NCBI RefSeq assembly: GCF_027941835.1
Contig: NZ_CP116005.1
Span: 2,061,501-2,125,500 of the forward strand
DNA: 64,000 bases
DNA from: Sphingosinicella microcystinivorans
Lineage (GTDB): Bacteria > Pseudomonadota > Alphaproteobacteria > Sphingomonadales > Sphingomonadaceae
Direction: 5' to 3'
In this document: one piece after another, positions 1 to 64,000 of the stretch
Layout of the letters: every line of letters begins with the position of its first letter
How positions within the stretch are numbered: the first letter of the stretch is position 1
Position numbers and translations under genes: made by a program
The notes under the pieces: generated by a model
The model's database searches: none
What the model was told of the DNA's origin: nothing
What the model saw: only the letters and a program-made list of their open reading frames with translations

Positions 1-50
1 ACACCGAAAACCTGCTCGAAGTGGCCCTGAAACGCCTCGCCGCGCACTGA
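1..50 (+). CDS. C-terminal end of an unidentified protein (partial)
   Basis: The first 50 bases read in one frame as the last 15 codons of a gene (ending KRLAAH) with a TGA stop at 48-50. The residues are typical of a helical C-terminus, but too little is present to name a family. It lies 61 bp upstream of the glutamate dehydrogenase start, on the same strand. Confidence 0.45.
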   Translation, partial: TENLLEVALKRLAAH

Positions 51-52
51 AC

Positions 53-70
53 TTGCCTCGGATGAGGCAA
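53..70 (+). terminator. Short perfect hairpin after the upstream gene
   Basis: TTGCCTC (53-59) and GAGGCAA (64-70) form a 7-bp perfect stem with a 4-base loop, 3 bp after the stop codon of the partial gene. No T tract follows on the + strand, so a strong intrinsic terminator is not shown. It may be a weak terminator or an mRNA-end stabiliser. Confidence 0.35.
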
Positions 71-111
71 AATCGCATAAGGCCATCTCATTCTCTATCC
101 GGAGTATTGAG

Positions 112-3100
112 ATGGCGATTGCCGCGGCGACACATGATGCGCCGAAACCCAGAATTTCCCGTAATCTTCTGAAATCACTGGAACAGGCTCTCTTCGATCA
201 CGCGCTCCCGGGCGAGACGGAGACTCTGGGCAAGGACGCGGCGAAAGCCATCGTCGAATTCGCGGCGGGCCTGTTCGAGACGCGCGCGCCGGGCACGCCG
301 GCCATCGAGATCGCCTCTTCGGACGGCGAACCGGGCCGCCGCCGCACGTGGATCGGCATCCTCAACGACGACATGCCGTTCCTCGTCGATTCGGTGTCGG
401 CCGCGCTCACCCGCAGCGGCATCGCCATCCACCGGCTGCTTCACCCGATCCTCGCGGTCGAGCGCGACAAGGCCGGAAGGCTTAAGGCGCTGGCCCCGGC
501 GTGGGGCGAGGCGGACGGCGGGCTTCGCGAGTCCTTCATCTATATCGAGGCCGACCGGGTCGGCGCGCGCGGCCGCACCGCGCTTGCCGAGGACCTCGCG
601 CGCGTGCTCGCCGAGGTGCGCGTCGCGGTCGAGGACTGGCGCGCGATGCTCGCCCGGCTCGGCGACGCGCGGGTCGAACTCGGCCGTTCGTCGATCCCGG
701 TTCCCGCCGACGAGGTGATGGAGGCGAAGGGCTTCCTCGATTGGCTCGGGCAGGACAATTTCACGCTGCTCGGCGCCTGCGATTACGAATTCGGCCGCGC
801 GCTCACCGATCCGAAGGTCGAGCCGAAGCCGGGCGAGGGCCTCGGCCTGCTGCGTGACCCGGCGTTCCCGCTGTGGCGCGGCGCCGAGGGTTTCGAGGTG
901 CTGCCGCCCGCGCTGCGCACCTATATGGCGACGCCGAACCCGCTGCTCATCACCAAGGCGAACACCGTGTCCTCGGTGCACCGCAGCGCCTTTTACGACG
1001 TCGTCAGCGTCAAGCGCTACAACGACAAGGGCAAGGTGATCGGCGAACGCCGCTTCGCGGGCCTGTTCACGTCCGCGGCGCTCGCGGCCTCGCCGAAGTC
1101 GATCCCGATCGTGCGCCGCAAGGTGGAGCGCGTCGAGGCCGCGCTCGGCTTCGATCCGCGCAGCCACACCGGCAAGGCGCTCGCGCACATCATCGACACG
1201 TTCCCGCGCGAGGACCTGTTCCTCGTCGATGCCGATCGGCTGTCCGACATGGCGCTCGGGATGCTGTCGCTGCTCGAACGGCCGCGCCCGAAGCTGTTCA
1301 CGCGGCTCGACCCGTTCGGGCGTTTCGTGTCGGTGATCGTCTACGTGCCGCGCGACGCCTATCACAGCGGCATCCGCGAGCGCGTCGGCGCGATGCTGGA
1401 GGATGCGTTCCAGGCGCGGCTTTCGCGCTATGACGTGGAACTGCGCGCCGAGGGGCTCGCGCGCGTGCAATATTACCTCGGTACCACGCCGGGGCAGGTG
1501 CCGGCGGTCGACGAGGCCGCGCTCGATGCGCGGCTGACCTCGCTGGTGCGCGGGTGGGAGGAAGCACTGGAAACCGCGCTTGCCGAACGCGCCGGGGCGA
1601 CCCGCGCGGCGCGCCTCGCGCTCAGCCACGGCCGCAGCTTCACCGCGTCCTACCGCGAGCAGTTCAGCGCCGACGATGCCGCCGAGGACGTGATACGCCT
1701 CACCGCGCTCGAAACCGGCGACGACCGCGACGTATTCATCTACCGCCGCCCGGGCGACGCGGAGAACCGGCTGCGCATCAAGATCTACCGGCTCGGCGAG
1801 ATCATCCCGCTCTCCGAGGTGGTCCCGGCGCTCGAGAACTTCGGCTTCCGGGTGATCGAGGAGTACCCGTTCGACCTCGCGGGCGGGCGGCTCGGCTGGA
1901 TCCATGATTTCATGGTGGAAAGCGGCCGCGGCGAGGCCATCGACATGGCGTTCGTGAAGGAGCGCGCCGAACCGGCGCTCCGCGCCGTGCTGAAGGGCGA
2001 GCAGGAAAACGACGTGTTCAACGCGCTCGTCGTCGGCGCGGGCCTGCCGATCGGCAATGTCGTCTGGCTGCGGGCCTATTTCCGCTACATGCGGCAGACC
2101 GGCGTCTCCTACAGCCAGCAGACGGTGGTCGATGCGCTGCGCGCGCACGGCGCGATCACGGCGGCGCTCGTCGACCTGTTCCGCGCCCGCCACGCGCCGG
2201 GCCTCAAGGCGCGCGACGCGGCCGTCGCCGAGGCGCGCGCGCGGATTGACGGCGGCCTCGCCGATGTGTCCGCGATCGACGAGGACCGCATCATCAGCCT
2301 CTACCGCGACATCGTCTCGGCGACGCTGCGCACCAATGCGTTCGTGAACGGCGATTCCGGGGCCGGGCCGGAGGCGCTGGCGTTCAAGCTCGATTCCCAT
2401 GCGGTGCCGGGCCTGCCGCCGCCCGTGCCGTACCGCGAGATCTGGGTCTATTCCCCACGCGTCGAGGGCATCCACCTGCGCGGCGGCCGCATCGCGCGCG
2501 GCGGCCTGCGCTGGTCGGACCGCCGCGACGATTTCCGCACCGAGGTGCTCGGCCTCGTCAAGGCGCAGATGGTGAAGAACGCGGTGATCGTTCCCACCGG
2601 CTCCAAGGGCGGCTTCTATCCCAAGCAGCTGCCGCCGGTATCGAATCGCGAGGCGTGGCTTGCGGAAGGGCAGGAGTCCTATCGCATCTACATCCGCGCG
2701 CTCCTGTCGGTGACGGACAACATCGTGGACGGCAAGGACGTGCCGCCCGCTGGCGTCGTCTGCCACGACGCGCCCGATCCGTATCTGGTCGTCGCGGCCG
2801 ACAAGGGCACGGCAAGCTTCTCCGACATCGCCAACGCGATCAGCGTCGATCACGGCTTCTGGCTCGGCGACGCGTTCGCGAGCGGCGGCGCCAACGGATA
2901 CGACCACAAGGCGATGGGCATCACCGCGCGCGGTGCGTGGATTTCCGTGCAGCGGCATTTCCATGAGCTCGGCATCGACGTGCAGAAGGACCCGATCCGG
3001 GTGATCGGCGTCGGCGACATGTCGGGCGACGTGTTCGGCAACGGTATGCTGCTGTCGAAGGCGCTGAAGGTGGTCGCGGCGTTCGATCACCGCCACATCT

Positions 3101-4878
3101 TCCTCGACCCCGATCCCGATCCGGCGAAAAGCTGGAAGGAGCGCGACCGGCTGTTCAGGCTGCCGCGCTCGTCGTGGGAAGACTATGACAAGAAACTGAT
3201 TTCGAAGGGCGGCGGCGTCTTCCCGCGCAGCCAGAAGTCGATCGCGCTCACCCCCGAGGTGCAGGCGATGCTGGACGTGGACGCGAAAACGCTTTCGCCG
3301 AACGAGTTGATGCGCGCGATCCTGAAGAGCCGCGCCGACCTCTGCTGGTTCGGCGGGATCGGCACCTATGTGAAGGCGGCGACGGAATCGAACGCCGACG
3401 TCGGCGACCGCGCCAACGACGCCGTCCGCGTCAATGCCGAGGAAATGCGCGTGCGCGCGATCGGCGAGGGCGCGAACCTCGGCGTCACGCAGCAGGGGCG
3501 CATCGCCTTCGCGCGCGTGCGCGGCCGCATCAACACCGACTTCATCGACAATTCGGCGGGCGTCGATTGCTCGGACAACGAGGTCAACATCAAGATCGCG
3601 CTGCAACCCGCGCTCGCTTCCGGCAAGATGAGCATGGCGGCGCGCAACACGCTGCTCGAATCGATGACGGACGACGTCGCCCAGCTCGTGCTGCGCGACA
3701 ACGTGATGCAGACGCAGGCCATTTCCGTGGCTGAGACCGGCGGCAGCGGCGCGCTGCCCGCTTACCAGCGCGTCATCCAGCTTCTGGAGGCGAGCGGCCG
3801 GCTCGACCGCATCGTCGAGAACCTGCCGACCGACGAGCAGCTCACGCAGCGCGCGCTCGGCGGCGGTGGGCTGGAACGGCCCGAGCTCGCCGTGCTGCTC
3901 GCCTATGCGAAGATGACGCTCTACGACACCATCGTCGAAAGCCCGCTGCCGGATGATCCGCTGCTCGTGCACGACCTCGAGATGGCGTTCCCGCCCGCCG
4001 TGCTGAAGGCGTTCAAGGCGGGCGTGACCGGTCACCGGCTGCGCCGCGAGATCATCGCCACCAAGCTTGCGAACCAGATCGTCAACCGCGGCGGCATCAC
4101 GCTCGCCTTCGAGCTTTCGGAGGAGCAGGGCACCAGCCTCGCGCACGTCGCCTCCGCCTTCGTGATGGCGCGCGAGCTGTTCGACCTGCGCGACCTCTGG
4201 CGCACGATCGACGCGGCCGCGGTCGACGCGCGCACGCACATCATGCTGCACGCGAAGTCGATCCGCGGTCTCCGCACGCAGATGGCGGACGCGCTGCGCG
4301 CCTCGGCGCCGGGCGACCAGCCCTCCCAGTGCATCGCGGCATGGAAGCCCGGCATCCAGCGGCTCGCGAAGCAGCTCGACAAGCTGCTGAGGCCCGAGCC
4401 GCGCGCGCAGGTCGAGCGGCTGCGGCAGGAACTGCTGCAGGGCGGCGCGCCTGGCGACATCACCGAGCGTCTGGTGGCGCTGGAAGCCCTCGACGGGTCG
4501 ATCGGCAACGCCAAGCTCGCGGCCGAGCTCGGCGTCACCGAACGCGCGATCGCCGATGCCTACACGCGCGTCGGCGAGACGCTGGGGCTCGACTGGGCGA
4601 AGGGCGTCACCGCCCAGCTTTCTCCCTCCGACCCGTGGGAGCGGCTGCTCGTCGCAGGCCTGCTGCGCGATTTCGAGCAGCTGCGCATCGACCTCATCAA
4701 GCGCCAGACGAAGACGGGCGGCGATCCGGTGAAGGCGATCGAGGCGTGGAGCGCGGCCAATCCGGTCGTCATCGAGCGCATGGCGGACGCGGCGGCGCGG
4801 GCGCGCAAGTCGGGCGTTGTCACCACCGCGATGCTGGCGCACCTCGGCAGCCAGGCGCGGGCGCTGCTCGTCAGCTGA
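112..4878 (+). CDS. gdh: NAD-specific glutamate dehydrogenase, large (about 180 kDa) type
   Basis: This enzyme catalyses NAD-dependent oxidative deamination of glutamate to 2-oxoglutarate and ammonia. At 1588 residues it has the normal length for the bacterial 180-kDa class (Bac_GDH family). The substrate-site region RGGLRWSDR is near residue 796, followed by the catalytic-lysine stretch around KAQMVKNAV and the glycine-rich PTGSKGGF. The dinucleotide-binding region GVGDMSGDVFGNG is near residue 965. Long N- and C-terminal regulatory segments flank the catalytic core, as is usual in this class. The ATG at 112 is preceded by a CGGAG ribosome-binding site. The gene stands alone but lies close to the gltD-gltB operon, so ammonium assimilation and glutamate breakdown genes are neighbours. 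The assignment is firm; regulation cannot be read from the sequence. Confidence 0.96.
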   Translation: MAIAAATHDAPKPRISRNLLKSLEQALFDHALPGETETLGKDAAKAIVEFAAGLFETRAPGTPAIEIASSDGEPGRRRTWIGILNDDMPFLVDSVSAALTRSGIAIHRLLHPILAVERDKAGRLKALAPAWGEADGGLRESFIYIEADRVGARGRTALAEDLARVLAEVRVAVEDWRAMLARLGDARVELGRSSIPVPADEVMEAKGFLDWLGQDNFTLLGACDYEFGRALTDPKVEPKPGEGLGLLRDPAFPLWRGAEGFEVLPPALRTYMATPNPLLITKANTVSSVHRSAFYDVVSVKRYNDKGKVIGERRFAGLFTSAALAASPKSIPIVRRKVERVEAALGFDPRSHTGKALAHIIDTFPREDLFLVDADRLSDMALGMLSLLERPRPKLFTRLDPFGRFVSVIVYVPRDAYHSGIRERVGAMLEDAFQARLSRYDVELRAEGLARVQYYLGTTPGQVPAVDEAALDARLTSLVRGWEEALETALAERAGATRAARLALSHGRSFTASYREQFSADDAAEDVIRLTALETGDDRDVFIYRRPGDAENRLRIKIYRLGEIIPLSEVVPALENFGFRVIEEYPFDLAGGRLGWIHDFMVESGRGEAIDMAFVKERAEPALRAVLKGEQENDVFNALVVGAGLPIGNVVWLRAYFRYMRQTGVSYSQQTVVDALRAHGAITAALVDLFRARHAPGLKARDAAVAEARARIDGGLADVSAIDEDRIISLYRDIVSATLRTNAFVNGDSGAGPEALAFKLDSHAVPGLPPPVPYREIWVYSPRVEGIHLRGGRIARGGLRWSDRRDDFRTEVLGLVKAQMVKNAVIVPTGSKGGFYPKQLPPVSNREAWLAEGQESYRIYIRALLSVTDNIVDGKDVPPAGVVCHDAPDPYLVVAADKGTASFSDIANAISVDHGFWLGDAFASGGANGYDHKAMGITARGAWISVQRHFHELGIDVQKDPIRVIGVGDMSGDVFGNGMLLSKALKVVAAFDHRHIFLDPDPDPAKSWKERDRLFRLPRSSWEDYDKKLISKGGGVFPRSQKSIALTPEVQAMLDVDAKTLSPNELMRAILKSRADLCWFGGIGTYVKAATESNADVGDRANDAVRVNAEEMRVRAIGEGANLGVTQQGRIAFARVRGRINTDFIDNSAGVDCSDNEVNIKIALQPALASGKMSMAARNTLLESMTDDVAQLVLRDNVMQTQAISVAETGGSGALPAYQRVIQLLEASGRLDRIVENLPTDEQLTQRALGGGGLERPELAVLLAYAKMTLYDTIVESPLPDDPLLVHDLEMAFPPAVLKAFKAGVTGHRLRREIIATKLANQIVNRGGITLAFELSEEQGTSLAHVASAFVMARELFDLRDLWRTIDAAAVDARTHIMLHAKSIRGLRTQMADALRASAPGDQPSQCIAAWKPGIQRLAKQLDKLLRPEPRAQVERLRQELLQGGAPGDITERLVALEALDGSIGNAKLAAELGVTERAIADAYTRVGETLGLDWAKGVTAQLSPSDPWERLLVAGLLRDFEQLRIDLIKRQTKTGGDPVKAIEAWSAANPVVIERMADAAARARKSGVVTTAMLAHLGSQARALLVS

Positions 4879-4989
4879 TCCCTGCCGGCGGCCGCGCGCG
4901 CGAAAAGTTCAGGCACTGTTCACGCCGCGCGGCGTTGGGTAAGGGTGTGGAATGCCGTTCACCTGCGGACGGCGGCGGAAAGGAACGCG

Positions 4990-5433
4990 ATGATTCGTCT
5001 GGCTCTGGTTGCGGCGATTGGAATGGCGAGCGCGATGGCGTCCGGTACGGCGCTGGCGCAGGCCGCCCAGACGGACAGCAATCCGGCCGAGTCCAAACCG
5101 CCGGTGACGAACAGCGGCGTCCTGAAGCGCGTGCCGCTCGACGACTGGATGCCGGAGAAGTGTCCGAATCCCGAGCGTCGCGGCGAGATCGTCGTGTGCG
5201 GCCGCCCCGACGAGGAGCCCGCCGTCGAAACGCCGCCCGAGCCGGGCGAGCCGGGAACCGACGTGCCGAGCGAGCGGCTGAAGCTGACCGAGCCGGGCAA
5301 TGTCGCGCCGAGCAGCGCGTGCAGCGCCGTCGGCCCCGCGGGCGACGTCGGTTGCAGCCGTAACGAATACGAGCAGTGGCGCCGCGAGCGTCAGCTCCAG
5401 AAGGCGCGCGAGAAGGTTCCGAAGCCGAAGTAG
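4990..5433 (+). CDS. Small exported proline-rich hypothetical protein
   Basis: This is a 147-residue protein of unknown function. The ATG at 4990 is chosen over an in-frame GTG at 4945 because GGAAAGGA lies just upstream of it and it starts a clean signal peptide (MIRLALVAAIG...ALAQA, cleavage expected near residue 24). The mature part is rich in Pro, Glu and Arg and has several Cys residues (in EKCPNPE, IVVCGRP and a later pair). It ends in a basic helical tail. A CPNP...IVVCG segment of this kind is common in small exported sphingomonad proteins, but I know of no assigned function. It is convergent with the glutathione transferase gene, with 12 bp between stops. Confidence 0.75.
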   Translation: MIRLALVAAIGMASAMASGTALAQAAQTDSNPAESKPPVTNSGVLKRVPLDDWMPEKCPNPERRGEIVVCGRPDEEPAVETPPEPGEPGTDVPSERLKLTEPGNVAPSSACSAVGPAGDVGCSRNEYEQWRRERQLQKAREKVPKPK

Positions 5434-5445
5434 GCGGCCGGTCTT

Positions 5446-6114
5446 TTAGAAATCCAGCTTGTCGTAGTGCGCGGGCGGCGCGAGCCCGTCCATGCGTTCT
5501 GAGAGGAGCGCGCGGAACGTGGGCCGCGACTTGATCGCGGAATACCACTGCTTCGCCGTCGCGTGGCCGTGCCAGTCGAGCGCGGAGAGATAGTCCACCA
5601 CCGACAGGTGCGCCGCCGCGGCGAGATCGGCGAGGCCGAACGTCGTGCCGGACAGCCAGCGGCGGTGATCGAGCAGGTACTCGATGTAGCCGAGGTGATG
5701 TTCGAGGTTGCGGCCCGCCGTGCGGAGCGCGCCGCCGTCCGGCGCGGCGCGCTGCACGATGCGCTTGTACATGCGCTCGGCGAGCAGCATGTGGCCCACT
5801 TCCGCGTAGAATTTCTGGTCGAACCACGCGCACAGGCGGCGCACCTCGGCGCGGTCGGCGGCGCTCGCGCCGAGCAGCGGCATACGCTCGATGGTTTCCT
5901 CGAAATATTCGCAGATCGCCGTGCTGTCGACGAGCGCGGCGCCGCGGTCGCCGATCAGCACCGGGGTCTGCCCGGCGGGGTTCAGGTCGACGAATTCATC
6001 GCGCCGCATCCACGGCAGTTCGTGGACGAGCTCGACCTCGACGCCCTTTTCGGCAAGCGCGAGACGGACTTTGCGCGAGAACGGGCAGAGCGGATATTGG
6101 TAGAGGCGCCACAT
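5446..6114 (-). CDS. Glutathione S-transferase family protein
   Basis: This 222-residue protein has an N-terminal thioredoxin-fold GST domain (about residues 1-78). Its active-site-like YPLCPFSRKVR lies at residues 7-17, and the glutathione-contact segment LVDSTAICEYFEE follows the cis-proline motif QTPVLI. A helical C-terminal domain covers about residues 90-205. The CPFS motif groups it with the stringent-starvation/omega-like bacterial GSTs that act in glutathione-dependent reduction or detoxification; its substrate cannot be told. The start lies 42 bp past the gltB stop on the same strand, so it may be the last gene of the glutamate synthase operon. Confidence 0.88.
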   Translation of the reverse strand: MWRLYQYPLCPFSRKVRLALAEKGVEVELVHELPWMRRDEFVDLNPAGQTPVLIGDRGAALVDSTAICEYFEETIERMPLLGASAADRAEVRRLCAWFDQKFYAEVGHMLLAERMYKRIVQRAAPDGGALRTAGRNLEHHLGYIEYLLDHRRWLSGTTFGLADLAAAAHLSVVDYLSALDWHGHATAKQWYSAIKSRPTFRALLSERMDGLAPPAHYDKLDF

Positions 6115-6156
6115 GATGAGCCCCGGTGATACGGGGAAGCCCGCGGCGCTGCAACC

Positions 6157-9100
6157 TCACTCCGCCGCGACCACGCTTTCCGCATCCTCGAGCGGGTGCT
6201 TGAGGCGGCTCACCATCTCCTTGGGGCAGACCTGCACGAAGCGGGGCAGCGCGCTTTCCCAGTCCTCGAGGATCGACTGCGCCCAGCCGGAATCGGTTTC
6301 GCGGTGGTGCGCCTCCACGGCGGCGCGGAGCACGCCTTCCCAGTATGCGGCGCGCACCGGCTGCCAGACGACGCTGTCCGGGTTGGCGCGCGTGTCGAAA
6401 TCGCCCGCCGTATCGTAGACGAAGGCCATGCCGCCGGTCATGCCCGCCGCGAAATTGTCGCCGACGGGCCCGAGGATCACCGCCATGCCGCCGGTCATGT
6501 ACTCGCAGCCGTTGGCGCCGCAGCCCTCGACGACGACCTCCGCGCCCGAGTTGCGGACGGCGAACCGCTCGCCCGCCTGGCCCGCCGCGTAGAGGCGCCC
6601 CGCCGTGGCGCCGTAGAGCACGGTGTTGCCGATGATCGTGTTCTCGTTGGACTTGAGCGGCGAGGACACGAGCGGCCGCACCACGATGGTCGCGCCCGAA
6701 AGCCCCTTGCCGACATAGTCGTTGGCGTCGCCGAACACTTCGAGCTTCAGCCCCTGCACGGCGAAGGCGCCGAGCGACTGGCCGGCCGAGCCGCGCAGGC
6801 GCACATGCACGTGGCCGGGCGCGAGGCCGTTCATGCCGTACTTGCGCGTGATCGCCGAGGAGAAGCGCGTGCCGACCGCGCGGTGCGTGTTGCGCACGCT
6901 GTAGGTGAGCTGCATCTTCTCGCCGCGGTCGAACACCGCCTTCGCGTCGACGAGCATCTGCGCGTCGAGGCTGTCGGGCACCTCGTTGCGGCGGGTCGTG
7001 AGGTTGAAGCGCCGTTCGCTGTCGGGCGCGTCCACCTTGGCGAGGATGGGATTGAGGTCGAGGTCGTCGAGGTGCTCGGCGCCGCGGCTCACCTGACGCA
7101 GCAGCTCGGTGCGGCCGACCACCTCGTCGAGGCTGCGGAAGCCGAGGCTCGCGAGGATGTCGCGCACCTCCTCGGCGATGAAGCTCATCAGGTTGATGAC
7201 CTTCTCCGGCGAGCCCGCGAACTTCTGGCGCAGCTTCTCGTCCTGCGTGCAGACGCCCACCGGGCAGGTATTCGAATGGCACTGGCGCACCATGATGCAG
7301 CCCATCGCGACGAGGGAGAGCGTGCCGATGCCGAATTCCTCGGCGCCGAGGATGGCGGCGATCACCACGTCGCGCCCGGTCTTGAGCCCGCCGTCGGTGC
7401 GCAGCTTCACGCGGCCGCGCAGGCTGTTCAGCGTCAGCACCTGGTTGACCTCGGTGAGGCCCATCTCCCACGGCGTGCCCGCGTACTTGATCGAGGTCTG
7501 CGGGGACGCGCCGGTGCCGCCGACGTTGCCCGAGACGAGGATCACGTCGGCGTGCGCCTTGGCGACGCCCGCCGCGATCGTGCCGATGCCCGCTTCCGAC
7601 ACCAGCTTCACGCAGACGCGCGCGTCGGGGTTGATCTGCTTCAGGTCATAGATGAGCTGCGCGAGGTCCTCGATCGAATAGATGTCGTGGTGCGGCGGCG
7701 GCGAGATCAGCATCACGCCCGGCGTCGAGTGCCTGAGGCGCGCGATCATCTCCGTCACCTTGAAGCCGGGCAATTGCCCGCCTTCGCCGGGCTTGGCGCC
7801 CTGCGCGACCTTGATCTCGATCTCCTCGCAGGCGTTGAGGTACTCGGCGGTGACGCCGAAGCGGCCGGAGGCGATCTGCTTGATCACCGAGTTCGCGTTG
7901 TCGCCGTTGGGGTAGGGCTTGTAGCGCGAGCGGTCCTCGCCGCCCTCGCCCGAGACGGCCTTGGCGCCGATGCGGTTCATGGCGATGGAGAGCGTCTCGT
8001 GCGCCTCGGGCGACAGCGCGCCGAGCGACATGCCCGGCGTCACGAACCGCTTGCGGATCTCGGCGATCGACTGCACCTCTTCCACCGGCACCGGCGGGCG
8101 CAGGTGATTGAATTCCAGCAGGTCGCGCAGATAGATCGGCGGCAGGTCGCGGATGCCGCGGCTGAACTGGAGGTAGGTGGAATAGGAGTCGCTCGCCACC
8201 GCCTGCTGGAGCAGGTGGATGAGGTTCGCCTGCCATGCGTGCGGCTCGCCGCCCGCGCGGTAGCGGTAGAGGCCGCCGACGGGCAGCGCCGTCACCTCCT
8301 CGTCGTAGGCGAGCAGATGCCGGTCGCGCGCGCTCACGTGCAGCGACGAGAAGCCCTCGCCCGAGATCTTCGCGGGCATCCCGGGGAAGAAATCGTTGAC
8401 GAGCGCGCGCGACAGGCCGACCGCCTCGAAATTATAGCCGCCGCGGTAGGAGGAGATGACGCTGATGCCCATCTTCGCCATGATCTTGAGGAGGCCGTCC
8501 TCGATCGCCTTCCTGAAGCGGTTCACGCAGGTCGTGAGGTCCATGTCGCCGAACAGCCCCTTGGCATGGCGCGCCGCGATCGATTCCTGCGCGAGCCACG
8601 CGTTCACGGTGGTCGCGCCGACGCCGATCAGCACCGCGAAATAATGCGTGTCCATGCACTCCGCCGAACGCACGTTGATGCTGGCGAAGGAGCGCAGGCC
8701 CTTGCGCACGAGGTGCGTGTGCACGCCCGCCGCGGCGAGGATCATGGTGATGCCCGCGCGCGTCTTCGAGACGTTCTCGTCGGTGAGGAACAATTGGCTC
8801 TTGCCCGAACGCACGAGGTGTTCGGCCTCGGCGCGCACGCGCGCGATCGCCTCGCGCAGCGCGGCGGGGCCGCCCGCGACCTCGTAGGTGCAGTCGATGG
8901 TCGCGGCCTGATCGCCGAAATGGGCGAGCAGCCGCGCCCAGTCGCGGTTCGAGAGCACGGGCGATTCCATCACCACCACGCCCTGTTGCTTGGCGTCCTT
9001 GTCGAGGATGTTGGCGTAGTTCGAGAAGCGCGTCTTCAGGCTCATCACGCGCGTCTCGCGAAGCGAGTCGATCGGCGGGTTCGTCACCTGGCTGAAGTTC

Positions 9101-10686
9101 TGCCGGAAGAAGTGCGACAGGCAGCGCGGGTTCTCGGAGATGACCGCGAGCGGCGTGTCGTCGCCCATCGAGCCGACCGCTTCCTTGGCGTCCTCCACCA
9201 TCGGCGCGAGGATCAGCTCCATGTCCTCCAGCGTGAGGCCGGCGGCGACCTGACGGCGGCGAAGCTCGTCGGCCTCCAGCGCCTGTCCCGGCTCCGGCGC
9301 GTCCGCGCCCGGCACATCGGCGAAGTTGCGGAAACCCTTCACCAGTGCGGCGTAGTCCGCCTCGCCCGCGACGCGGTCCTTGATCGCCTTGTCGTCGTAG
9401 TAGCGCGCCTCGTCGAGGTCGACGGCGATCATCTGGCCCGGCCCCAGCCGTCCCTTCTCGATCACGGTCGCCTCGGGCACCACGACCATGCCGGTCTCGG
9501 AGCCGACGATGAGCAAATTGTCGCTGGTGCGCGTGAAGCGCATGGGGCGCAGCGCGTTGCGGTCGACCGCGGCGGCGATCCAGCGCCCGTCGGTCATGGC
9601 GAGCGCGGCGGGGCCGTCCCACGGCTCCATGACGCTGGCGAAGAAGGCGTACATGTCGCGGTGCGCCTGCGCGAGCGTGGTGTCCTTGTTCCACGCCTCG
9701 GGCACCAGCATCAGCTTGGCGGTCGGCGCGTCGCGTCCCGAACGCACCATCACCTCGAACGTCGCGTCGAGCGCGGCGGTGTCCGATGCGCCCGCCGGGA
9801 TCACCGGCTTGATGTCGCCCGAAAGCTCGCCGAAGGCCTGCGCGGCCATCTTGATCTCGTGGCTCTTCATCAGGTTCTTGTTGCCGCGAACCGTGTTGAT
9901 CTCGCCGTTGTGGGCGATGCAGCGGAACGGCTGCGCCAGCCACCATGTCGGGAAGGTGTTCGTCGAATAGCGCTGGTGATAGATCGCGAAGCGGCTGACG
10001 AACTTCTCGTCCTGGAGATCGGGATAGAAGACGGACAGCGCCTCGGCGAGGAACAGCCCCTTGTAGATGATCGAGCGCGACGACAGCGAGCAGATGTAGA
10101 AGTCCCGGATCTGCGCTTCGACGATCTTCTTCTCGATGCGGCGGCGGATCAGGTACAGGTCCTTCTCGAACGCGTCCTGATTCTCGTAGTGGTCGCCCGG
10201 CTGGGGCCCCTTGATCATGATCTGCTCGATCTCGGGGCGCGTCTGCTTCGCCTTGTCGCCGATCACCGAGGTGTCGACGGGCACCTGCCGCCAGCCGTAG
10301 ATCTCGTAGCCGAAGTCGATGATCTCGGATTCGACGATGCTGCGGCAGGTCTCCTGCTCGGCAAGGTTGGTGCGCGGCAGGAACACCTGTCCCACGGCGA
10401 GCAGGCGGTCGATGCGATGCTTGTGGCCGGCGTGCTCGATGTGCTTCGAGAAGAAGGCGATGGGCAGCTCGACATGGATGCCCGCGCCGTCGCCGGTCTT
10501 GCCGTCGGCGTCCACCGCGCCGCGGTGCCACACCGCCTTCAGCGCGTCGATGCCGAGCGTCACCACGCGCCGCGACGGCCTGCCGTCGGTCGCGGCGATC
10601 AGGCCGACGCCGCAGGCATCGGATTCCATCTCGGGGCGGTACATGCCCTCGCGGGCGATGCGTTCACGTTCGGCTTCGGTCGTCAT
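6157..10686 (-). CDS. gltB: Glutamate synthase (NADPH) large subunit
   Basis: This is the alpha subunit of glutamate synthase. It hydrolyses glutamine and passes ammonia to 2-oxoglutarate, making two glutamates with electrons from GltD. It is 1509 residues long, the usual size. A short propeptide precedes the class II amidotransferase nucleophile Cys25 (ESDACGVGL). The central and FMN-binding synthase domains follow, with SGEGGEDRSRY and KPGEGGQLPG clearly visible. The 3Fe-4S cluster cysteines (CIMVRQCHSNTCPVGVC) are near residues 1125-1145, and the C-terminal GXGXG beta-helix domain closes the protein. Its ATG overlaps the stop of the upstream DUF2059 gene by 4 bases (ATGA), so translation is probably coupled. 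Confidence 0.97.
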   Translation of the reverse strand: MTTEAERERIAREGMYRPEMESDACGVGLIAATDGRPSRRVVTLGIDALKAVWHRGAVDADGKTGDGAGIHVELPIAFFSKHIEHAGHKHRIDRLLAVGQVFLPRTNLAEQETCRSIVESEIIDFGYEIYGWRQVPVDTSVIGDKAKQTRPEIEQIMIKGPQPGDHYENQDAFEKDLYLIRRRIEKKIVEAQIRDFYICSLSSRSIIYKGLFLAEALSVFYPDLQDEKFVSRFAIYHQRYSTNTFPTWWLAQPFRCIAHNGEINTVRGNKNLMKSHEIKMAAQAFGELSGDIKPVIPAGASDTAALDATFEVMVRSGRDAPTAKLMLVPEAWNKDTTLAQAHRDMYAFFASVMEPWDGPAALAMTDGRWIAAAVDRNALRPMRFTRTSDNLLIVGSETGMVVVPEATVIEKGRLGPGQMIAVDLDEARYYDDKAIKDRVAGEADYAALVKGFRNFADVPGADAPEPGQALEADELRRRQVAAGLTLEDMELILAPMVEDAKEAVGSMGDDTPLAVISENPRCLSHFFRQNFSQVTNPPIDSLRETRVMSLKTRFSNYANILDKDAKQQGVVVMESPVLSNRDWARLLAHFGDQAATIDCTYEVAGGPAALREAIARVRAEAEHLVRSGKSQLFLTDENVSKTRAGITMILAAAGVHTHLVRKGLRSFASINVRSAECMDTHYFAVLIGVGATTVNAWLAQESIAARHAKGLFGDMDLTTCVNRFRKAIEDGLLKIMAKMGISVISSYRGGYNFEAVGLSRALVNDFFPGMPAKISGEGFSSLHVSARDRHLLAYDEEVTALPVGGLYRYRAGGEPHAWQANLIHLLQQAVASDSYSTYLQFSRGIRDLPPIYLRDLLEFNHLRPPVPVEEVQSIAEIRKRFVTPGMSLGALSPEAHETLSIAMNRIGAKAVSGEGGEDRSRYKPYPNGDNANSVIKQIASGRFGVTAEYLNACEEIEIKVAQGAKPGEGGQLPGFKVTEMIARLRHSTPGVMLISPPPHHDIYSIEDLAQLIYDLKQINPDARVCVKLVSEAGIGTIAAGVAKAHADVILVSGNVGGTGASPQTSIKYAGTPWEMGLTEVNQVLTLNSLRGRVKLRTDGGLKTGRDVVIAAILGAEEFGIGTLSLVAMGCIMVRQCHSNTCPVGVCTQDEKLRQKFAGSPEKVINLMSFIAEEVRDILASLGFRSLDEVVGRTELLRQVSRGAEHLDDLDLNPILAKVDAPDSERRFNLTTRRNEVPDSLDAQMLVDAKAVFDRGEKMQLTYSVRNTHRAVGTRFSSAITRKYGMNGLAPGHVHVRLRGSAGQSLGAFAVQGLKLEVFGDANDYVGKGLSGATIVVRPLVSSPLKSNENTIIGNTVLYGATAGRLYAAGQAGERFAVRNSGAEVVVEGCGANGCEYMTGGMAVILGPVGDNFAAGMTGGMAFVYDTAGDFDTRANPDSVVWQPVRAAYWEGVLRAAVEAHHRETDSGWAQSILEDWESALPRFVQVCPKEMVSRLKHPLEDAESVVAAE

Positions 10687-11216
10687 TTCGCTTCATCCAG
10701 CATTTCGCGCTGCGCGCGGGCAAAACCATTGGAGACGGCGGCCATTCCGGCGGTCATCCCGGCGCGTTCGCCGATGGCCTTCATGCGAACCTGCGTCTGC
10801 TGCTCGGCTGCCATGAATTTCTGGCCCGCCGGGCTTTTCAGGAAGCCGATCGCGGCATCGAGTTCGGACGGCGAGAGCGCGGCCCGGTAGGCGGCCCGGA
10901 AATCGTCCAGCATTGCCGGATACGCCTTGCGCAGTTCGGCGAGGAATTCCTGGGCGAGGATCTTCTGCAACCGCTCTCGCCCGCCGCGTCCGTTCTCGAT
11001 GATGTTGCGCACCGTGCCGCTGGTGCCGTTGTCGCTCTCGAGCTGCGCGACGACCTGCGTGCCGAACATCGGCACGAGGGTGGTGAAAACCTCGTCGAGC
11101 TTCGCCTCGACGCCCATCAGCCTGACGAGTTCGGATGCACGGTCGGGTTCCGCGGCGAGGGCAGGGGCGGCGGAGAGCAGCAGCGTCGCCGCGAGCGCGA
11201 AGACACGAGTTTTCAT
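10683..11216 (-). CDS. Exported DUF2059 domain protein inside the glt operon
   Basis: This 177-residue protein starts at the ATG at 11216, not at the longer upstream frame. From there it has a clear signal peptide (MKTRVFALAATLLLSAAPALAA), and its ATG overlaps the gltD stop by 4 bases. The mature helical protein carries the DUF2059 pattern: a short N-terminal helix pair with ELVRLMGVEAKLDE, then AYPAMLDDFRAAYRAALSPSELDAA and FLKSPAGQKF near residues 110-145. DUF2059 proteins are periplasmic or secreted and have no established biochemical role. Its stop overlaps the gltB start by 4 bases. Being translationally locked between the two subunits of a cytoplasmic enzyme is the odd point. Confidence 0.88.
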   Translation of the reverse strand: MKTRVFALAATLLLSAAPALAAEPDRASELVRLMGVEAKLDEVFTTLVPMFGTQVVAQLESDNGTSGTVRNIIENGRGGRERLQKILAQEFLAELRKAYPAMLDDFRAAYRAALSPSELDAAIGFLKSPAGQKFMAAEQQTQVRMKAIGERAGMTAGMAAVSNGFARAQREMLDEAK

Positions 11217-12667
11217 GCGGCGGCCTTTTCCTTCTGGGTGCCTGCGCGCTCGGCGAGGTACGCGTGCATGGTCTTCGCGACGTCGCGGCCGTCGCGGATC
11301 GCCCAGACGACGAGGCTGGCGCCGCGCACGATGTCGCCGGCGGCGAACACGCCGTCCACGCTCGTCATCATCGTCTTGTGGTCGGTGCGCAGCGTCCCCC
11401 AGCGCGTGACGGTGAGGTCGGGCGCGCCGAACAGCTGCGGCAGGTCCTCGGGATCGAAGCCGAGCGCCTTGATGACGAGATCGGCCTCCAGCCGGAAATC
11501 GCCGCCTTCCACCACCTCGGGCGCGCGCCGGCCGGAGGCGTCGGGCGCGCCGAGGCGCATCTGCTGCGCGCGGACGCCGGAAACATGGCCGTCCCTGTCG
11601 TCGAACGCCTGCGGGGCGGAGAGCCAGACGAACTCGACGCCTTCCTCTTCCGCGTTCGCCACCTCGCGCTGCGAGCCCGGCATGTTGGCGCGATCGCGGC
11701 GGTAGAGGCACTTCACCGAGGCGGCGCCCTGCCGCACGGCGGTCCGCACGCAGTCCATCGCCGTGTCGCCGCCGCCGATGACGACGACGTGCTTGCCCGC
11801 CGCGTTCAGCGCGCCGTCGTCGAACGCGGGCACGCTGTCGCCGAAGCCCTTGCGGTTGGAGGCGATCAGGTAGTCGAGCGCCGCGACGATGCCGCGTGCG
11901 CCGACGCCCGGCGCCTTGATGTCACGCGCCTTGTAGACGCCGGTGGCGACGAGCAGCGCGTCGTGCTTGGCGCGGAGCGCGGCGAGCGCCGCGTCGCGGC
12001 CGACCTCGAAATTGTAGTGGAAGACGATGCCGCCTTCCTCCAGCCGCGCGAGGCGCTGCATCACCACGGACTTTTCGAGCTTGAAGCCGGGGATGCCGTA
12101 GGTGAGGAGGCCGCCGCCGCGGTCGTAGCGGTCGTAGACGTGCACGTCGTAGCCGCGCCGCCGCAGATATTCGGCGGCGGTGAGGCCCGCCGGCCCTGCG
12201 CCGATGATGCCGACCGACTGGTCCGAGCGGTCCGCGAGGGGCCGCAGCGGACGCACCCAGCCTTCCTTCCACGCGGTGTCGGTGATGAACTTCTCGACCG
12301 AGCCGATGGTGACGGCGCCGTGGCCCGACTGCTCGATGACGCAATTGCCCTCGCACAGCCGATCCTGCGGGCAGATGCGGCCGCACACCTCGGGCATGGT
12401 GGAGGTGGATTCGGCAAGCTCCCACGCCTCCCGGATGCGCCCCTCGGCGGTGAGGCGCAGCCAGTCCGGGATGTTGTTGTGAAGCGGGCAGTGCACCTGG
12501 CAGAAGGGCACGCCGCACTGCGAGCAGCGCGAGGCCTGCTCCTCGGCCTTCGCCCGGATGAAGGCACGGTTGATCTCGAGGAAGTCGTCGTCGCGCTCGT
12601 CGGCGGGGCGCTTCTCCGGAAACGCCTGCGCGAGCCCCACGAACTTCAGCATATCCTTTTCGGCCAC
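11213..12667 (-). CDS. gltD: Glutamate synthase small subunit
   Basis: This is the NADPH-oxidising beta subunit that feeds electrons to GltB. The 484-residue protein has the N-terminal 4Fe-4S cysteine clusters (CSQCGVPFCQVHCP and CGRICPQDRLCEGNC), then the FAD-binding GIIGAGPAGLTAAEYLRR, and then the NADPH-binding VVIGGGDTAMDC segment. I start it at the GTG at 12667 (VAEKDMLKF...) because AGGGGA lies about 7 bases upstream in transcript sense; the frame stays open further upstream, but that part looks non-coding. It is the first gene of the operon gltD - DUF2059 - gltB, the reverse of the E. coli gene order. A 233-bp region separates it from the divergent undecaprenyl-diphosphatase gene and should hold both promoters. 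Confidence 0.95.
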   Translation of the reverse strand: MAEKDMLKFVGLAQAFPEKRPADERDDDFLEINRAFIRAKAEEQASRCSQCGVPFCQVHCPLHNNIPDWLRLTAEGRIREAWELAESTSTMPEVCGRICPQDRLCEGNCVIEQSGHGAVTIGSVEKFITDTAWKEGWVRPLRPLADRSDQSVGIIGAGPAGLTAAEYLRRRGYDVHVYDRYDRGGGLLTYGIPGFKLEKSVVMQRLARLEEGGIVFHYNFEVGRDAALAALRAKHDALLVATGVYKARDIKAPGVGARGIVAALDYLIASNRKGFGDSVPAFDDGALNAAGKHVVVIGGGDTAMDCVRTAVRQGAASVKCLYRRDRANMPGSQREVANAEEEGVEFVWLSAPQAFDDRDGHVSGVRAQQMRLGAPDASGRRAPEVVEGGDFRLEADLVIKALGFDPEDLPQLFGAPDLTVTRWGTLRTDHKTMMTSVDGVFAAGDIVRGASLVVWAIRDGRDVAKTMHAYLAERAGTQKEKAAA

Positions 12668-12900
12668 CCGATTTCCCCTTGCGGTTCCGGCGCGGCTTTT
12701 ACGGTCGCGGACGGCGCTTGTCACGCAATTTCCCACTGATAGGACAATAATTATTACCTAATTTTCGTCCAAACCGGGCTTGTTGAGAACGGCTTGCAGA
12801 AAATGCGCCTCAAAAAAGGTCCGACACGGCCTTAACTCACCGGAGGACGACGCGAATCGGCTGTGCTATGCCCACGCCCGACCTTTCCGCCGGAGAGCCC

Positions 12901-13695
12901 ATGTCGTTTCTGCAGCTGCTCATCATCGCCATCGTCCAGGGCGTCACCGAATTCCTGCCCATCTCGTCCTCCGGGCACCTGATCCTGATCCCCAAGCTCA
13001 CCGACTTCCCGGATCAGGGGCCGATGATCGACGTCGCGGTTCACGTCGGCACCCTCGCCGCTATTTTCGTATACTTCTGGCGCGACGCGCTCGGCCTCGC
13101 GCGCGGCGGCCTTTCGAACCTCGGCGTGGTGAAGGCGCCCGCCGAGCGGCGGCTGTTCTGGTGGATCGCCATCGGCACGATCCCGGCGGTGGCGTTCGGC
13201 TTCTTCCTGAAAAGCGGCGGCTATCTCGAAGGCTTCCGCTCCACGCATCTCGTAGCGATCAACCTCATCGTCTACGGCCTGCTGCTGTGGGCGGCGGACC
13301 GCTGGGGCAAGCAGACCAAGGCCTATGAGGACCTGTCGCTCAAGGACGCGGTCCTCGTCGGCCTCGCGCAGGCCCTCGCGCTCATCCCCGGCACCAGCCG
13401 TTCCGGCGTCACCATGACGATGGCGCGCTTCCTCGGCTACGCGCGCCCGGAAGCCGCGCGCTTCTCGTTCCTGCTGTCGATGCCCGCCGTGGCGGGCGCG
13501 GGGCTGCTCGCGGCGCTCGACCTCGCCGAGGCGTCCGCCGCCATGCAGCGCGACGCCGTGATCGCGGGCGTGCTCACCTTCTTCGCCGCCGTGGCGACGA
13601 TGGCGTTCCTGATGCGCTTCCTGCGCCGCGGCTCGATGCTGGTGTTCGTCGTCTACCGCGTGGCGCTCGGCGTGGTGCTGCTGGCCTTCTTCTAG
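12901..13695 (+). CDS. uppP: Undecaprenyl-diphosphatase
   Basis: This integral membrane phosphatase (BacA family) recycles undecaprenyl pyrophosphate to the monophosphate carrier needed for peptidoglycan and other envelope polymers. The 264-residue protein has both family signatures: QGVTEFLPISSSGHL near residues 13-27, and PGTSRSGVTMTMARFLG near residues 161-177. About eight hydrophobic segments span its length. The ATG at 12901 has a GGAGA site 5-9 bases upstream and matches the usual N-terminus of the family; an in-frame ATG 33 bases earlier is less likely. It is convergent with the next gene, and their stops overlap by 4 bases. Confidence 0.96.
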   Translation: MSFLQLLIIAIVQGVTEFLPISSSGHLILIPKLTDFPDQGPMIDVAVHVGTLAAIFVYFWRDALGLARGGLSNLGVVKAPAERRLFWWIAIGTIPAVAFGFFLKSGGYLEGFRSTHLVAINLIVYGLLLWAADRWGKQTKAYEDLSLKDAVLVGLAQALALIPGTSRSGVTMTMARFLGYARPEAARFSFLLSMPAVAGAGLLAALDLAEASAAMQRDAVIAGVLTFFAAVATMAFLMRFLRRGSMLVFVVYRVALGVVLLAFF

Positions 13696-14624
13696 GCGAC
13701 GCTGAAGCGGCCGTGCGGCCGGAAGCGCACGAGCCAGCCCGGCGCGACCGCCGCCATCGGCGTCGCGTCCACCCCGAGCGCGGAAAGGCCGGGCGCGCCT
13801 TCGGGCACGACATTGTCCGTCTGCAGCATCTTCCACTGATCGGTGGTGAGCGGCGCGCCGGGGAGCCAGCCGGTGAGACTCGCGAGCAGGCCCGCGGCGG
13901 CGTCCGGCACGTCCACGAGCACCGGGTCGCGGCCGGTGGTCTGCGCGAGCCAATCGAGGAGCCCGCGCATCGTCAGCACGTCCGGTCCGCCGAGCGAAAC
14001 CGTCTTGCCCGCATGGAGCGACGGCTCGCAGGCCGCGGCCGCAATCGCGCGCGCCACGTCGACGACATAGACGGGCTGGAACTTCGTTGCCGGCGCCACC
14101 ACCGGCACCACCGGCAAACGGAGAAGCCCGGCGAAGCGGTTCAGGAAGCCGTCCTCGGAGCCGAAGATCACCGACGGGCGCAGGATCGTCGCCTTCGGGA
14201 AGGCGGCGCGCACGGCCGCTTCGCCGAGCGCCTTGCTGCGGCCGTAGCCCGATTCGCTCTCCGCGTCGGCGCCGAGCGCCGACACGTGCACCAGCACCGC
14301 CGCGCCCGCCGCCGCCGCGGCCTTCGCGATCGCCCCGGCGCCCTTCACGTGCACCGCCTCGAAGCCGCCGTGCGAATCGGAAAGCGTGCCGACGAGGTTG
14401 ACGACGGCGTCGGCCCCCTCGACCGCGCGGGCAAGCGAGGCTGCGTTCCCAAGGTCCGTGCGGACGAAGTCGAGTTGGCCGAGCGCTGCGAGCGGGCGCA
14501 CATGCAGGGCAAGGTGCGGATCGCGCGTCGCGACCCGCAGCCGCGCCCCCGTCTTCGCCAGCGCCTGCACGACATAGCGCCCCACGAAGCCCGAACCGCC
14601 GAAGATCGTAATCAGCTTCGCCAC
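13692..14624 (-). CDS. NAD(P)-binding epimerase-like protein, NDUFA9 (complex I 39-kDa) type
   Basis: This 310-residue atypical short-chain dehydrogenase starts with the Rossmann motif ITIFGGSGFVGRYVVQAL. It continues with VVNLVGTL, the Ser/Tyr region (VHVSALGADAES, then GYGRSKALGEAAV) and ILRPSVIFGSEDGFLNRF. These are the features of the NDUFA9/complex-I-associated family common in alphaproteobacteria. The usual YxxxK is changed to YGRSK, so catalysis is uncertain. In this group the protein is thought to support complex I or quinone-related functions. The GTG at 14624 is preceded by GGAAGGA and gives the canonical N-terminus. The longer upstream frame has no signal or site supporting it. Confidence 0.9.
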   Translation of the reverse strand: MAKLITIFGGSGFVGRYVVQALAKTGARLRVATRDPHLALHVRPLAALGQLDFVRTDLGNAASLARAVEGADAVVNLVGTLSDSHGGFEAVHVKGAGAIAKAAAAAGAAVLVHVSALGADAESESGYGRSKALGEAAVRAAFPKATILRPSVIFGSEDGFLNRFAGLLRLPVVPVVAPATKFQPVYVVDVARAIAAAACEPSLHAGKTVSLGGPDVLTMRGLLDWLAQTTGRDPVLVDVPDAAAGLLASLTGWLPGAPLTTDQWKMLQTDNVVPEGAPGLSALGVDATPMAAVAPGWLVRFRPHGRFSVA

Positions 14625-14684
14625 ACCTGCATCCTTCCGGCCAGTCCAATCGTTCCCGCGCGGCATATTCCATACGCAGGCCCA

Positions 14685-14713
14685 TTGACAAGCACGGGGA
14701 CGGACCGTAACCC
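14685..14713 (+). promoter_or_regulatory. Promoter of the tRNA-Leu gene
   Basis: TTGACA (14685-14690) is followed after 17 bases by TAACCC (14708-14713), which puts transcription start about 30 bases before the tRNA 5' end. Consensus -35 with a weak -10 is common for alphaproteobacterial tRNA promoters. Confidence 0.6.
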
Positions 14714-14749
14714 GCATCGCCTCGCGACATGGCGAGCATCCGACCCCGT

Positions 14750-14836
14750 GCCCAGGTGGCGGAATTGGTAGACGCGCTAGCTTCAGGTGCTAGTGCCGGT
14801 AACGGCGTGAAGGTTCGAGTCCTTTCCTGGGCACCA
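14750..14836 (+). tRNA. tRNA-Leu, anticodon CAG
   Basis: This is an 87-base class II tRNA with CCA encoded. The acceptor stem is GCCCAGG (14750-14756) with CCTGGGC (14826-14832), followed by discriminator A and CCA. The D arm holds GGCGGAATTGGTAGACGC, and the anticodon stem-loop reads CTAGC-TTCAGGT-GCTAG with anticodon CAG. It has a variable arm (TGCCGGTAACGGCG) and a T loop TTCGAGT. All stems pair, so the gene remains functional although an element has integrated at its 3' end. Confidence 0.97.
14816..14836 (+). repeat. Left attachment site (attL) in the tRNA 3' end
   Basis: The T-loop-to-CCA segment of tRNA-Leu serves as the left crossover site. Its first 15 bases are repeated perfectly at 23314-23328; after that the right copy lacks one G before CACCA. 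Confidence 0.88.
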
Positions 14837-14948
14837 TTTGTTCTTCCCTGAACGTCTCCATTAGCTTTACAAAACGGCAGAAATCTGCGAAAAACCATCC
14901 CAGACGGTTCGCAGTTGTTCGTGTTTGCTTCTCTGCAATCCGTCTCAG

Positions 14949-14969
14949 TTGGGGGCCTTTTTGGGGGCC
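14949..14969 (+). repeat. Paired TTGGGGGCC repeats, probable integrase arm-binding sites (left)
   Basis: TTGGGGGCC occurs at 14949-14957 and again at 14961-14969, a 12-bp period, about 120 bp inside the left attachment site. The same pair, with the same spacing, is at 23237-23257. DUF4102 integrases bind arm sites with their N-terminal domain, so these are probably arm-type sites. Confidence 0.7.
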
Positions 14970-15000
14970 TCTAACCGAAAACTGGAACGAGAGGCCCCCA
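14962..15000 (+). promoter_or_regulatory. Inverted repeat over the integrase translation start
   Basis: TGGGGGCCTC (14962-14971) is the exact reverse complement of GAGGCCCCCA (14991-15000), whose end is 1 base before the integrase ATG. The right arm covers the only possible ribosome-binding region (AGAGG). It could fold in the mRNA to hide the start, or be an integrase operator, because the left arm includes one of the TTGGGGGC repeats. Confidence 0.6.
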
Positions 15001-15001
15001 A

Positions 15002-16237
15002 ATGTCGCTGAAAGACGCAGAAATCCGAGCCTTTCGGCCAAGGGATGCCTCCTACAAGAAGGCTGATGAAAAGGGCCTCTATCTCGAAATTAATCCAAAT
15101 GGATCAAAGTATTGGCGCCTAAAGTATCGCTTCAATGGTCGGGAGAAAAAGCTGGCGCTTGGGACCTATCCGGAAGTCGGTCTCGCTGCGGCACGGGCCA
15201 AAAGGGATGCGGCACGGGCGCAGCTCACCGGGGGGCAGGACCCGTCGTTTCAGCGGAAGCGTGAAAAGGTCATGGCGCAGATCAGCGCCGGGAACACCTT
15301 TGGCGGTGTTGCGGACGAGTTCATTGCCACAAAGTTGCAAGGCGAAGGCAAGTCTGACGCTACGCTGGTAAAAGCGCGCTGGTTTCTGGACCTGTTGCGC
15401 CCCGCGCTGGGTGAACGCCCCATTTCGGAAATCGAGCCGTCCGAAATTCTGGCCCCGCTCAAGACGCTGGAACGCAAGGGCCACCGCGAAACGGCGCGGC
15501 GCGTGCGTGCCTTTGCTAGTCGGGTATTTCGATACGGCGTTGCGACCGACCGTTGCAAGGCAGACCCCGCTGCACTGTTGCAGGGTGCGCTGATGGCGCC
15601 GAAGGTCACGCACCATGCGGCGATATTGGAACCCTTAAAGCTGGGCGAGTTGCTTCGCGCAGTGGACAGCTACACGGGAAGCCCGATTACCAAGTTCGCC
15701 ATGCAGCTCGCCCCGCATGTTTTCGTGCGACCGGGAGAGTTGCGCCACGCTGAATGGGGCGAATTTGACCGCAAGGGCGCGATCTGGCTCATCCCGGCGG
15801 GTAAAATGAAGCAGCGCCGGCCACACTCCGTGCCTCTCTCCCGGCAGGTGCTGGAGCTGCTTGATGAACTGGAGCCACTGACTGGAGCGGCACGCTACCT
15901 GTTCCCATCCATGCAAACCTTGCAGCGCCCCATGAGCGAGAACACCATGAACGCCGCGTTTCGGCGCATGGGCTTTACCAGAACCGAGCTGACTGCGCAT
16001 GGCCTGCGCGCAACGGCTTCCACGCTGCTGAACGAAAGCGGAAAATGGTCCCCTGATGCGATTGAGCGCGCTCTTGCCCACGGCGAAAGCGATGCCGTGC
16101 GCGGCGCGTATCATCGCGGCCAGCATTGGCAGGAACGGGTAAAAATGGCGCAGTGGTGGAGCGATCACCTGGATGCGCTGCGGTCAGGCGCCGAGATAAT
16201 AGAACTGCACGTGCCTGCAAGGGCGGGGAATGACTGA
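15002..16237 (+). CDS. int: Tyrosine recombinase/integrase, DUF4102 (P4-type)
   Basis: This 411-residue integrase catalyses site-specific integration and excision at tRNA-Leu. Residues 1-85 form the DUF4102 arm-binding domain (SLKDAEIRAFRPRD, then KGLYLEINPNGSKYW and KLALGTYPEVGLAAAR). A SAM-like core-binding domain follows (about 95-190), then the catalytic domain. Catalytic residues visible are Arg in VRPGELRHAEW, His and Arg in TAHGLRATAS, His in ALAHGES, and the Tyr nucleophile in AYHRGQHW. Full length and all catalytic residues suggest it is active. The ATG at 15002 is covered by an inverted repeat, which may regulate it. The next gene overlaps its end by 8 bases. Confidence 0.96.
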   Translation: MSLKDAEIRAFRPRDASYKKADEKGLYLEINPNGSKYWRLKYRFNGREKKLALGTYPEVGLAAARAKRDAARAQLTGGQDPSFQRKREKVMAQISAGNTFGGVADEFIATKLQGEGKSDATLVKARWFLDLLRPALGERPISEIEPSEILAPLKTLERKGHRETARRVRAFASRVFRYGVATDRCKADPAALLQGALMAPKVTHHAAILEPLKLGELLRAVDSYTGSPITKFAMQLAPHVFVRPGELRHAEWGEFDRKGAIWLIPAGKMKQRRPHSVPLSRQVLELLDELEPLTGAARYLFPSMQTLQRPMSENTMNAAFRRMGFTRTELTAHGLRATASTLLNESGKWSPDAIERALAHGESDAVRGAYHRGQHWQERVKMAQWWSDHLDALRSGAEIIELHVPARAGND

Positions 16238-16910
16238 ATCCACATGGCCAGACCCAACGGAGTGGATCAACGGCCTTACCCATGACCTGACGCATCGGAT
16301 TGCCGCCTATGAAAGCGAAACCGATGCCGATCTGAAACGCAACAAGGCGGCCGGTTATATCGGCTGCATCGCCGGTCATCTGGGCTTGCTCCCAGCTTTC
16401 AGGAACAATGACCTGCTGATGCCCATCAAGGACCTGTTGATTTTCGTGCATGCATTGGAGCACGGAGGCAGCGGGCATCCTTGGACAAAGCCGGTCAACT
16501 ACGGCGGCACCAATGCCGAAACCCTCGCTGAAACCGAGGTCCGTGTTTGGGTGGTGATGGGAGTATGGTCGCTGCTGGAAGGCGGCTACTCCAAGAACAA
16601 GGCTTACAAGTACCTCGCGCGTGCAATGACGGAATCGGGGCGTACCTCGAAGGGCCAGCCCTACTCCCACCGCAATGTCCAGCGCTGGTGGCTCGCCTAC
16701 GAGAACGGAACCGACCCGCGACTGGAGAAGGTGCAAGAGCATATCGAGAACTACTGGGCCAAGATGCCGTGCCCGCATGGCTCGCGCATGTATGAATGCG
16801 GAAGCCGCCCTGATTCTCGCCGCTGCGCCGCGTGGCGGGCCGTAGCGGAAGAATTTGCGGCGAATGCACTCAAGGTCGCCAACTTCAGAGACTGGTTCGT
16901 TTCGCGCTAG
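16230..16910 (+). CDS. Hypothetical protein with a possible helix-turn-helix segment
   Basis: This 226-residue protein of unknown function starts inside the end of the integrase gene (8-base overlap), so the two are translated together. Predicted mostly helical, it has a central segment (about 128-165: YSKNKAYKYLARAM ... PYSHRNVQRWWLAYENG). That segment resembles the replication/regulatory helix-turn-helix layout in which a helical pair is followed by a W-rich recognition helix. The C-terminus contains three Cys (MPCPHG, YECGS, RCAAW) that could bind a metal or pair. Its place between integrase and AlpA-like gene suggests a role in control of excision or replication; this is an inference only. 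Confidence 0.72.
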   Translation: MTESTWPDPTEWINGLTHDLTHRIAAYESETDADLKRNKAAGYIGCIAGHLGLLPAFRNNDLLMPIKDLLIFVHALEHGGSGHPWTKPVNYGGTNAETLAETEVRVWVVMGVWSLLEGGYSKNKAYKYLARAMTESGRTSKGQPYSHRNVQRWWLAYENGTDPRLEKVQEHIENYWAKMPCPHGSRMYECGSRPDSRRCAAWRAVAEEFAANALKVANFRDWFVSR

Positions 16911-16968
16911 AAAAATGAACCAGTGTCCGCGTGTATGAGGAAGCACCAACAACCTTACAGGTGCTTCT

Positions 16969-17139
16969 ATGGATCGACTTCTTACCATCAAGGACTTCAT
17001 GGATCGCTACGGCGTTGGCCGATCGACCGTGTACCGCGAAAATGCAGCGCAGCGCCTGCCGTTCCGAAAGGTCGGCCGTTCGACCCGGATTGCGCAGAGT
17101 GACGCGACCGCGTGGTTTGAGAAGCTGCCGCTGCGCTGA
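16969..17139 (+). CDS. Small AlpA/excisionase-like DNA-binding protein
   Basis: This 56-residue ORF starts at the ATG at 16969 (AGGTG 6 bases upstream). It reads MDRLLTIKDFMDRYGVGRST, then VYRE, a linker with LPFRKVGRSTRI, and DATAWFEKLPL at the end. This is the AlpA/helix-turn-helix_17 pattern: MerR-like winged helix, a turn at GVGRSTVYR, the wing at RKVGRSTRI and the final D.. .WF. .L helix. AlpA-type proteins in P4-like elements activate integrase expression or serve as excisionases. It is short and easily missed, but the pattern is complete. Confidence 0.87.
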   Translation: MDRLLTIKDFMDRYGVGRSTVYRENAAQRLPFRKVGRSTRIAQSDATAWFEKLPLR

Positions 17140-17163
17140 TTCATTTCATCCCCGGCCGTTCCT

Positions 17164-17919
17164 TTGAAACTTGCGCGGTTTTGTCCGGCGGCGTTCCCCG
17201 ACGATCCAGCCGAAATTGGAGAAAACGGCGAAAATCCGGGGCTTGGCGGCGAAGGCAATGCCTCCCCCCATATAGGAGGGATTTTCAAGGCGGCCGGGCA
17301 CTACGCAGGCGGGTTGCGGCGTGGCGGCGCGCGCAATAGGGCCGACCGGATCAGCCATACGCTCACCGAAGCCCAATGCTTCGCGCTGATCGATGCTGCG
17401 GAGAGGGCATTGGGCGTCGGCCGGCCATTCAACCGTTTCGTGACCATCCTTTGGGAGCGTGGCGGAATCGCAAACGGTGAGAACGCTGGAACGACCGGCC
17501 GATTTGTGAAGCTGGCAAGCGATTGGGCGCGGCGGCGCGGCTATCGCCTGCCGTGGGCCTGGGTACAGGAGCATGGGCCAGTGAACGGCGCGCATGTCCA
17601 CATGCTGCTGCACGTGCCGCCAGACCTCGACCCGCTCTTCCGACCGATGCCCCTGCGCTGGGTCAAGCATCTGCTTCCCGGCCGTTACGTGCCGAGCGTA
17701 CTGCAATGCCAGAAAATAGCCGGCGGGCGGTACTACTCGGCAGCGCCAGACCTCTACAGGGTGAATCTGGAGCGGAAGCTGGAGTATATGCTGAAAGCTT
17801 CGTCCGGAGAAATTGCCGCACGGTTTACGGGGCCTTGGCTGCCGCGTGCGTGTACCGTTCAGGGAAAGCGAGCGGGTGTTTGGCAGTGCGCCATGCCTGG
17901 CACCCATAACATGGCCTGA
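17164..17919 (+). CDS. HUH-type replication initiator-like protein
   Basis: This 251-residue protein has two core features of HUH endonucleases in the right order. The first is a metal-binding HVH motif within WVQEHGPVNGAHVHMLLHVP (about residues 132-151). The second is a YxxK motif (YMLK, about residues 208-211) in a helix with ERKLEYMLKASS. This layout resembles rolling-circle Rep proteins and inovirus/satellite Gp2-like families, which nick a double-strand origin by a Tyr-DNA bond. The only in-frame start is a TTG at 17164 right after a stop, without a clear ribosome-binding site. A GGAGG at about 17273-17279 precedes ATT in frame, so the start is uncertain. It suggests that the element can replicate as an excised circle. 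Confidence 0.75.
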   Translation: MKLARFCPAAFPDDPAEIGENGENPGLGGEGNASPHIGGIFKAAGHYAGGLRRGGARNRADRISHTLTEAQCFALIDAAERALGVGRPFNRFVTILWERGGIANGENAGTTGRFVKLASDWARRRGYRLPWAWVQEHGPVNGAHVHMLLHVPPDLDPLFRPMPLRWVKHLLPGRYVPSVLQCQKIAGGRYYSAAPDLYRVNLERKLEYMLKASSGEIAARFTGPWLPRACTVQGKRAGVWQCAMPGTHNMA

Positions 17920-18036
17920 AGGCGACCAAGTTTGCTTATGATTTAGGAAAATCTTGGCGGCGGGTGTCGGGGCGGCTAACCATGCCGAGCGCGAAAGGGG
18001 GCAACATGCGGACCATGGCTGTATCAGGGAACAAGG
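17920..18036 (+). promoter_or_regulatory. Leader region of the restriction-modification gene
   Basis: This 117-bp gap separates the HUH gene from the restriction-modification gene. TATGAT (17937-17942) is a good -10 candidate without an obvious -35. The region ends with a small leader ORF (18006-18044) that overlaps the downstream start. Confidence 0.4.
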
Positions 18037-18044
18037 ATGACTGA
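18006..18044 (+). CDS. 12-residue leader ORF overlapping the restriction gene start
   Basis: ATG at 18006 follows AAAGGGGG by 6 bases and encodes MRTMAVSGNKDD, then TGA. Its stop lies 8 bases beyond the ATG (18037) of the restriction-methyltransferase gene, in another frame. Its ribosome-binding site is stronger than that of the main gene. Terminating ribosomes could re-start on the overlapping ATG, which would make this a coupling or attenuating leader. It is short, so chance cannot be excluded. Confidence 0.45.
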   Translation: MRTMAVSGNKDD

Positions 18045-21000
18045 CCCCAGCCTGTTCGTATCCGGCACGCTATTCACGCATGACTATCTGGTCGCAGGTA
18101 TCACAGAGACATCCGAATTTGCGGCCGTCGATACGGGGGCCGTGCGTGCCACATTGTGCGAAATCCTTGTCGGGTTTCCACATGACAGCAAGCCTAACGA
18201 GGCGACCACCGAAAGCGATTTCATCTGGCCGGTTCTGCGCGCCCTTGGATGGGCGGATTATCTGACCCAGCAGAATTTGTCGGCGTCCGGGCGGGTTGAC
18301 GTGCCGGATGCCCTGCTGTTCATCAATGAGGCGGCGAAGCAGCGGGCGAACGGCCACGGCGAGGAGTGGAAGCGCTACCAGTTCGGTGCCGCGATCGTCG
18401 AAAGCAAACGCTGGGGCCGCGCGCTGGACCGGGCCGAGGGGCGCGGCGAACGGGATACGCCGTCCACCCAACTGCTGCGCTACCTGCGCCGCATCGACGA
18501 TCTGACCGCTGGCGAACTGCGCTGGGGCATCCTTACAAATGGGGCCAGGTGGCGTCTCTATTTCGCCGGGGCTCGCTCCACTATCGACGACTATCTGGAA
18601 CTGGACCTGACCCGCATCATGGAGCTGGGCGGCGACCTACTGGATACGGGCATAAGTGATGATGAACGCGATCACTGGCTGGCGGTTTTTGTTGCCATGT
18701 TCTCGCGCGCCGCGTTCGACAGGACGGGCGCAGACAAGCGTAGCTTTCATGACAGGGCGCGCAGCGACGCCGCCTTCTATGAGGAGCGTGTTGCCAAAAG
18801 CCTGTCCGACCTTGTGTTCGATCGGCTCTATCCAGCGCTGGGCCGCGCGATTGCCAATGCTGCCCCTGCCCACACGCCGCTGGGGGAGGTCCGGCAGGCG
18901 ACGCTGATTCTCCTCTACCGGTTGCTGTTCGTACTCTATGCCGAGGATCGGGGCCTGCTGCCGGTCAAGGACCAGCGCTATGACGACTATGCGCTGCGCG
19001 AACGGCGGATGGAAATCGGCCGGCGGAAGGATAGTGGCGACAGCTTCTCGACGGTCGCGAAAACCATCTGGCACAATTTCGGCGACCTTGCAGAAATGAT
19101 CGACAAGGGCGATCCGTCGGTCGGCCTGCCGCCCTACAATGGCGGGCTGTTCAGCAGCGAGCAGACGCCGCTTCTCAAAGCCATCGCGCTCGGTGATGAC
19201 GTAATGGCCGAGGCGATCGACATTCTCTCCTGGGAACGGCGCGACGGGCAGCGGCGCTATATCAACTATCGCGACCTTTCAGTGCAGCAATTGGGGTCCA
19301 TCTACGAACGGCTACTGGAGTTCGAGCTGACACGCGGCGACGCGGGCGACGTGGATATTCGCCCCAACATCTTCGCGCGCAAAAGCTCCGGCAGCTACTA
19401 TACGCCCGACGATCTGGTGCTTCTGATCCTCGACGAAACGCTGGAACCATTGATCGCGGACGCCCTGGCCGCTTTCACGGATGCGTTGGATAAGCTGCGG
19501 CGGCAGGACAGCGAGGATTTCCGCATAGCGCAATTGCAGAAGGTCGATCCCGCCAAGGCCATCACGCGGCTGCGCATCTGCGATCCGGCCATGGGATCGG
19601 GCCATTTCCTGGTCAGCCTTGTCGATCGGCTGACCAACCATGCCCTGAACGCAATGGCGGAGGCGGCGGCACTGGCGCGGGCGCCCGGCATCGATCTGGA
19701 TTATGAATCTCCGGTCGCCGAGGAAATTCGCAAAATCCGGGCGACCATCCGTCACAATGCCGAGGATGCCCGATGGGCGGTCAGCGAGGATCAGCTGGAC
19801 GATCCCCAACTGGTCAAGCGCATGGTGCTGAAGCGCTGCATCTACGGCGTGGACAAGAATCCGATGGCGGTGGAGCTGGCGAAGGTGTCGCTATGGCTCC
19901 ACACCTTCACGGTCGGCGCGCCGCTGTCCTTCATCGATCACCATCTGGCGGCCGGGGACAGCCTGTTCGGCCTGTGGGTGCGCGATGCGATCGACCGGGC
20001 GGCGAAGGGCGGCGAACTGTTTTACGCCGATGCGCTGCGCAACGCCCAGCGGCAGGCGGTCGCCATGCGCACGATCGAGGCGCTGACCGATGCGGAAATA
20101 GCCGAGGCGCACCGCTCAGCCGAAATGTGGACCGATGTTGAGGCGCAGACGGGGCCGCTCGACAGCTTCGTCAGCTTCATGCACGCGCTCGACTGGCTGA
20201 ACCTGCCAAGGACGGACAGGGCTTTGGTCAACCTCTGGCTGGACGGTCAGTTTGGTGACCCCGTGTCGCTGGCGCGCGGGCGCATCGCCCCCGAAGCCGG
20301 CAAGGCACGCCCGGACGAAGTGGAGCGTTTCACGCAAATATGGTGCGCCGCGCGCGACCTGATCAGCGAGGAGCGTTTCCTCAACTGGCAAATCACCTTC
20401 CCCGGCGTCTGGGAAAACTGGGCCAGCGCGGCTCGGGAGGGCGGCTTTGATGCCGTCGTCGGCAATCCGCCATGGGACCGGATCAAATTGCAACAGGTGG
20501 AATGGTTCGCCGCGCGCCGGCCGGAAATCGCGCGGGCGCAGCGCGCTTCCGATCGGTCAAGGATGATCAGGGCGCTGGAGGAGGCGGGCGACCCGCTCTA
20601 CGCTGATTATCAGAAGGCCGACCGGCGCGCGGGCGACGCCGCGCGGGTGGCGCGCGGGTCAGGCCATTACCCGCTGCTCAGCCGGGGCGACATCAACCTG
20701 TACAGCCTGTTCGTCGAGCGCGCCCATGCACTGGTGAGGCCCGGCGGCATGGTGGGCCTGCTGACCCCCAGCGGCATCGCATCGGACCTGTCGGCGAGCG
20801 CCTTTTTCCGGAAGGTCGCGACCGGCGGCCACCTGAAGACGCTTTATGATTTCGAAAACAAGAAGGTCTTTTTCCCGGACGTCCACGCCAGCTTCAAGTT
20901 TTGCATATTTGTCGCGAGTCCGGCACGCACGTTCAGCGCGGCAATATGCTCTTTCTATCTGCACTCGATTGAAGAACTGAAAAACCCCGATCAAGTGTTT

Positions 21001-22113
21001 CCGATCACAGCGACGGACTTCGCGCGCGTGAATCCAAACACCGGCACCGCGCCCATTTTCCGCACCCGGCGCGACATGGCGCTGACGACGGCCATTTATG
21101 AGCGGCTGCCGGTGCTGGTGGATCGGTCGGGCGACGAGCCTGTCGCGGCCTGGCCTGTCCGATATGTTCGCATGTTCGACATGACCAACGACAGCCATCT
21201 GTTCCGGACGCAGGCGGAGCTGGAGGAGAAGGAAGGCGCGTGGCCGGTCGGCGGCAACCGCTGGAAGTCCGAGGCGGGCGAGTGGGTGCCGCTTTATGTC
21301 GGCCGCATGCTCCACCTGTTCGACCACCGGGCGGCATCGGTGTCCGTTAACGAGGCAAACCTGCACAACCCGGCGCTGAGTGTTGAAGTGACGCCGGAAA
21401 TGAAAGCTGATCCAGCCTATTTCCCGACTCCACAGTATTGGGTTGCCAGCACGACTGACGCTCCGAGCAAGCCTGCAATAGCGTTCCGCGACATTGCAAG
21501 AGCAACAGACGTTCGGACGTTCATAGCGTCGTTCATACCCAGCGGAAGCGCGGGAAACACTGCGCCGCTGCTTGTGAGCGACCTGCCATTTGTCGATCAG
21601 GCTCTGATGTTAGGCAACATCAATTCAACCGTCCTCGACTATGTGGCGCGTCAGAAGGCGCAAAGCACGCATCTGAACTGGTATATTGTCGAGCAGCTGC
21701 CAATCATTCCACCTGCCGGCTATGGTCGCGCCTTCGGCGCCAAAACCGCTTCTGAAATCGTGCGGCAAACGGTGCTGGAGCTGACCTATACTGCGCACGA
21801 CATGGCACCGTTCGCGCGCGACATGGGCCATGTCGATGCAGCGGGCAACGTGCTGCCGCCCTTCGTCTGGGATGAGGAGCGCCGCCTGCATCTGCGGGCG
21901 AAGCTCGATGCGCTCTATTTCATTCTCTACGGCGTCTATGATCCCGCTGATCCGGCGGCGAGCCGCGATGATATCCGCTACATCTATTCAACTTTCCCGA
22001 TCGTCGAGCGGCAGGAAATCGCCGCCTGGGGCTGCTATCGCAGCCGCGATCTCTGCCTTGCCTATCTCAACGCCCTGATTGCGGGCCAGCCGGATGCCGA
22101 GGTGACGGGATAG
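18037..22113 (+). CDS. Type IIG-like restriction-modification enzyme (nuclease-N6-adenine methyltransferase fusion)
   Basis: This 1358-residue protein combines three parts. The N-terminus (to about residue 180) holds a nuclease-type PD-(D/E)xK signature: VDVPDALLF near residues 87-95, then AAIVESKRW near 118-126. A helical connector contains YTPDDLVLLILDETL. The Eco57I/gamma-class N6-adenine methyltransferase has motif I DPAMGSGHFLVSL (about 514-526) and motif IV VVGNPPWD (about 806-813). A long C-terminal part should recognise the DNA target. The architecture is that of single-polypeptide Type IIG/IIL systems that cleave and methylate. BREX PglX is also of this size, but none of its partner genes is here. 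The ATG at 18037 has AAGG directly before it and overlaps a leader ORF. Target sequence unknown. Confidence 0.88.
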   Translation: MTDPSLFVSGTLFTHDYLVAGITETSEFAAVDTGAVRATLCEILVGFPHDSKPNEATTESDFIWPVLRALGWADYLTQQNLSASGRVDVPDALLFINEAAKQRANGHGEEWKRYQFGAAIVESKRWGRALDRAEGRGERDTPSTQLLRYLRRIDDLTAGELRWGILTNGARWRLYFAGARSTIDDYLELDLTRIMELGGDLLDTGISDDERDHWLAVFVAMFSRAAFDRTGADKRSFHDRARSDAAFYEERVAKSLSDLVFDRLYPALGRAIANAAPAHTPLGEVRQATLILLYRLLFVLYAEDRGLLPVKDQRYDDYALRERRMEIGRRKDSGDSFSTVAKTIWHNFGDLAEMIDKGDPSVGLPPYNGGLFSSEQTPLLKAIALGDDVMAEAIDILSWERRDGQRRYINYRDLSVQQLGSIYERLLEFELTRGDAGDVDIRPNIFARKSSGSYYTPDDLVLLILDETLEPLIADALAAFTDALDKLRRQDSEDFRIAQLQKVDPAKAITRLRICDPAMGSGHFLVSLVDRLTNHALNAMAEAAALARAPGIDLDYESPVAEEIRKIRATIRHNAEDARWAVSEDQLDDPQLVKRMVLKRCIYGVDKNPMAVELAKVSLWLHTFTVGAPLSFIDHHLAAGDSLFGLWVRDAIDRAAKGGELFYADALRNAQRQAVAMRTIEALTDAEIAEAHRSAEMWTDVEAQTGPLDSFVSFMHALDWLNLPRTDRALVNLWLDGQFGDPVSLARGRIAPEAGKARPDEVERFTQIWCAARDLISEERFLNWQITFPGVWENWASAAREGGFDAVVGNPPWDRIKLQQVEWFAARRPEIARAQRASDRSRMIRALEEAGDPLYADYQKADRRAGDAARVARGSGHYPLLSRGDINLYSLFVERAHALVRPGGMVGLLTPSGIASDLSASAFFRKVATGGHLKTLYDFENKKVFFPDVHASFKFCIFVASPARTFSAAICSFYLHSIEELKNPDQVFPITATDFARVNPNTGTAPIFRTRRDMALTTAIYERLPVLVDRSGDEPVAAWPVRYVRMFDMTNDSHLFRTQAELEEKEGAWPVGGNRWKSEAGEWVPLYVGRMLHLFDHRAASVSVNEANLHNPALSVEVTPEMKADPAYFPTPQYWVASTTDAPSKPAIAFRDIARATDVRTFIASFIPSGSAGNTAPLLVSDLPFVDQALMLGNINSTVLDYVARQKAQSTHLNWYIVEQLPIIPPAGYGRAFGAKTASEIVRQTVLELTYTAHDMAPFARDMGHVDAAGNVLPPFVWDEERRLHLRAKLDALYFILYGVYDPADPAASRDDIRYIYSTFPIVERQEIAAWGCYRSRDLCLAYLNALIAGQPDAEVTG

Positions 22114-22123
22114 GGAGCATTGC

Positions 22124-22504
22124 ATGGCAAAGAAGCCCCCAAGTGTGAAGTTCGACGGGACCGCGCATTGGTTCAGACTGCCCTATGCGGCCTCGCTCAC
22201 GGGTATCACCAAGCCACAACTCTCCCGAATGGCGTTGGCGGGTGAATTGGCGTTCGAAGCCGATCGGTATGGACGACCGCTTTGGTTTGTCGCGTCAGAA
22301 ATCCAGACGCTGCAAAAGACGTTCACGAAGGCAGGGGCTGCAAAGACGGTCGCAAAGACGAAGCCGAAAACCCCAAGGCAACTGGAAGCGGAATGGGCCA
22401 GAATGTCCGCAAAGCGGGATGCGGGACGGCGCGACGGGCCGTTCCTCAATATGCACCTGCGTCTCACCCTTCCCCGCGACAAACCCGGAAAGAAGGATGA
22501 GTGA
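22124..22504 (+). CDS. Small MerR/excisionase-like helix-turn-helix protein beside the restriction gene
   Basis: This 126-residue protein begins 10 bp after the restriction gene (AGGGA site before the ATG). Residues 15-60 (FRLPYAASLTGITKPQLSRM, then ALAGELAFEADRYGRPLWF) look like a winged helix-turn-helix that reads DNA. They are followed by a Lys/Thr/Ala-rich linker and a basic tail (ARMSAKRDAGRRDGPF). It may regulate the restriction gene or act on excision. No named family is certain. Confidence 0.7.
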   Translation: MAKKPPSVKFDGTAHWFRLPYAASLTGITKPQLSRMALAGELAFEADRYGRPLWFVASEIQTLQKTFTKAGAAKTVAKTKPKTPRQLEAEWARMSAKRDAGRRDGPFLNMHLRLTLPRDKPGKKDE

Positions 22505-22560
22505 AGCGCGCACCAGTCTCTGCTATTCTGCCAATATTGTTTTGGGAGGCGAACGCTTAA

Positions 22561-23169
22561 ATGGGCGGCTGGGGATCAGGACAACAGGGCGGCCGACCGC
22601 TGGCGGAGACAAGTCTGCGTATCGACATTGCATGGATGATACGCACCGGACATGCGGTGCCCGGTTCGATCCTGAAAAGCTCGCTTCATTGGAGCGCCAA
22701 CGGGGAGCCGACAGCTTCGATCGGCTATACGGCCAACATGGTGGACCCGGAAAACGCGTGGCTCGAACTACGCTACAGCCGAGGTAGTGGCGGCGCACGG
22801 GAAACCGTGGCGCAGAATGTGCGGCTTGTCAGCACGATTCCCAATTATGGCGGCAAGCGTTGGTGGATGATCTGCCCCTATCGCCACGGCCGCGCCGGCA
22901 AGCTCTATTTGCCCGCCGGCGGGGACCGCTTCGCATCGCGGGCAGCGTGGCGAATTGGCTATCGCTCACAACGGCAAGCCTCTCGCGACCGGCCGTTTGA
23001 AGCGCTGTTCCGACTCCAACGCAAACTTGGGTGCGAGCCAGGCTGGGAGCAGCCTATCTATCGCCCCAAAGGCATGTGGCGCCGAACCTTCGAACGCCAC
23101 GAAACTCGTTACTATGACCTCGACGACAGGTGCGCGCTGGAAGCCCTGCGATTGATGGCACGGCTCTAG
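22561..23169 (+). CDS. Uncharacterised GGWGSG-type protein of mobile elements
   Basis: This 202-residue protein has the N-terminal signature MGGWGSGQQGGRP. Then come an SIGYTANM segment (about 58-65), a beta-rich section with KRWWMICPY (about 98-106), GKLYLPAGGDRFASR and a basic helix AAWRIGYRSQRQ. Proteins with this pattern occur widely in proteobacterial islands and prophages, but I know of no established function. Homologues usually carry a CxxC-like pair at the WWxxCP region; here only one Cys is visible. GGGAGGCGAAC precedes the ATG. As the last gene before the right attachment site it is a typical cargo position. Confidence 0.75.
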   Translation: MGGWGSGQQGGRPLAETSLRIDIAWMIRTGHAVPGSILKSSLHWSANGEPTASIGYTANMVDPENAWLELRYSRGSGGARETVAQNVRLVSTIPNYGGKRWWMICPYRHGRAGKLYLPAGGDRFASRAAWRIGYRSQRQASRDRPFEALFRLQRKLGCEPGWEQPIYRPKGMWRRTFERHETRYYDLDDRCALEALRLMARL

Positions 23170-23236
23170 CCGGCCGGGTCATCAAAGCGATCGATCGCGT
23201 ACAGGCGAACGATTTCCGTGGATGCATTTCGATGCG

Positions 23237-23257
23237 TTGGGGGCATATTTGGGGGCA
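23237..23257 (+). repeat. Paired TTGGGGGCA repeats, probable integrase arm-binding sites (right)
   Basis: TTGGGGGCA at 23237-23245 and 23249-23257 has the same 12-bp period as the pair at the left end, and lies about 57 bp before the right attachment core. Matching repeats inside both ends of the element suggest arm-type sites for its integrase. Confidence 0.7.
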
Positions 23258-23313
23258 TATTTCAAAGACGAACGAATAATATCGATATATTACAATAGCA
23301 TATTTGACAGATG

Positions 23314-23333
23314 CGAGTCCTTTCCTGGCACCA
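23314..23333 (+). repeat. Right attachment site (attR)
   Basis: CGAGTCCTTTCCTGG (23314-23328) is identical to the T-loop/acceptor part of tRNA-Leu at 14816-14830 and is followed by CACCA. It marks the right end of the element. Confidence 0.88.
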
Positions 23334-23655
23334 GAGACCGTCCATGGACGTCCATTTTCGTCCGCCAAGTGGCTGGTTTTGCCGAGCTCCAAGTGCGAGA
23401 AGAATGCGCTAGGCATTCTATCGAGCAATCTGCTCTTGGAAGATGAAGCGACGAGCTGCGGCGGCACTCGGGTCGAGGTCTGTGATGCCGTAGAGTACGC
23501 CCTGCCGCCCGCGCAGGAAGCCGTTTTCGTATGGTTGCTGCTGCTAACCACTGTAAGCTGGGTCGCGCCGCTCAAGCTAATCATGTCAAGAATTTGATAT
23601 TGTTGTTTGCCGCTCGGTTTGGAGAGAGTCCGCCACCAATTTAAAGGCATGGCGT
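23334..23655 (+). other. Intergenic region between attR and the peptidase cluster
   Basis: This 322-bp stretch has no supported gene. It begins with three CGTCC repeats in a 10-bp period (23339, 23349, 23359). The rest probably includes the promoter of the DUF885 gene, but no convincing -35/-10 pair stands out. Confidence 0.5.
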
Positions 23656-25455
23656 ATGTTTCGCGGCATTCTTATAGGCTGTACTCTGTTTCTGGCTGCC
23701 ATACCTTCTCCGGTCACGGCAGAACTCACAGGCAGCACCCAGCCCGTACCTGAAAATCTCGACGTGTTGTTCCGGGCGAGCGATGCAGCCTTTCTCGCGC
23801 GAAACCCCATCCAGCGCCTGCGCCGGAACAGTGCGGATCGTACGCCGCATTTCGGAGACATGATCAGCGATGCGTGGATGGACGCGGAGGAGGTGGCGGC
23901 GGAAACGGAGCTCGCGGCGCTGAAACGGATCGACCGGGCGACGCTCGATCCCGTGCAGCAGGTCTCCTACGATATGTTCGCTTGGAATAAGGCACTTGCG
24001 CTCGAGGGTGCAGCGCCTGCCATCCGTTTCATCACGGAGGTCCAGCCGCTCGATCATTTCTTCGGATGGCAGGTGATCATGCCGCAGCTCAGCTCTGGCG
24101 GAGGTGCTGCATCGTTCGCGACGACGCAGGACTATGAAGACAACCTTCAGCGCCTCGACGAATATGCCCTCTATCTCGACCGGATTTTGGGGCGGTTGCA
24201 GGAGGGGCTGAACCGAGGCCTGACGCAGCCGAAGCTCGTTGCGCGAACGGTTGCCGGTCAACTCGACGCTGAAGTCGTGGAGGACCCACGCGCATCGTCG
24301 TATTACAAGCCTGTTCTGGCCTTTCCCGCCGCTGTATCGGAAACGGATCGCAGACGCCTTGATGCGGCGTATCGCGCGTTCATCGGTGATCGTCTGATTC
24401 CGGCCCATCGGCGGCTGCGCGATTTTCTGGAACACGACTATCTGCCGCGTGCCCGCGATAGCATCGGTCTCGGGGCGCTACCGGGCGGAGACGCGCTGTA
24501 TCGCCACCTCGTGCATAGGCATACGACCACGAACATCAGCCCGGAAGACGCCCATCGGCTCGGCGTGTCGGAGGTTGAACGCATCACGGCGGCGATGGAG
24601 ATCGCGAAGAGGAAGGCGGGGTTTACCGGCAGTCTTGCCGAATTCTCCGCATTCCTTACCCGCGATCCGCGCTTCCAGCCCGCGTCTGCCGAAGTGATGC
24701 GCGATGCGTTCCGTGCGATCGATGTCCGTATGGCGAGTGTCATCGGGCGTGCCTTTTCGGTGCTGCCGAAAACGCCGCTCGATATTCAGCCGACCCCGGC
24801 CTACCGCGCCGCCGCATCGGCCTTCGGCGAGTATGCACGCGGCTCGCCGGACGGGTCGCGCCCCGGCATCTTCTATTTCAACACGCATGCGCTTCCCACG
24901 CGCTTCACCTGGATTTACGAGACGCTCTATCTGCACGAGGCCGTGCCGGGACATCATTTTCAGGTGAGCCTTGCGATGGAAAATGCGGCGCTCCCCGGTT
25001 TTCAGCGCTTCGAAGGGCCGAGCGCATTCGGGGAAGGGTGGGCGCTCTATGCCGAAAGCCTTGGACCCGAGCTTGGCTTCTACCAGGATCCCTACCAGCA
25101 TTTCGGACATCTGGCCGATGAGATGCTGCGCGCCATGCGGCTTGTGGTGGACACAGGCATTCACGCGAAAGGCTGGTCGCGCGAACAGGCGATCCGCTAC
25201 ATGCTCACCCATTCCGCGATGAGCCGGAACGAGGTGGAGTTCGAGGTCGATCGCTATGTCGCCATGCCGGGGCAGGCACTCTCCTACAAGGTCGGCCAGA
25301 TCACGATCCGGCGCCTGCGCGACAAGGCGGAAAAGGCGCTGGGGCCGCGATTCGACCTGCGGCTGTTCCACGACGAGGTGCTGTCGTCGGGCAAGGTCTC
25401 GCTCTCCGTTCTCGAAAGCAAGATCGACCGCTGGATCGCCGATCGCGCGAAATAG
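23656..25455 (+). CDS. Exported DUF885 metallopeptidase-like protein
   Basis: This 599-residue protein starts with a signal peptide (MFRGILIGCTLFLAAIPSPVTA, then mature). It is almost all DUF885 (PF05960), with the zinc-site pattern HEAVPGHHFQ near residue 427 and the downstream FGEGWALYAE glutamate, followed by MLTHSAMSRNEVEFEVDRY. DUF885 proteins are related to gluzincin M3/M32-like peptidases and are thought to degrade peptides in the periplasm; direct biochemical proof for this member is lacking. AAAGG precedes the ATG at 23656. It is convergent with the S9 peptidase; the two stop codons abut without overlap. Confidence 0.92.
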   Translation: MFRGILIGCTLFLAAIPSPVTAELTGSTQPVPENLDVLFRASDAAFLARNPIQRLRRNSADRTPHFGDMISDAWMDAEEVAAETELAALKRIDRATLDPVQQVSYDMFAWNKALALEGAAPAIRFITEVQPLDHFFGWQVIMPQLSSGGGAASFATTQDYEDNLQRLDEYALYLDRILGRLQEGLNRGLTQPKLVARTVAGQLDAEVVEDPRASSYYKPVLAFPAAVSETDRRRLDAAYRAFIGDRLIPAHRRLRDFLEHDYLPRARDSIGLGALPGGDALYRHLVHRHTTTNISPEDAHRLGVSEVERITAAMEIAKRKAGFTGSLAEFSAFLTRDPRFQPASAEVMRDAFRAIDVRMASVIGRAFSVLPKTPLDIQPTPAYRAAASAFGEYARGSPDGSRPGIFYFNTHALPTRFTWIYETLYLHEAVPGHHFQVSLAMENAALPGFQRFEGPSAFGEGWALYAESLGPELGFYQDPYQHFGHLADEMLRAMRLVVDTGIHAKGWSREQAIRYMLTHSAMSRNEVEFEVDRYVAMPGQALSYKVGQITIRRLRDKAEKALGPRFDLRLFHDEVLSSGKVSLSVLESKIDRWIADRAK

Positions 25456-27483
25456 CTATTCGGGCTTCAGTGCCGCGGCGAAGAAGTCCTCGATCCTGTT
25501 TTGCAGATAATCGAGATCGTGCCCGAGGATCTGGTGTTCCTGCTCCGGGAAGATCAGCAGGTCGAATGTCCTGTCGGCGTCGATCAGCGCGTCCGTCATC
25601 TTCATCACGTCGATGAGCGTGGACGTGTCGAGCGTGGTGCCGACGAGCAGCAGCGGTCCGTTCACCTTGGGCGCCAGCCGGAAGATCGTCGCCTCGTCAT
25701 AGGCTGCGGCATTGGCACCGGGAAGGCCGAGGTACGGTTCGTAGAGAATCCCTGCACGCGCATCGAAGCTCGGCACGATCGAAACCGCGGCCTTGTAGAC
25801 ATCGGGCGCTTCCGCCATCAGCCGAAGCGCGAAATGTCCGCCCCACGACCGGCCCATCACGCCGATCCGCGTTGGGTCGATATAGGCGCGCTCGGCGATG
25901 AGTTGCAGCAACGCCGCGCGGTGATCGGCGACCACATGCCCGCCCCAGTCGCCCATCACCGCGTCGTGAAAGGCCTTCGAACGCCCCGGCGTGCCGCGCG
26001 CGTCCACGACGAGGACGAGATAGCCGCGCTGCGCGAGTGCGGGCGGAAACGACGCCCAGCCAGCGGCGGGACAGAAACGGTCCGGTGTCAGGCGCAGCTG
26101 CGGCCCGCCGTAGACATATTCGACAAGCGGATAGCGCTTTTCGGGGTCGAAGCCTCGGGGTTTGTAGAGCACGCCGTGGAGATCGGTCTTCCCGTCCGCG
26201 GCCTTCACCCGGATTTCCTCCGGAAACGGCTGGCCGCTCGCGGTGAAGCCGCCGGCATCCGCCTCCAGCACCGTCCCGATCAGGCTGCCGTCCGCGCGGC
26301 GCACGACATGGCGCGGCGGCACGGCGATCGTCGAATAGCTGTCGAGGAACACGGTGCCATCGGGTGAGAAGCGGATATCGTGGCGGCCCCTGCCTTCGGT
26401 CAGTTGACGGATTGCGCCGCCGTCAAGCCGCACGGAATAGAGATGGCGGTCATAAGGGTGCGCCGGATCGCGCGATCCCGTGAAATAGACCGTTCGCGTA
26501 CCGGGATCGAAGCGAGCGACCTCGTCGACCGGAAAGGCGCCGCTTGTCAGCTTGCGGACCAGCCGCCCGCGGAAGTCGTAATAGTAGAGCTGGTTCCAGC
26601 CATCCCGCTCGGATTCCCAAAGGAATCCGTCCGGCAGCATCGTGAAGCCGTAGCTGATCGGGAAAAGCACCTCGTGCTGCATACGCACGAAGCTCTTGCC
26701 GGACTCGGTCATGACCGGCCGCACTGTGCCTGTGCGGTTCGCAGCCAGCACCTCGACACGGTTGAATTCGCGGTTGATCGCGGCGAAGAGCAGTTCCGTA
26801 CTTCCCTTTGCCCAGCCGAGCGGCACGAAGTAGCGATCGCCGATGTCGCCGACGTCGAGCCTGATCGGCACACCGCCCGCGACCGGCAGAAGATACGGCT
26901 GCGCCCGGTCGAGCGGCTGGCCCGCCTTTTGCTGCCGGACCATCACGAGTTCCTCGTTCTGCCCGGGATAACGCACCTGCGGCGCCTTGAAGACGTTGGA
27001 GCGGTCGTAGCGCAGTGCGAACAGCAGGCTGCCGTCGGGCGACCAGCCTTCGGCTGCAAACGGGCCGATGTCCCACGAGACCTCGCCAACACCGTCCGTA
27101 GTCAGCGTACGTTCGGGTCCGATGGCCGGGCGGATACGGACATTGAAATCACGGACCGAGGCGAAGGCCGATCCGTCCGGCGCGGCAAGTTCCTCGACGT
27201 CGAGCGGACCGGCGAACCAGAACTCGCGCTTGAACGTCTGCGGCAGTGCCGGGGGTGCCGGCGACGCGGTTGGTACGGTTGTCCCCGTTGCAGGGTCGAA
27301 CGCGTACCACGCGCCGCCGCGCGCATAAACGATGCTGCCAGCGCCATTCCAGCGCGGCGCGACGCTGCAATCGGGAATCATCTGAGCCATGGTTTGTCGG
27401 GGCGTCCGATCCGCGCCCGAGGCGGGCATTGCCGCCATGATCGCTACCGCCGCCAAGGCCGAGATCGCTGTGCCGTGCCTCAT
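25456..27483 (-). CDS. Exported S9 family (DPP-IV/prolyl oligopeptidase-like) serine peptidase
   Basis: This 675-residue protein has a signal peptide (ALAAVAIMAAMPASGA), an N-terminal DPP-IV-type beta-propeller (about 40-430) and a C-terminal alpha/beta hydrolase domain. The catalytic Ser is in GRSWGGH (about residue 545). The Asp is in the GTTLDTSTL segment and the His is in EQEHQILG near the C-terminus. Such enzymes release dipeptides or cleave short proline-containing peptides outside the cytoplasm. GGGAGA lies 6 bases upstream of the ATG. The gene diverges from the DUF885-SRPBCC gene, with a perfect 14-bp inverted repeat between them. The S9-type isopeptidases that open lasso peptides are relatives, but no lasso biosynthesis genes are here. 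Confidence 0.93.
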   Translation of the reverse strand: MRHGTAISALAAVAIMAAMPASGADRTPRQTMAQMIPDCSVAPRWNGAGSIVYARGGAWYAFDPATGTTVPTASPAPPALPQTFKREFWFAGPLDVEELAAPDGSAFASVRDFNVRIRPAIGPERTLTTDGVGEVSWDIGPFAAEGWSPDGSLLFALRYDRSNVFKAPQVRYPGQNEELVMVRQQKAGQPLDRAQPYLLPVAGGVPIRLDVGDIGDRYFVPLGWAKGSTELLFAAINREFNRVEVLAANRTGTVRPVMTESGKSFVRMQHEVLFPISYGFTMLPDGFLWESERDGWNQLYYYDFRGRLVRKLTSGAFPVDEVARFDPGTRTVYFTGSRDPAHPYDRHLYSVRLDGGAIRQLTEGRGRHDIRFSPDGTVFLDSYSTIAVPPRHVVRRADGSLIGTVLEADAGGFTASGQPFPEEIRVKAADGKTDLHGVLYKPRGFDPEKRYPLVEYVYGGPQLRLTPDRFCPAAGWASFPPALAQRGYLVLVVDARGTPGRSKAFHDAVMGDWGGHVVADHRAALLQLIAERAYIDPTRIGVMGRSWGGHFALRLMAEAPDVYKAAVSIVPSFDARAGILYEPYLGLPGANAAAYDEATIFRLAPKVNGPLLLVGTTLDTSTLIDVMKMTDALIDADRTFDLLIFPEQEHQILGHDLDYLQNRIEDFFAAALKPE

Positions 27484-27532
27484 ACCGTCTCCCTTTCCCG
27501 CTGAACCTAGCGCGTGGCGGCGGCGATTTCGC

Positions 27533-27573
27533 TAGCATGAATGGCACAGCCCCGCCCTATGCCATTCATGCTA
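27533..27573 (+). promoter_or_regulatory. Perfect 14-bp inverted repeat, probable operator
   Basis: TAGCATGAATGGCA (27533-27546) and TGCCATTCATGCTA (27560-27573) are exact reverse complements separated by 13 bases, in the 124-bp divergent region between the S9 peptidase and DUF885-SRPBCC genes. The arms' centres are 27 bp apart, fitting a dimeric or tetrameric regulator on the same DNA face region. A transcript hairpin in the 5' leader of the right-hand gene is the alternative. Confidence 0.7.
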
Positions 27574-27607
27574 TTGGCGCTTCCTCAGCGCCGGGTAGAG
27601 TGGCGCG

Positions 27608-29839
27608 ATGAAACCTCTCGTCTTCCTGTTGGCCGCGCTGTCCGTGGCCTTCCCTGCCGCTGCCGAAACGCCGCTTTCATCGTCTGCGGAACTGCGCCGT
27701 GCGGCGGATGCAGTCCTTGCCTGGCGCACGGCGGAGGATGTCGAGGTGCGCCTGTCGCAAGGGCTGCCCGTCACGCGCATCGCGCGCGTCTCGCTCGCGG
27801 ATGAAGCCGCATATGGCGCGCGCGCCGGGGAACTGACGCGCACGGTGGAGGCTGTCGATCCCGCCGATCTCTCGGGGTCGGAGGCTGAATTGCGCCTGTC
27901 GCTTCTTCAGGACCTGCGCGGGCGCGCCAGCGCCGCCGATGACTATTGGTTCGATTTCCTTGTCACGCCGTATCGCGGCGGCGATCTGCATCAGGCCGCC
28001 GCTGCGGTGCTGGCGAGCGCGGCCGTGAAGACGGACACGGATCGCGCGCGCTATCTCACCCTGATCGACGCCTATGCGGGGACGCTGGATGCGGTCGCCG
28101 AGCGGACGAAGGCCCAGCGGCGGCGCGGTATCCTGCTTCCCCGGCCCGCGATCCCCGGCGCGCTGAAGATGCTCGAAGGCGCAAGGGCGGCGGCTCCGGC
28201 GCGTGCCGCTGTGGCGTCTGCGCGTCTCGGCGATGCGCCCGCGCCGGTCGCGGCACGGTTCGAGGCCGAGGTCGAGGCGCGCGTGAGGACGCGCCTGCTG
28301 CCGGCCTTCGATCGCCTGCGCGCAGTGCTCGATGACAGCTACGTCAAGGCAGCGCCCATCGCCGTCGGGATTGGTCAATATCCCGGCGGCATGGGCCGCT
28401 ACCGGCGCTGCATCGCGGCGGGTACGGGCCTCGATCTCACACCGGCGCGGATTCACGAGATCGGCGTCAAGGCGCTCGGCGAGATCGATGCGCGTAAGGC
28501 TGCCATACAGGCGCAGCTCGGATTTGAGGGCGACACCGCCGCGTTCGACCGGGCGATGCGCGCCGATCCGCGCGGCTTTGTGAACAGCGCGGACGAGGTT
28601 GCGGGGCGGTACGAAGCGTTCATGGCGAAGATTGCGCCGATTCTACCGGGTCTCTTTCCGGTATTGCCCTCGGCGCCTTACGGGGTGAAGCGGCTCGATC
28701 CGGCGGACGAGCCGGGCATGACCTACGGCGTCTATCAGCCTCCGTCGCCATCGCGCCCCACGGGCTATTATCGCTTCAACGGCTCCGGCCTCGATACGCG
28801 CACGATGATCGGGGCGCATCATCTGATCGCGCACGAGCTCATGCCGGGGCACCATCTCCAGATCGCCCTCGCGCGCGAAAGCGCGCAGCTGCATCCGGTC
28901 CAGTCGTATCTCGGGGCCGGGCCTTATGTCGAAGGCTGGGCCGAATATGCCGCGTGGCTGGTCGAGGATACGGGGCTTTACGCACCTTATGACCTTTTCG
29001 GGCATCTCGTGATGCAATCGTTCCTTGCCGCGCGTCTGGTCGTGGACACGGGCATGAACGGCATGGGCTGGCCGCTCGGAAAGGCGCGCGCGTTCATGGC
29101 AGCGCACACGTTCGAAGGCCCCGAGCAGATTGCCACGGAAACGCTTCGCTACGCGACCGACATTCCCTGCCAGGCGCTCGGCTACTATCTTGGCTACGAA
29201 GCTTTCCGCGAAGGCCGGACGCGTGCGGAGGCGGCACTCGGCAAGGATTTCGACGTGAGTCGCTTCCATGCCGCAGTGCTCGCGGGCGGCGCCGTCCCAC
29301 TCAATACCCTTGGGCAGCGTGTCGACCGTTTCATCGCGGAGGAGAAGGCGGCTGCGGAGACGGCGACGTCCCACGTCGTCGCGCTCAGCCGCACGGGAAT
29401 CTCGGTCGCCGCCACGCCGCAGACCGTGTGGAACGTGCTTGTCGATCGGCGCCTTTGGATGCCGGCGATGACGGAGCAGAAGATGCTGCGCGGCAAGCCG
29501 GACAAGACGGGCGGCGTTTACATCTACTCCGTGAAGGCTGGCGAGCGCTCCGTTTCGCGGCTTGAGGAGATCCTGCTTGCGGACCCCGGGCGCCGCTTCG
29601 TCGTGCGCATGGCGGATCCCGAAACCGGCCGGACATACGCGTTCGTCGATCATCGCATTCGCACCGAGGGTAAAGGCGCGCGTCTCGACTTCGAGATGTA
29701 TTGGTATGAAGATGTGCCGGGCCGCAAGGCGCCCGCAGAGATCGATGCCATTCGCGCCGACTATTCGGCGCAGACGGTCTCGAAGATCGATGAGGCGCTG
29801 GCAAGGCTGAAGATTGTCGCTGAAACAGCGCCGCGTTGA
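27608..29839 (+). CDS. Exported DUF885 protein fused to an SRPBCC domain
   Basis: This 743-residue protein has a signal peptide (MKPLVFLLAALSVAFPAAA). A DUF885 domain with HELMPGHHLQ (about residues 409-418) and the EGWAEYAAW glutamate follows. From about residue 592 there is a C-terminal SRPBCC/START-like domain (SVAATPQTVWNVLVDRRLW ... RRFVVRMADPETG ... FEMYWYEDVPG). SRPBCC folds bind hydrophobic ligands. DUF885 proteins usually end near residue 600, so the extra 150 residues are a genuine fusion in one continuous frame and not a frameshift. The combination suggests a peptidase acting on acylated or aromatic peptides. The isoaspartyl peptidase follows 23 bp downstream in the same direction. 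Confidence 0.88.
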   Translation: MKPLVFLLAALSVAFPAAAETPLSSSAELRRAADAVLAWRTAEDVEVRLSQGLPVTRIARVSLADEAAYGARAGELTRTVEAVDPADLSGSEAELRLSLLQDLRGRASAADDYWFDFLVTPYRGGDLHQAAAAVLASAAVKTDTDRARYLTLIDAYAGTLDAVAERTKAQRRRGILLPRPAIPGALKMLEGARAAAPARAAVASARLGDAPAPVAARFEAEVEARVRTRLLPAFDRLRAVLDDSYVKAAPIAVGIGQYPGGMGRYRRCIAAGTGLDLTPARIHEIGVKALGEIDARKAAIQAQLGFEGDTAAFDRAMRADPRGFVNSADEVAGRYEAFMAKIAPILPGLFPVLPSAPYGVKRLDPADEPGMTYGVYQPPSPSRPTGYYRFNGSGLDTRTMIGAHHLIAHELMPGHHLQIALARESAQLHPVQSYLGAGPYVEGWAEYAAWLVEDTGLYAPYDLFGHLVMQSFLAARLVVDTGMNGMGWPLGKARAFMAAHTFEGPEQIATETLRYATDIPCQALGYYLGYEAFREGRTRAEAALGKDFDVSRFHAAVLAGGAVPLNTLGQRVDRFIAEEKAAAETATSHVVALSRTGISVAATPQTVWNVLVDRRLWMPAMTEQKMLRGKPDKTGGVYIYSVKAGERSVSRLEEILLADPGRRFVVRMADPETGRTYAFVDHRIRTEGKGARLDFEMYWYEDVPGRKAPAEIDAIRADYSAQTVSKIDEALARLKIVAETAPR

Positions 29840-29862
29840 TTTCCGGCCTGAAAGGGTGTGGC

Positions 29863-30855
29863 ATGAAAATCGGAACGCTTCTCGCAGCCGCTCTCGCTCT
29901 TATCTCTGCGGCGCCCGGCGTCGCGGAAGCGGACGCGTGGACCCTGGTCATCCACGGCGGTGCAGGCGACATTAAACGCGGGCAGGTCTCTGCCGGGAAG
30001 GATGCGCTGCTGCGCGCCGCGCTGCAACGGGCGCTTGCTGCCGGCGGCGATGTGCTCGAGCGGGGCGGCAAGGCCGTGGAGGCCGTCGAGGCGGCGGTAC
30101 GGATTCTCGAGGATGATCCCAACTTCAATGCGGGGCGCGGCGCCGTTCTCACGGAACGCGGCGCCGCCGAACTTGATGCGTCGATCATGGATGGGAAAAC
30201 GCGCGGGGCGGGTGCGGTCGCGGGCGTCACCACCACCCGCAATCCGGTGAGTCTGGCGCGCGCCATCATGGATCACGGCAAGCAGGTGATGTTCGCCGGA
30301 CCGGGCGCGGACGCGCAGGCGAAGCGGTTTGGCCTCGAGCAGGTCGATCCGAGCTATTTCGTCACCGAAGAGGAAAAACACTGGCTGCGCGAGTACCGGG
30401 AAAAATCCGGATCAACGGCCGCCCTGAGCGGCATGCAAAAATATGGCACCGTCGGTGCTGTTGCGCGTGATCGCAGCGGGCATCTCGCCGCTGCGACATC
30501 GACGGGCGGGCGCATGGGCAAGCCGTCGGGCCGGGTCGGCGATTCTCCCATCATCGGCGCCGGCACCTACGCGGACGATCGTGCCTGCGCGGTTTCCGCC
30601 ACGGGTGCAGGGGAATATTACGTCCGCGTCGGTGTTGCCCATTCGATCTGCGATCGCATGCGGTATCTCGGGGAAGGGCCGAAGGTCGCGGCCGATGCCG
30701 TGCAGGCCGAAACCTCGGCGCTTGGCGGAACAGGCGGCGTCATTGTCGTGGCGCCGGACGGCACGCCTGCCTGGTCGTTCAACACGGATGCGATGATGAG
30801 GGGGGTGTTGCGGGCCGGAAAAACGCCGGAGGTCGCGATCTTCAGGGATGAATGA
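29863..30855 (+). CDS. Exported isoaspartyl peptidase/L-asparaginase (Ntn-hydrolase, plant type)
   Basis: This 330-residue protein hydrolyses isoaspartyl dipeptides and often L-asparagine. The ATG at 29863 is preferred to an in-frame ATG at 29836 because AAAGGG precedes it and it opens with a signal peptide (MKIGTLLAAALALISAAPGVA). WTLVIHGGAGD follows directly. The autocatalytic cleavage site is visible at KYGTVGAVARD, where Thr becomes the N-terminal nucleophile, with the substrate segment STGGRMGKPSGRVGDSPIIG after it. The family usually acts in the cytoplasm; the signal peptide places this one in the periplasm, consistent with the exported peptidases next to it. Confidence 0.93.
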   Translation: MKIGTLLAAALALISAAPGVAEADAWTLVIHGGAGDIKRGQVSAGKDALLRAALQRALAAGGDVLERGGKAVEAVEAAVRILEDDPNFNAGRGAVLTERGAAELDASIMDGKTRGAGAVAGVTTTRNPVSLARAIMDHGKQVMFAGPGADAQAKRFGLEQVDPSYFVTEEEKHWLREYREKSGSTAALSGMQKYGTVGAVARDRSGHLAAATSTGGRMGKPSGRVGDSPIIGAGTYADDRACAVSATGAGEYYVRVGVAHSICDRMRYLGEGPKVAADAVQAETSALGGTGGVIVVAPDGTPAWSFNTDAMMRGVLRAGKTPEVAIFRDE

Positions 30856-30989
30856 GCCTTCGGTCCTATCATAAAACGCCTACGGCCGTCGCCACCGCAT
30901 AGCATGTTTACGACATGGAACGCGTCTGTGCGTTTCCGTAAGGTTTCCGGAAATACTGCGGGCAAAACCGAAAAAGGGGGAATTTCCGG

Positions 30990-33125
30990 ATGAACGACAG
31001 AGCTTTTCTTTGTGCCGTCCTGCTTGCAACGGCAGCGATGCCGCAAGCCGCGTTTGCACAGGATGCGCGCGAGAGTGCCTCGGACGACATCTTGTCCGGC
31101 GAGATCATCGTCACGGCGCGCAAGCGCGAGGAGCGGGCCATCGACGTGCCCGCCTCCATCAACGTCTTTTCCGGAGACACGCTCGCTGCGGCCGGTGTGA
31201 TCTCGCTCGTCGATCTCCAGTTCCAGACGCCGGGTCTGAAGATCGCGCAAGGCGGCGGCGGTACGCGTGTCTCGCTGCGCGGGGTCGGCACCAACATCAG
31301 CAGCGGCAGCCCGTCCGTCGCCGTTCACGTCGATGGAATCTATGTGCCGCGGCCGCGCTTCGCACTCGCCGAGATGTTCGACATCGGGCGCGTGGAAGTG
31401 CTGAAAGGGCCGGAAGGTACGCTCTACGGGCGTAACGCCACCGGCGGTGCCATCAACATCGTGACGGAAGGACCGGGGCCTGAACTCGCCGCCGACGGCT
31501 ATGTCGGCTATGGCAGCCGCGATCTCCTGACCGCGCAGGCCGGGGTTTCCGTTCCGTTCGACGATCGCGGCGGCATCCGCATCAGCGCCGCTTATGCCAA
31601 CGATGACGGCTACACGAAGAACCTGAACGCGAGCGGTGGCGAGGTCGACGATCGCAACTATCGCGCAATCCGCGTGAAAGGCGATTACGATCTCAGCGAA
31701 ACGCTCTCGGCGTCCTTCACGGTTCAGTATGTCGACGACGAAGGCACGGTGAGCTTCGGCAACAGCAACAATCCGGGCTCTCCCGTCTACGCGAGCTTCC
31801 CGCCCGAACAGCGTGAAAGCGTGCGCCGCATCAATGTGGATACGCCGCCTGCATCCGATCAGGAAGGCCTGCTGCTTTCAGGAACGCTCAGTCTCGACCT
31901 CGGCGGTGTGACGCTGAAATCGCTGACGGGATATATCGACTACAAGACGACCGCGCGCGTGGATGTCGACGGCTCGGGGGGCTTCATTGCCTACTCCGAC
32001 ACGGATTCGCGTTCGAAATTCTTCTCTCAGGAGTTTCAGCTCTCCGGCGGCAGTGCGGATAGCATAAGCTGGACTGCCGGGCTCTATTATTCGAAGGAAA
32101 GGAACAGCGGCTCTGCAGTCGAGACGGATGCCGACTATCCGGATCCGACGCCGTTCGTCTACACGGATCAAACCCAGCTCTTCAAATCGCGCAGCGCAGC
32201 CATTTTCGGTGAAGCGACGATTGCACTCGGTACGCGCAGTTCGGTTCTCGTCGGCGCGCGCTATACGGAAGAAAAGCAGACGGGCGAGAGTGTTTTTGCG
32301 GTTCCGCTTTTCCTGCCGGAGCCGATCTCCACATCCTCGTCCGTAAAGGACGATGCCTTCACGCCGAAGATCGTGTTCGAGCACAGGCCCTACGACGGCG
32401 GCAAGATCTATGCGAGCGTCACGCGCGGCTTCAAGAGCGGTGGCGCCAGCCTTTCCACCAGTGCGAACACCTACAAGCCCGAAAAGATATGGGCCTACGA
32501 GATCGGTACAAAGAACCGCATAGCGGGCGGCGCGGCTGAGATCAGTTTCGCAGGCTTCTATTATGACTATACCGACCTGCAACTCCGCACGGTCCTATTC
32601 ACGGACACCGGAATCATTTCACGCATCACCAACGCGGCCAAGGCGGAAATCTATGGCGCGGAACTTTCGGCAGCGGTGCATCCCGTCGAGGGGGTGACGT
32701 TCGATTTCAATGGGGCGTGGATCGAATCCGAACTCAAGAACTTCATTTCACCCGTCACGCTCACGCAGCTGACCGGCTTGCCGATGCCGCTCACGCCGAA
32801 ATGGAGTTTCACCGCCGGTGCGCAATACAGCACACCGGTCGGTTCGGCGGGCAAGCTGACGGCGCGCGGTGAAGTGAGTTACCAGTCGTCCGTGATTTTC
32901 CCGCAGTTCACCGATCTCGCACGTGAACGGCAGGGCGGATATACGCTGCTCAATGCCAATCTGCGCTACGATCTCCCAGGCGAGAACATCTATATCGCGC
33001 TCATCGGGCGGAATCTCGCCAACAAGCACTATCTGACACAGCGTTTCTTTTTCGCCGGATTCGCGGACACCGAATTCTACGGTACGCCGCGCACGATCGA
33101 AGCGCGTGTCGGTTTCAAATTCTGA
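30990..33125 (+). CDS. TonB-dependent outer-membrane receptor of the peptidase cluster
   Basis: This 711-residue receptor has a signal peptide (FLCAVLLATAAMPQAAFAQ). A TonB-box-like IIVTARKREE follows, then a plug domain (VEVLKGPEGTLYGRNATGGAINIVT near residues 145-169) and a 22-strand barrel ending in a terminal Phe (RVGFKF). Its type resembles the sphingomonad receptors for small organic substrates. AAGGGGG precedes the ATG. Together with the exported peptidases it could import a peptide-like or amide substrate; the ligand cannot be inferred. The 134-bp gap before it has a TAGCATG half-site (about 30899-30905) similar to the inverted repeat arm at 27533. Confidence 0.94.
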   Translation: MNDRAFLCAVLLATAAMPQAAFAQDARESASDDILSGEIIVTARKREERAIDVPASINVFSGDTLAAAGVISLVDLQFQTPGLKIAQGGGGTRVSLRGVGTNISSGSPSVAVHVDGIYVPRPRFALAEMFDIGRVEVLKGPEGTLYGRNATGGAINIVTEGPGPELAADGYVGYGSRDLLTAQAGVSVPFDDRGGIRISAAYANDDGYTKNLNASGGEVDDRNYRAIRVKGDYDLSETLSASFTVQYVDDEGTVSFGNSNNPGSPVYASFPPEQRESVRRINVDTPPASDQEGLLLSGTLSLDLGGVTLKSLTGYIDYKTTARVDVDGSGGFIAYSDTDSRSKFFSQEFQLSGGSADSISWTAGLYYSKERNSGSAVETDADYPDPTPFVYTDQTQLFKSRSAAIFGEATIALGTRSSVLVGARYTEEKQTGESVFAVPLFLPEPISTSSSVKDDAFTPKIVFEHRPYDGGKIYASVTRGFKSGGASLSTSANTYKPEKIWAYEIGTKNRIAGGAAEISFAGFYYDYTDLQLRTVLFTDTGIISRITNAAKAEIYGAELSAAVHPVEGVTFDFNGAWIESELKNFISPVTLTQLTGLPMPLTPKWSFTAGAQYSTPVGSAGKLTARGEVSYQSSVIFPQFTDLARERQGGYTLLNANLRYDLPGENIYIALIGRNLANKHYLTQRFFFAGFADTEFYGTPRTIEARVGFKF

Positions 33126-33156
33126 TCTCATCCTCAATAACGGAACACATATCCTC

Positions 33157-33840
33157 ATGATCCGGGCGCGCCCATTCGATTATCCCTACGACGGCAAGCT
33201 GGATCCGAAAGCGGTCGGGCTTCTCATCATTGATCTGCAGACGGACTATTTATCGAACGACGGTTACTTCGCGCGCAAGGGCTATGATCCGGAACCCCTG
33301 CGCGCGATCATCCCGGCGGTCGAGCGGCTGGTGTCGGCTGCAAGGGCGGTCGGGTGCCGCATCATCTGGACGCGGCAGGGATACCGGTCCGACGTAGCCG
33401 ACGCCTCACCATACGACAAGTGGCGTGCGGCCCGGGCCGGTATCGAACTCGTCGCCGGGGATAGCGCAGCGCTGCTGCGGGGCAGCCCGGGCTATGACAT
33501 CATTCCCGAGCTTGCGCCGCACCCGGGCGATATCGTCATCGACAAGACGGCGAACGGAGCGTTCTACCAGACCGATCTCGAACTCGTGCTCAAGGCGCAG
33601 GGCATCACGCACCTGCTGTTTTCCGGCGCGACCACGGATGTCTGCGTGCACACCACCTTGCGCGAGGCGACCGACCGAAAGTACCAATGCCTTCTCGTAG
33701 AAGATGCCTGCGCGAGCTGTGACGCCTATGCTCACGAGGCTGCGATCCATATGGTGACTGTCGAGGATGGAATCTTCGGCGTCGTCGCCACGGTCGATAG
33801 TGTGATTGCCGGGCTTGCGGCAGCGCCGCCGGCGGAATGA
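33157..33840 (+). CDS. Isochorismatase-fold cysteine hydrolase
   Basis: This 227-residue amidohydrolase-type protein is in the cysteine hydrolase (isochorismatase-like) superfamily. The triad is visible: Asp in LLIIDLQTDY, Lys in IVIDKTANGAF, and Cys in GATTDVCVHTTLREA. Members hydrolyse N-carbamoyl, ureido or nicotinamide amides, and the sequence is closest in style to biuret/ureidoacrylate/N-carbamoylsarcosine-type amidohydrolases. There is no signal peptide, so it acts in the cytoplasm. I use the ATG at 33157 because the earlier one (33106) lies inside the receptor's end. It overlaps the permease start by 4 bases (ATGA). Confidence 0.9.
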   Translation: MIRARPFDYPYDGKLDPKAVGLLIIDLQTDYLSNDGYFARKGYDPEPLRAIIPAVERLVSAARAVGCRIIWTRQGYRSDVADASPYDKWRAARAGIELVAGDSAALLRGSPGYDIIPELAPHPGDIVIDKTANGAFYQTDLELVLKAQGITHLLFSGATTDVCVHTTLREATDRKYQCLLVEDACASCDAYAHEAAIHMVTVEDGIFGVVATVDSVIAGLAAAPPAE

Positions 33841-35141
33841 AGGAACAGCCCGGCGATCCGCTTCCGCGTACGCTCGGTGCAGGCACGCTTGCCGCGCTCA
33901 CGATCGGGATCGTCGTCGGTAGCGGCATCTTCAGAACACCGTCTGAAATTGCCGCGCTCGTCGGTTCGCCATCGCTCATTCTGCTGGTCTGGATCGCGGG
34001 CGGCGCGATCACGCTCTGCCTCGGCCTCTGCCTTGCCGAGCTCGGCGCGATGTTTCCCCGTGTCGGCGGCATCTATGTCTATCTCGAAGAAGCGTTCGGC
34101 AAGCCGGTCGCGTTCATTTTCGGATGGACCTTCCTTCTCATCAACCCCGCGAACTGGGCGGCGATTTCGCTGATTGCCGCCGCTTACATCGGCGCGGCTT
34201 TAGGGTTCGGGCCGGGTGCCGACCGTTGGGTCGCCACGGCGGCGCTCGCGCTGGTCACCATCATGAACGTGGCGTCGGTAACGCTGGCGGCGCGGCTCAA
34301 CGGCGTGTTCACGCTGGCCAAAGCGGCGGCGCTGCTCTCTATCGCGGCTGTCATCATCACTTCGGCGGGAGCGGCAGGGGAGGGGACGGGCGGCACACCG
34401 TCGGCCGGTGCGTTCGGACTTGCGCTCATCGCCGTGCTCTGGCCCTACGAAGGCGTGGCCGCCGCAAGCGCGATGGTCGGGGAGGTGCGTGACCCGTCGC
34501 GCAACGTGCCGCGCGGCCTCATCGGCGGCGTGTTTATCATCACGCTTCTCTACCTTGTCATCAATGTCGCCTTTCTGTCCGCGCTCGATCCGCAGGACAT
34601 GGCCGCGTCGCGATTCGTGGCGCGCGATGCGGCAACGGCCGTCCTCGGCGATATTGGAGGCGTGGCGGTCGGCGCGGCGGCGGCGGTCGCCGTGCTGGGC
34701 GCGCTTATCGCTGCCGGAACCTGCGATCCGCGGGTTCTGTTCGCAATGGCCCGCGACCGTCTGTTTTTCGCGCGCGTGGGCGATGTCCACCCGCGCGCGC
34801 GAACGCCTTATGTAGCGGTGCTCGTTTCTGCTGCGCTGGCTATGCTCTACGTCTGGGTCAGCACCTTCGAAGCGCTTGCCGCGCAGTTCGTGCTCGGCAT
34901 GTGGCTGTTCTATGCGCTTTGCGTGATCGGGTTGATCCGGCTCAGGATCACGAGACCCGATCTGCCGCGCCCGTATCGGATGCCGGGCTTTCCATGGCTC
35001 CCGGCTTTGTTCCTTGCGGCTACCCTCGGGTTGTTGGCGCAGGCGGCCGTCGCGCTGCCGCTCATCAGCCTTTCCAATATCGCAGTCGTTGCGATGGGCT
35101 ATCCCGTTTACCGGATCTGGAAACGATATTCACGGTCATAG
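33837..35141 (+). CDS. APC-family amino acid permease
   Basis: This 434-residue integral membrane protein has the amino acid-polyamine-organocation signature near the N-terminus (LTIGIVVGSGIFRTPSEIAAL). About twelve hydrophobic segments follow, with a conserved WPYEGVAAASAMVGEV stretch near residue 200. It should take up an amino acid or related amide, probably the product or substrate of the cysteine hydrolase whose stop overlaps its ATG by 4 bases. It is convergent with the LuxR gene, with a 6-base overlap of the ends. Confidence 0.94.
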   Translation: MKEQPGDPLPRTLGAGTLAALTIGIVVGSGIFRTPSEIAALVGSPSLILLVWIAGGAITLCLGLCLAELGAMFPRVGGIYVYLEEAFGKPVAFIFGWTFLLINPANWAAISLIAAAYIGAALGFGPGADRWVATAALALVTIMNVASVTLAARLNGVFTLAKAAALLSIAAVIITSAGAAGEGTGGTPSAGAFGLALIAVLWPYEGVAAASAMVGEVRDPSRNVPRGLIGGVFIITLLYLVINVAFLSALDPQDMAASRFVARDAATAVLGDIGGVAVGAAAAVAVLGALIAAGTCDPRVLFAMARDRLFFARVGDVHPRARTPYVAVLVSAALAMLYVWVSTFEALAAQFVLGMWLFYALCVIGLIRLRITRPDLPRPYRMPGFPWLPALFLAATLGLLAQAAVALPLISLSNIAVVAMGYPVYRIWKRYSRS

Positions 35142-35888
35142 CGTGCGCAGAAACAGATCGAACAGCTGCGCCTGCGAGTGAATCTCCAGCTTTGCGTAGA
35201 TGTTCCGCTTGTGGTTGGCGACAGTGCCGGCTTCGATACCCAGCAGGCGTGCAACGGATTTTGCAGAGTGGCCCTTCAGCATCATCTCGATGATCTCCAC
35301 CTCGCGCTCCGTGAGCTTTTCGGGGGAAATCGCACGAACCTTTTCAGGGAGATTGAAGGTCGTCGGTATGGTAGCGGCATCGCCATCGCTGGCACCATGT
35401 CTCAACTGTCCGCGAACGAAAGCCATGACGATAGGCCCTGCGGTCTGCAGCGCGGCGATCTCCGTAACCGCGAACGGAGGGTGGGGGGCCTCCCGCTCGA
35501 TGAACAAATGCGCGGACGTGCCCTCGTCCAAATGAACAATGTATCTCAGTTCGTCTACAACGTTGGTGAAGCGGTAGTGACGTCTGTAGAACTCCGAGGA
35601 GGTAAAGGATTCCGGCGCGATATCGCCAAGCCGGAATAGCCCGCGGCGCCCTTCGGCCTCGACCCTGCAGAAAGGGTCGAGCATGTGGAGTCCGCGGATG
35701 TAACTGTCCATTTGCTCGCGAATGCGAGCCATGTTCAGGTTGGTATGGACAAGCGCAGGCTGTCTGCCCCGTTCGAAGCGAAAGACGATAAAGTTTCGAA
35801 ACGTACAGAGCGTCTGCAGCTGTTCGCACAACACATCAAAGCCGCGTGTGCCTCGCGGCGCTTCCAGAAGGTGTTCAGCCAGCATCAT
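35136..35888 (-). CDS. LuxR-type regulator with N-terminal ligand-sensing-like domain
   Basis: This 250-residue protein has an N-terminal sensor region (about 1-165) and a C-terminal GerE/LuxR helix-turn-helix (LTEREVEIIEMMLKGHSAKSVARLLGIEAGTVANHKRNIYAKL, about 192-234). The N-terminal part does not show the clear acyl-homoserine-lactone pocket pattern. The protein resembles the LuxR regulators that sit beside amino-acid transport or hydrolase genes. It is the only regulator in the peptidase cluster and may be the one that binds the inverted repeat at 27533-27573; this is an inference. Its start lies at the edge of the 457-bp region that contains integration remnants. Confidence 0.92.
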   Translation of the reverse strand: MMLAEHLLEAPRGTRGFDVLCEQLQTLCTFRNFIVFRFERGRQPALVHTNLNMARIREQMDSYIRGLHMLDPFCRVEAEGRRGLFRLGDIAPESFTSSEFYRRHYRFTNVVDELRYIVHLDEGTSAHLFIEREAPHPPFAVTEIAALQTAGPIVMAFVRGQLRHGASDGDAATIPTTFNLPEKVRAISPEKLTEREVEIIEMMLKGHSAKSVARLLGIEAGTVANHKRNIYAKLEIHSQAQLFDLFLRTL

Positions 35889-36031
35889 GGTATCAGAGGC
35901 TAACTAGCATCGAATCGGTGCACGATACAGGACTCGAACCACTGGATGCAGAGGTCCCCTGGTGCCGGTCGTGGTATCATTTATTAACAATAACGTAAGT
36001 TTATTGATTTTCTGCGCCTCTCAGAAGGGCT

Positions 36032-36053
36032 TTCGAGCCCTTTCCTGCACCAG
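36032..36053 (+). repeat. Degenerate tRNA-Leu 3' end (third att-like site)
   Basis: TTCGAGCCCTTTCCTGCACCAG matches the tRNA-Leu 3' end (TTCGAGTCCTTTCCTGGGCACCA) with one substitution and two lost Gs. Just before it AAGGGC pairs with GCCCTT, so it still folds as a T-arm. It looks like an attachment site left by an earlier element. Confidence 0.62.
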
Positions 36054-36085
36054 TGGTTTCCCGGTGACGTTCGCTGGCGTCAAAA

Positions 36086-36202
36086 ATGGTTGTTTCCGCC
36101 CTTTTTGCCGCCACCGCTTCCTGCGCCAAGCTGGCCGAGAAGGACCATAAGCTGTCGGACTCGCCGATATGCGGGCGAAGCGCGACGAACCCCGCCGACT
36201 GA
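36086..36202 (+). pseudogene. Decayed N-terminus of a DUF4102 integrase
   Basis: An ATG frame of 38 codons contains AKLAEKDHKLSDSP, which matches the start of DUF4102 integrases (typically AKPAEKDYKLSDSGGL). It then loses similarity and stops at 36200-36202. Catalytic domains are missing. Its position 33 bp after the degenerate tRNA end copies the intact tRNA-Leu/integrase arrangement at 14.8-15.0 kb. Confidence 0.5.
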
Positions 36203-36345
36203 CCGCCGCGCGCCTTTTGACGGGAAGCGTCAGAAGGCTGTCCATATCAGCATGTTGCCGAGCGCCGGCGTATCATGGCCGGGCAGCGTGCGGCGCAGGA
36301 ATCAGGCGTGATGTTGCAGTTCGTCGGGATGGCGCGGCAGACCTC

Positions 36346-37752
36346 CTAGGCAGACGGACCCTTTTCTCCCGACGCTTCCAGCCACCGTGTCCTGTAACCT
36401 GAAAGATCCAGGGGTTCTGGCTTTATGAGCTCGAGCGAACCCTGAACGGACAGCGTCGGCGAAAGCAGGCTCATCGCTCCGAGAGCCAGATCGGCTTCCT
36501 GCCTTGCCGCGTAGATATGGTGATCCGCCCGAAGACACGCCAAGACGGAGACAAAGGCTTTTGCACGCGCAAATCGACCGTCGATCATGATCGTGCCGCG
36601 GGCACCGACCCGGGCAAGCGCGAAGTCCGTCAGCAACCCCACATAAAGCGCCACGGCGGCGGCGCGTTCGATCGGATTTTGGGGTGGGTTCAGCCACGCG
36701 CCCGAAGCCCCGGCGAAGGGGCCTGTTCCGGGTACGAATGTCGGCAGGATCATCGCGCCTTTGGAGACACAGCCCGGCAGTGCTGCCATGATTCCGTCTT
36801 CGTATTGTGGATCGTCAATCCTGATCCCTTCACCGCACAGGATTTCGACTTCTCGACCACCCATGAAGATCAGCGTTGGAACCGGCAAGCCATTGACATC
36901 GACGTTCACGACGCCGCCCTGACCAAGGGCCGCAAGTTCGGTCTGTTCCTCCCTGATCGGCCGCATCGTGACGAACCACGTGCCTGTGGATACGATTGCC
37001 GCATCGCGGTCACGGATCTCCGGATACATGCGTGCGGCCAGCAGTGCGGCATTCGAATCGTGGAGACCCGCATGGACCCGCGTTTCTGCCGGAAGCCCTG
37101 TAGCCGCGCTCCATTCCGGAAGCAGAGTTCCGACCACGTCGCCTGCATGGCAGAACGGTGCGAGGCGCTGCGCCCACCCGCGACGGACGGCCATGGGCGA
37201 CGGGGCCTTGCGGATCGGAGACCACAGGTCGGTATGCGCGCCGAGGCTGGTGACTTCCGATACGGCAACCCCCGTGAGCCGCCATGCCCAATACTGCGGC
37301 CAGGGAACGATCACGGCATCGCCTGCCAAGAGGTCCGGAATGCGGGCTTCGAGCGCATGAAGCTGCGCGCCGAGGTTGAGCCCGCGATCCATCGAGGGCG
37401 AGCCGGTTTCGCTGAAGGCGTCGCGCTGTTCGCGGTAGGCATGGAGAATGTCTGCGGGGAGGTCGGCTTCATAGTCCATGGGGGCTGCGACCAGCTCGCG
37501 GCCCCGGACGACGGCGCAGGCCGCACCGTGCGCGATCGGAATGATCGCGGAAACGGTTCCCATGCGTGCGAAATCGGACAGGCTCGCGCGCAGCCATGCC
37601 TCGATGCCGTCTATATCGAGACAGGGGTATCCGTTGGCCTCAGCCTGGCGGTTGGAATAGCGGGTCCGCGCCAGTTCACGGCCGTCCGGGGTCCATAGCG
37701 ACGCCTTGCTGTGGGTCTTTCCGATGTCGATAACAACGACCAGACCAGCCAT
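36346..37752 (-). CDS. FGGY-family sugar kinase, probable L-rhamnulokinase
   Basis: This 468-residue kinase has the N-terminal phosphate-binding motif VVVIDIGKTHSKASLW and further FGGY-type elements: AIIPIAHGAACAVV, MDYEADLP and GLHDSNAALLA near residue 240, and MIDGRFARAKAFVSVLA in the C-terminal ATP half. With the RhaI isomerase diverging from it, the likely reaction is phosphorylation of L-rhamnulose, but L-fuculose kinase cannot be excluded. The ATG at 37752 has a very strong GGGGAGGGG site. The 111-bp divergent region to rhaI carries a copy of the putative RhaR motif and a minus-strand TTGACG promoter element at 37849-37844. Confidence 0.88.
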   Translation of the reverse strand: MAGLVVVIDIGKTHSKASLWTPDGRELARTRYSNRQAEANGYPCLDIDGIEAWLRASLSDFARMGTVSAIIPIAHGAACAVVRGRELVAAPMDYEADLPADILHAYREQRDAFSETGSPSMDRGLNLGAQLHALEARIPDLLAGDAVIVPWPQYWAWRLTGVAVSEVTSLGAHTDLWSPIRKAPSPMAVRRGWAQRLAPFCHAGDVVGTLLPEWSAATGLPAETRVHAGLHDSNAALLAARMYPEIRDRDAAIVSTGTWFVTMRPIREEQTELAALGQGGVVNVDVNGLPVPTLIFMGGREVEILCGEGIRIDDPQYEDGIMAALPGCVSKGAMILPTFVPGTGPFAGASGAWLNPPQNPIERAAAVALYVGLLTDFALARVGARGTIMIDGRFARAKAFVSVLACLRADHHIYAARQEADLALGAMSLLSPTLSVQGSLELIKPEPLDLSGYRTRWLEASGEKGPSA

Positions 37753-37863
37753 ACCCCTCCCCACACATCTTCCCGGCGGCATGTCTGGACAACCGTCGAC
37801 CATCGCTATAAACAATCAAATTAAATCTAAAACAAGCAAAATGCGTCAATCCTGGAGGAACCG
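37753..37863 (-). promoter_or_regulatory. Divergent kinase/rhaI promoter region with putative RhaR site
   Basis: On the minus strand GACGCATTTTGCTTGTTT (37847-37830) overlaps TTGACG (37849-37844), with ATTTAA/TTTAAT 17-18 bases further, as a plausible -35/-10 pair for the kinase. The same GACGCATTTTG-TTG block lies in front of the GPH symporter gene. The region is AT-rich compared with its neighbours. Confidence 0.6.
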
Positions 37864-39153
37864 GTGGCAGACAAGCCTTTCTTGGCCGAGCAGATCGCTG
37901 ATCACAATGCGCGGCACCTTGAAGCCCTGATGGACGAATATGACTCGCTCGGCCGGGCGCTCGCGCGGCGCGGCATCGACATCGACACCGTGAAGGCGAA
38001 GGTATCCGGTTTCTCCCTCGCCCTGCCGACCTGGGCGACGGGGCGGGGCGGCACGCGCTTTGCCAAGTTCCCGATCCCGGGCGAGCCGACCAACATTCAC
38101 GAAAAGCTCGCGGACTGTGCAGTGGTGCAGCAGTTGAGCCGCGCCGCGCCGCGCGTGTCGCTGCATTTCCCGTGGGACGGCGCATCGGACTACGCAGCGC
38201 TTCGCGAAGAGGCCGAGGCCTATGGTCTCGGTTTCGATGCCGTCAATTCCAATACGTTCCAGGACCAGCCGGGCGCGGAGCACAGCTACCGGAACGGGAG
38301 CCTCGGCGCGGTGGACGCCGCGGTGCGCGCCCAGGCCGTCCGGCACAACGTCGATTGCATCGAGATCGGCAAGACGCTGGGATCGAAGGCGCTCACGGTC
38401 TGGATCGGGGACGGCTCGAACTTCCCCGGACAGCAGGATTTCACGCGCGCGCTCGATCGGTATATCGACGCCACGTCCGAAATCTATTCCCGCCTCCCCG
38501 ACGACTGGCTTCTTCTCCTCGAACACAAGATGTTCGAGCCGGCATTCTATTCGACGATCATTTCGGACTGGGGCTCTTCGCTGATGGCTGCGCAGGAACT
38601 CGGCCCCAGGGCGAAATGCCTCGTCGATCTCGGGCATCACGCGCCGAACGTGAATATCGAGCAGATCGTCGCCCGCCTTCATCGCGTCGGGCGGCTCGGC
38701 GGCTTCCATTTCAACGACAGCAAATACGGCGACGACGACCTCGATTCGGGATCGATCAATCCGCACCAGCTCTTCCTTGTCTTCAACGAACTGGCGGAGG
38801 CCGAAGCCCGCGTGCCGGGGCCGGCTCCGGCCTATATGATCGACCAGTCGCACAACGTGACCGACCCGATCGAAAGCCTCCTGTCATCGACCGAGTCGAT
38901 CGTCAGCGCATTCGCCAAGGCCGCGCTGATCGACCGCGCCGCGCTCCGCGACGCACAGGATCGCGACGATCCGATGATGGCGTTTCAGGCCCTGCGCCGG
39001 GCATACCGTGTCGATGTCTCGCCCATCGTCGCGATGGCCCGCATGGAGGCCGGCGGCGCGATCGAGATGCTGGAGTTCTACCGGGACAGCGGATGGCGCG
39101 CGCGCAAGGCGCAGGAACGCAAGCCGGTCGGGCTGGGCGCGGGGATCGTCTGA
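37864..39153 (+). CDS. rhaI: L-rhamnose isomerase, rhizobial-type
   Basis: This 429-residue TIM-barrel isomerase converts L-rhamnose to L-rhamnulose. Features include the N-terminal FSLALPTWATGRGGTRFAKF, VSLHFPWDGASD, VNSNTFQDQP, the metal-site series EHKMFEP and VDLGHHAPN, and GGFHFNDSKYGDDDLDSGSI. These are the marks of the RhaI family of rhizobia (425-430 residues), unlike E. coli RhaA. The GTG at 37864 is supported by GGAGG at 37854-37858. It is convergent with the class II aldolase, 3 bp apart. Confidence 0.95.
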   Translation: MADKPFLAEQIADHNARHLEALMDEYDSLGRALARRGIDIDTVKAKVSGFSLALPTWATGRGGTRFAKFPIPGEPTNIHEKLADCAVVQQLSRAAPRVSLHFPWDGASDYAALREEAEAYGLGFDAVNSNTFQDQPGAEHSYRNGSLGAVDAAVRAQAVRHNVDCIEIGKTLGSKALTVWIGDGSNFPGQQDFTRALDRYIDATSEIYSRLPDDWLLLLEHKMFEPAFYSTIISDWGSSLMAAQELGPRAKCLVDLGHHAPNVNIEQIVARLHRVGRLGGFHFNDSKYGDDDLDSGSINPHQLFLVFNELAEAEARVPGPAPAYMIDQSHNVTDPIESLLSSTESIVSAFAKAALIDRAALRDAQDRDDPMMAFQALRRAYRVDVSPIVAMARMEAGGAIEMLEFYRDSGWRARKAQERKPVGLGAGIV

Positions 39154-39156
39154 GCG

Positions 39157-40197
39157 CTATTGCTCGGCGCGGGCGCGGCTTTGTGCGAGGCGGTATTTCT
39201 CCGCCTCCCATCCCGCAAGCGCCCGCGCTTCCGCGTCGGCAAGGAAGGCCACCGAAGCATCAGGCGGAACCCTGCGCAGCATGTCGATGACCCACGCGAG
39301 AATATCGTCGGCGCCCGCGCGCAGATCGTTCATCACATAGCCGCCACGGCCCGGCGAAAGCAGAACCGAAGGCGCGCCTCCATACAGGCCGTGATACGCG
39401 GATATTGCGGTTTGGGCTCGATCGTCCGGAGGCAGCAGCATCGCGGGGCCACCCAGGAAAACCACTTGATCGGGAGCGAGGGCGCCGCCGCACGCCGTTG
39501 ACGTCAGGCGCGAATCCATCGCCACCCGGCTGAGCATCTCGTCCCATCGGTAGTGGGGTGCAGGTGACGGCTGTCCCGCTGGCGCTGCCGGCAGGTCCCG
39601 CGGCGGAAGCGCAAGATCGCGCTCGACCTGGTGCAGAAGACCGGCTGCGGCGGCGGGGGAATCCGCGGCGACCACGAGGCCGTGATTCTGGAGAACGAAC
39701 ACGTTCGGCCTGTCGCCGCCGGCCGCCGCCGCGTGCGCGATCCCGGCCGCGAGTTCAGACCCCGGCCGCACATACGGGACGAATGCGCCGCTCCACCGGC
39801 CTTCGCCCGCCTTCAGCCGCTCCGGTCCATCGGCGAGAATCGAGAGCGTTGTCGCGTTCAGCGAATGGACATGCAGCACCACGCGGTGCGGCAATACGGC
39901 ATGGAGCGCCGTTTCGATCGAGGGCTTGAGGTGCTGCGTCGCCGGGTCGTCGATGCGCGCGCCGTCCAGAGCCTGCCCGGCAGTGTCCGCCAGACGACGC
40001 CTGACCGCCTCGAGCGACAGCGGCACCATGATGTCCTTCGCTTCCGCGTCCGCCAGCCAGCAGCCCGACGCCTTCACCCAGAGCGTGCCGTCTTCCTTCA
40101 GCGAGACATTGCCGCCCGCGCCCTGCACGATGGCGCGGTCGGCGCCGAGACGCGCGGAAACCGCGCACAACTCCCGCCAGAGATCGCTCCGGACCAT
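39157..40197 (-). CDS. Class II aldolase/adducin domain protein
   Basis: This 346-residue zinc aldolase-like protein has the N-terminal RAIVQGAGGNVSLKEDGTLWVKASG, the metal-binding HVHS (VVLHVHSLNATTL) and NHG (VLQNHGLVVAA) motifs of the class II aldolase family. The C-terminal region (about 215-346) is less characteristic. The ATG at 40197 has GGGAGA upstream; the longer frame that continues in front of it is the antisense shadow of the preceding gene. It is downstream of RhaD in the same direction, 20 bp apart, so it is a second aldolase in the rhamnose pathway or acts on another sugar phosphate. Confidence 0.9.
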   Translation of the reverse strand: MVRSDLWRELCAVSARLGADRAIVQGAGGNVSLKEDGTLWVKASGCWLADAEAKDIMVPLSLEAVRRRLADTAGQALDGARIDDPATQHLKPSIETALHAVLPHRVVLHVHSLNATTLSILADGPERLKAGEGRWSGAFVPYVRPGSELAAGIAHAAAAGGDRPNVFVLQNHGLVVAADSPAAAAGLLHQVERDLALPPRDLPAAPAGQPSPAPHYRWDEMLSRVAMDSRLTSTACGGALAPDQVVFLGGPAMLLPPDDRAQTAISAYHGLYGGAPSVLLSPGRGGYVMNDLRAGADDILAWVIDMLRRVPPDASVAFLADAEARALAGWEAEKYRLAQSRARAEQ

Positions 40198-40217
40198 GGG
40201 TCTCCCGCCTTTGCGCG

Positions 40218-42338
40218 TCAGCGCGTGAACGCCTGTGCGTTGCCGGCGTCCACGTTGATCATATTGCCCGTGGACTTGGAAGAGGCTTCGGATGCGAAGA
40301 ACGCGACGGCCTCCGCGACGTCCGCCGGAAGCACATCGCGCTTCAGCAGCGAACGGTTCCGGTAGTGCATCTCCAGCGCCTCCCCGGCGTCGATGCCGTG
40401 CGCGCCGGCGCGTTCCTGCCGCCATTCGCCGTCCCAGATCCGGGAGCCCTGGATCACGGCATCGGGATTGACCGTGTTGACGCGAATCCCGAACGGCGCG
40501 CCTTCGAGCGCAAGGCAGCGGGCAAGGTGCAGCGCAGCCGCCTTCGCGGAAGCATAGGCCGAGGCATTGGTCGCCGCAGCGATGCCGTTCTTGGAACCGA
40601 TGAACACGATGGATCCGCCGCCCGATTCGCGCATAAGGCCGAACGCGGCGCGCGCCGACAGGAAGTATCCGCGCGCAAGCACATCGTAATTGCGCTGCCA
40701 CAGCGCGAGCGACGTTTCCTCGATGGCCGCGGAGGAGGCGATCCCGGCATTCGCGACGAGGATATCGAGGCCACCGAAGGCCGCGACGCACGCACCGAAC
40801 GCATCCTGCACCTGCGCTTCGTCCGTAACGTCGCAGGCCGCATAGCGCACCAGATCGCGGCCGTAGCGCTGCTGAAGATCCGCGTGCACGGCCTTGACCG
40901 CCTCGGCGTCGCGATCGAGCAGCATCACGCAGGCGCCATCCGCCAGAAGGCGCGCCGCCGTCGCCGCGCCGATGCCGCCGGCGCCGCCGGTGATCACGCC
41001 GATCCTGCCCGCGAGCGGACGCGGCGGCGGCAATCTGCGCAGCTTCGCTTCTTCGAGCGCCCAGTATTCGATGCCGTAGGCCTCCTGTTCGGGCAGGCCC
41101 ACGTAACGACCGATGGCCTCGGCGCCGCGCATCACATTGATGGCGTTCCCGTAGAATTCGCTGGCAAGCCGTGCGGTCGTGCGGTCGCCGGCGATCGCGA
41201 TCCGGCCCACACCGGGAACAAGCACGATGACGGGGTTGGCGTCGCGCATCGGCGGATCACCCGGCCGGGCGCAGCGCCCGTAATAGGCTGCATAGTCCGC
41301 CCGGTACCGCTCCACGGCGCCGGCGAGATAGGCACCGTCGTCGAGGCGGGCCGGATCGAGAACCAGAGGCGCGATTTTCGTCCGCAGGAAATGATCCGGA
41401 CACGATGTTCCAAGCTCGGCAAGGCGTGCGAAATCGCGCGAGCAGACAAACTCCATGGTCTCCGGGTCGTCGTTGACATGCATCACCTTGGCGCTGCCGC
41501 CGCTGACGAGGCCGCGAAGCCGGGGCATCAGCGCAACCATTGCGGCGCTGCGCGCGCCCGGTGCGCGAGGTTCGACGCTGCGGCCGCCGAAGGCGGGCCG
41601 CGCCTTCATGGCCGCGTTCAGATGGTTCGCCGCGTCGGTGATAAGCCCCACGGTGCGCCGATAACATGCACGTGCGTCATCGCCCCAGCAGATGAGGCCA
41701 TGTCCCGCGAGGACGACGCCTTCGATATGCGGGTTTTCCCGAACGAGATCACGCAGCTGGAGGCCAAGCGCGAAGCCGGGCCGCTTCCACGGCAGCCAGC
41801 CGATGCGCCCCCCCCAGATTTCGCGTGTCGCGGCTTCGCCATTCGAGGATGCCGCGAGCGCGATCACCGCGTCGGGGTGCACATGGTCGACATGCGCGAA
41901 CGGAAGATAGGCATGGAGCGGGGTATCGATCGAGGCGGCCCGCGGATTGAGCGCGAACGTGCAGTGCGGGAGATAGCCGACCATCTCGTCTTCATGCGCC
42001 GGGCCGCGATACAGGGACTCGAGCCCGAGCAGGCGATCGAGATAGAGCGTCGCAAACCCGTCCAGCCCCATCGAGCCGATGTCGCCGCCCGATCCCTTCA
42101 CCCACAGGACGATGACCTGATCACCGGAAAGCGGATCGAGGCCGGGCAGTTTCCCGGAAGTGTTGCCGCCGCCGAAATTGGTGATCGTGAGATCGGCGCC
42201 GAGAAGATTGGAACGATACAGGAGAAGCTGCTCGGGGGACATTGGGGAAGCGGCGGCATCGTCCCAACGATCGGCGGGGACAGCAAACGGCAGTGCCGCG
42301 AAATCTTCCGAGGCAGGGCGCTCGCTCATGTCGTTCAT
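40218..42338 (-). CDS. rhaD: Bifunctional rhamnulose-1-phosphate aldolase/short-chain dehydrogenase
   Basis: This 706-residue fusion cleaves L-rhamnulose-1-phosphate to DHAP and L-lactaldehyde, and its second half can oxidise the lactaldehyde. The N-terminal half is a class II aldolase (FGGGNTSGKL, metal ligands in HVDHVHPDAV, and AGHGLICWG). The C-terminal half is an SDR with GVITGGAGGIGAATAA near residue 450, NAG in LVANAGIASS and the catalytic YASAK. The match is to the RhaD aldolase-ADH family of rhizobial rha loci. The ATG at 42338 has GAAAG upstream and is preferred to the frame's upstream extension. It diverges from the L-lactate dehydrogenase. Confidence 0.95.
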   Translation of the reverse strand: MNDMSERPASEDFAALPFAVPADRWDDAAASPMSPEQLLLYRSNLLGADLTITNFGGGNTSGKLPGLDPLSGDQVIVLWVKGSGGDIGSMGLDGFATLYLDRLLGLESLYRGPAHEDEMVGYLPHCTFALNPRAASIDTPLHAYLPFAHVDHVHPDAVIALAASSNGEAATREIWGGRIGWLPWKRPGFALGLQLRDLVRENPHIEGVVLAGHGLICWGDDARACYRRTVGLITDAANHLNAAMKARPAFGGRSVEPRAPGARSAAMVALMPRLRGLVSGGSAKVMHVNDDPETMEFVCSRDFARLAELGTSCPDHFLRTKIAPLVLDPARLDDGAYLAGAVERYRADYAAYYGRCARPGDPPMRDANPVIVLVPGVGRIAIAGDRTTARLASEFYGNAINVMRGAEAIGRYVGLPEQEAYGIEYWALEEAKLRRLPPPRPLAGRIGVITGGAGGIGAATAARLLADGACVMLLDRDAEAVKAVHADLQQRYGRDLVRYAACDVTDEAQVQDAFGACVAAFGGLDILVANAGIASSAAIEETSLALWQRNYDVLARGYFLSARAAFGLMRESGGGSIVFIGSKNGIAAATNASAYASAKAAALHLARCLALEGAPFGIRVNTVNPDAVIQGSRIWDGEWRQERAGAHGIDAGEALEMHYRNRSLLKRDVLPADVAEAVAFFASEASSKSTGNMINVDAGNAQAFTR

Positions 42339-42457
42339 CGACTTCTTTCTACGTCTTCGATTGTGCCCCCGCATATCAAATGCCATTGCCACATTCAATC
42401 GTTTTCGATAGATATTGATCATCTTTTATCATCATTCTGGACGTGTGGAGACGGGAA
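42339..42457 (+). promoter_or_regulatory. Divergent rhaD/lldD promoter region
   Basis: This is a 119-bp AT-rich region with CATTCAATCGTTTTCGAT at 42392-42409, related on the minus strand (ATCGAAAACGATTGAATG) to the other putative RhaR sites. TTGATCAT and ATCATTCTGGACG near 42417-42443 also recur before the GPH symporter gene (GTTGATCATTCTTGACG). Both flanking genes are pathway genes, so a shared operator is reasonable. Confidence 0.5.
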
Positions 42458-43597
42458 ATGATCGCAGCTTCCGTCGGCGACTACCGCGCGATGGCAAGGC
42501 GGCGGCTGCCGCATTTCCTGTTCGAGTACATTGACGGCGGCGCGTATGACGAGGTGACGCTCGCCCGGAACCGCTCGGACCTCGAAGCCCTGGCGCTGCG
42601 CCAGCGCGTGATGCGCGACATGTCCGATCTCGATCCCGGCACAACCCTGTTCGGCGAGCGTCTGGCCATGCCGGTGCTGCTTGGGCCGGTCGGGCTTGCC
42701 GGCATGAATGCGCGCCGCGGTGAAGTGCAGGCGGCGCGCGCCGCAGCAACGGCGGGCGTGCCGTTCTGCCTCTCCACGGTTTCGGTGTGCCCGGTCGACG
42801 AACTTCGCGCGGCCAGCGCTGATCCTTTCTGGTTCCAGCTCTACATGATCCGCGACCGCGGCTTCATGCGCGATCTTCTTGCGCGCGCCGAAACGGCAGG
42901 TTGCCCTGCGCTCATCTTCACCGTCGACATGCCGGTGCCCGGCGCCCGCTACCGCGACGTCCGGTCAGGCCTTGCCGGCGCGCCCGGCGTGAGAGGCGCC
43001 CTGAAACGGTTCTCGCAGGCCGCGATCCGGCCGGGCTGGGCGTGGGACGTCGGCGTCAGGGGGCGGCCCCATCACCTCGGCAATGTCGCGCCCGTGCTCG
43101 CGGGACGCACGGGGCTGGAGGACTTCTTCGCGTGGATGCGGGGCAATTTCGATCCGGCGATCCGCTGGTCCGACCTCGATTTCATACGCGCCGAGTGGAA
43201 ACGGCCGCTGATCATCAAGGGCATTCTCGATCCGGAAGATGCCGTCGCCGCCGCGGATGCCGGAGCGGACGGCATCGTCGTCTCGAACCACGGCGGCCGC
43301 CAGCTCGACGGCGCACCCTCGACGGTACGTGCACTTCCCCCGATCGTCGAGGCGGTCGGCGAACGGCTGACCGTGCTGGCCGACGGCGGCATCCGCTCCG
43401 GACTCGATGTGGTCCGCATGATGGCGCTGGGTGCGCGCGGGGTGCTTCTCGGCCGCGCATGGGCCTATGCGCTTGCGGCGCGCGGCGAGAGCGGCGTTGC
43501 GCACATGCTCTCGCTGATCGCGCAGGAAATGCGGGTGGCCATGACGCTCACGGGATGCCGCAGGGTGGAGGACATCGGCCCCCACCTCCTTGCATGA
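42458..43597 (+). CDS. lldD: FMN-dependent L-lactate dehydrogenase-like protein
   Basis: This 379-residue TIM-barrel flavoenzyme oxidises an alpha-hydroxy acid, most likely L-lactate, to the keto acid while feeding the respiratory chain. The family active site is visible at [17 protein letters not shown] (about 265-281), with the FMN-phosphate segment [27 protein letters not shown] and [18 protein letters not shown] precedes the ATG at 42458. It diverges from rhaD; L-lactate is the expected oxidation product of the lactaldehyde released by RhaD, so the position fits the pathway. Confidence 0.92.
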
Positions 43598-43645
43598 ACC
43601 TGCATCGAAATGGGCGAAGACTTCGGAAGGGAGGGCGAACGGCAA

Positions 43646-44437
43646 ATGCGGACACACCTGACAGCCGACGAGATCGGCTTCTACCGCGACAACGGCTATT
43701 TGATCCGCCGGAATTTCCTCGATACGGGACACGTTGCGGAACTGCGCAGCAGTGTGCTGGCGGCGATCGCCGCGATGCCCGGCAGGCGGAAGATTGCGGG
43801 CGCCGGTGCCGATCTTGTTGAAGGCGACAACTACTACGACCGGGTGTTCACCCAGCGGATCAATCTCTGGCGGATCAGCGACGTGGTTCGGCGGTATCTG
43901 CAATCTCCGGCGCTCGGCGAAATGCTCTGCGCGCTTGAAGGCGTGGAGCGCTTCCGCGTATGGCACGATCAGGCTTTCATAAAGGAGCCGTTCGGGAATC
44001 CGACGGCGCTTCATATCGACAATCCCTATTGGTCCTTCCACTCGCGCCGGTCGATATCCATCTGGATTGCGCTTGAGGACGCCACGCTGGAAAACGGCTG
44101 CCTTTGCTTCCTCCCCGGCAGCCACAAGCTCGCGCGCTACGATAACGTGCTGCTGCGCGACGAGTTCGGCGCGATCATGGATCTCTATCCCGAAATGCGG
44201 GAGATCGAGCCCGTGCCAGCGGTGATGCGCGCCGGCGATTGCAGCTTCCACAACGGGCTGACCGTGCACGGCGCAGGCGTGAACATGACGACGGGACGGC
44301 GGATGGCGATGTCATGCGCATATATGCCTGACGGTGCGGTGTTCAACGGCCAGCAGAATATCCTGCCCGACGCCTATTTCGCGAGCCTCCGTGTCGGCGA
44401 TACGCTCGGCAACGACGAGATCAATCCGTTGATATGA
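43646..44437 (+). CDS. Phytanoyl-CoA dioxygenase (PhyH) family protein
   Basis: This 263-residue Fe(II)/2-oxoglutarate-dependent dioxygenase is probably involved in hydroxylating a small organic substrate. It has the metal-binding HID in TALHIDNPYW (about residues 120-129), the distal His in FHNGLTVHGAGVN, and ENGCLCFLPGSHK, the classic PhyH strand. I start it at the ATG at 43646 (GGGAGGG upstream); an in-frame ATG at 43610 lacks a site. It follows the lactate dehydrogenase by 48 bp and ends in a 17-bp convergent overlap with the oxidoreductase gene. Confidence 0.9.
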   Translation: MRTHLTADEIGFYRDNGYLIRRNFLDTGHVAELRSSVLAAIAAMPGRRKIAGAGADLVEGDNYYDRVFTQRINLWRISDVVRRYLQSPALGEMLCALEGVERFRVWHDQAFIKEPFGNPTALHIDNPYWSFHSRRSISIWIALEDATLENGCLCFLPGSHKLARYDNVLLRDEFGAIMDLYPEMREIEPVPAVMRAGDCSFHNGLTVHGAGVNMTTGRRMAMSCAYMPDGAVFNGQQNILPDAYFASLRVGDTLGNDEINPLI

Positions 44438-45389
44438 TCCGTGCGCTCGCGCGTATGCGATCAAGCAGGGCCATGTTCGCCGCCGCATCCGTGCCGCCTG
44501 TAAGCGGCTGCGCTTCGCCGCGCAGCACGGCCACCACGTGATCGAGCTGCGCGGCGAATGTCGTGACGGGATCAACCTCAAGCCGCGTTCGTCTCCCGCC
44601 GCGTTCGAGGATCGCGTCCGCGCCGCGCTGGGGCATCAGGAACCCGCGCACCACCAGCCTCCCCGACGTGCCATTGAGGATGATGCCGCTGGATGGCGCG
44701 GACGTGTGCATCGAGGCATGAAGAGTCGCGCGAACGCCCGGCGAAAAGGTGAGATGCGCCGCGACGGCACGGTCCACACCGCGCACGAGCGCCATGCGTG
44801 CATCCGCGACCTTCGCGTCGCCGAGCAACGTGCGCAGGGCATGGACAGGATAGCAGCCGAGATCCATGAGCGCGCCGCCGCCGGCATCCGCCGACCAGCG
44901 ATGCTCGCCTGCGTGGTCCGGTATCGGATAGCGTAGCCACGCCCGCGCCGTGACAACGCGCCCGATCGCCCCATCCGCGACCAGCGCCTCCAGCGTTCGG
45001 AACAGCGGATGATGCCGGTAGTGGAAAGCCTCGATCAAAGGGAGGCCCGCGTTGTCGGCGGCAGCGACCATGGCTTCGGCTTCGCCGGCGTTCAGCGCGA
45101 ACGGTTTCTCGCACAGCACCGCTTTTCCCGAACGAAGTGCGCGTTCGGTCCACTCGCGATGCAGCATCGGCGGCAGTCCGATGTAGACGAGGTCGATATC
45201 CTCCCGCGCCAGCATGGCGTCGTAGCCTGCCGACCAGAAGGGAATCTCGTGAATGCGCGCAAAGGTCTCCGCCCGCTCGGCGTCGCGTGCGGCGATGCAG
45301 TGCACGGTGACGTCGCTGCGCTCACGAGCGGGCGCGATGATTGCCGGAAGTGCGATGCGGCCGGCGCCGAGGATACCGATCCGGATCAT
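44421..45389 (-). CDS. Gfo/Idh/MocA family oxidoreductase
   Basis: This 322-residue NAD(P)-dependent sugar or cyclitol dehydrogenase-like protein has the N-terminal Rossmann motif IGILGAGRIA, the catalytic CEKPFAL (EKP) near residue 92, and an alpha/beta C-terminal domain with GGGALMDLGCYPVHALR. The start could be the ATG at 45389 or the GTG at 45398. The latter would overlap the previous gene's stop by 4 bases (GTGA) with AGGGA nearby. It is the last gene of the TonB - cupin - glycosidase - oxidoreductase operon. Confidence 0.92.
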   Translation of the reverse strand: MIRIGILGAGRIALPAIIAPARERSDVTVHCIAARDAERAETFARIHEIPFWSAGYDAMLAREDIDLVYIGLPPMLHREWTERALRSGKAVLCEKPFALNAGEAEAMVAAADNAGLPLIEAFHYRHHPLFRTLEALVADGAIGRVVTARAWLRYPIPDHAGEHRWSADAGGGALMDLGCYPVHALRTLLGDAKVADARMALVRGVDRAVAAHLTFSPGVRATLHASMHTSAPSSGIILNGTSGRLVVRGFLMPQRGADAILERGGRRTRLEVDPVTTFAAQLDHVVAVLRGEAQPLTGGTDAAANMALLDRIRASARIISTD

Positions 45390-45394
45390 TCCGG

Positions 45395-47506
45395 TCACGG
45401 TTTCCCTGCGGCGAAACAAACTTCGAACTGCCGGAAGGGCTCCAGCGGCCCCGCCTCGAACGTGATGCGACCGCCTTCGTTGGACCACGCGGGACAGGCG
45501 CCATCGGGAACACTGTTCACGCCCGCGCACACCATTCCCTCCGGCACCTTTACGCGAACCCGCGCGGACGGCACGGGGAGCGCCGGAAACTCGGCCGGAT
45601 AGGCGAGAAGCGAGATCAGAAGATCGTGGTCCCGCCGCGAGAACGCCGTCATCCATACGGAAGGGTGTGTCTCGACCGCGACCCGCTCCGGGCCGGGCAT
45701 CAGGTCGCGGATCAGGCTGATGAACAGGGCCTCCTGATCCGGGGATTGCACGGCCTCGATGTCGGCTGCGCTGTAAATTGTCATTCCGGAGCCGACAGCC
45801 CTGCGAAGGATCGCGGGCGTGTCCGTCGTTGTCCAGGGCGGTGACGAATGGATGCTGGACCAGTGCGTGTCGCCGACGGTGCCGCCTGCCGGGTGGCCGT
45901 AGGGCAGACCGATCACCGCCAGCGTTTCCGCATCCTCCGCCCGAACGGTCGCCGTCCCCGTTCGGGCATCCGGGCTGCGCCAGTGGGCGACGGGCCGTGC
46001 GGCGCCGTCCGGCCGCCTGTCGATGACATATACGAGCCGTCCGTCGAACGCGCCGGTGCGCCTGCACCCGAACAGATCGCCGAGACCGGGATTCTGCCGC
46101 GGACCGCCATGCACATCGTAGAGCGACGTGTCGCGGCTTGCATAAAGGCGGCCGCCCTCCGCGACATAGGCGCGAAACGCCGCGCATTCCGCCTCGCTCA
46201 TACGGATCGCGTTCGGTAGCACAATCACCGGCCAGCGCCGCAGTTCGCCAATGTTTGCAGCCGACAGCACGCCGAACGGGATATGCGCGCGCTGCAAGGC
46301 CCGGCAGGCGCCCGCCAGCGCGTCGAAGTGCGGATAGTCGGGAATGCTGCCGGCAGGGGCCGCCTCCAACGGGATCGGCCCGACCGCGGGATTGAACCGC
46401 GACAGGTCGCTGAAATAGAGGCCGACATCCTCCACCGGGGCATCCGCGGACCGCGAAAAGTCCGCTGCGGCCGAGAAACCCGCGCGGATGCGATCGACGG
46501 CTCCGTCATCGAGCCTGCCGTCGGGATCGACGGCGCAGATGGCGAGGAAAGCGGCATTGGACGCCGCAGCGGCAAGCGCCTTCGTCTCCATCTCGGGAAC
46601 CGGCCGCAAGCGCGTGTGTTCGACGAGGCTTGTCGCAACCGTCGTCATGAACTCCGGAGGCCGGTTCGGCGACAGGTTCAGCATCAGGCGGGTGATGAGA
46701 AGCTGTTCCGCCCGGTCCCCGTAGAAATCGCCGCCGAGGAAATCGTGTCCCGCCACGGATGCGATGCTGATGCCGCGGGTCCAGTTCGAAACGGCGAGCG
46801 CGAAGTTGTGATAGACGTCCGCTTCCGGCTTTTCCGCCTTCACCCAATCGCGAAGCTCGATCGTCCATTCCGCGAGCCAGCGCTCGCGCGCGGCCTGGAA
46901 CCGCGTCCACGCCGGGTCCGACCAGTCGACGACGGACGGGATCGCGGCTCCATCATGCTCCCGTGCATATCGGGAAACGCATGACGGGCAGCGGCAGACG
47001 CCGTTCCACCACATCATGTCGAAGAACAGCGCATCGACATCGTAGGTGCAGATTTCGGCGATCTGCGATTGAACGAAAGCGCGGTAGCCTTCCGCGTTCA
47101 GGCAAACGATGCCGTACCGTTCGCGCGGCAGGATACCGACCGTTGCGGCGGCAGCGGGCTGCAGGCGCCAGTCCGGATTGTCGATCCAGGCCCGGTTGTT
47201 GAAATTGACGCTGTAGTAGGCGCAGACCGGCAGGCCATCGGCGCGCAGCGCGGCGAGCGCCTCCCCCGCGAGATCGCGGTCGCGGGTCGCGGTATGGCAA
47301 ACGCCGGTGCGCGTCGGCCAGTAGCAGAGCCCGACGTGGCTCTGGAAATACAGCATGACACCGTCGGCGCCGGCCTTGCGGGCCGCCTGCGCGATGACAG
47401 CCGGGTCGTAGTTCTCCAGAAAGCCGGCATCCCAATCCGGGATGTGCATGTCGACCAGCAGGCGATGACGACTGTCGCGATACCGCTTCGCGAAAGAAGC
47501 TGTCAC
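45395..47506 (-). CDS. GHL6-like putative glycoside hydrolase
   Basis: This 703-residue protein has an N-terminal TIM-barrel domain of the hypothetical glycosyl hydrolase 6 type. VDALFFDMMWWNGVCRCPSC near residue 160 carries the Cys cluster of that family. A beta-galactosidase-trimerisation-like domain (WPVIVLPNAIRMSEAECAAF, then VAEGGRLYAS) follows near residues 430-475, and a beta-sandwich C-terminus. No signal peptide is seen. The GTG at 47506 overlaps the preceding gene's stop by 4 bases, which supports it over the longer frame. No substrate has been assigned to this family group as far as I know; by context a rhamnose- or fucose-containing glycoside is possible. Confidence 0.78.
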   Translation of the reverse strand: MTASFAKRYRDSRHRLLVDMHIPDWDAGFLENYDPAVIAQAARKAGADGVMLYFQSHVGLCYWPTRTGVCHTATRDRDLAGEALAALRADGLPVCAYYSVNFNNRAWIDNPDWRLQPAAAATVGILPRERYGIVCLNAEGYRAFVQSQIAEICTYDVDALFFDMMWWNGVCRCPSCVSRYAREHDGAAIPSVVDWSDPAWTRFQAARERWLAEWTIELRDWVKAEKPEADVYHNFALAVSNWTRGISIASVAGHDFLGGDFYGDRAEQLLITRLMLNLSPNRPPEFMTTVATSLVEHTRLRPVPEMETKALAAAASNAAFLAICAVDPDGRLDDGAVDRIRAGFSAAADFSRSADAPVEDVGLYFSDLSRFNPAVGPIPLEAAPAGSIPDYPHFDALAGACRALQRAHIPFGVLSAANIGELRRWPVIVLPNAIRMSEAECAAFRAYVAEGGRLYASRDTSLYDVHGGPRQNPGLGDLFGCRRTGAFDGRLVYVIDRRPDGAARPVAHWRSPDARTGTATVRAEDAETLAVIGLPYGHPAGGTVGDTHWSSIHSSPPWTTTDTPAILRRAVGSGMTIYSAADIEAVQSPDQEALFISLIRDLMPGPERVAVETHPSVWMTAFSRRDHDLLISLLAYPAEFPALPVPSARVRVKVPEGMVCAGVNSVPDGACPAWSNEGGRITFEAGPLEPFRQFEVCFAAGKP

Positions 47507-48780
47507 TGCAGCGTGCCGCCGACGTCCGGCGCATCCGGGTCTTCCTCGGGCCCGAAGTAGCGCAGGATCACCAGCGGCTCGGTCGGCGACAGATTCTCGT
47601 ATGTGACCCCTGCGCGCGCCGCGACGTGGCTGACGAAAACCTCGTCCTCGGTGAGTTCGTGGAATCCGATCATCGCAGGCGAGCGGACCGGCAGGCTGTT
47701 CACCGTGCCGCGGCCCTGCACCACGATCAGGCTTGTCGCGCCCGGTTCGACGATCGTGCAGCGGCATCCCGGATCGACCGTCAGCTCCCGCGCGGTGAAC
47801 CATTGCACGCCCTTGACGCGCCCGTACACGACCCGGCGGTCAGCGTAGCCTTCGGCGCGCGTGTCGGCGACGAGCACGGGCTCGAGATAGTGGTTGCGCT
47901 TGAAGTTCGGGTCGACGTTCGCCTCCCAGTCGAGCTGGTCGACGAGGTGATCGAGATCGTCGGCGCGCCCGGGCGAGACATCCTTGACCAGAAGCTCTCT
48001 CGGGACGGCGCGCCCCTCGCAGAGGTTCTGGTACATGCCGAACACGTCCGATCCCCACTGCGGCTCGTATGTGCAGAGCGAGCCCGGCGCGTGCAGGATG
48101 CCTGGCCCCACGAGCCAGCCGGTTCCGGGCCGAAGCCGGTACGCCGCGGAGAGATCGAGGATGCCGTTGTCGCCTTCCTCCCAGCGCGCAAGGGCGTCGC
48201 GGACCTCGGCCTTCGTCGTCCCCGGCACCAGACCGAAGAACGTATGCGGAAAGGCGTTGTCCACCGCATTGTGCTGAGGCGGGAAATAATAGCCTTCGGG
48301 CTTGCCTTCCTGCCCCACGAGGCCTGCGTGATACGCGTCCTGGTGCATGTGGAGCGGGATGGGGCCCATGTTGTCGAAGAACTTGGAATAGACCGGCCAG
48401 CGCCCGTAGGTCCGCCACAGCCTCGGCCCGATCAGGGCTTCCCCGCGTGCGGCGACGGCATCCCGCAGCGTGAAGCGGCGCGTGCCGTCGACGACGTAGC
48501 TCAGCCCTTCGTCGTGAACGCGACCCTCATTGGCGGCTTCGGTCGTCGAGCCGAACCAGCGCTCGTCTATCCCGCCCCGTGAAAGCCCGAACGCATAGAG
48601 ATCACGCGGATCGAGCTTCAGCCGGCGGCCGGGATGCAGGAAGGAACGCGGCACCCAGCAGGGCGCCAGCCGCAAAAGGCCGCCGCCCCGCTCAAGCGCC
48701 GCGTCGACCGCGCCGCCGACATCACCTTCGAGAGTCCGAAGCGCGCGGACATCACGCGGTTCGGCAGCACGATCCGGCAT
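47503..48780 (-). CDS. Cupin-type, mannose-6-phosphate isomerase-like protein
   Basis: This 425-residue protein has a metal-binding cupin pattern: PLHMHQDAYHAGL with HMH near residues 143-145, and ILHAPGSLCTYEP near residue 230. A second C-terminal cupin-like segment (IVEPGATSLIVVQGRGTVNS) follows. It resembles ManA-type sugar isomerases but is divergent, and its activity is uncertain. GGGGAGGG precedes the ATG at 48780, 27 bp after the receptor's stop. It lies between receptor and glycosidase in one operon and overlaps the glycosidase start by 4 bases. Confidence 0.7.
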   Translation of the reverse strand: MPDRAAEPRDVRALRTLEGDVGGAVDAALERGGGLLRLAPCWVPRSFLHPGRRLKLDPRDLYAFGLSRGGIDERWFGSTTEAANEGRVHDEGLSYVVDGTRRFTLRDAVAARGEALIGPRLWRTYGRWPVYSKFFDNMGPIPLHMHQDAYHAGLVGQEGKPEGYYFPPQHNAVDNAFPHTFFGLVPGTTKAEVRDALARWEEGDNGILDLSAAYRLRPGTGWLVGPGILHAPGSLCTYEPQWGSDVFGMYQNLCEGRAVPRELLVKDVSPGRADDLDHLVDQLDWEANVDPNFKRNHYLEPVLVADTRAEGYADRRVVYGRVKGVQWFTARELTVDPGCRCTIVEPGATSLIVVQGRGTVNSLPVRSPAMIGFHELTEDEVFVSHVAARAGVTYENLSPTEPLVILRYFGPEEDPDAPDVGGTLQ

Positions 48781-48807
48781 TGATCCCTCCCCAGGCCTGT
48801 CCCGACC

Positions 48808-51681
48808 CTAGAACTTCACCCGCGCGCCGACCGTAAAGTAACGGTTGTCGAGATCATAGAGGTTCGGCGGCGTCGGGAAGCCGAGACCCGCGGAGAACCG
48901 GTTGCCGATGAACGGCGGCTTGCGGTTGAAGAGGTTGTTGACGGCTCCGTAGATCTCGAAATCGCCGCCGAGGCCCTGCACCTTCATGGTCGCCGTTATG
49001 TCGGTGTAGAAGACTGCGCCGATCTTCGGCTTCGCGAAGACCTGCCCCGGAAGCGGCGGCATCTGGGTGATGCTGCCGATGTACCGTTCCTGCACGAACA
49101 GGCTGAAGGCGCCGATCGTGTAGTCGAGGCTCACGTTGCCGCGCCACTTGGGAAGCGAGAGCTGGTTGGCCGTGTTGTAGAAGCCGGCCTGCTGCGTCTT
49201 CACGCCGCCGACGGTGTCGATGTAGTCGATCGTCCGGCTGAACTGCGCGCGTGCACCGAATTCACCGCCGCCGATCTCGCCGCGATAGGAGAGGTCGAAG
49301 TCGATGCCGCGTGCGAGGCGGCTGTTCAGGTTGATCTGCTGCAGCACGATCTGCTGGATCGCGTCGGTCGCCGGATCACGCGTGATCAGCGAGCACGCGA
49401 CCGTATCGCCGCGATGGCACGCATCCAGCGTCCCCTGCGATGTCGTCGCGCTCAGCGCGCCGCTGATATCGATCTCGTAGTAGTCGACCGATCCCGAGAA
49501 GCCGGGAAGCCACGACGGCGTGTAGACGAAGCCGACGGTCAGCGTGTCCGCCTTTTCCGGATCGAGGTTCGGGTTGCCCTGTGTCCGCGTGATGGCGATC
49601 ACGTTGGTTTGGCCGGTGAGCGGATCGGTCAGACCCGGCTGGAAGGCATTGACCGGTCCCGCGAACAGCTCGAACAGGTTGGGCGCCCGGATGTCGCGCG
49701 AGCGCGCGGCGCGGATACGCAGGTCCCCGAAGGGCTTGTAGGAAAGACCGATCTTCCAGGTCTCCACGCCGCCGCTGTTCTTGTAGTCGGTGTAGCGGAA
49801 GGCGGCGTTGAGATCGAGCTCCTCGGCCAGCGGCGCATCGCGCAGCACCGGAATGAGCGCTTCCACGAAGCCCTCCTTCACGTTGTCGCTGGCGTCGGCC
49901 GTCCCGAAGTTGCCCCCGTTCCAGCCGCCGTAGCGGCACGTCTCCAGGGTGGGGCAGAACGACCCCGGGAAACCGCGGACACCCGTCGCCTGAATCTGGC
50001 CGAGGGCGATCTCGTTCGATTTTTCGAGGAGGCTGCGTTCACGGTACTCCGCGCCGAGCGCAACGGAAACCGGGCCTGCCGGCAGGTCGAAGACATCGCC
50101 CTGGATTTCGGCGGCGAACACATCCTGCGTGTTCTTCACGAACTGGCTGCTCGTTCCGAACGCATAGTCTTTCGACGCTTGCGAAGGCGCGCCTTCGCCG
50201 AAGAGATTCATCGGCACGCATCCCGGGAATGCTCCCGGGTTCGTGAGGGTGACGCGGCAGACGATGTTTCCGCTCGCCGGGTCGACGACCGCATCGGCGG
50301 CCGCATAGAGCTTCCCGAGGTTCGAGACGTTGTGGACACGGCCTTTCAGGCGGGTTTCGCCGTGCCCATAGGAGACCGCCCAGCTCCACGCATCCCCGAA
50401 CTTGCCCTCAAGGCCGAGATTCACGTCGAAGGTGTTGTTGACGTAGTCGAGCCGCATGGGGCCGATATCGCGGTTGAAGCGTGCTAGCCTGAAGGACTGG
50501 GCGCTGGCCAAATCCATCTGCTGCGCAACGGAAGCGGGCAGATACGCATTGTCCCGGAAGATCGTGTAGGCGGCGGCGCCCGCCCGATGGTCGGCGAGCA
50601 CGTCGCCTTCGGTCTTGGAGACGCCCGCATTGACGCGGACATAGGCCGTCAGATTGTCCGAGAAGTCGTAGGATAGGCGGCTGTAGAGCTTCTGCGTTTC
50701 CAGCGACTGCGCCGGGTCCGCGAGATTGTTGAGAATGCCGTCGCCGCCGACGGTGAATGCCGGAGAGCCCGGTATCGCCGTGCCGAACTGGAACGCCCCG
50801 GTGCCGCCGCCGGTGAGGAACTTCGTGCCCGCGAGCGGAGCGTCGGCGCTGGCCACCGGAAGCCCCGCCGCGTTGACGATCACGCCGCCATAGGCGGAAA
50901 CATTGTGGCGCGCGCCGCCGATCGTTTCATAGGGCGCTGCCGCCGAGCCGTTACCGGCGAGGAACGCGCCCCGGCGCGAGGTCGGCCGGTCGTTCAGCGA
51001 TGAAATGCCGCCGATCCGGAAATGCTCGACGCCGATCACGAAGTGTCCGCGCCCGTCGCTGAAGCTCGTACCGCCCGCGATGCCGAACTTGACGGTTTCG
51101 TCGTCGCCGTAGTTCGAAATGCCGAGCTGGCCGTTCGCCTTCACGCCTTCGAAGCGGTTGTCGATGACATAGTTGACGACGCCGGAGACCGCGTCCGAGC
51201 CGTAGGCGGCGGAGGCGCCGCCGGTCACAACGTCGACCCGCTGGATCAGCAGCTCCGGCAGCAGGTTGACGTCGACGTCGCCGCTTTCGCGCGTCGGCAC
51301 GACGCGGCGGCTGTCGAGCAGCACGAGCGTGCGCGTGGTGCCGAGACCGCGCAGGTTCAGATAGTTGCCGACCGAGGAGACTTCGCAGCAGAACGTGCGG
51401 CTGCGCGATCCGGAGAATTGCGGCAGGCGATTGAGACCGTCGGCGAGGTTCGTCGGCGCCGACAGGAGCAGGTCCTCGGTGGTGGCGACGGTGACGGGCG
51501 TCGGCTGGTCATAGCCGTTGCGCTGGATGCGCGAGCCTGTCACGAGGATGACGGCATCCTCCGTCGCGTCGCTTGCGGACGTCTCCTGTGCGCGGAGCGG
51601 CGACGAAGCAAGAGCGCCCATCATGAGACCCGTGCCCGCCAGAAGACGTGCAATGCTCGATGAGATAATCCGACCCTTCAT
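48808..51681 (-). CDS. TonB-dependent receptor of the carbohydrate locus
   Basis: This 957-residue outer-membrane receptor has a signal peptide (LLAGTGLMMGALASSPLRAQ). A TonB-box-like VILVTGSRIQ follows, then a plug with VDVVTGGASAAYGSDAVSGVVNYVID near residue 150 and a C-terminal barrel with IRAARSRDIRAPNLFELFAG and the final Phe in VGARVKF. This large VTGSRI type is common for carbohydrate and oligosaccharide uptake in sphingomonads and Caulobacter. The ATG at 51681 has GGGGGAG about 8 bases upstream; another ATG two codons earlier is too close to it. It is the first gene of the operon with cupin, glycosidase and oxidoreductase, and diverges from the DeoR gene. Confidence 0.95.
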   Translation of the reverse strand: MKGRIISSSIARLLAGTGLMMGALASSPLRAQETSASDATEDAVILVTGSRIQRNGYDQPTPVTVATTEDLLLSAPTNLADGLNRLPQFSGSRSRTFCCEVSSVGNYLNLRGLGTTRTLVLLDSRRVVPTRESGDVDVNLLPELLIQRVDVVTGGASAAYGSDAVSGVVNYVIDNRFEGVKANGQLGISNYGDDETVKFGIAGGTSFSDGRGHFVIGVEHFRIGGISSLNDRPTSRRGAFLAGNGSAAAPYETIGGARHNVSAYGGVIVNAAGLPVASADAPLAGTKFLTGGGTGAFQFGTAIPGSPAFTVGGDGILNNLADPAQSLETQKLYSRLSYDFSDNLTAYVRVNAGVSKTEGDVLADHRAGAAAYTIFRDNAYLPASVAQQMDLASAQSFRLARFNRDIGPMRLDYVNNTFDVNLGLEGKFGDAWSWAVSYGHGETRLKGRVHNVSNLGKLYAAADAVVDPASGNIVCRVTLTNPGAFPGCVPMNLFGEGAPSQASKDYAFGTSSQFVKNTQDVFAAEIQGDVFDLPAGPVSVALGAEYRERSLLEKSNEIALGQIQATGVRGFPGSFCPTLETCRYGGWNGGNFGTADASDNVKEGFVEALIPVLRDAPLAEELDLNAAFRYTDYKNSGGVETWKIGLSYKPFGDLRIRAARSRDIRAPNLFELFAGPVNAFQPGLTDPLTGQTNVIAITRTQGNPNLDPEKADTLTVGFVYTPSWLPGFSGSVDYYEIDISGALSATTSQGTLDACHRGDTVACSLITRDPATDAIQQIVLQQINLNSRLARGIDFDLSYRGEIGGGEFGARAQFSRTIDYIDTVGGVKTQQAGFYNTANQLSLPKWRGNVSLDYTIGAFSLFVQERYIGSITQMPPLPGQVFAKPKIGAVFYTDITATMKVQGLGGDFEIYGAVNNLFNRKPPFIGNRFSAGLGFPTPPNLYDLDNRYFTVGARVKF

Positions 51682-51957
51682 TGGCATTCTCCCCCTTGGA
51701 TCAATAAGGATGCCTTTGTCGGCATCTTCGATTCTCATTAATGATGACAAAAAATGATTATTTCAATCGAAAAATGCGTACTGGAGGCTTCAAATTTTCA
51801 TTTTGTGTCATTTTAAAGGGTCGCCGATCTCTGCGATTGAGCGTTAATGCGTTGAATAAAGCGGAAAATACAGGTTAGATCAGAACAGCCAATCGTCATG
51901 GCTTGTTTCACGATCATTTGTGGTTGAGATGAAGCGGGAAAGCCGGGAGAGTTTGCG
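51682..51957 (+). promoter_or_regulatory. Divergent TonB receptor/DeoR promoter region with putative RhaR site
   Basis: This is a 276-bp region, strongly AT-rich against the rest. TTTCAATCGAAAAATGCGTA at 51761-51780 is on the minus strand TACGCATTTTTCGATTGAAA, closely related to the blocks at 37830-37847 and 52779-52796. Further AT-rich tracts (CATTTTGTGTCATTTTAAA near 51799-51817) may be part of promoters. No consensus -35/-10 is unambiguous. Confidence 0.55.
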
Positions 51958-52743
51958 ATGCACGCCGCACAGCGCGAGCAGTTGATCATCGGAATGCTGG
52001 TAGAGCGCGGGTTCGTGTCGTTTCCGGAACTCGACAAGCGGATCGAGGCATCGCCGGCAACGATCCGGCGCGACCTGGAAAAACTCGAGCAGAGCGGCCG
52101 GATCATCCGCGTTCGCGGCGGCGCGCGCCTTGCCCGCGCCGAGGATGCGGAGCCGGACGCCTCCCACCTCCGCGGCGTACCCTTCCACGAGAACCTGTCC
52201 CGCAACCGGCCGGCGAAGGAAGCCATCGGCCGGGCGGCAGCCCAGCTCTGCCGCAGCGGCGATTCCATCATCATCGACGGCGGTTCGACGACGCTTCAGA
52301 TGTGCCCCTATCTCGCGCCGCTCAGCCTGCATGTGCTCACCAACTCGCTCCATATCGCGTCGGCGCTCCTGCCGCAGCAGAACACCAGCATTTCCGTGCC
52401 CGCGGGGACCGTTTTCCGCGAGCAGAACATCATTCTGTCGCCCTATGAATCCGACGGCACGGAGCGCTACCGGGCCTCGCGCATGTTCATGGGCGCGTCC
52501 TCGGTCGGCAGCCACGGCGTCATGCAGACCGATGTCATCCTGGTGCAGGCCGAGCGCCGCCTGATCGGTCTTGCCGACGAGCTCGTGATTCTCGTCGATT
52601 CCTCCAAATTCGAAGCGCCGACCGGCCATGTCGTGTGCAGCCTCGGGGACGTCGCCGTGCTCATCACCGATGACCGAATCACCGACGCCACGGCCCAGAT
52701 GGTCGAGCGGAAAGTCGGCAGGCTGATCGTGGCCAGCCAGTGA
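51958..52743 (+). CDS. DeoR-family regulator, probable RhaR
   Basis: This 261-residue protein has the DeoR N-terminal helix-turn-helix (QREQLIIGMLVERGFVSFPEL, then ATIRRDLEKLEQSGRIIRVRGG). Its C-terminal effector domain includes the sugar-phosphate segment IIIDGGSTTLQMCPYL and VLTNSL, then VILVDSSKFE. In rhizobia the rhamnose locus is controlled by a DeoR-family repressor (RhaR), and this gene sits among the rhamnose genes. GGGAGA is 9 bases before the ATG. It is divergent from the TonB operon and upstream of the symporter gene; the 110-bp gap to that gene has a separate promoter. The effector is probably a rhamnose pathway intermediate (inference). Confidence 0.93.
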   Translation: MHAAQREQLIIGMLVERGFVSFPELDKRIEASPATIRRDLEKLEQSGRIIRVRGGARLARAEDAEPDASHLRGVPFHENLSRNRPAKEAIGRAAAQLCRSGDSIIIDGGSTTLQMCPYLAPLSLHVLTNSLHIASALLPQQNTSISVPAGTVFREQNIILSPYESDGTERYRASRMFMGASSVGSHGVMQTDVILVQAERRLIGLADELVILVDSSKFEAPTGHVVCSLGDVAVLITDDRITDATAQMVERKVGRLIVASQ

Positions 52744-52776
52744 CAGGGGCGTTTCTACACGCTTTGTTGATCATTC

Positions 52777-52804
52777 TTGACGCATTTTGATTGAACCCTA
52801 TGCT
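52777..52804 (+). promoter_or_regulatory. Promoter of the GPH symporter with overlapping putative RhaR site
   Basis: TTGACG (52777-52782) and TATGCT (52799-52804), 16 bases apart, form a good promoter. The spacer carries GACGCATTTTGATTGAAC (52779-52796), the clearest copy of the shared motif. A repressor bound there would block RNA polymerase directly. Confidence 0.65.
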
Positions 52805-52853
52805 GAATCCATGAGATCGGCCGCTTGGCGGCGATCACCGGGGAGGGTTGGGG

Positions 52854-54224
52854 ATGGATCCGGCAAGTGGACTTACCAAACGCGTCGGCGTGGGCTGGGC
52901 CATCGGTGAGCTCGGCATTGCGACGTACATCGGCATCACCATGTCGTATCTGCTGTTCTACCTTACGCAGGCGCTTGGCATCTCTCCGGTCTGGGCCGGC
53001 CTTGCCCTCCTGATCCCGCGCCTGTGGGATGCGCTGATCGACCCGCTCGTGGGCGCCATTTCCGACCGGACACGGAGCCGCATGGGGCGCCGGAGGCCTT
53101 ATCTTCTCGTCGGCGGACTGACCTTCGGCGTGATGTTCGCGTTTCTCTTCCAGGCGCCTGCGGAGGCTTCGGAAGGGGTGAAGATCGCCTATGTGGTGGT
53201 GCTCTACCTGCTCACCAGCACGGCCTTCACCTTTTACGACGTGCCCTATTCCTCGATGGCCGCCGAGATGACGACCGACTACCGGGTCCGCACGCGTCTC
53301 ACGGGGTTCAAGATGATTGCGGCGCGTCTCGGCATCCTCGTCGCCGTGATCGCGGCGCCGATCCTGTTCAACAGCCGGGAGACGCTCGTGCACGGCTTCG
53401 CCCTCATGGGCATGGTTGCCGGGGCCTACATGGTCGTTACCGGTCTCTGGGCCTTTTTCGCGACGCGCGATGCGCCGCAGATCGTCCGGCCCGCGGAGCC
53501 CTTCAGTCTTCGCGCCGAGTATCAGGCCTTACGCGAGAACCGGCCCTTCCTGATCCTCTGGACCGCGTTCCTTTTTCAGAACTTCGCGGTCGGCGCCTCG
53601 GCAACGACACTGATCTACCTCGTCATCTTCGTGATGAAGATTGATGGCGCGCTCGTCGGCGCCATGGTCGCGACATCGGCCGTCGGCGCCATGGTCGCGA
53701 CGCCGCTCTGGGTGCGCCTCGCGCAGCGCCTCGGGAAACAGAAAGCCTATGCGGCGGGCATCGTCGGCGCCGCCGCGTTCAGCCTGTTCATGCTGTTCAT
53801 GCCCGCGGGTCTGCCTGCCGCGCTGTTCGTCGCCCTGTTCCTGATCGGTCTCGTCGACGGCGGGACGCAACTGTGCCCGAATGCCATGGTGCCCGACACC
53901 GTGGAATACGACGAGGAACGCACGGGGCAGCGCCGCGAAGGCGCGATCTTCGGCACATGGCTGCTTTGCCGCAAGCTCGGAATGGCGATGGGCGCCTTCA
54001 TCGCCTCGCTGTTCCTGTCCGCGTTCGGCTTCGTGGCGGGCGCCGACGCAGCGGCGCAGGGCGAAACCGCGCTGCTCGGCATTCGCCTGTCCTACACGCT
54101 GGTGCCTTTCGCGCTCTGGGTGTGCGCCTTCTTCGTACTGCGCGCCTACCCGCTGACGGAAGCGCGCTTCGAGGAACTGAAGCGCAGTATCTCGGCGGCG
54201 CGCGCCGCAAAGGAAGCCGCCTGA
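52854..54224 (+). CDS. GPH-family sugar:cation symporter (MFS-type)
   Basis: This 456-residue membrane protein of about twelve segments has the glycoside-pentoside-hexuronide signatures RLWDALIDPLVGAISDRTRSRMGRRRPYLL (about 53-82) and DVPYSSMAAEMTTDYRVRTRL (about 124-144). Such carriers import a sugar or glycoside with Na+ or H+; the surrounding genes suggest L-rhamnose or a rhamnoside. The ATG at 52854 has GGGAGGG 7 bases before it. It is convergent with the GH78 gene, 13 bp apart. Confidence 0.92.
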   Translation: MDPASGLTKRVGVGWAIGELGIATYIGITMSYLLFYLTQALGISPVWAGLALLIPRLWDALIDPLVGAISDRTRSRMGRRRPYLLVGGLTFGVMFAFLFQAPAEASEGVKIAYVVVLYLLTSTAFTFYDVPYSSMAAEMTTDYRVRTRLTGFKMIAARLGILVAVIAAPILFNSRETLVHGFALMGMVAGAYMVVTGLWAFFATRDAPQIVRPAEPFSLRAEYQALRENRPFLILWTAFLFQNFAVGASATTLIYLVIFVMKIDGALVGAMVATSAVGAMVATPLWVRLAQRLGKQKAYAAGIVGAAAFSLFMLFMPAGLPAALFVALFLIGLVDGGTQLCPNAMVPDTVEYDEERTGQRREGAIFGTWLLCRKLGMAMGAFIASLFLSAFGFVAGADAAAQGETALLGIRLSYTLVPFALWVCAFFVLRAYPLTEARFEELKRSISAARAAKEAA

Positions 54225-54237
54225 GCCGCTGACGGGC

Positions 54238-56784
54238 TCAGATGACAGTGCCCAGAATCGCCCGGAACTTGCCGGGGCGATCGACTTTCTCGGTGAGGGT
54301 GAACCCGGTAGGCACCGAAAAGCGCGGCGTGCATGTTTCGGGGTGCGAGACGTCCACGACGACCCGGCCGTCCGCGCGCTGCCACGCGACCGTGATCGGA
54401 CCGTGAGCGGTTGGAATGATGCCGGATGCAGATGTCAGGCCCGCAACATCGGGCGCTACGGCGAACGTGCGATAGCCCGGTGCGATGGGTGTTACGCCCA
54501 AGGCGCGGCGCGAAAGCTGCGCCGTTCCCGTGGCCGAAAAGCCATGACACAGGCTCGCGCCCGGATGGAAGCTCTCCCATAGCGTCGTCGTACCGGTTTC
54601 AAGCATCGGCGCGAAGCTGCGTCGCAGGTCGTCCAGCACCCACGCCCAGCACCCCGCACGGGCAAGGCCCGCATGGACGAAATGCTGAAAGAAGCTGTTG
54701 GCCCGGACGATGTCGACGTCGGGATCAAAGGGTTCGCCTTCGGGCACGATCGGCGGTGCCGCCGTCAGCTTCAGCCTCGCGCTGTCGGTAATCGCGTCCA
54801 CAATTCCCGGCCACCGCGCCCGCGGCCCGATATCGAACAGCAGCGCAAGCGCGTTGGCGTGCTGCGAAACGCGGGCGTCCTGAACGGCGCTGTCCGGGTC
54901 CACGGAATCCACGTAGACGCCCCGTGCCTCGTTCCAATGGCGCGCCGCAAGCGCCTCCGCGGCTGCGTCGGCCATTTCCGCGCACCGCGCGGCGAGGCGG
55001 GGGCGCTCGGCGGTCTGCGCCATGCGTGCGAGCGCGCGCAGCGCGCCGACCTGGAGTGCATTGAAGGCGAAGGCTTCGCCGCTTCTGCCGATGTTCGCCC
55101 ACTCGATGAAATGCCAATGGGGGACGTGTGCGATCAGCCCCGAAGGCCCGCGATGCCGGGCGCACCATTGCATCACCCGCTCCAGCCCCGGCATCAGCGT
55201 TTCGATCGTCGCCTCGTCTCCGCTCTCCTGAAGATAGCGTTCGGCACTGAGGAGCCAGAGCAGAGAATTGTCCGGGATGGTGAGGGCTTCCGCCGTATTG
55301 TCGCCCGGCGCGAACATGCGGACCAGCCCGTCGCCGCGCTGGCTTTCGCCCGCCTGTATCAGGAACTGGCGGTGCAAAGGATAGGCGGAGGGGCCGATGG
55401 AAGCGGCGGCCACATCGAACTGCACGACGCCGTCGCCCACCCACTGCCGTGCCTCGCGGCCCGGGCAATCCACCCAGGCATCGTGCATACACTGGCGGAC
55501 GGTATAGCGCCCGACGTGCCACAGGCGGTCAAGAAGGGGGTCCGAACAGGAAAACGCCCCGGCCTCGTCGGCCGCATAGCCCGTGCCCGCCGATCCGAGG
55601 CGCACGATATCCATGCCGCCCGGCGCGTTGCGGACCACGATCTGCATGGCGCGCACCGCCGTCCAGTTGAACCGCTCGAAGCGTTGGCGCCCGGCGCGCG
55701 CGGTGTAGCGGAAGACGTGCGCGCAGCCGAGATGGCCCTCCGAACGCAGGCCGTCGCCCGCCGTGCCCCGACCGTGCTCGCCCGGCAGCGCCTCCGCGAA
55801 GGCGACCTCGACGATCTCGCCGCCCTCGGCGTCGATCTCGATGAACGGCCGCCCGGCGTGATACGGGTCGAAACGCACGAGGATCGCCGTATCGCGCCCC
55901 GGGCGTGTCCGCACGCGCGCTGTGCTCTCGTCGTCGCGAAGCATTGCGGGCGCATCCGAAACCAGCGCAGGGTCCGCCGCTTCCAGCTGCTCCTCGTAAA
56001 GGCGCCGGTTCACCGGCAGATCGGGCTGCGGCCGCACCGGCCGCACCCATTCGACCTGCGCGGGGACGTGGACGGCCTCCGCCTGCTGCGGCAGCTCCGA
56101 TCGCTGCATTGCGGGAAACGGCCTTACCTCTCCCCATCCGCGCGCGGCCTCCGATCCATCGGGACGGGCGATCATCACCCGTGCGTGCGGCCATGCGCTG
56201 TCGTCGAAATCCGGCGCCGTCCATGCGGGGTCGAGCCGCCGTGCGTCGAAATCCTCGATGAAATCCTGGCCCCACCCCGCGCGCGGCGCATCGCGGCGCC
56301 ACGCACCCGATTCGATCATCCGCCAGCGTTCATCGGCGGTGGCCGACCATTCTCCCTCTGCCGTGCGGCCAAAGGCCGACACGTGCAGCGCCCCGTCGCC
56401 GAACACGGGCTGCCAGTGGCCGCGCACGGTCTCGTACCACGCAAGGTCGATACCCGGCACATGCACGAGCACCGCCACGACGTTCGCCCCCGGCAAAAGC
56501 GCATCGGACACGTCGATCGCGTCGTAACGGGGGTAAGCCGGATTGAAGCGAACAGGGCCGCGCGCAATCGGCCTGCCGTTCAGCCATAGCCGATAGCGCC
56601 CGTCGACAAGCACCCGTAGCTCGGCATTCGCCAGGCCTTCGGGTGCAAGCAGGATGCCGCGCGCGAGAATCCAGCGGTTCACGCCTTCGTCCTCGCGCCG
56701 CGTCGGCGTTCCGCGCAGCGTGGTGAACCCCGCCGCGTGGCGGACGGGCTGGTCGGCGAGCCAGATGAAATTCGGCGTCGTCAT
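54238..56784 (-). CDS. GH78-like alpha-L-rhamnosidase
   Basis: This 848-residue hydrolase should release L-rhamnose from rhamnosides. It has an N-terminal beta-sandwich part (WLNGRPIARGPVRFNP, then HVPGIDLAWYE), a central linker domain with IEIDAEGGEIVEVAFAEAL, and the (alpha/alpha)6 catalytic barrel. The family acid cluster is at DCPGREARQWVGDG (about 435-450), a WHFIEWAN motif lies near residue 550, and the TTTLWESFHP block with the general base Glu lies near residue 735. No signal peptide is visible, so it is probably cytoplasmic, acting after import. The ATG at 56784 overlaps the esterase stop by 4 bases, which supports it over a longer frame. Confidence 0.9.
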   Translation of the reverse strand: MTTPNFIWLADQPVRHAAGFTTLRGTPTRREDEGVNRWILARGILLAPEGLANAELRVLVDGRYRLWLNGRPIARGPVRFNPAYPRYDAIDVSDALLPGANVVAVLVHVPGIDLAWYETVRGHWQPVFGDGALHVSAFGRTAEGEWSATADERWRMIESGAWRRDAPRAGWGQDFIEDFDARRLDPAWTAPDFDDSAWPHARVMIARPDGSEAARGWGEVRPFPAMQRSELPQQAEAVHVPAQVEWVRPVRPQPDLPVNRRLYEEQLEAADPALVSDAPAMLRDDESTARVRTRPGRDTAILVRFDPYHAGRPFIEIDAEGGEIVEVAFAEALPGEHGRGTAGDGLRSEGHLGCAHVFRYTARAGRQRFERFNWTAVRAMQIVVRNAPGGMDIVRLGSAGTGYAADEAGAFSCSDPLLDRLWHVGRYTVRQCMHDAWVDCPGREARQWVGDGVVQFDVAAASIGPSAYPLHRQFLIQAGESQRGDGLVRMFAPGDNTAEALTIPDNSLLWLLSAERYLQESGDEATIETLMPGLERVMQWCARHRGPSGLIAHVPHWHFIEWANIGRSGEAFAFNALQVGALRALARMAQTAERPRLAARCAEMADAAAEALAARHWNEARGVYVDSVDPDSAVQDARVSQHANALALLFDIGPRARWPGIVDAITDSARLKLTAAPPIVPEGEPFDPDVDIVRANSFFQHFVHAGLARAGCWAWVLDDLRRSFAPMLETGTTTLWESFHPGASLCHGFSATGTAQLSRRALGVTPIAPGYRTFAVAPDVAGLTSASGIIPTAHGPITVAWQRADGRVVVDVSHPETCTPRFSVPTGFTLTEKVDRPGKFRAILGTVI

Positions 56785-57761
56785 CGCTTCAGCATAGCCG
56801 CAATCGCCGCCGCCGCCTCTTCGAGCGCGGTTTGCGCAAGGCGCGAGGTCCTGACGTATTGCGTGAAGCCGTGGATCGCGCCCGCATAGGCCTTGTGCTC
56901 CACCAAAACACCGGCCTTGCCAAGCGCGTCTGCGAGCAGGAGGCTGTCGTCCGCGAGCACGTCGATGCCTGCGTGATTCATGAAGACGGGCGGCAGACCG
57001 GCAAGGTCCGCGTTGAGCGGAACCGCGTGCGGGTGCCTTGGGCCGCACGCGGGCCCCGCATAATTCTCCCAGAAATAGCGCATCGAGGCGAGGGAAAGCC
57101 CGTAGCGCCCGTTGCCGAAGCGGCGGACGGACGATGACGTTTCCTGATCCGAATAGGCGCCGTATTGCAGCGCGAGCCCGCACGGCTGCCGTCCGCCCGT
57201 GTCCCGGAGCCTCAGCGCCGTTCCAAGCGCGACATTGGCGCCGGCGGACATGCCGGAGAGCACGATGCGGTCGGGGTCCGCATCCAGCCTTGCGCCCATC
57301 GTCCCGACGAGACGAAAGACCGCTTCCCCATCCTCCGGCGCCGCGGGAAACGGATGTTCCGGCGCCAGCCGATAATCGACCGAGAGCACGGCGAAGCGCC
57401 CCGCGCGCACCATCCAGCGCAGCGGTGCGTCCTCGAGATCGAGATCGCCGATCGTCCAGCCGCCGCCGTGAAAGTGCACGACGCACCCCGCCGTGTCGCG
57501 GTCGTCCGGCTCATAGAGGCGGATAGGGATCGCCCTCCCGCCGGGTCCTGCCGGGAGCGTGAAATCCGTGACGTGGCGCAGCGGGACCGGATCTGCGTTC
57601 CAGGGAACGAATTCCGCCTTGGCACGCACGCGCATCTGGTCCGGCGTTACCGAGTGGAGCGGCGGCCGCGTCGCCATCTTTTCCCGCGCCGCGAGAACGA
57701 TGGGAACGAGGTCGGGATCGAGGCGGTCGTCCCAATCGGCTTCGTCCGGCATATACTGCAT
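56781..57761 (-). CDS. Alpha/beta hydrolase of the HSL (esterase) family
   Basis: This 326-residue esterase has the oxyanion-hole motif HFHGGGWTIGD (about residues 91-101), the nucleophile elbow GMSAGAN (Ser about 172), an Asp in NHAGIDVLADD and the catalytic His in AGAIHGFTQY. It may remove acetyl groups from acetylated rhamnosides so that the following GH78 enzyme can act. The ATG at 57761 is preceded by an exceptionally strong GGGGGGAGGG. It overlaps the GH78 start by 4 bases and diverges from the RidA gene. Confidence 0.93.
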   Translation of the reverse strand: MQYMPDEADWDDRLDPDLVPIVLAAREKMATRPPLHSVTPDQMRVRAKAEFVPWNADPVPLRHVTDFTLPAGPGGRAIPIRLYEPDDRDTAGCVVHFHGGGWTIGDLDLEDAPLRWMVRAGRFAVLSVDYRLAPEHPFPAAPEDGEAVFRLVGTMGARLDADPDRIVLSGMSAGANVALGTALRLRDTGGRQPCGLALQYGAYSDQETSSSVRRFGNGRYGLSLASMRYFWENYAGPACGPRHPHAVPLNADLAGLPPVFMNHAGIDVLADDSLLLADALGKAGVLVEHKAYAGAIHGFTQYVRTSRLAQTALEEAAAAIAAMLKR

Positions 57762-57846
57762 GGCCCTCCCCCCGAGACGATGTTGCAATCAGCACCTTGA
57801 CTATTTTTCGATCTGTTTCAATCATAATCAATCACAAGGACCCGAC
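57762..57846 (+). promoter_or_regulatory. Divergent esterase/RidA promoter region
   Basis: This is an 85-bp AT-rich gap with TTGACT at 57797-57802 and the stretch ATTTTTCGATCTGTTTCAATC, followed by AATCAATC. It contains the TTTTTCGAT and TTTCAATC blocks of the other putative RhaR regions, but they are arranged with a 3-base insertion. Confidence 0.45.
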
Positions 57847-58293
57847 ATGCGCGCCATACACGCTTTTCTCCTCCTCGCCGCCGGGCTTGCTGCTCCGGTC
57901 GATACGGCATTCGCCGCGACGCCGCCGTTCCGGGATGCCGTTCGGGCCGGGGATGTCCTCTACCTCTCCGGCCAACTCGGCACGGCACCCGACGGCTCCG
58001 GGCTGGTGCCGGGCGGCCTGCCGGCGGAAGCCCGGCAGGCCATGGACAATATCGGGCGGATACTCGCCCGGCACGGGCTCGGCTTCGGCGACCTCGTCAG
58101 ATGCGTGGTCATGCTGGACGACATCTCCCGCTGGTCCGAGTTCAACGCGGCCTATCTCGCCTATTTCGGCGAAGCGCCGCTCCCCGCGCGCAGCGCATTC
58201 GGCGCCGACGGCCTCGCTCTGGGCGCGGCGGTGGAAATCGAGTGCACGGCGCACATTCCGTCCACAACGAAAGGAGCGCAGCATGAAGAGTGA
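57847..58293 (+). CDS. Exported RidA/YjgF-family protein
   Basis: This 148-residue protein has a signal peptide (MRAIHAFLLLAAGLAAPVDTAFAA) followed by a complete RidA domain: FRDAVRAGDVLYLSGQLGT, the QAMDNIGRILARHG helix, LVRCVVMLDDI, and PLPARSAFG with the conserved Arg. The VEIECTA glutamate region follows. RidA proteins deaminate reactive enamine/imine intermediates in the cytoplasm, so an exported copy is unusual. AAGGA precedes the ATG. It overlaps the dipeptidase start by 11 bases and is the first gene of a three-gene operon. Confidence 0.93.
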   Translation: MRAIHAFLLLAAGLAAPVDTAFAATPPFRDAVRAGDVLYLSGQLGTAPDGSGLVPGGLPAEARQAMDNIGRILARHGLGFGDLVRCVVMLDDISRWSEFNAAYLAYFGEAPLPARSAFGADGLALGAAVEIECTAHIPSTTKGAQHEE

Positions 58294-59434
58294 ACGTCGC
58301 GAAGGGTGGACGCGCCGCCGGACGCTGCAAGGCCTCGCCGCCGCGGGAGCCCTGTTTCCTGCGAACGGCCTCGCCGGCGGCACGACCCTCAGCCCGGAAC
58401 AGATCGAGGCGGGGAAGATTTTCCTGCGCGACCACGTTTCGGTGGACGTGCACTGCCATCCCGGCCGCTTCTTCCTGCGGGGCGTCACCGCACCGTCGCC
58501 CCGCCTGCAGGCCTATGGCGCTCCTTTCGAGATCGAAGCCGCCGCGGCGATGCGCGAAGGGCAGGTGAGCTGCGGCTTCTTTTCGGGTGTCGCCGACATG
58601 TCGCTGCTGGAATTTTCCCCCGAGCGCGGTCTCCATGCCACGCGGGATTTCCGTCCGGGCGAGGCGTGGGCCGACTACACGCGGCAGATCGCAACATTGA
58701 ATGCGCTCGTTGCATCGGGGGCCGCGGTCGACGGCCGCAGTACCCGGTCCATTGGGCAGGCCCATGAGCAAGGCGCCGTGGCCGCGACCTTCGCCATCGA
58801 GGGCGGAGACTTCATCGAGGATCGCCTGGACCGCGTGGCCGAAGCCCATGCCGACGGCGTGCGGTCGATCACGATCGTGCACTATCACGTCAACCGGATC
58901 GGCGACATCCAGACGGAGGCCGAAGTCCACGGCGGCCTCACCGCGCTCGGGCGCGACATCGTGCGCGAGATGAACCGCGTGGGCATCATCGTCGACGTCG
59001 CGCACGCGACCCTTGCTGTCACCCGGGATGTCGCGGCCGTTGCGACGCGACCCGTCCTGCTTTCGCACAGCAATGTCGCAGGCAAGGGCGCGCCGCCGCA
59101 TCCGCGCCTCGTGAGCCCCGATCACGCGCGGATCGTTGCCGATACCGGCGGCGTCGTCGGCTCGGTTCCCTCCGGCATCAATCAATCGCGCTTCGAGGAC
59201 TGGATCGAATCCATCCTGCGGCTCGTCGATGCGGTCGGCGTCGATCACGTCGCGATCGGCACCGACATGGATGCCAATTACCGTCCGGTCTTCACCGACT
59301 ACCGGCAATGGCACCTGATCCCCGCAGCGTTGCTCGCAAGGGGCATGAGTACGGCGGAAGCCGCCAGGGTCATGGGCGGGAATGCGCTTCGCCTCATGGA
59401 GGCCCAGGCGCCGGCACACCGGGCGCGGCAATGA
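58283..59434 (+). CDS. Exported M19 membrane dipeptidase-like protein
   Basis: This 383-residue metal-dependent dipeptidase starts with a Tat-like signal (TRRRTLQGLAAAGALF) after MKSERREGW. Metal ligands are the DVHCHPG pair near residue 53, Glu in AIEGGDF, and the His of DVAHATL and LLSHSNV. The Asp in GTDMDAN lies near the end, as in renal-dipeptidase family M19. It hydrolyses dipeptides outside the cytoplasm, and some members act on cyclic or D-amino substrates. The ATG at 58283 has AAGGAG at 58270-58275 and overlaps the RidA gene. A hydroxylase gene follows 16 bp later. Confidence 0.91.
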   Translation: MKSERREGWTRRRTLQGLAAAGALFPANGLAGGTTLSPEQIEAGKIFLRDHVSVDVHCHPGRFFLRGVTAPSPRLQAYGAPFEIEAAAAMREGQVSCGFFSGVADMSLLEFSPERGLHATRDFRPGEAWADYTRQIATLNALVASGAAVDGRSTRSIGQAHEQGAVAATFAIEGGDFIEDRLDRVAEAHADGVRSITIVHYHVNRIGDIQTEAEVHGGLTALGRDIVREMNRVGIIVDVAHATLAVTRDVAAVATRPVLLSHSNVAGKGAPPHPRLVSPDHARIVADTGGVVGSVPSGINQSRFEDWIESILRLVDAVGVDHVAIGTDMDANYRPVFTDYRQWHLIPAALLARGMSTAEAARVMGGNALRLMEAQAPAHRARQ

Positions 59435-59450
59435 CAACACCGGAGCGTCC

Positions 59451-60620
59451 ATGAAAACGGATGTTGCGATCGTCGGCGCCGGGCCGGCAGGGCTGCTGCT
59501 CGGGCATCTGCTTCGCGCGGCGGGCATAGACGCCGTCATCGTGGAAAGACAGTCCGCCGCCCATGTCCTGTCGCGTATTCGTGCCGGTGTTCTGGAAACC
59601 ACGACCACCGATCTCATGAGCCAGCTGGGCCTCGACCATCGCCTGAACATCGAGGGCCTGCGGCACGACGGCTTTCACCTCTCCGATGGCGCGCGCTCGA
59701 TCCGGATTGATATTGCAGCCCTGACCGGCAGGCATGTCACGGTGTACGGGCAAACCGAATTGACGCGGGACCTGATGGATGCTGCGTCGAAACGGGGCCT
59801 CGAGATTCTTTACGAGGCCGCCGATGCCGCGCTTCATGACATCGAAACCTCGACTCCCCGTCTGACGTTTCGGCGGGACGGGTCTGCGGCGCTGTTGGAG
59901 AGCCGGTTCATCGTCGGTTGCGACGGCTTCCACGGCGTATGTCGCCGTGCAATTCCCGCGGGCGCCGGGCGCACCTTCGAAAAGGTATACCCGTTCGGCT
60001 GGCTCGGCATCCTCGCCGATGTGCCGCCATGCGACCATGAACTCATCTATGCCAGTCACACGAACGGATTTGCGCTTGCCTCCATGCGATCCGAGACCCG
60101 CAGCCGCTACTATATCCAGATTCCATCCGGCACTAACCTCGAGGACTGGCCGGATGACCGGATCTGGGACGAACTTGCCGTCAGGCTTGGCCCCGACGTG
60201 GCGCCTCGCATTACGCGAGGGGCCGCCATCGAGAAATCCATAGCGCCCCTGCGCAGCTTCGTGTTCGAACCCATGCGGCACGGCAGCCTTTTCCTAGCAG
60301 GGGACGCGGCCCATATCGTACCGCCGACGGGCGCCAAGGGGCTCAATCTGGCGGCGTCCGACGTCACTTACCTCGCCGACGCCCTTGTCGACTTCTTCCG
60401 GCAAGGGCGGGAAGCCTCCCTCAAGGCATATTCGGACCGGGCACTCGCAAGGATCTGGAAGAGCGAGCGGTTCAGCTGGGCGCTTACCAGGCTCATGCAC
60501 AATTTTCCGGAAGACGGCGACTTCGATCAGCGAATTCGAATCGCCGAGCTCGACTATATCGCGAACAGCATCGCCGCGCAGACGACGATCGCTGAAAACT
60601 ACGCGGGATTGCCCTTGTAA
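59451..60620 (+). CDS. pobA: 4-Hydroxybenzoate 3-monooxygenase-like flavoprotein (PobA)
   Basis: This 389-residue FAD-dependent hydroxylase has the full length of PobA. It has the FAD motif VAIVGAGPAGLLLGHLLRAAG, RIRAGVLE (residues about 43-50, with the Arg that binds the substrate-side flavin region in PobA), a central DG-type VGCDGFHGVCRR segment and the C-terminal GDAAHIVPPTGAKGLNLA. The expected reaction is 4-hydroxybenzoate to protocatechuate with NADPH. GGAG lies 5 bases before the ATG. It is the last gene of the RidA - dipeptidase - PobA operon and is convergent with the MalT-like regulator. Confidence 0.9.
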   Translation: MKTDVAIVGAGPAGLLLGHLLRAAGIDAVIVERQSAAHVLSRIRAGVLETTTTDLMSQLGLDHRLNIEGLRHDGFHLSDGARSIRIDIAALTGRHVTVYGQTELTRDLMDAASKRGLEILYEAADAALHDIETSTPRLTFRRDGSAALLESRFIVGCDGFHGVCRRAIPAGAGRTFEKVYPFGWLGILADVPPCDHELIYASHTNGFALASMRSETRSRYYIQIPSGTNLEDWPDDRIWDELAVRLGPDVAPRITRGAAIEKSIAPLRSFVFEPMRHGSLFLAGDAAHIVPPTGAKGLNLAASDVTYLADALVDFFRQGREASLKAYSDRALARIWKSERFSWALTRLMHNFPEDGDFDQRIRIAELDYIANSIAAQTTIAENYAGLPL

Positions 60621-60661
60621 GCCGGAATGTGCGGCCGGAAGGGCTCGGGCATGTTCTGCCG

Positions 60662-63439
60662 TTACGAAGGCAGCAAGTTGCGTTGCAATGCGACCTCGAT
60701 TGCCAGACGGCGGGTGTTGACGCCCAGCTTCCTGAAAATGTTCTTCATGTGGAACTTGACCGTGTTTTCGGTGGTGGAGAGCCGCCGGGCGATCTGCTTG
60801 TTCGATCCGCCTGTTCGCAGTTCCTGCAGGACGCTGAACTCGGTGGGGGTGAAGATCACCGATCCGACCGTCTCGGACGCGCTTTCGTTCACGTTGCCGC
60901 CGTCGAAGGCGATCAGCAATTGCGAGATCCAGGCGTAGAGCGCCTCGGTCATTGCTCCGACCCCGATATGGGCGACCGTATCCTTGAGCAGCGTGCGGAC
61001 CGCCAGCCCTTCGTCCAGAAAGGGGCGGACCAGACCCTCGCGCATCGCCTCCATCAAGGCCTGGCGCATACTGGAGACCGCCAGGTCGGGTTCGCCCGTC
61101 TTGCGGAAGGCGATGGCCTTCAGGATACGGCACTGGATCAGGCGGAGACCGGCGTCGCTTTCGTGGCTGCGCCGCTCCAGCTCCGCGAGCCGTTCGAACG
61201 CTTCGGCCGGATCGTCGTGCGCTATGGCGAGCCGCGCGAGGCTGGCGGTCGCCTCGTCGCGCTCGATCCAGCTCGTCACGGGATAGTGCCGGTCTGCGGC
61301 GATGGCGGCGAGCCCGCTGTCCTCCGCTGCGCGCTTCGCCTCGGCAAGCGCGCCCGCCGCAAGCAGCAGCTGGACACGCTTCGAGGCAAGGTTGAACGAC
61401 AGGCGCGGCAGCCCGAGCCGCAAGGCGGCGGCGTCGCCCGCGTCGAGCACGCTGTGCGCCGCGTCGATGCCGTGCTCCGCGAACGCGATCGCCGCCATGG
61501 TGCGATAGGCGGCGATATAGAGTTCGGTCCAGCCCTCGGTCTGCTCGATCGCGGTCATCGCCGGGGAAAGGCACAGCTTCGCGGACGCAAGATCTCCGGA
61601 CAGATAATGAAGCTCGGCGGCGATCAGGTCGAGCTGGTGATGCAGCGCCGGATCGAACGAGAAATGCGCGCGGATCTTCTCCGATCCGCTGGCGATCCAC
61701 GACCGCGCCTCGCCGAGCTGCGCCTGCGCGATCGCGATCATCGCCAGATGGATAGGGATGAAGACCGTGCCGTAGCCGATGTTGCCGCTGTCGAACTCGT
61801 CCATGCTGGCAAGGAAGGTCGCGCGCGAATTGAGCAGCCGGCCGTTGCGGAAATAGAGCAGGCCGAGCGTGGTGGTGAGCGTGCCGCGGAAGCCGTAGTC
61901 GGTGGGATCGGCGCCCACGAGCAGCGTTTCGAGCGGGCGGATCGCCTCGGGCGCGATGCCCTGGTCGACATAGGCGGCGTGCAGCGCGTCGAGCAGCTGG
62001 AGGTCCTGTGTCGCGTCCGGTCCGAATGCGGCGGCCCTGTCGGGCCCGCGCGGAAACATCGCCTCCAGGTCCTGGAACAGCCGCGAGCCCGCCTTGTAGT
62101 TCCCGTCCTTGTACTTGAGGAAGGCGAGCGTGGCCGCAAGCCTCGGATGACGGCAGATGCTGTCGTCCGGCAATGCGGCAAGCACGCGGCGGACGTCGAC
62201 CGAACGGCCCCGGCTGATCTGGCGCACCCAGCTGACGCTGCCCGCCATCTCGATCGCGCGCTCGGCTTCGCCCGCGGCCGCGGCATGTTCGATCGCGTCG
62301 ACGATCTGCCCGTGATCCAGAAACCACTGGCTGGCCAGCAGGTGCTGCGCGCGCTTGTCGTGGCGGTCCGAGACGGCGAGCTGCGCGGCCAGGAATTCCC
62401 GGAAGATCGGGTGGTAGCGAAAGCGGTCGTCATGGCCGGGCACCGCGAAGATCGGCACGTTGAGCGCGACCAGTTCGGCGAGCATGGCGCTGGTCGCCCG
62501 GCCCCCGGTGAGATGGCGGGCGAGATCGAGCGGCAGCTCCTGCACGATCGCGGTGGCGAGCAGCAGGTCGCGGCTCGCCTCGGGCAGGCCGGCGACGATC
62601 TCCTCCGCCAGATAGGCCGCCATCTCGCTGGCGCTGCCGGTGAAGCCCGGGAAAGGCGAGGGCGTGCCCCCGTGCCGGCTCGCCCACAGCCGCGCGAGCT
62701 GCAGCGCCACCGGCCAGCCTTCGGTCCGCTCGAAGACCGCCGCGATCCCGGCAGAGTCCAGCTCGTCGCCGAACAGCCGCCCGCCGTCGTCGAGCCGGAA
62801 GCGCAGGTCCTCCTCGTCGAATTCGATGAGATTGCCCTCCGCGCGCAGCCGCGACACCGGAAAGGTCGGCCACCCCCGCATCGCGACGACGAGCCTCAGC
62901 CGCTGCGGCCGGTGGCGCAGCAGCCATTCGATCACCTGGTCGTTCTGCCGCGTCTGCGCCAGGTGATAGTCGTCGAGGAAGACGAAGGTCGGCGGCCCGT
63001 CCGCCGACAGGGCGTTCAGCAATGTCGCCAGCGTTTCGCTGTCGGGCGGTGCGGGCCCGGCGACGGCGCGGGCCACGGCGCTGGTGAGATAGGCGACGAA
63101 ACGCTCCGGATCGCGGTCGTCCTCGTCGAGCGCCAGCCATGCCGCCGCCTCGCCGGCCGCCTCCAGATGGCGGTAGAATTGTGCGAGCAGTGTCGTCTTG
63201 CCGAAGCCGGCGGGCGAATGCAGCAGCGACAGCAGGTGCGAACGGCCCCGCTCGAGCCGTCCGATGAGTGCGCTGCGCGGCACCGTATCGGCGTTGAGCA
63301 TGGGCGGCCGGAGCTTGCTCAGCAGCAAGGTCCCGCTCCATGCACCGTCCGGATCGCCGCGTTTTCTGATCGCCTGCCTCCCTATGGCGAAGGGTGCGTC
63401 TTCGACACTGCCGCACTGTAGCGCGCGGGGGAGCGACAT
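60662..63439 (-). CDS. MalT-like (LAL) ATP-dependent LuxR regulator
   Basis: This 925-residue regulator has a Walker A motif (HSPAGFGKTTLLAQFYR, near residue 75) and Walker B (FVFLDDYHLAQT, about residue 150). A long TPR-like helical region (about 350-830) follows. A C-terminal LuxR helix-turn-helix (FTPTEFSVLQELRTGGSNKQIARRL, then TENTVKFHMKNIF) ends it. The family binds a small inducer, oligomerises and activates transcription. The ATG at 63439 is the likely start because it gives a typical length, although no ribosome-binding site precedes it; the longer frame to 63544 is less likely. It is convergent with pobA (41-bp gap); its targets are unknown. Confidence 0.92.
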   Translation of the reverse strand: MSLPRALQCGSVEDAPFAIGRQAIRKRGDPDGAWSGTLLLSKLRPPMLNADTVPRSALIGRLERGRSHLLSLLHSPAGFGKTTLLAQFYRHLEAAGEAAAWLALDEDDRDPERFVAYLTSAVARAVAGPAPPDSETLATLLNALSADGPPTFVFLDDYHLAQTRQNDQVIEWLLRHRPQRLRLVVAMRGWPTFPVSRLRAEGNLIEFDEEDLRFRLDDGGRLFGDELDSAGIAAVFERTEGWPVALQLARLWASRHGGTPSPFPGFTGSASEMAAYLAEEIVAGLPEASRDLLLATAIVQELPLDLARHLTGGRATSAMLAELVALNVPIFAVPGHDDRFRYHPIFREFLAAQLAVSDRHDKRAQHLLASQWFLDHGQIVDAIEHAAAAGEAERAIEMAGSVSWVRQISRGRSVDVRRVLAALPDDSICRHPRLAATLAFLKYKDGNYKAGSRLFQDLEAMFPRGPDRAAAFGPDATQDLQLLDALHAAYVDQGIAPEAIRPLETLLVGADPTDYGFRGTLTTTLGLLYFRNGRLLNSRATFLASMDEFDSGNIGYGTVFIPIHLAMIAIAQAQLGEARSWIASGSEKIRAHFSFDPALHHQLDLIAAELHYLSGDLASAKLCLSPAMTAIEQTEGWTELYIAAYRTMAAIAFAEHGIDAAHSVLDAGDAAALRLGLPRLSFNLASKRVQLLLAAGALAEAKRAAEDSGLAAIAADRHYPVTSWIERDEATASLARLAIAHDDPAEAFERLAELERRSHESDAGLRLIQCRILKAIAFRKTGEPDLAVSSMRQALMEAMREGLVRPFLDEGLAVRTLLKDTVAHIGVGAMTEALYAWISQLLIAFDGGNVNESASETVGSVIFTPTEFSVLQELRTGGSNKQIARRLSTTENTVKFHMKNIFRKLGVNTRRLAIEVALQRNLLPS

Positions 63440-63552
63440 CAACGTATCCGGCCATACCGCCCGGCCCGCCGGGGCCGGGCAGGACGCCAAAATATCGCAC
63501 GCCGCGCCGCGTGACAGCGAGCGGCGGCGGGTGGAACGGCGCACGAATCCGG

Positions 63553-63576
63553 GTAGGAGCGCGTCGCAGGCGACGC
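63553..63576 (+). repeat. GTAG-type REP-like palindrome
   Basis: GTAGGAGC is followed by GCGTCGC (63561-63567), AG and GCGACGC (63570-63576), a perfect 7-bp hairpin. A GTAG start followed by a palindrome is the hallmark of REP elements that serve RAYT transposases in Pseudomonas, Stenotrophomonas and Xanthomonas. It is a single copy in the window, so chance remains possible. Confidence 0.45.
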
Positions 63577-63673
63577 CCGCCCTTGCGTCCGGCCGCCCGA
63601 TGCCGCGAAGATGGCGCCGCCGGATCGGCCGTTCTCGGCCCGACTATGCAGCCCGGAATCACGGAGACTGGCG

Positions 63674-64000
63674 ATGACCGATAAGGACCTGCTCCTTCGC
63701 GCCGGGTGCGGCCGCACCTTGTCGCACCACGGCCCGGCGGATCCCCGGTTCCTGCTGCGTGCGCTCGCCGATCGGCCGGAGGCGGCGCTGGCGTCCGATT
63801 TCTATGGGCACGGCGGCGCGGTCGCGTTGCTCGAGCAGCGGACGGCGGCGCTGCTCGGCAAGCCGGCGGCGCTCTTCGTGATCAAGGGCGTGACTGCGCA
63901 GCTTGCGCTGCTGCGCGCCCTGACCGGCGCGCGCGCCGGTGCCGTCGCGATCCCCGCGCTGGGCCACATGGCGGTGGACGAGGCCGATGCCGTCGATCAC
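63674..64000 (+). CDS. PLP-dependent threonine aldolase/beta-eliminating lyase-like protein (partial)
   Basis: The first 109 codons of a gene cut off by the window edge. After the ATG at 63674 (GGAG upstream), the sequence contains SDFYGHGGAVALLEQRTAAL, then LGKPAALFVIKGVTAQLALLR. This is the start of the PLP aminotransferase-fold family that includes low-specificity L-threonine aldolase (D.YG.GG..LE...A.LLGK pattern). The usual SGT in that loop is changed to KGV here, a minor but notable difference. The rest, including the PLP lysine, is outside the window. Confidence 0.75.
   Translation, partial: MTDKDLLLRAGCGRTLSHHGPADPRFLLRALADRPEAALASDFYGHGGAVALLEQRTAALLGKPAALFVIKGVTAQLALLRALTGARAGAVAIPALGHMAVDEADAVDH

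Follow-up and report, generated by a model that had tools for sequence, protein, structure and literature searches.

Background

Phage-inducible chromosomal minimalist islands (PICMIs) of the Vibrionaceae are reported to carry, in this order, an integrase gene, a gene overlapping it, alpA, a replication gene, a variable defence slot and an att site; they are small, lack capsid genes and can carry restriction-modification (R-M) cargo (PMC10803314). A primase holds the replication position in Vibrio PICMIs, and for PICMI115 rolling-circle replication and packaging in the form of concatemers have been reported (PMC10803314). I55-type islands of Pseudomonas combine an integrase, AlpA and a type II R-M system with an inovirus Gp2-like protein, and I55 is reported to be transduced by a jumbo phage (PMC12595487). 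In Idiomarina, an inovirus Gp2 protein has been described in islands with AlpA, or with an integrase and a type I R-M system (PMC12016528). P4-like satellites and AH14b likewise have an integrase, AlpA and a replication gene, although AH14b differs in its Toprim primase and its length of 16.8 kb (PMC4936722).

We analyzed a 64,000-nucleotide stretch (the window) of contig NZ_CP116005.1 of Sphingosinicella microcystinivorans, in which an island has the gene order of the PICMIs. The original prediction did not recognize its gene combination as a described group. This holds for the sphingomonad islands, of which no description was found in the literature searched, but not for the combination itself, since similar ones have been published in Vibrio, Pseudomonas and Idiomarina.

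A discrete island inserted at tRNA-Leu

The 8.5-kb island is bounded on the left by a tRNA-Leu(CAG) gene and on the right by 15 bp that repeat the 3' part of that gene.

14750..14836, +, tRNA-Leu(CAG), target gene, still intact (ARAGORN)
14816..14830, +, attL core, within the tRNA (exact 15-bp repeat CGAGTCCTTTCCTGG)
14837..23333, +, inserted island (15-bp att repeats; site empty in two congeners, G201 and G242)
14949..14970, +, left putative integrase arm-type sites, a pair of TTGGGGGCCT copies 12 nt apart (repeat search; inverted copy at 14990-15002)
23237..23260, +, right putative arm-type sites, a pair of TTGGGGGCATAT copies 12 nt apart (repeat search)
23314..23333, +, attR, the core copy at 23314-23328 followed by CACCA (repeat CGAGTCCTTTCCTGG; empty-site comparison)

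The predicted direct repeat of the tRNA 3' end proved exact, with a core-to-core length of 8,498 bp. When the downstream 10 kb was resampled 300 times under a dinucleotide model, the longest chance match was 13 bp, so that none of the 300 reached 15 bp. The related islands L051 and L053 repeat almost identical tRNA positions (-22 to -6), and TTGGGGGC pairs stand at both ends of the L053 island too. Two of the five other genomes of the genus (G201 and G242) have an empty site at the same tRNA. At this site G150 carries different island-like DNA whose start resembles an integrase, the contig of G085 stops at the tRNA, and in G277 (78% complete) nothing matched the gene flank. At the level of sequence, the 15-bp repeats and the two empty sites confirm a single real, discrete and precisely inserted island. 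GC content is no clear marker of it: values in 500-bp windows are mostly 58 to 66% inside (one reaches 69%), 61 to 75% in the left flank and 53 to 63% in the part of the right flank that adjoins the island.

Gene content and comparison with described islands

All island genes are on the plus strand and the integrase gene is beside the tRNA, as expected of the single co-oriented element that had been proposed.

15002..16237, +, tyrosine integrase (Arm-DNA-bind_3, Phage_int_M, Phage_integrase; Pfam, PF00589 61.3 bits)
16230..16910, +, ORF2, 226 aa, overlapping int by 8 nt, in the place of the PICMI iolg gene (ORF list)
16969..17139, +, AlpA-like HTH_17 protein, 56 aa (PF12728, 34.1 bits against a cutoff of 27)
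17162..17175, +, conserved motif CTTTGAAACTTGCG in the alpA-rep interval, candidate Rep-binding/nick site (origin) (motif comparison)
17164..17919, +, HUH Rep protein with E136, H144, H146, H150, Y208 and K211 (Pfam, alignment, fold search)
18037..22113, +, type IIG-like restriction-methylation enzyme, 1,358 aa, Eco57I/DrmMI-like (Eco57I, 81.9 bits)
22124..22504, +, small HTH-like protein adjoining the R-M gene (weak HTH_17 match, under cutoff)
22561..23169, +, orf202, conserved distal gene (family comparison across loci)

The six island proteins scanned had no match to capsid, conjugation or partition families, in line with the original prediction, and the AlpA-like and type IIG-like genes that it named were both recovered. 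The published PICMI model is matched by the integrase (PF00589) and, through PF12728, by the AlpA-like protein, a probable excisionase or switch; the model accepts PF05930 or PF12728, and the protein was absent from PF05930 (Phage_AlpA) matches. In the type IIG-like enzyme, the N-terminal VPD and ExK and the methylase motifs DPAMGSG and NPPW are kept in 5/5 aligned homologs, which places nuclease and N6-methylase motifs in a single chain, as in type IIG enzymes. The enzyme shares the motifs of type IIG/DrmMI-like (Eco57I) enzymes and stands alone: PADLOC gave no match to DISARM partners (drmA/drmB and others) in the other five island proteins scanned. Relatives of the small HTH-like protein adjoin R-M genes in L117, L135 and L136, and L033 has a weak match. 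A PDB search with the structure model of orf202 (pLDDT 83.9) gave nothing at E ≤ 0.001, the best match having an E value of 0.11. ORF2 was rejected as a conserved backbone gene because it is present in 2 of 397 genomes, its own included; its one relative (64%), in G389, adjoins a related integrase and tRNA.

The island differs from PICMIs in its target (tRNA-Leu, not fis), its Sphingomonadales hosts and its distal gene, orf202. In place of the PICMI primase (DUF3987 with DUF5906), the window and 22 other islands have an HUH Rep; DUF3987 occurs only in two sister islands (L125 and L131), for which DUF5906 is not listed. PICMIs also differ in having a known helper, a virulent phage that induces and packages them. 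The I23/I44/I55 islands of Pseudomonas share the tyrosine integrase, AlpA, the inovirus Gp2-like protein, type II R-M and direct repeats at an RNA gene; their own features are insertion at tmRNA, a shared region of about 18 kb, alpA at the 3' end and a common YqaJ, and the text compared makes no mention of an orf202-like gene (PMC12595487).

This gene order agrees with the satellite- or plasmid-like plan of the original prediction. The island is probably, with appreciable room for doubt, a helper-dependent, satellite-like mobile island of PICMI architecture, with an HUH rolling-circle initiator as the predicted replication gene.

A family of related islands

A search for related islands had been proposed with the original prediction, which took a lack of excision products and of relatives with the same gene set as signs of a fixed remnant. 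Such relatives exist. Among 43 loci carrying orf202, nearly all of them Sphingomonadales by record title, 34 have a co-oriented integrase gene upstream of it; of these islands, 29 have an AlpA-like gene and 23 an HUH gene. Nine loci are without an upstream integrase, among them L109, which is cut by the contig end, L112, L137 and L139, where the integrase is downstream of orf202, and L118, where an unmatched 439-aa gene takes its place, as in L052. More distant orf202 homologs (L143 to L182) were covered by profile scan only. The common order is tRNA, int, often a gene overlapping int, alpA, rep, cargo, orf202 and attR, with the overlapping or abutting gene present in 16/49 (a raw count, without shuffle control). 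The rep module is exchanged. Eleven islands lack HUH, and four of them (L114, L125, L131 and L133) have a primase-type protein (DUF3987, Prim-Pol or Toprim) in the rep slot. The other seven, which count against the satellite-like reading, show no primase family: two have HTH_36, three gave no match and two fell outside the test. Three islands without HUH (L124, L130 and L131) have integrases 55 to 64% identical to that of the window. These islands extend the PICMI-like plan of Vibrio to another bacterial class, with the replication module seen exchanged. As observations beyond the original prediction, orf202 is a conserved distal gene, arm-like repeats stand at both ends of the island, and a motif lies upstream of the HUH gene.

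Mosaic relatives sit at several tRNAs, which, with the intact open reading frames and att sites and the empty sites in two congeners, makes it distinctly unlikely that this is a fixed defence island that has lost its mobility. That reading would fit the near absence of ORF2 relatives and the broken integrase of the relative L057.

The HUH protein has Rep-type motifs

REP_ORF2-G2P was the best Pfam match of the HUH protein, consistent with the predicted Rep-like protein; the window copy scored 23.5 bits, under the Pfam gathering score of 27.8, and the family matched at E ≤ 0.01 in 24/28 HUH members. E136, Y208 and K211 are kept in 40/40 aligned sequences, H146 in 39/40 and H144 in 38/40, so that an HUH motif (H144, H146) is followed by a catalytic YxxK (Y208, K211). 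The true start is likely a TTG at about 17314. The best Foldseek matches were for the most part nickase domains of parvovirus NS1 and AAV Rep, with a probability of up to 0.95, yet with E values of 0.013 or worse and TM scores of 0.3 to 0.4. The 50 fold matches listed contained viral Reps and unrelated folds, and no relaxase. Against PDB sequences, the HUH profile found only parvovirus NS1 (E 0.18 and 0.2) and SIRV1 ORF119 (E 0.89).

HUH relatives were found in 36/298 genomes of the family and 6/299 of a phylum sample (own genome counted in both). A pattern search of genome contigs found none, probably through divergence, since the genome searches gave these counts. Neither 50,697 phage records nor a pattern scan of IMG/VR with A5 yielded a relative, and both results count against a satellite. 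A distant relative lies on a 4.3-kb Sphingopyxis plasmid; there, the HUH protein was rejected as the sole Rep because a RepA is separately annotated.

An HUH motif before the tyrosine is the order of Rep proteins, not of relaxases. This order, the viral Reps without a relaxase among the listed fold matches, and the primase-type proteins in the same place of four sister islands, which argue for a replication role, weigh against an integrative mobilizable element in which the HUH protein would serve mainly as relaxase and the motif as oriT, with transfer by a resident conjugative system. We consider such an element unlikely, though dual use of the protein is possible. In favour of the element, Rep proteins can act as relaxases for rolling-circle plasmids (PMC5714925), the plasmid relative stands beside a RepA, and the genome has seven matches at six places to the type IV secretion family CagE_TrbE_VirB (conjugation ATPase), which also count against the satellite reading.

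Neither Terminase_6N nor Zot was matched in the genome, which thus shows no helper. Another reading makes the island a satellite of a single-stranded DNA phage, filamentous or other, with an HUH protein of inovirus gene II type; this has a precedent in the inovirus satellite plasmid pDolos (PMC11389934) and would account for the best Pfam match. Given the lack of Zot in this genome and of HUH relatives in the phage records, we regard it as very improbable.

A candidate origin upstream of the HUH gene

The motif TTGAAACT(T/G) lies upstream of 36 of 52 HUH genes and in 18 of 9,523 control windows, a count that ignores kinship among genes. The 52 include the ten islands of its first sighting (nine with the motif); without those, the count is 27/42. 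In some islands it stands as an inverted repeat, and TTTGAAACTTGCG occurs once in the window's own genome. These data suggest that the motif is a candidate replication origin; the 16 genes without it count against an origin-based reading. Hairpins were rejected both at the window's candidate origin, where the alpA-HUH DNA folds no better than shuffles (z 0.70), and in the HUH-IIG gap (z -0.94, not significant). A sigma-70 promoter was also set aside, on inspection by eye: TTGAAA resembles a -35 box, but the sequences inspected showed no -10 box at the usual spacing.

Under the preferred reading of a helper-dependent island, we infer that Int would excise a circle at the tRNA core, probably aided by the AlpA-like protein as excision factor and perhaps by ORF2. 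By nicking the alpA-rep interval around TTTGAAACTT, the HUH protein would drive rolling-circle copying into circles or concatemers. A helper, in all likelihood a phage, would provide the particles or pores needed for transfer. The family appears to copy itself by a virus-like rolling-circle initiator, and a single-protein initiator with a named candidate origin offers a simple test case for concatemer making in tiny satellites. We put forward more tentatively that these are minimal phage satellites of the Sphingomonadales, in which the engine is swapped between primases and an HUH protein acting at a TTTGAAACTT origin, head-to-tail concatemers fill a full-size helper capsid, and an exchangeable restriction enzyme removes rival phages and spares the helper.

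An exchanged cargo slot rich in restriction systems

The slot between rep and orf202 is swapped among islands and rich in restriction systems of types I, IIG, ISP and III. A replaceable restriction enzyme there would shield the host, and hence the island, from other phages. R-M genes were found inside 17/34 islands (229 kb searched) and in 2/34 flanks (290 kb), using nine reference proteins all drawn from these islands, so that six islands give self-matches (window, L051, L121, L124, L129 and L130). The two flank matches, at L105 (25% match) and L111, start 30 to 40 nt past orf202 and may belong inside the islands. With four restriction types found in this slot in Sphingomonadales, its unassigned genes are candidate defence genes. 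A PADLOC comparison of proteins of at least 300 aa in 30 islands (window, L051, L057 and L060 left out) covered 29 proteins inside and 39 in flank stretches, which were matched in length as far as the contig permitted; it was counted for the satellite-like, restriction-cargo reading.

The island is a clean insertion at tRNA-Leu

The island is a clean insertion. The only tRNA gene in the window, tRNA-Leu(CAG), lies at 14750 to 14836, and an exact 15-bp copy of its 3' part is present at 23314 to 23328; when the downstream 10 kb was resampled 300 times, the longest chance match to the tRNA 3' part was 13 bp. The site was compared with five other genomes of the genus (six were searched, the island's own genome included). 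In two of these (G201 and G242), the tRNA is directly joined to DNA matching the window from 23314 onward. In G150, the tRNA is followed by island-like DNA whose start resembles an integrase, the contig of G085 stops at the tRNA, and the gene flank of the island site gave no match in G277. Related integrases (73% and 63%) are found at the same tRNA-Leu in islands L051 and L053 of other genera, where the att copy starts two bases earlier than that of the window and has an identical end point. The island is not clearly set off by GC content. Close to each island end are tandem copies of TTGGGGGC with a 12-nt spacing, which are probably integrase arm sites. The island contains seven genes, all on the + strand:

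Integrase, + strand, first gene of the island
226-aa open reading frame, + strand, overlapping the integrase gene by 8 nt
AlpA-like protein, 56 aa, + strand
HUH (Rep-like) protein, + strand, first start codon at 17164
Restriction-methylation enzyme, IIG-like, 1358 aa, + strand, between the HUH gene and orf202
Small HTH-like protein, + strand
orf202, 202-aa protein, + strand

The island belongs to a family with mosaic modules

The island is a member of a family. Of 298 host-family genomes, 36 have a relative of the HUH protein, compared with 6 of 299 in a phylum-wide sample; both counts include the island's own genome. A search of named genomes with orf202 gave 79 loci, the closest nearly all from Sphingomonadales by title. 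We examined 43 loci (39 from the named-genome scan plus the window, L051, L057, and L060), and 34 have a co-oriented integrase gene upstream of orf202. An AlpA-like gene is present in 29 of these 34 islands and an HUH gene in 23. In a raw count, uncorrected for chance, 16 of the 49 integrase genes tested are overlapped or abutted by a gene of 120 aa or more, and the overlap is 4 nt in 10 of these 16. The islands are mosaics of modules: between the window and L054, the enzymes match at 70% and the integrases at 28%, and the window and L051, at the same site, share 73% in the integrase and have different restriction-modification (R-M) types.

Relatives of orf202 (H7, H8, and H19 to H21) also sit on small plasmids (4.6 to 10 kb) of Phaeobacter, Leisingera, and Psychrobacter, and the orf202 family is therefore not tied to integration. 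Distant HUH relatives were seen on a 4.3-kb Sphingopyxis terrae plasmid (L045, NZ_CP013343.1 2097 to 2888), adjoining an annotated RepA, and on a 5.8-kb contig with a 77-bp terminal overlap (L048). The HUH-bearing loci L034 (11547 to 13461) and L031 (6698 to 7942) have a gene resembling DNA polymerase IV, an assignment checked against protein families for L031 only, and a nearby gene in L034 has an SRAP-like beginning.

The rep slot is exchanged between islands

The rep slot is exchanged between islands, and 11 of the 34 have no HUH gene. Proteins were tested from nine of these 11 (all but L123 and L126), revealing Prim-Pol in L114 and L133, DUF3987 in L125 and L131 (the latter also with a Toprim protein), and HTH_36 in L105 and L111; the proteins tested from L113, L124, and L130 matched no family. 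Since the integrases of L124, L130, and L131 are 55 to 64% identical to that of the window, similar integration modules are paired with different replication modules. Mainly because it alternates with primase-type genes, we infer that the HUH gene is the replication gene of the island.

The HUH motifs fit this assignment. Their residues occur in the order E136, H144, H146, H150, Y208, K211, and conservation is 40/40 for E136, Y208, and K211, 39/40 for H146, 38/40 for H144, and 36/40 for H150. REP_ORF2-G2P was matched by 24 of 28 aligned members, with the window copy under the gathering score. The best structural likeness of the AlphaFold2 model (pLDDT 81, pTM 0.77) was to the nickase domains of parvovirus NS1 and AAV Rep; these matches were weak by E value (0.013 or worse) and TM-score (0.3 to 0.4), their probabilities reached 0.95, and the 50 listed also include unrelated folds. 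When PDB sequences were searched with the HUH profile, only weak matches (E of 0.18 to 0.89) were obtained, to NS1 of parvovirus and to a viral protein, from SIRV1.

A candidate origin lies upstream of the HUH gene

The alpA-HUH interval contains CTTTGAAACTTGCG at 17162 to 17175, and TTTGAAACTTGCG occurs once in the 4.5-Mb genome. At 36 of 52 HUH genes (27 of 42 without the ten discovery islands), the core TTGAAACT[TG] occurs on the same strand, no more than 300 nt upstream of where the HUH profile match begins; of 9,523 same-strand windows drawn at random from these loci, 18 contain it. Among the 11 HUH-less islands, the parts searched contain the core once on the same strand (L125), once on the opposite strand (L133), and not at all in the other nine.

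A rolling-circle origin is expected to consist of binding-site repeats with a nick site or of a hairpin. Seven relatives, six of them found by pattern search, have an inverted repeat with the core as one arm (TTGAAACTTCACCG...CGGTGAAGTTTCAA or near to it), and one representative folds with a z of -7.6. The window's own interval shows no such folding (z of 0.70); in the window-like group, TGTnCC-type repeats flank the core, as judged from the consensus and by eye. On sequence grounds, the motif region is a candidate rolling-circle origin; alternatively, the motif could be an operator of the rep gene.

The first HUH start codon, at 17164, overlaps the conserved motif, model residues 1 to 37 have a pLDDT below 50, and the HUH match contains stops in relatives L003 and L007 (of islands L052 and L056), with the open frame starting 90 to 120 nt into the match. 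The true start is therefore probably near 17314.

The cargo slot often carries restriction-modification genes

The window's cargo, between the HUH gene and orf202, is the IIG-like enzyme, whose VPD, ExK, DPAMGSG, and NPPW letters are intact in all five homologs aligned. The same family occupies the slot in L054, L057, L132, and L136. Type ISP enzymes are found there in L052 and L055 (by Pfam) and in L117, L119, L127, and L135 (66 to 75% identity to L052); L121 has another IIG on the opposite strand, L051 a type III pair, and L129 a type I set. The ISP genes of L069 and L131 are located between int and alpA. R-M genes were present in 17 of 34 islands versus 2 of 34 downstream flanks, with reference proteins drawn from these islands, some of which match themselves. 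In a PADLOC comparison of proteins 300 aa or longer, 8 of 29 from the islands matched PDLC03610, an IIG profile fitting ISP enzymes, and 5 of 29 matched a DrmMI profile; in the flanks, with 39 proteins, each profile was matched by one protein at most.

Other cargo includes polysaccharide genes (L058) and a PIN protein (L039), and in several islands rep and orf202 have little between them. Long cargo-slot proteins in L060 (10678 to 12663; no Pfam or PADLOC match) and L126 (8166 to 9536; no PADLOC match) are candidate defence genes or other cargo. An opposite-strand cargo gene of L051 (8035 to 9516) encodes a DSP-type phosphatase domain fused to an ADP-ribosylglycohydrolase. The 15.4-kb IMG/VR contig L192 encodes a 59% relative of the IIG enzyme and had no matches to the int, alpA, HUH, and orf202 profiles.

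The island resembles PICMI115 in gene order

PICMI115 of Vibrio consists of int, a gene overlapping int, alpA, a primase, and a defence slot; its excision is reported to require alpA, int, and the overlapping gene, and the element is reported to replicate by rolling circle, with a virulent phage packaging the concatemers (PMC10803314). Compared with that description, our island has the same gene order, with the HUH initiator in the primase position. In the likeliest scheme, such an initiator would supply rolling-circle concatemers directly, the island would require a phage helper, and its restriction enzyme would act against other phages. No helper was found; the island's own genome has conjugation ATPase genes and gave no Zot and no Terminase_6N match, the latter being the only terminase family searched. 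The Pseudomonas satellite I55, which likewise bears AlpA, guards its host via type II R-M (PMC12595487).

By the published definition, the island is not a PICMI: of two defining features tested, it has neither the primase nor the fis site. A literature search of open-licence papers gave, among the matches listed, none on such islands in sphingomonads; parallel gene combinations are already in print for Pseudomonas (PMC12595487) and Idiomarina (PMC12016528). Apart from the window's HTH_17-type gene, the genome has eight Phage_AlpA matches, so further islands in it are likely.
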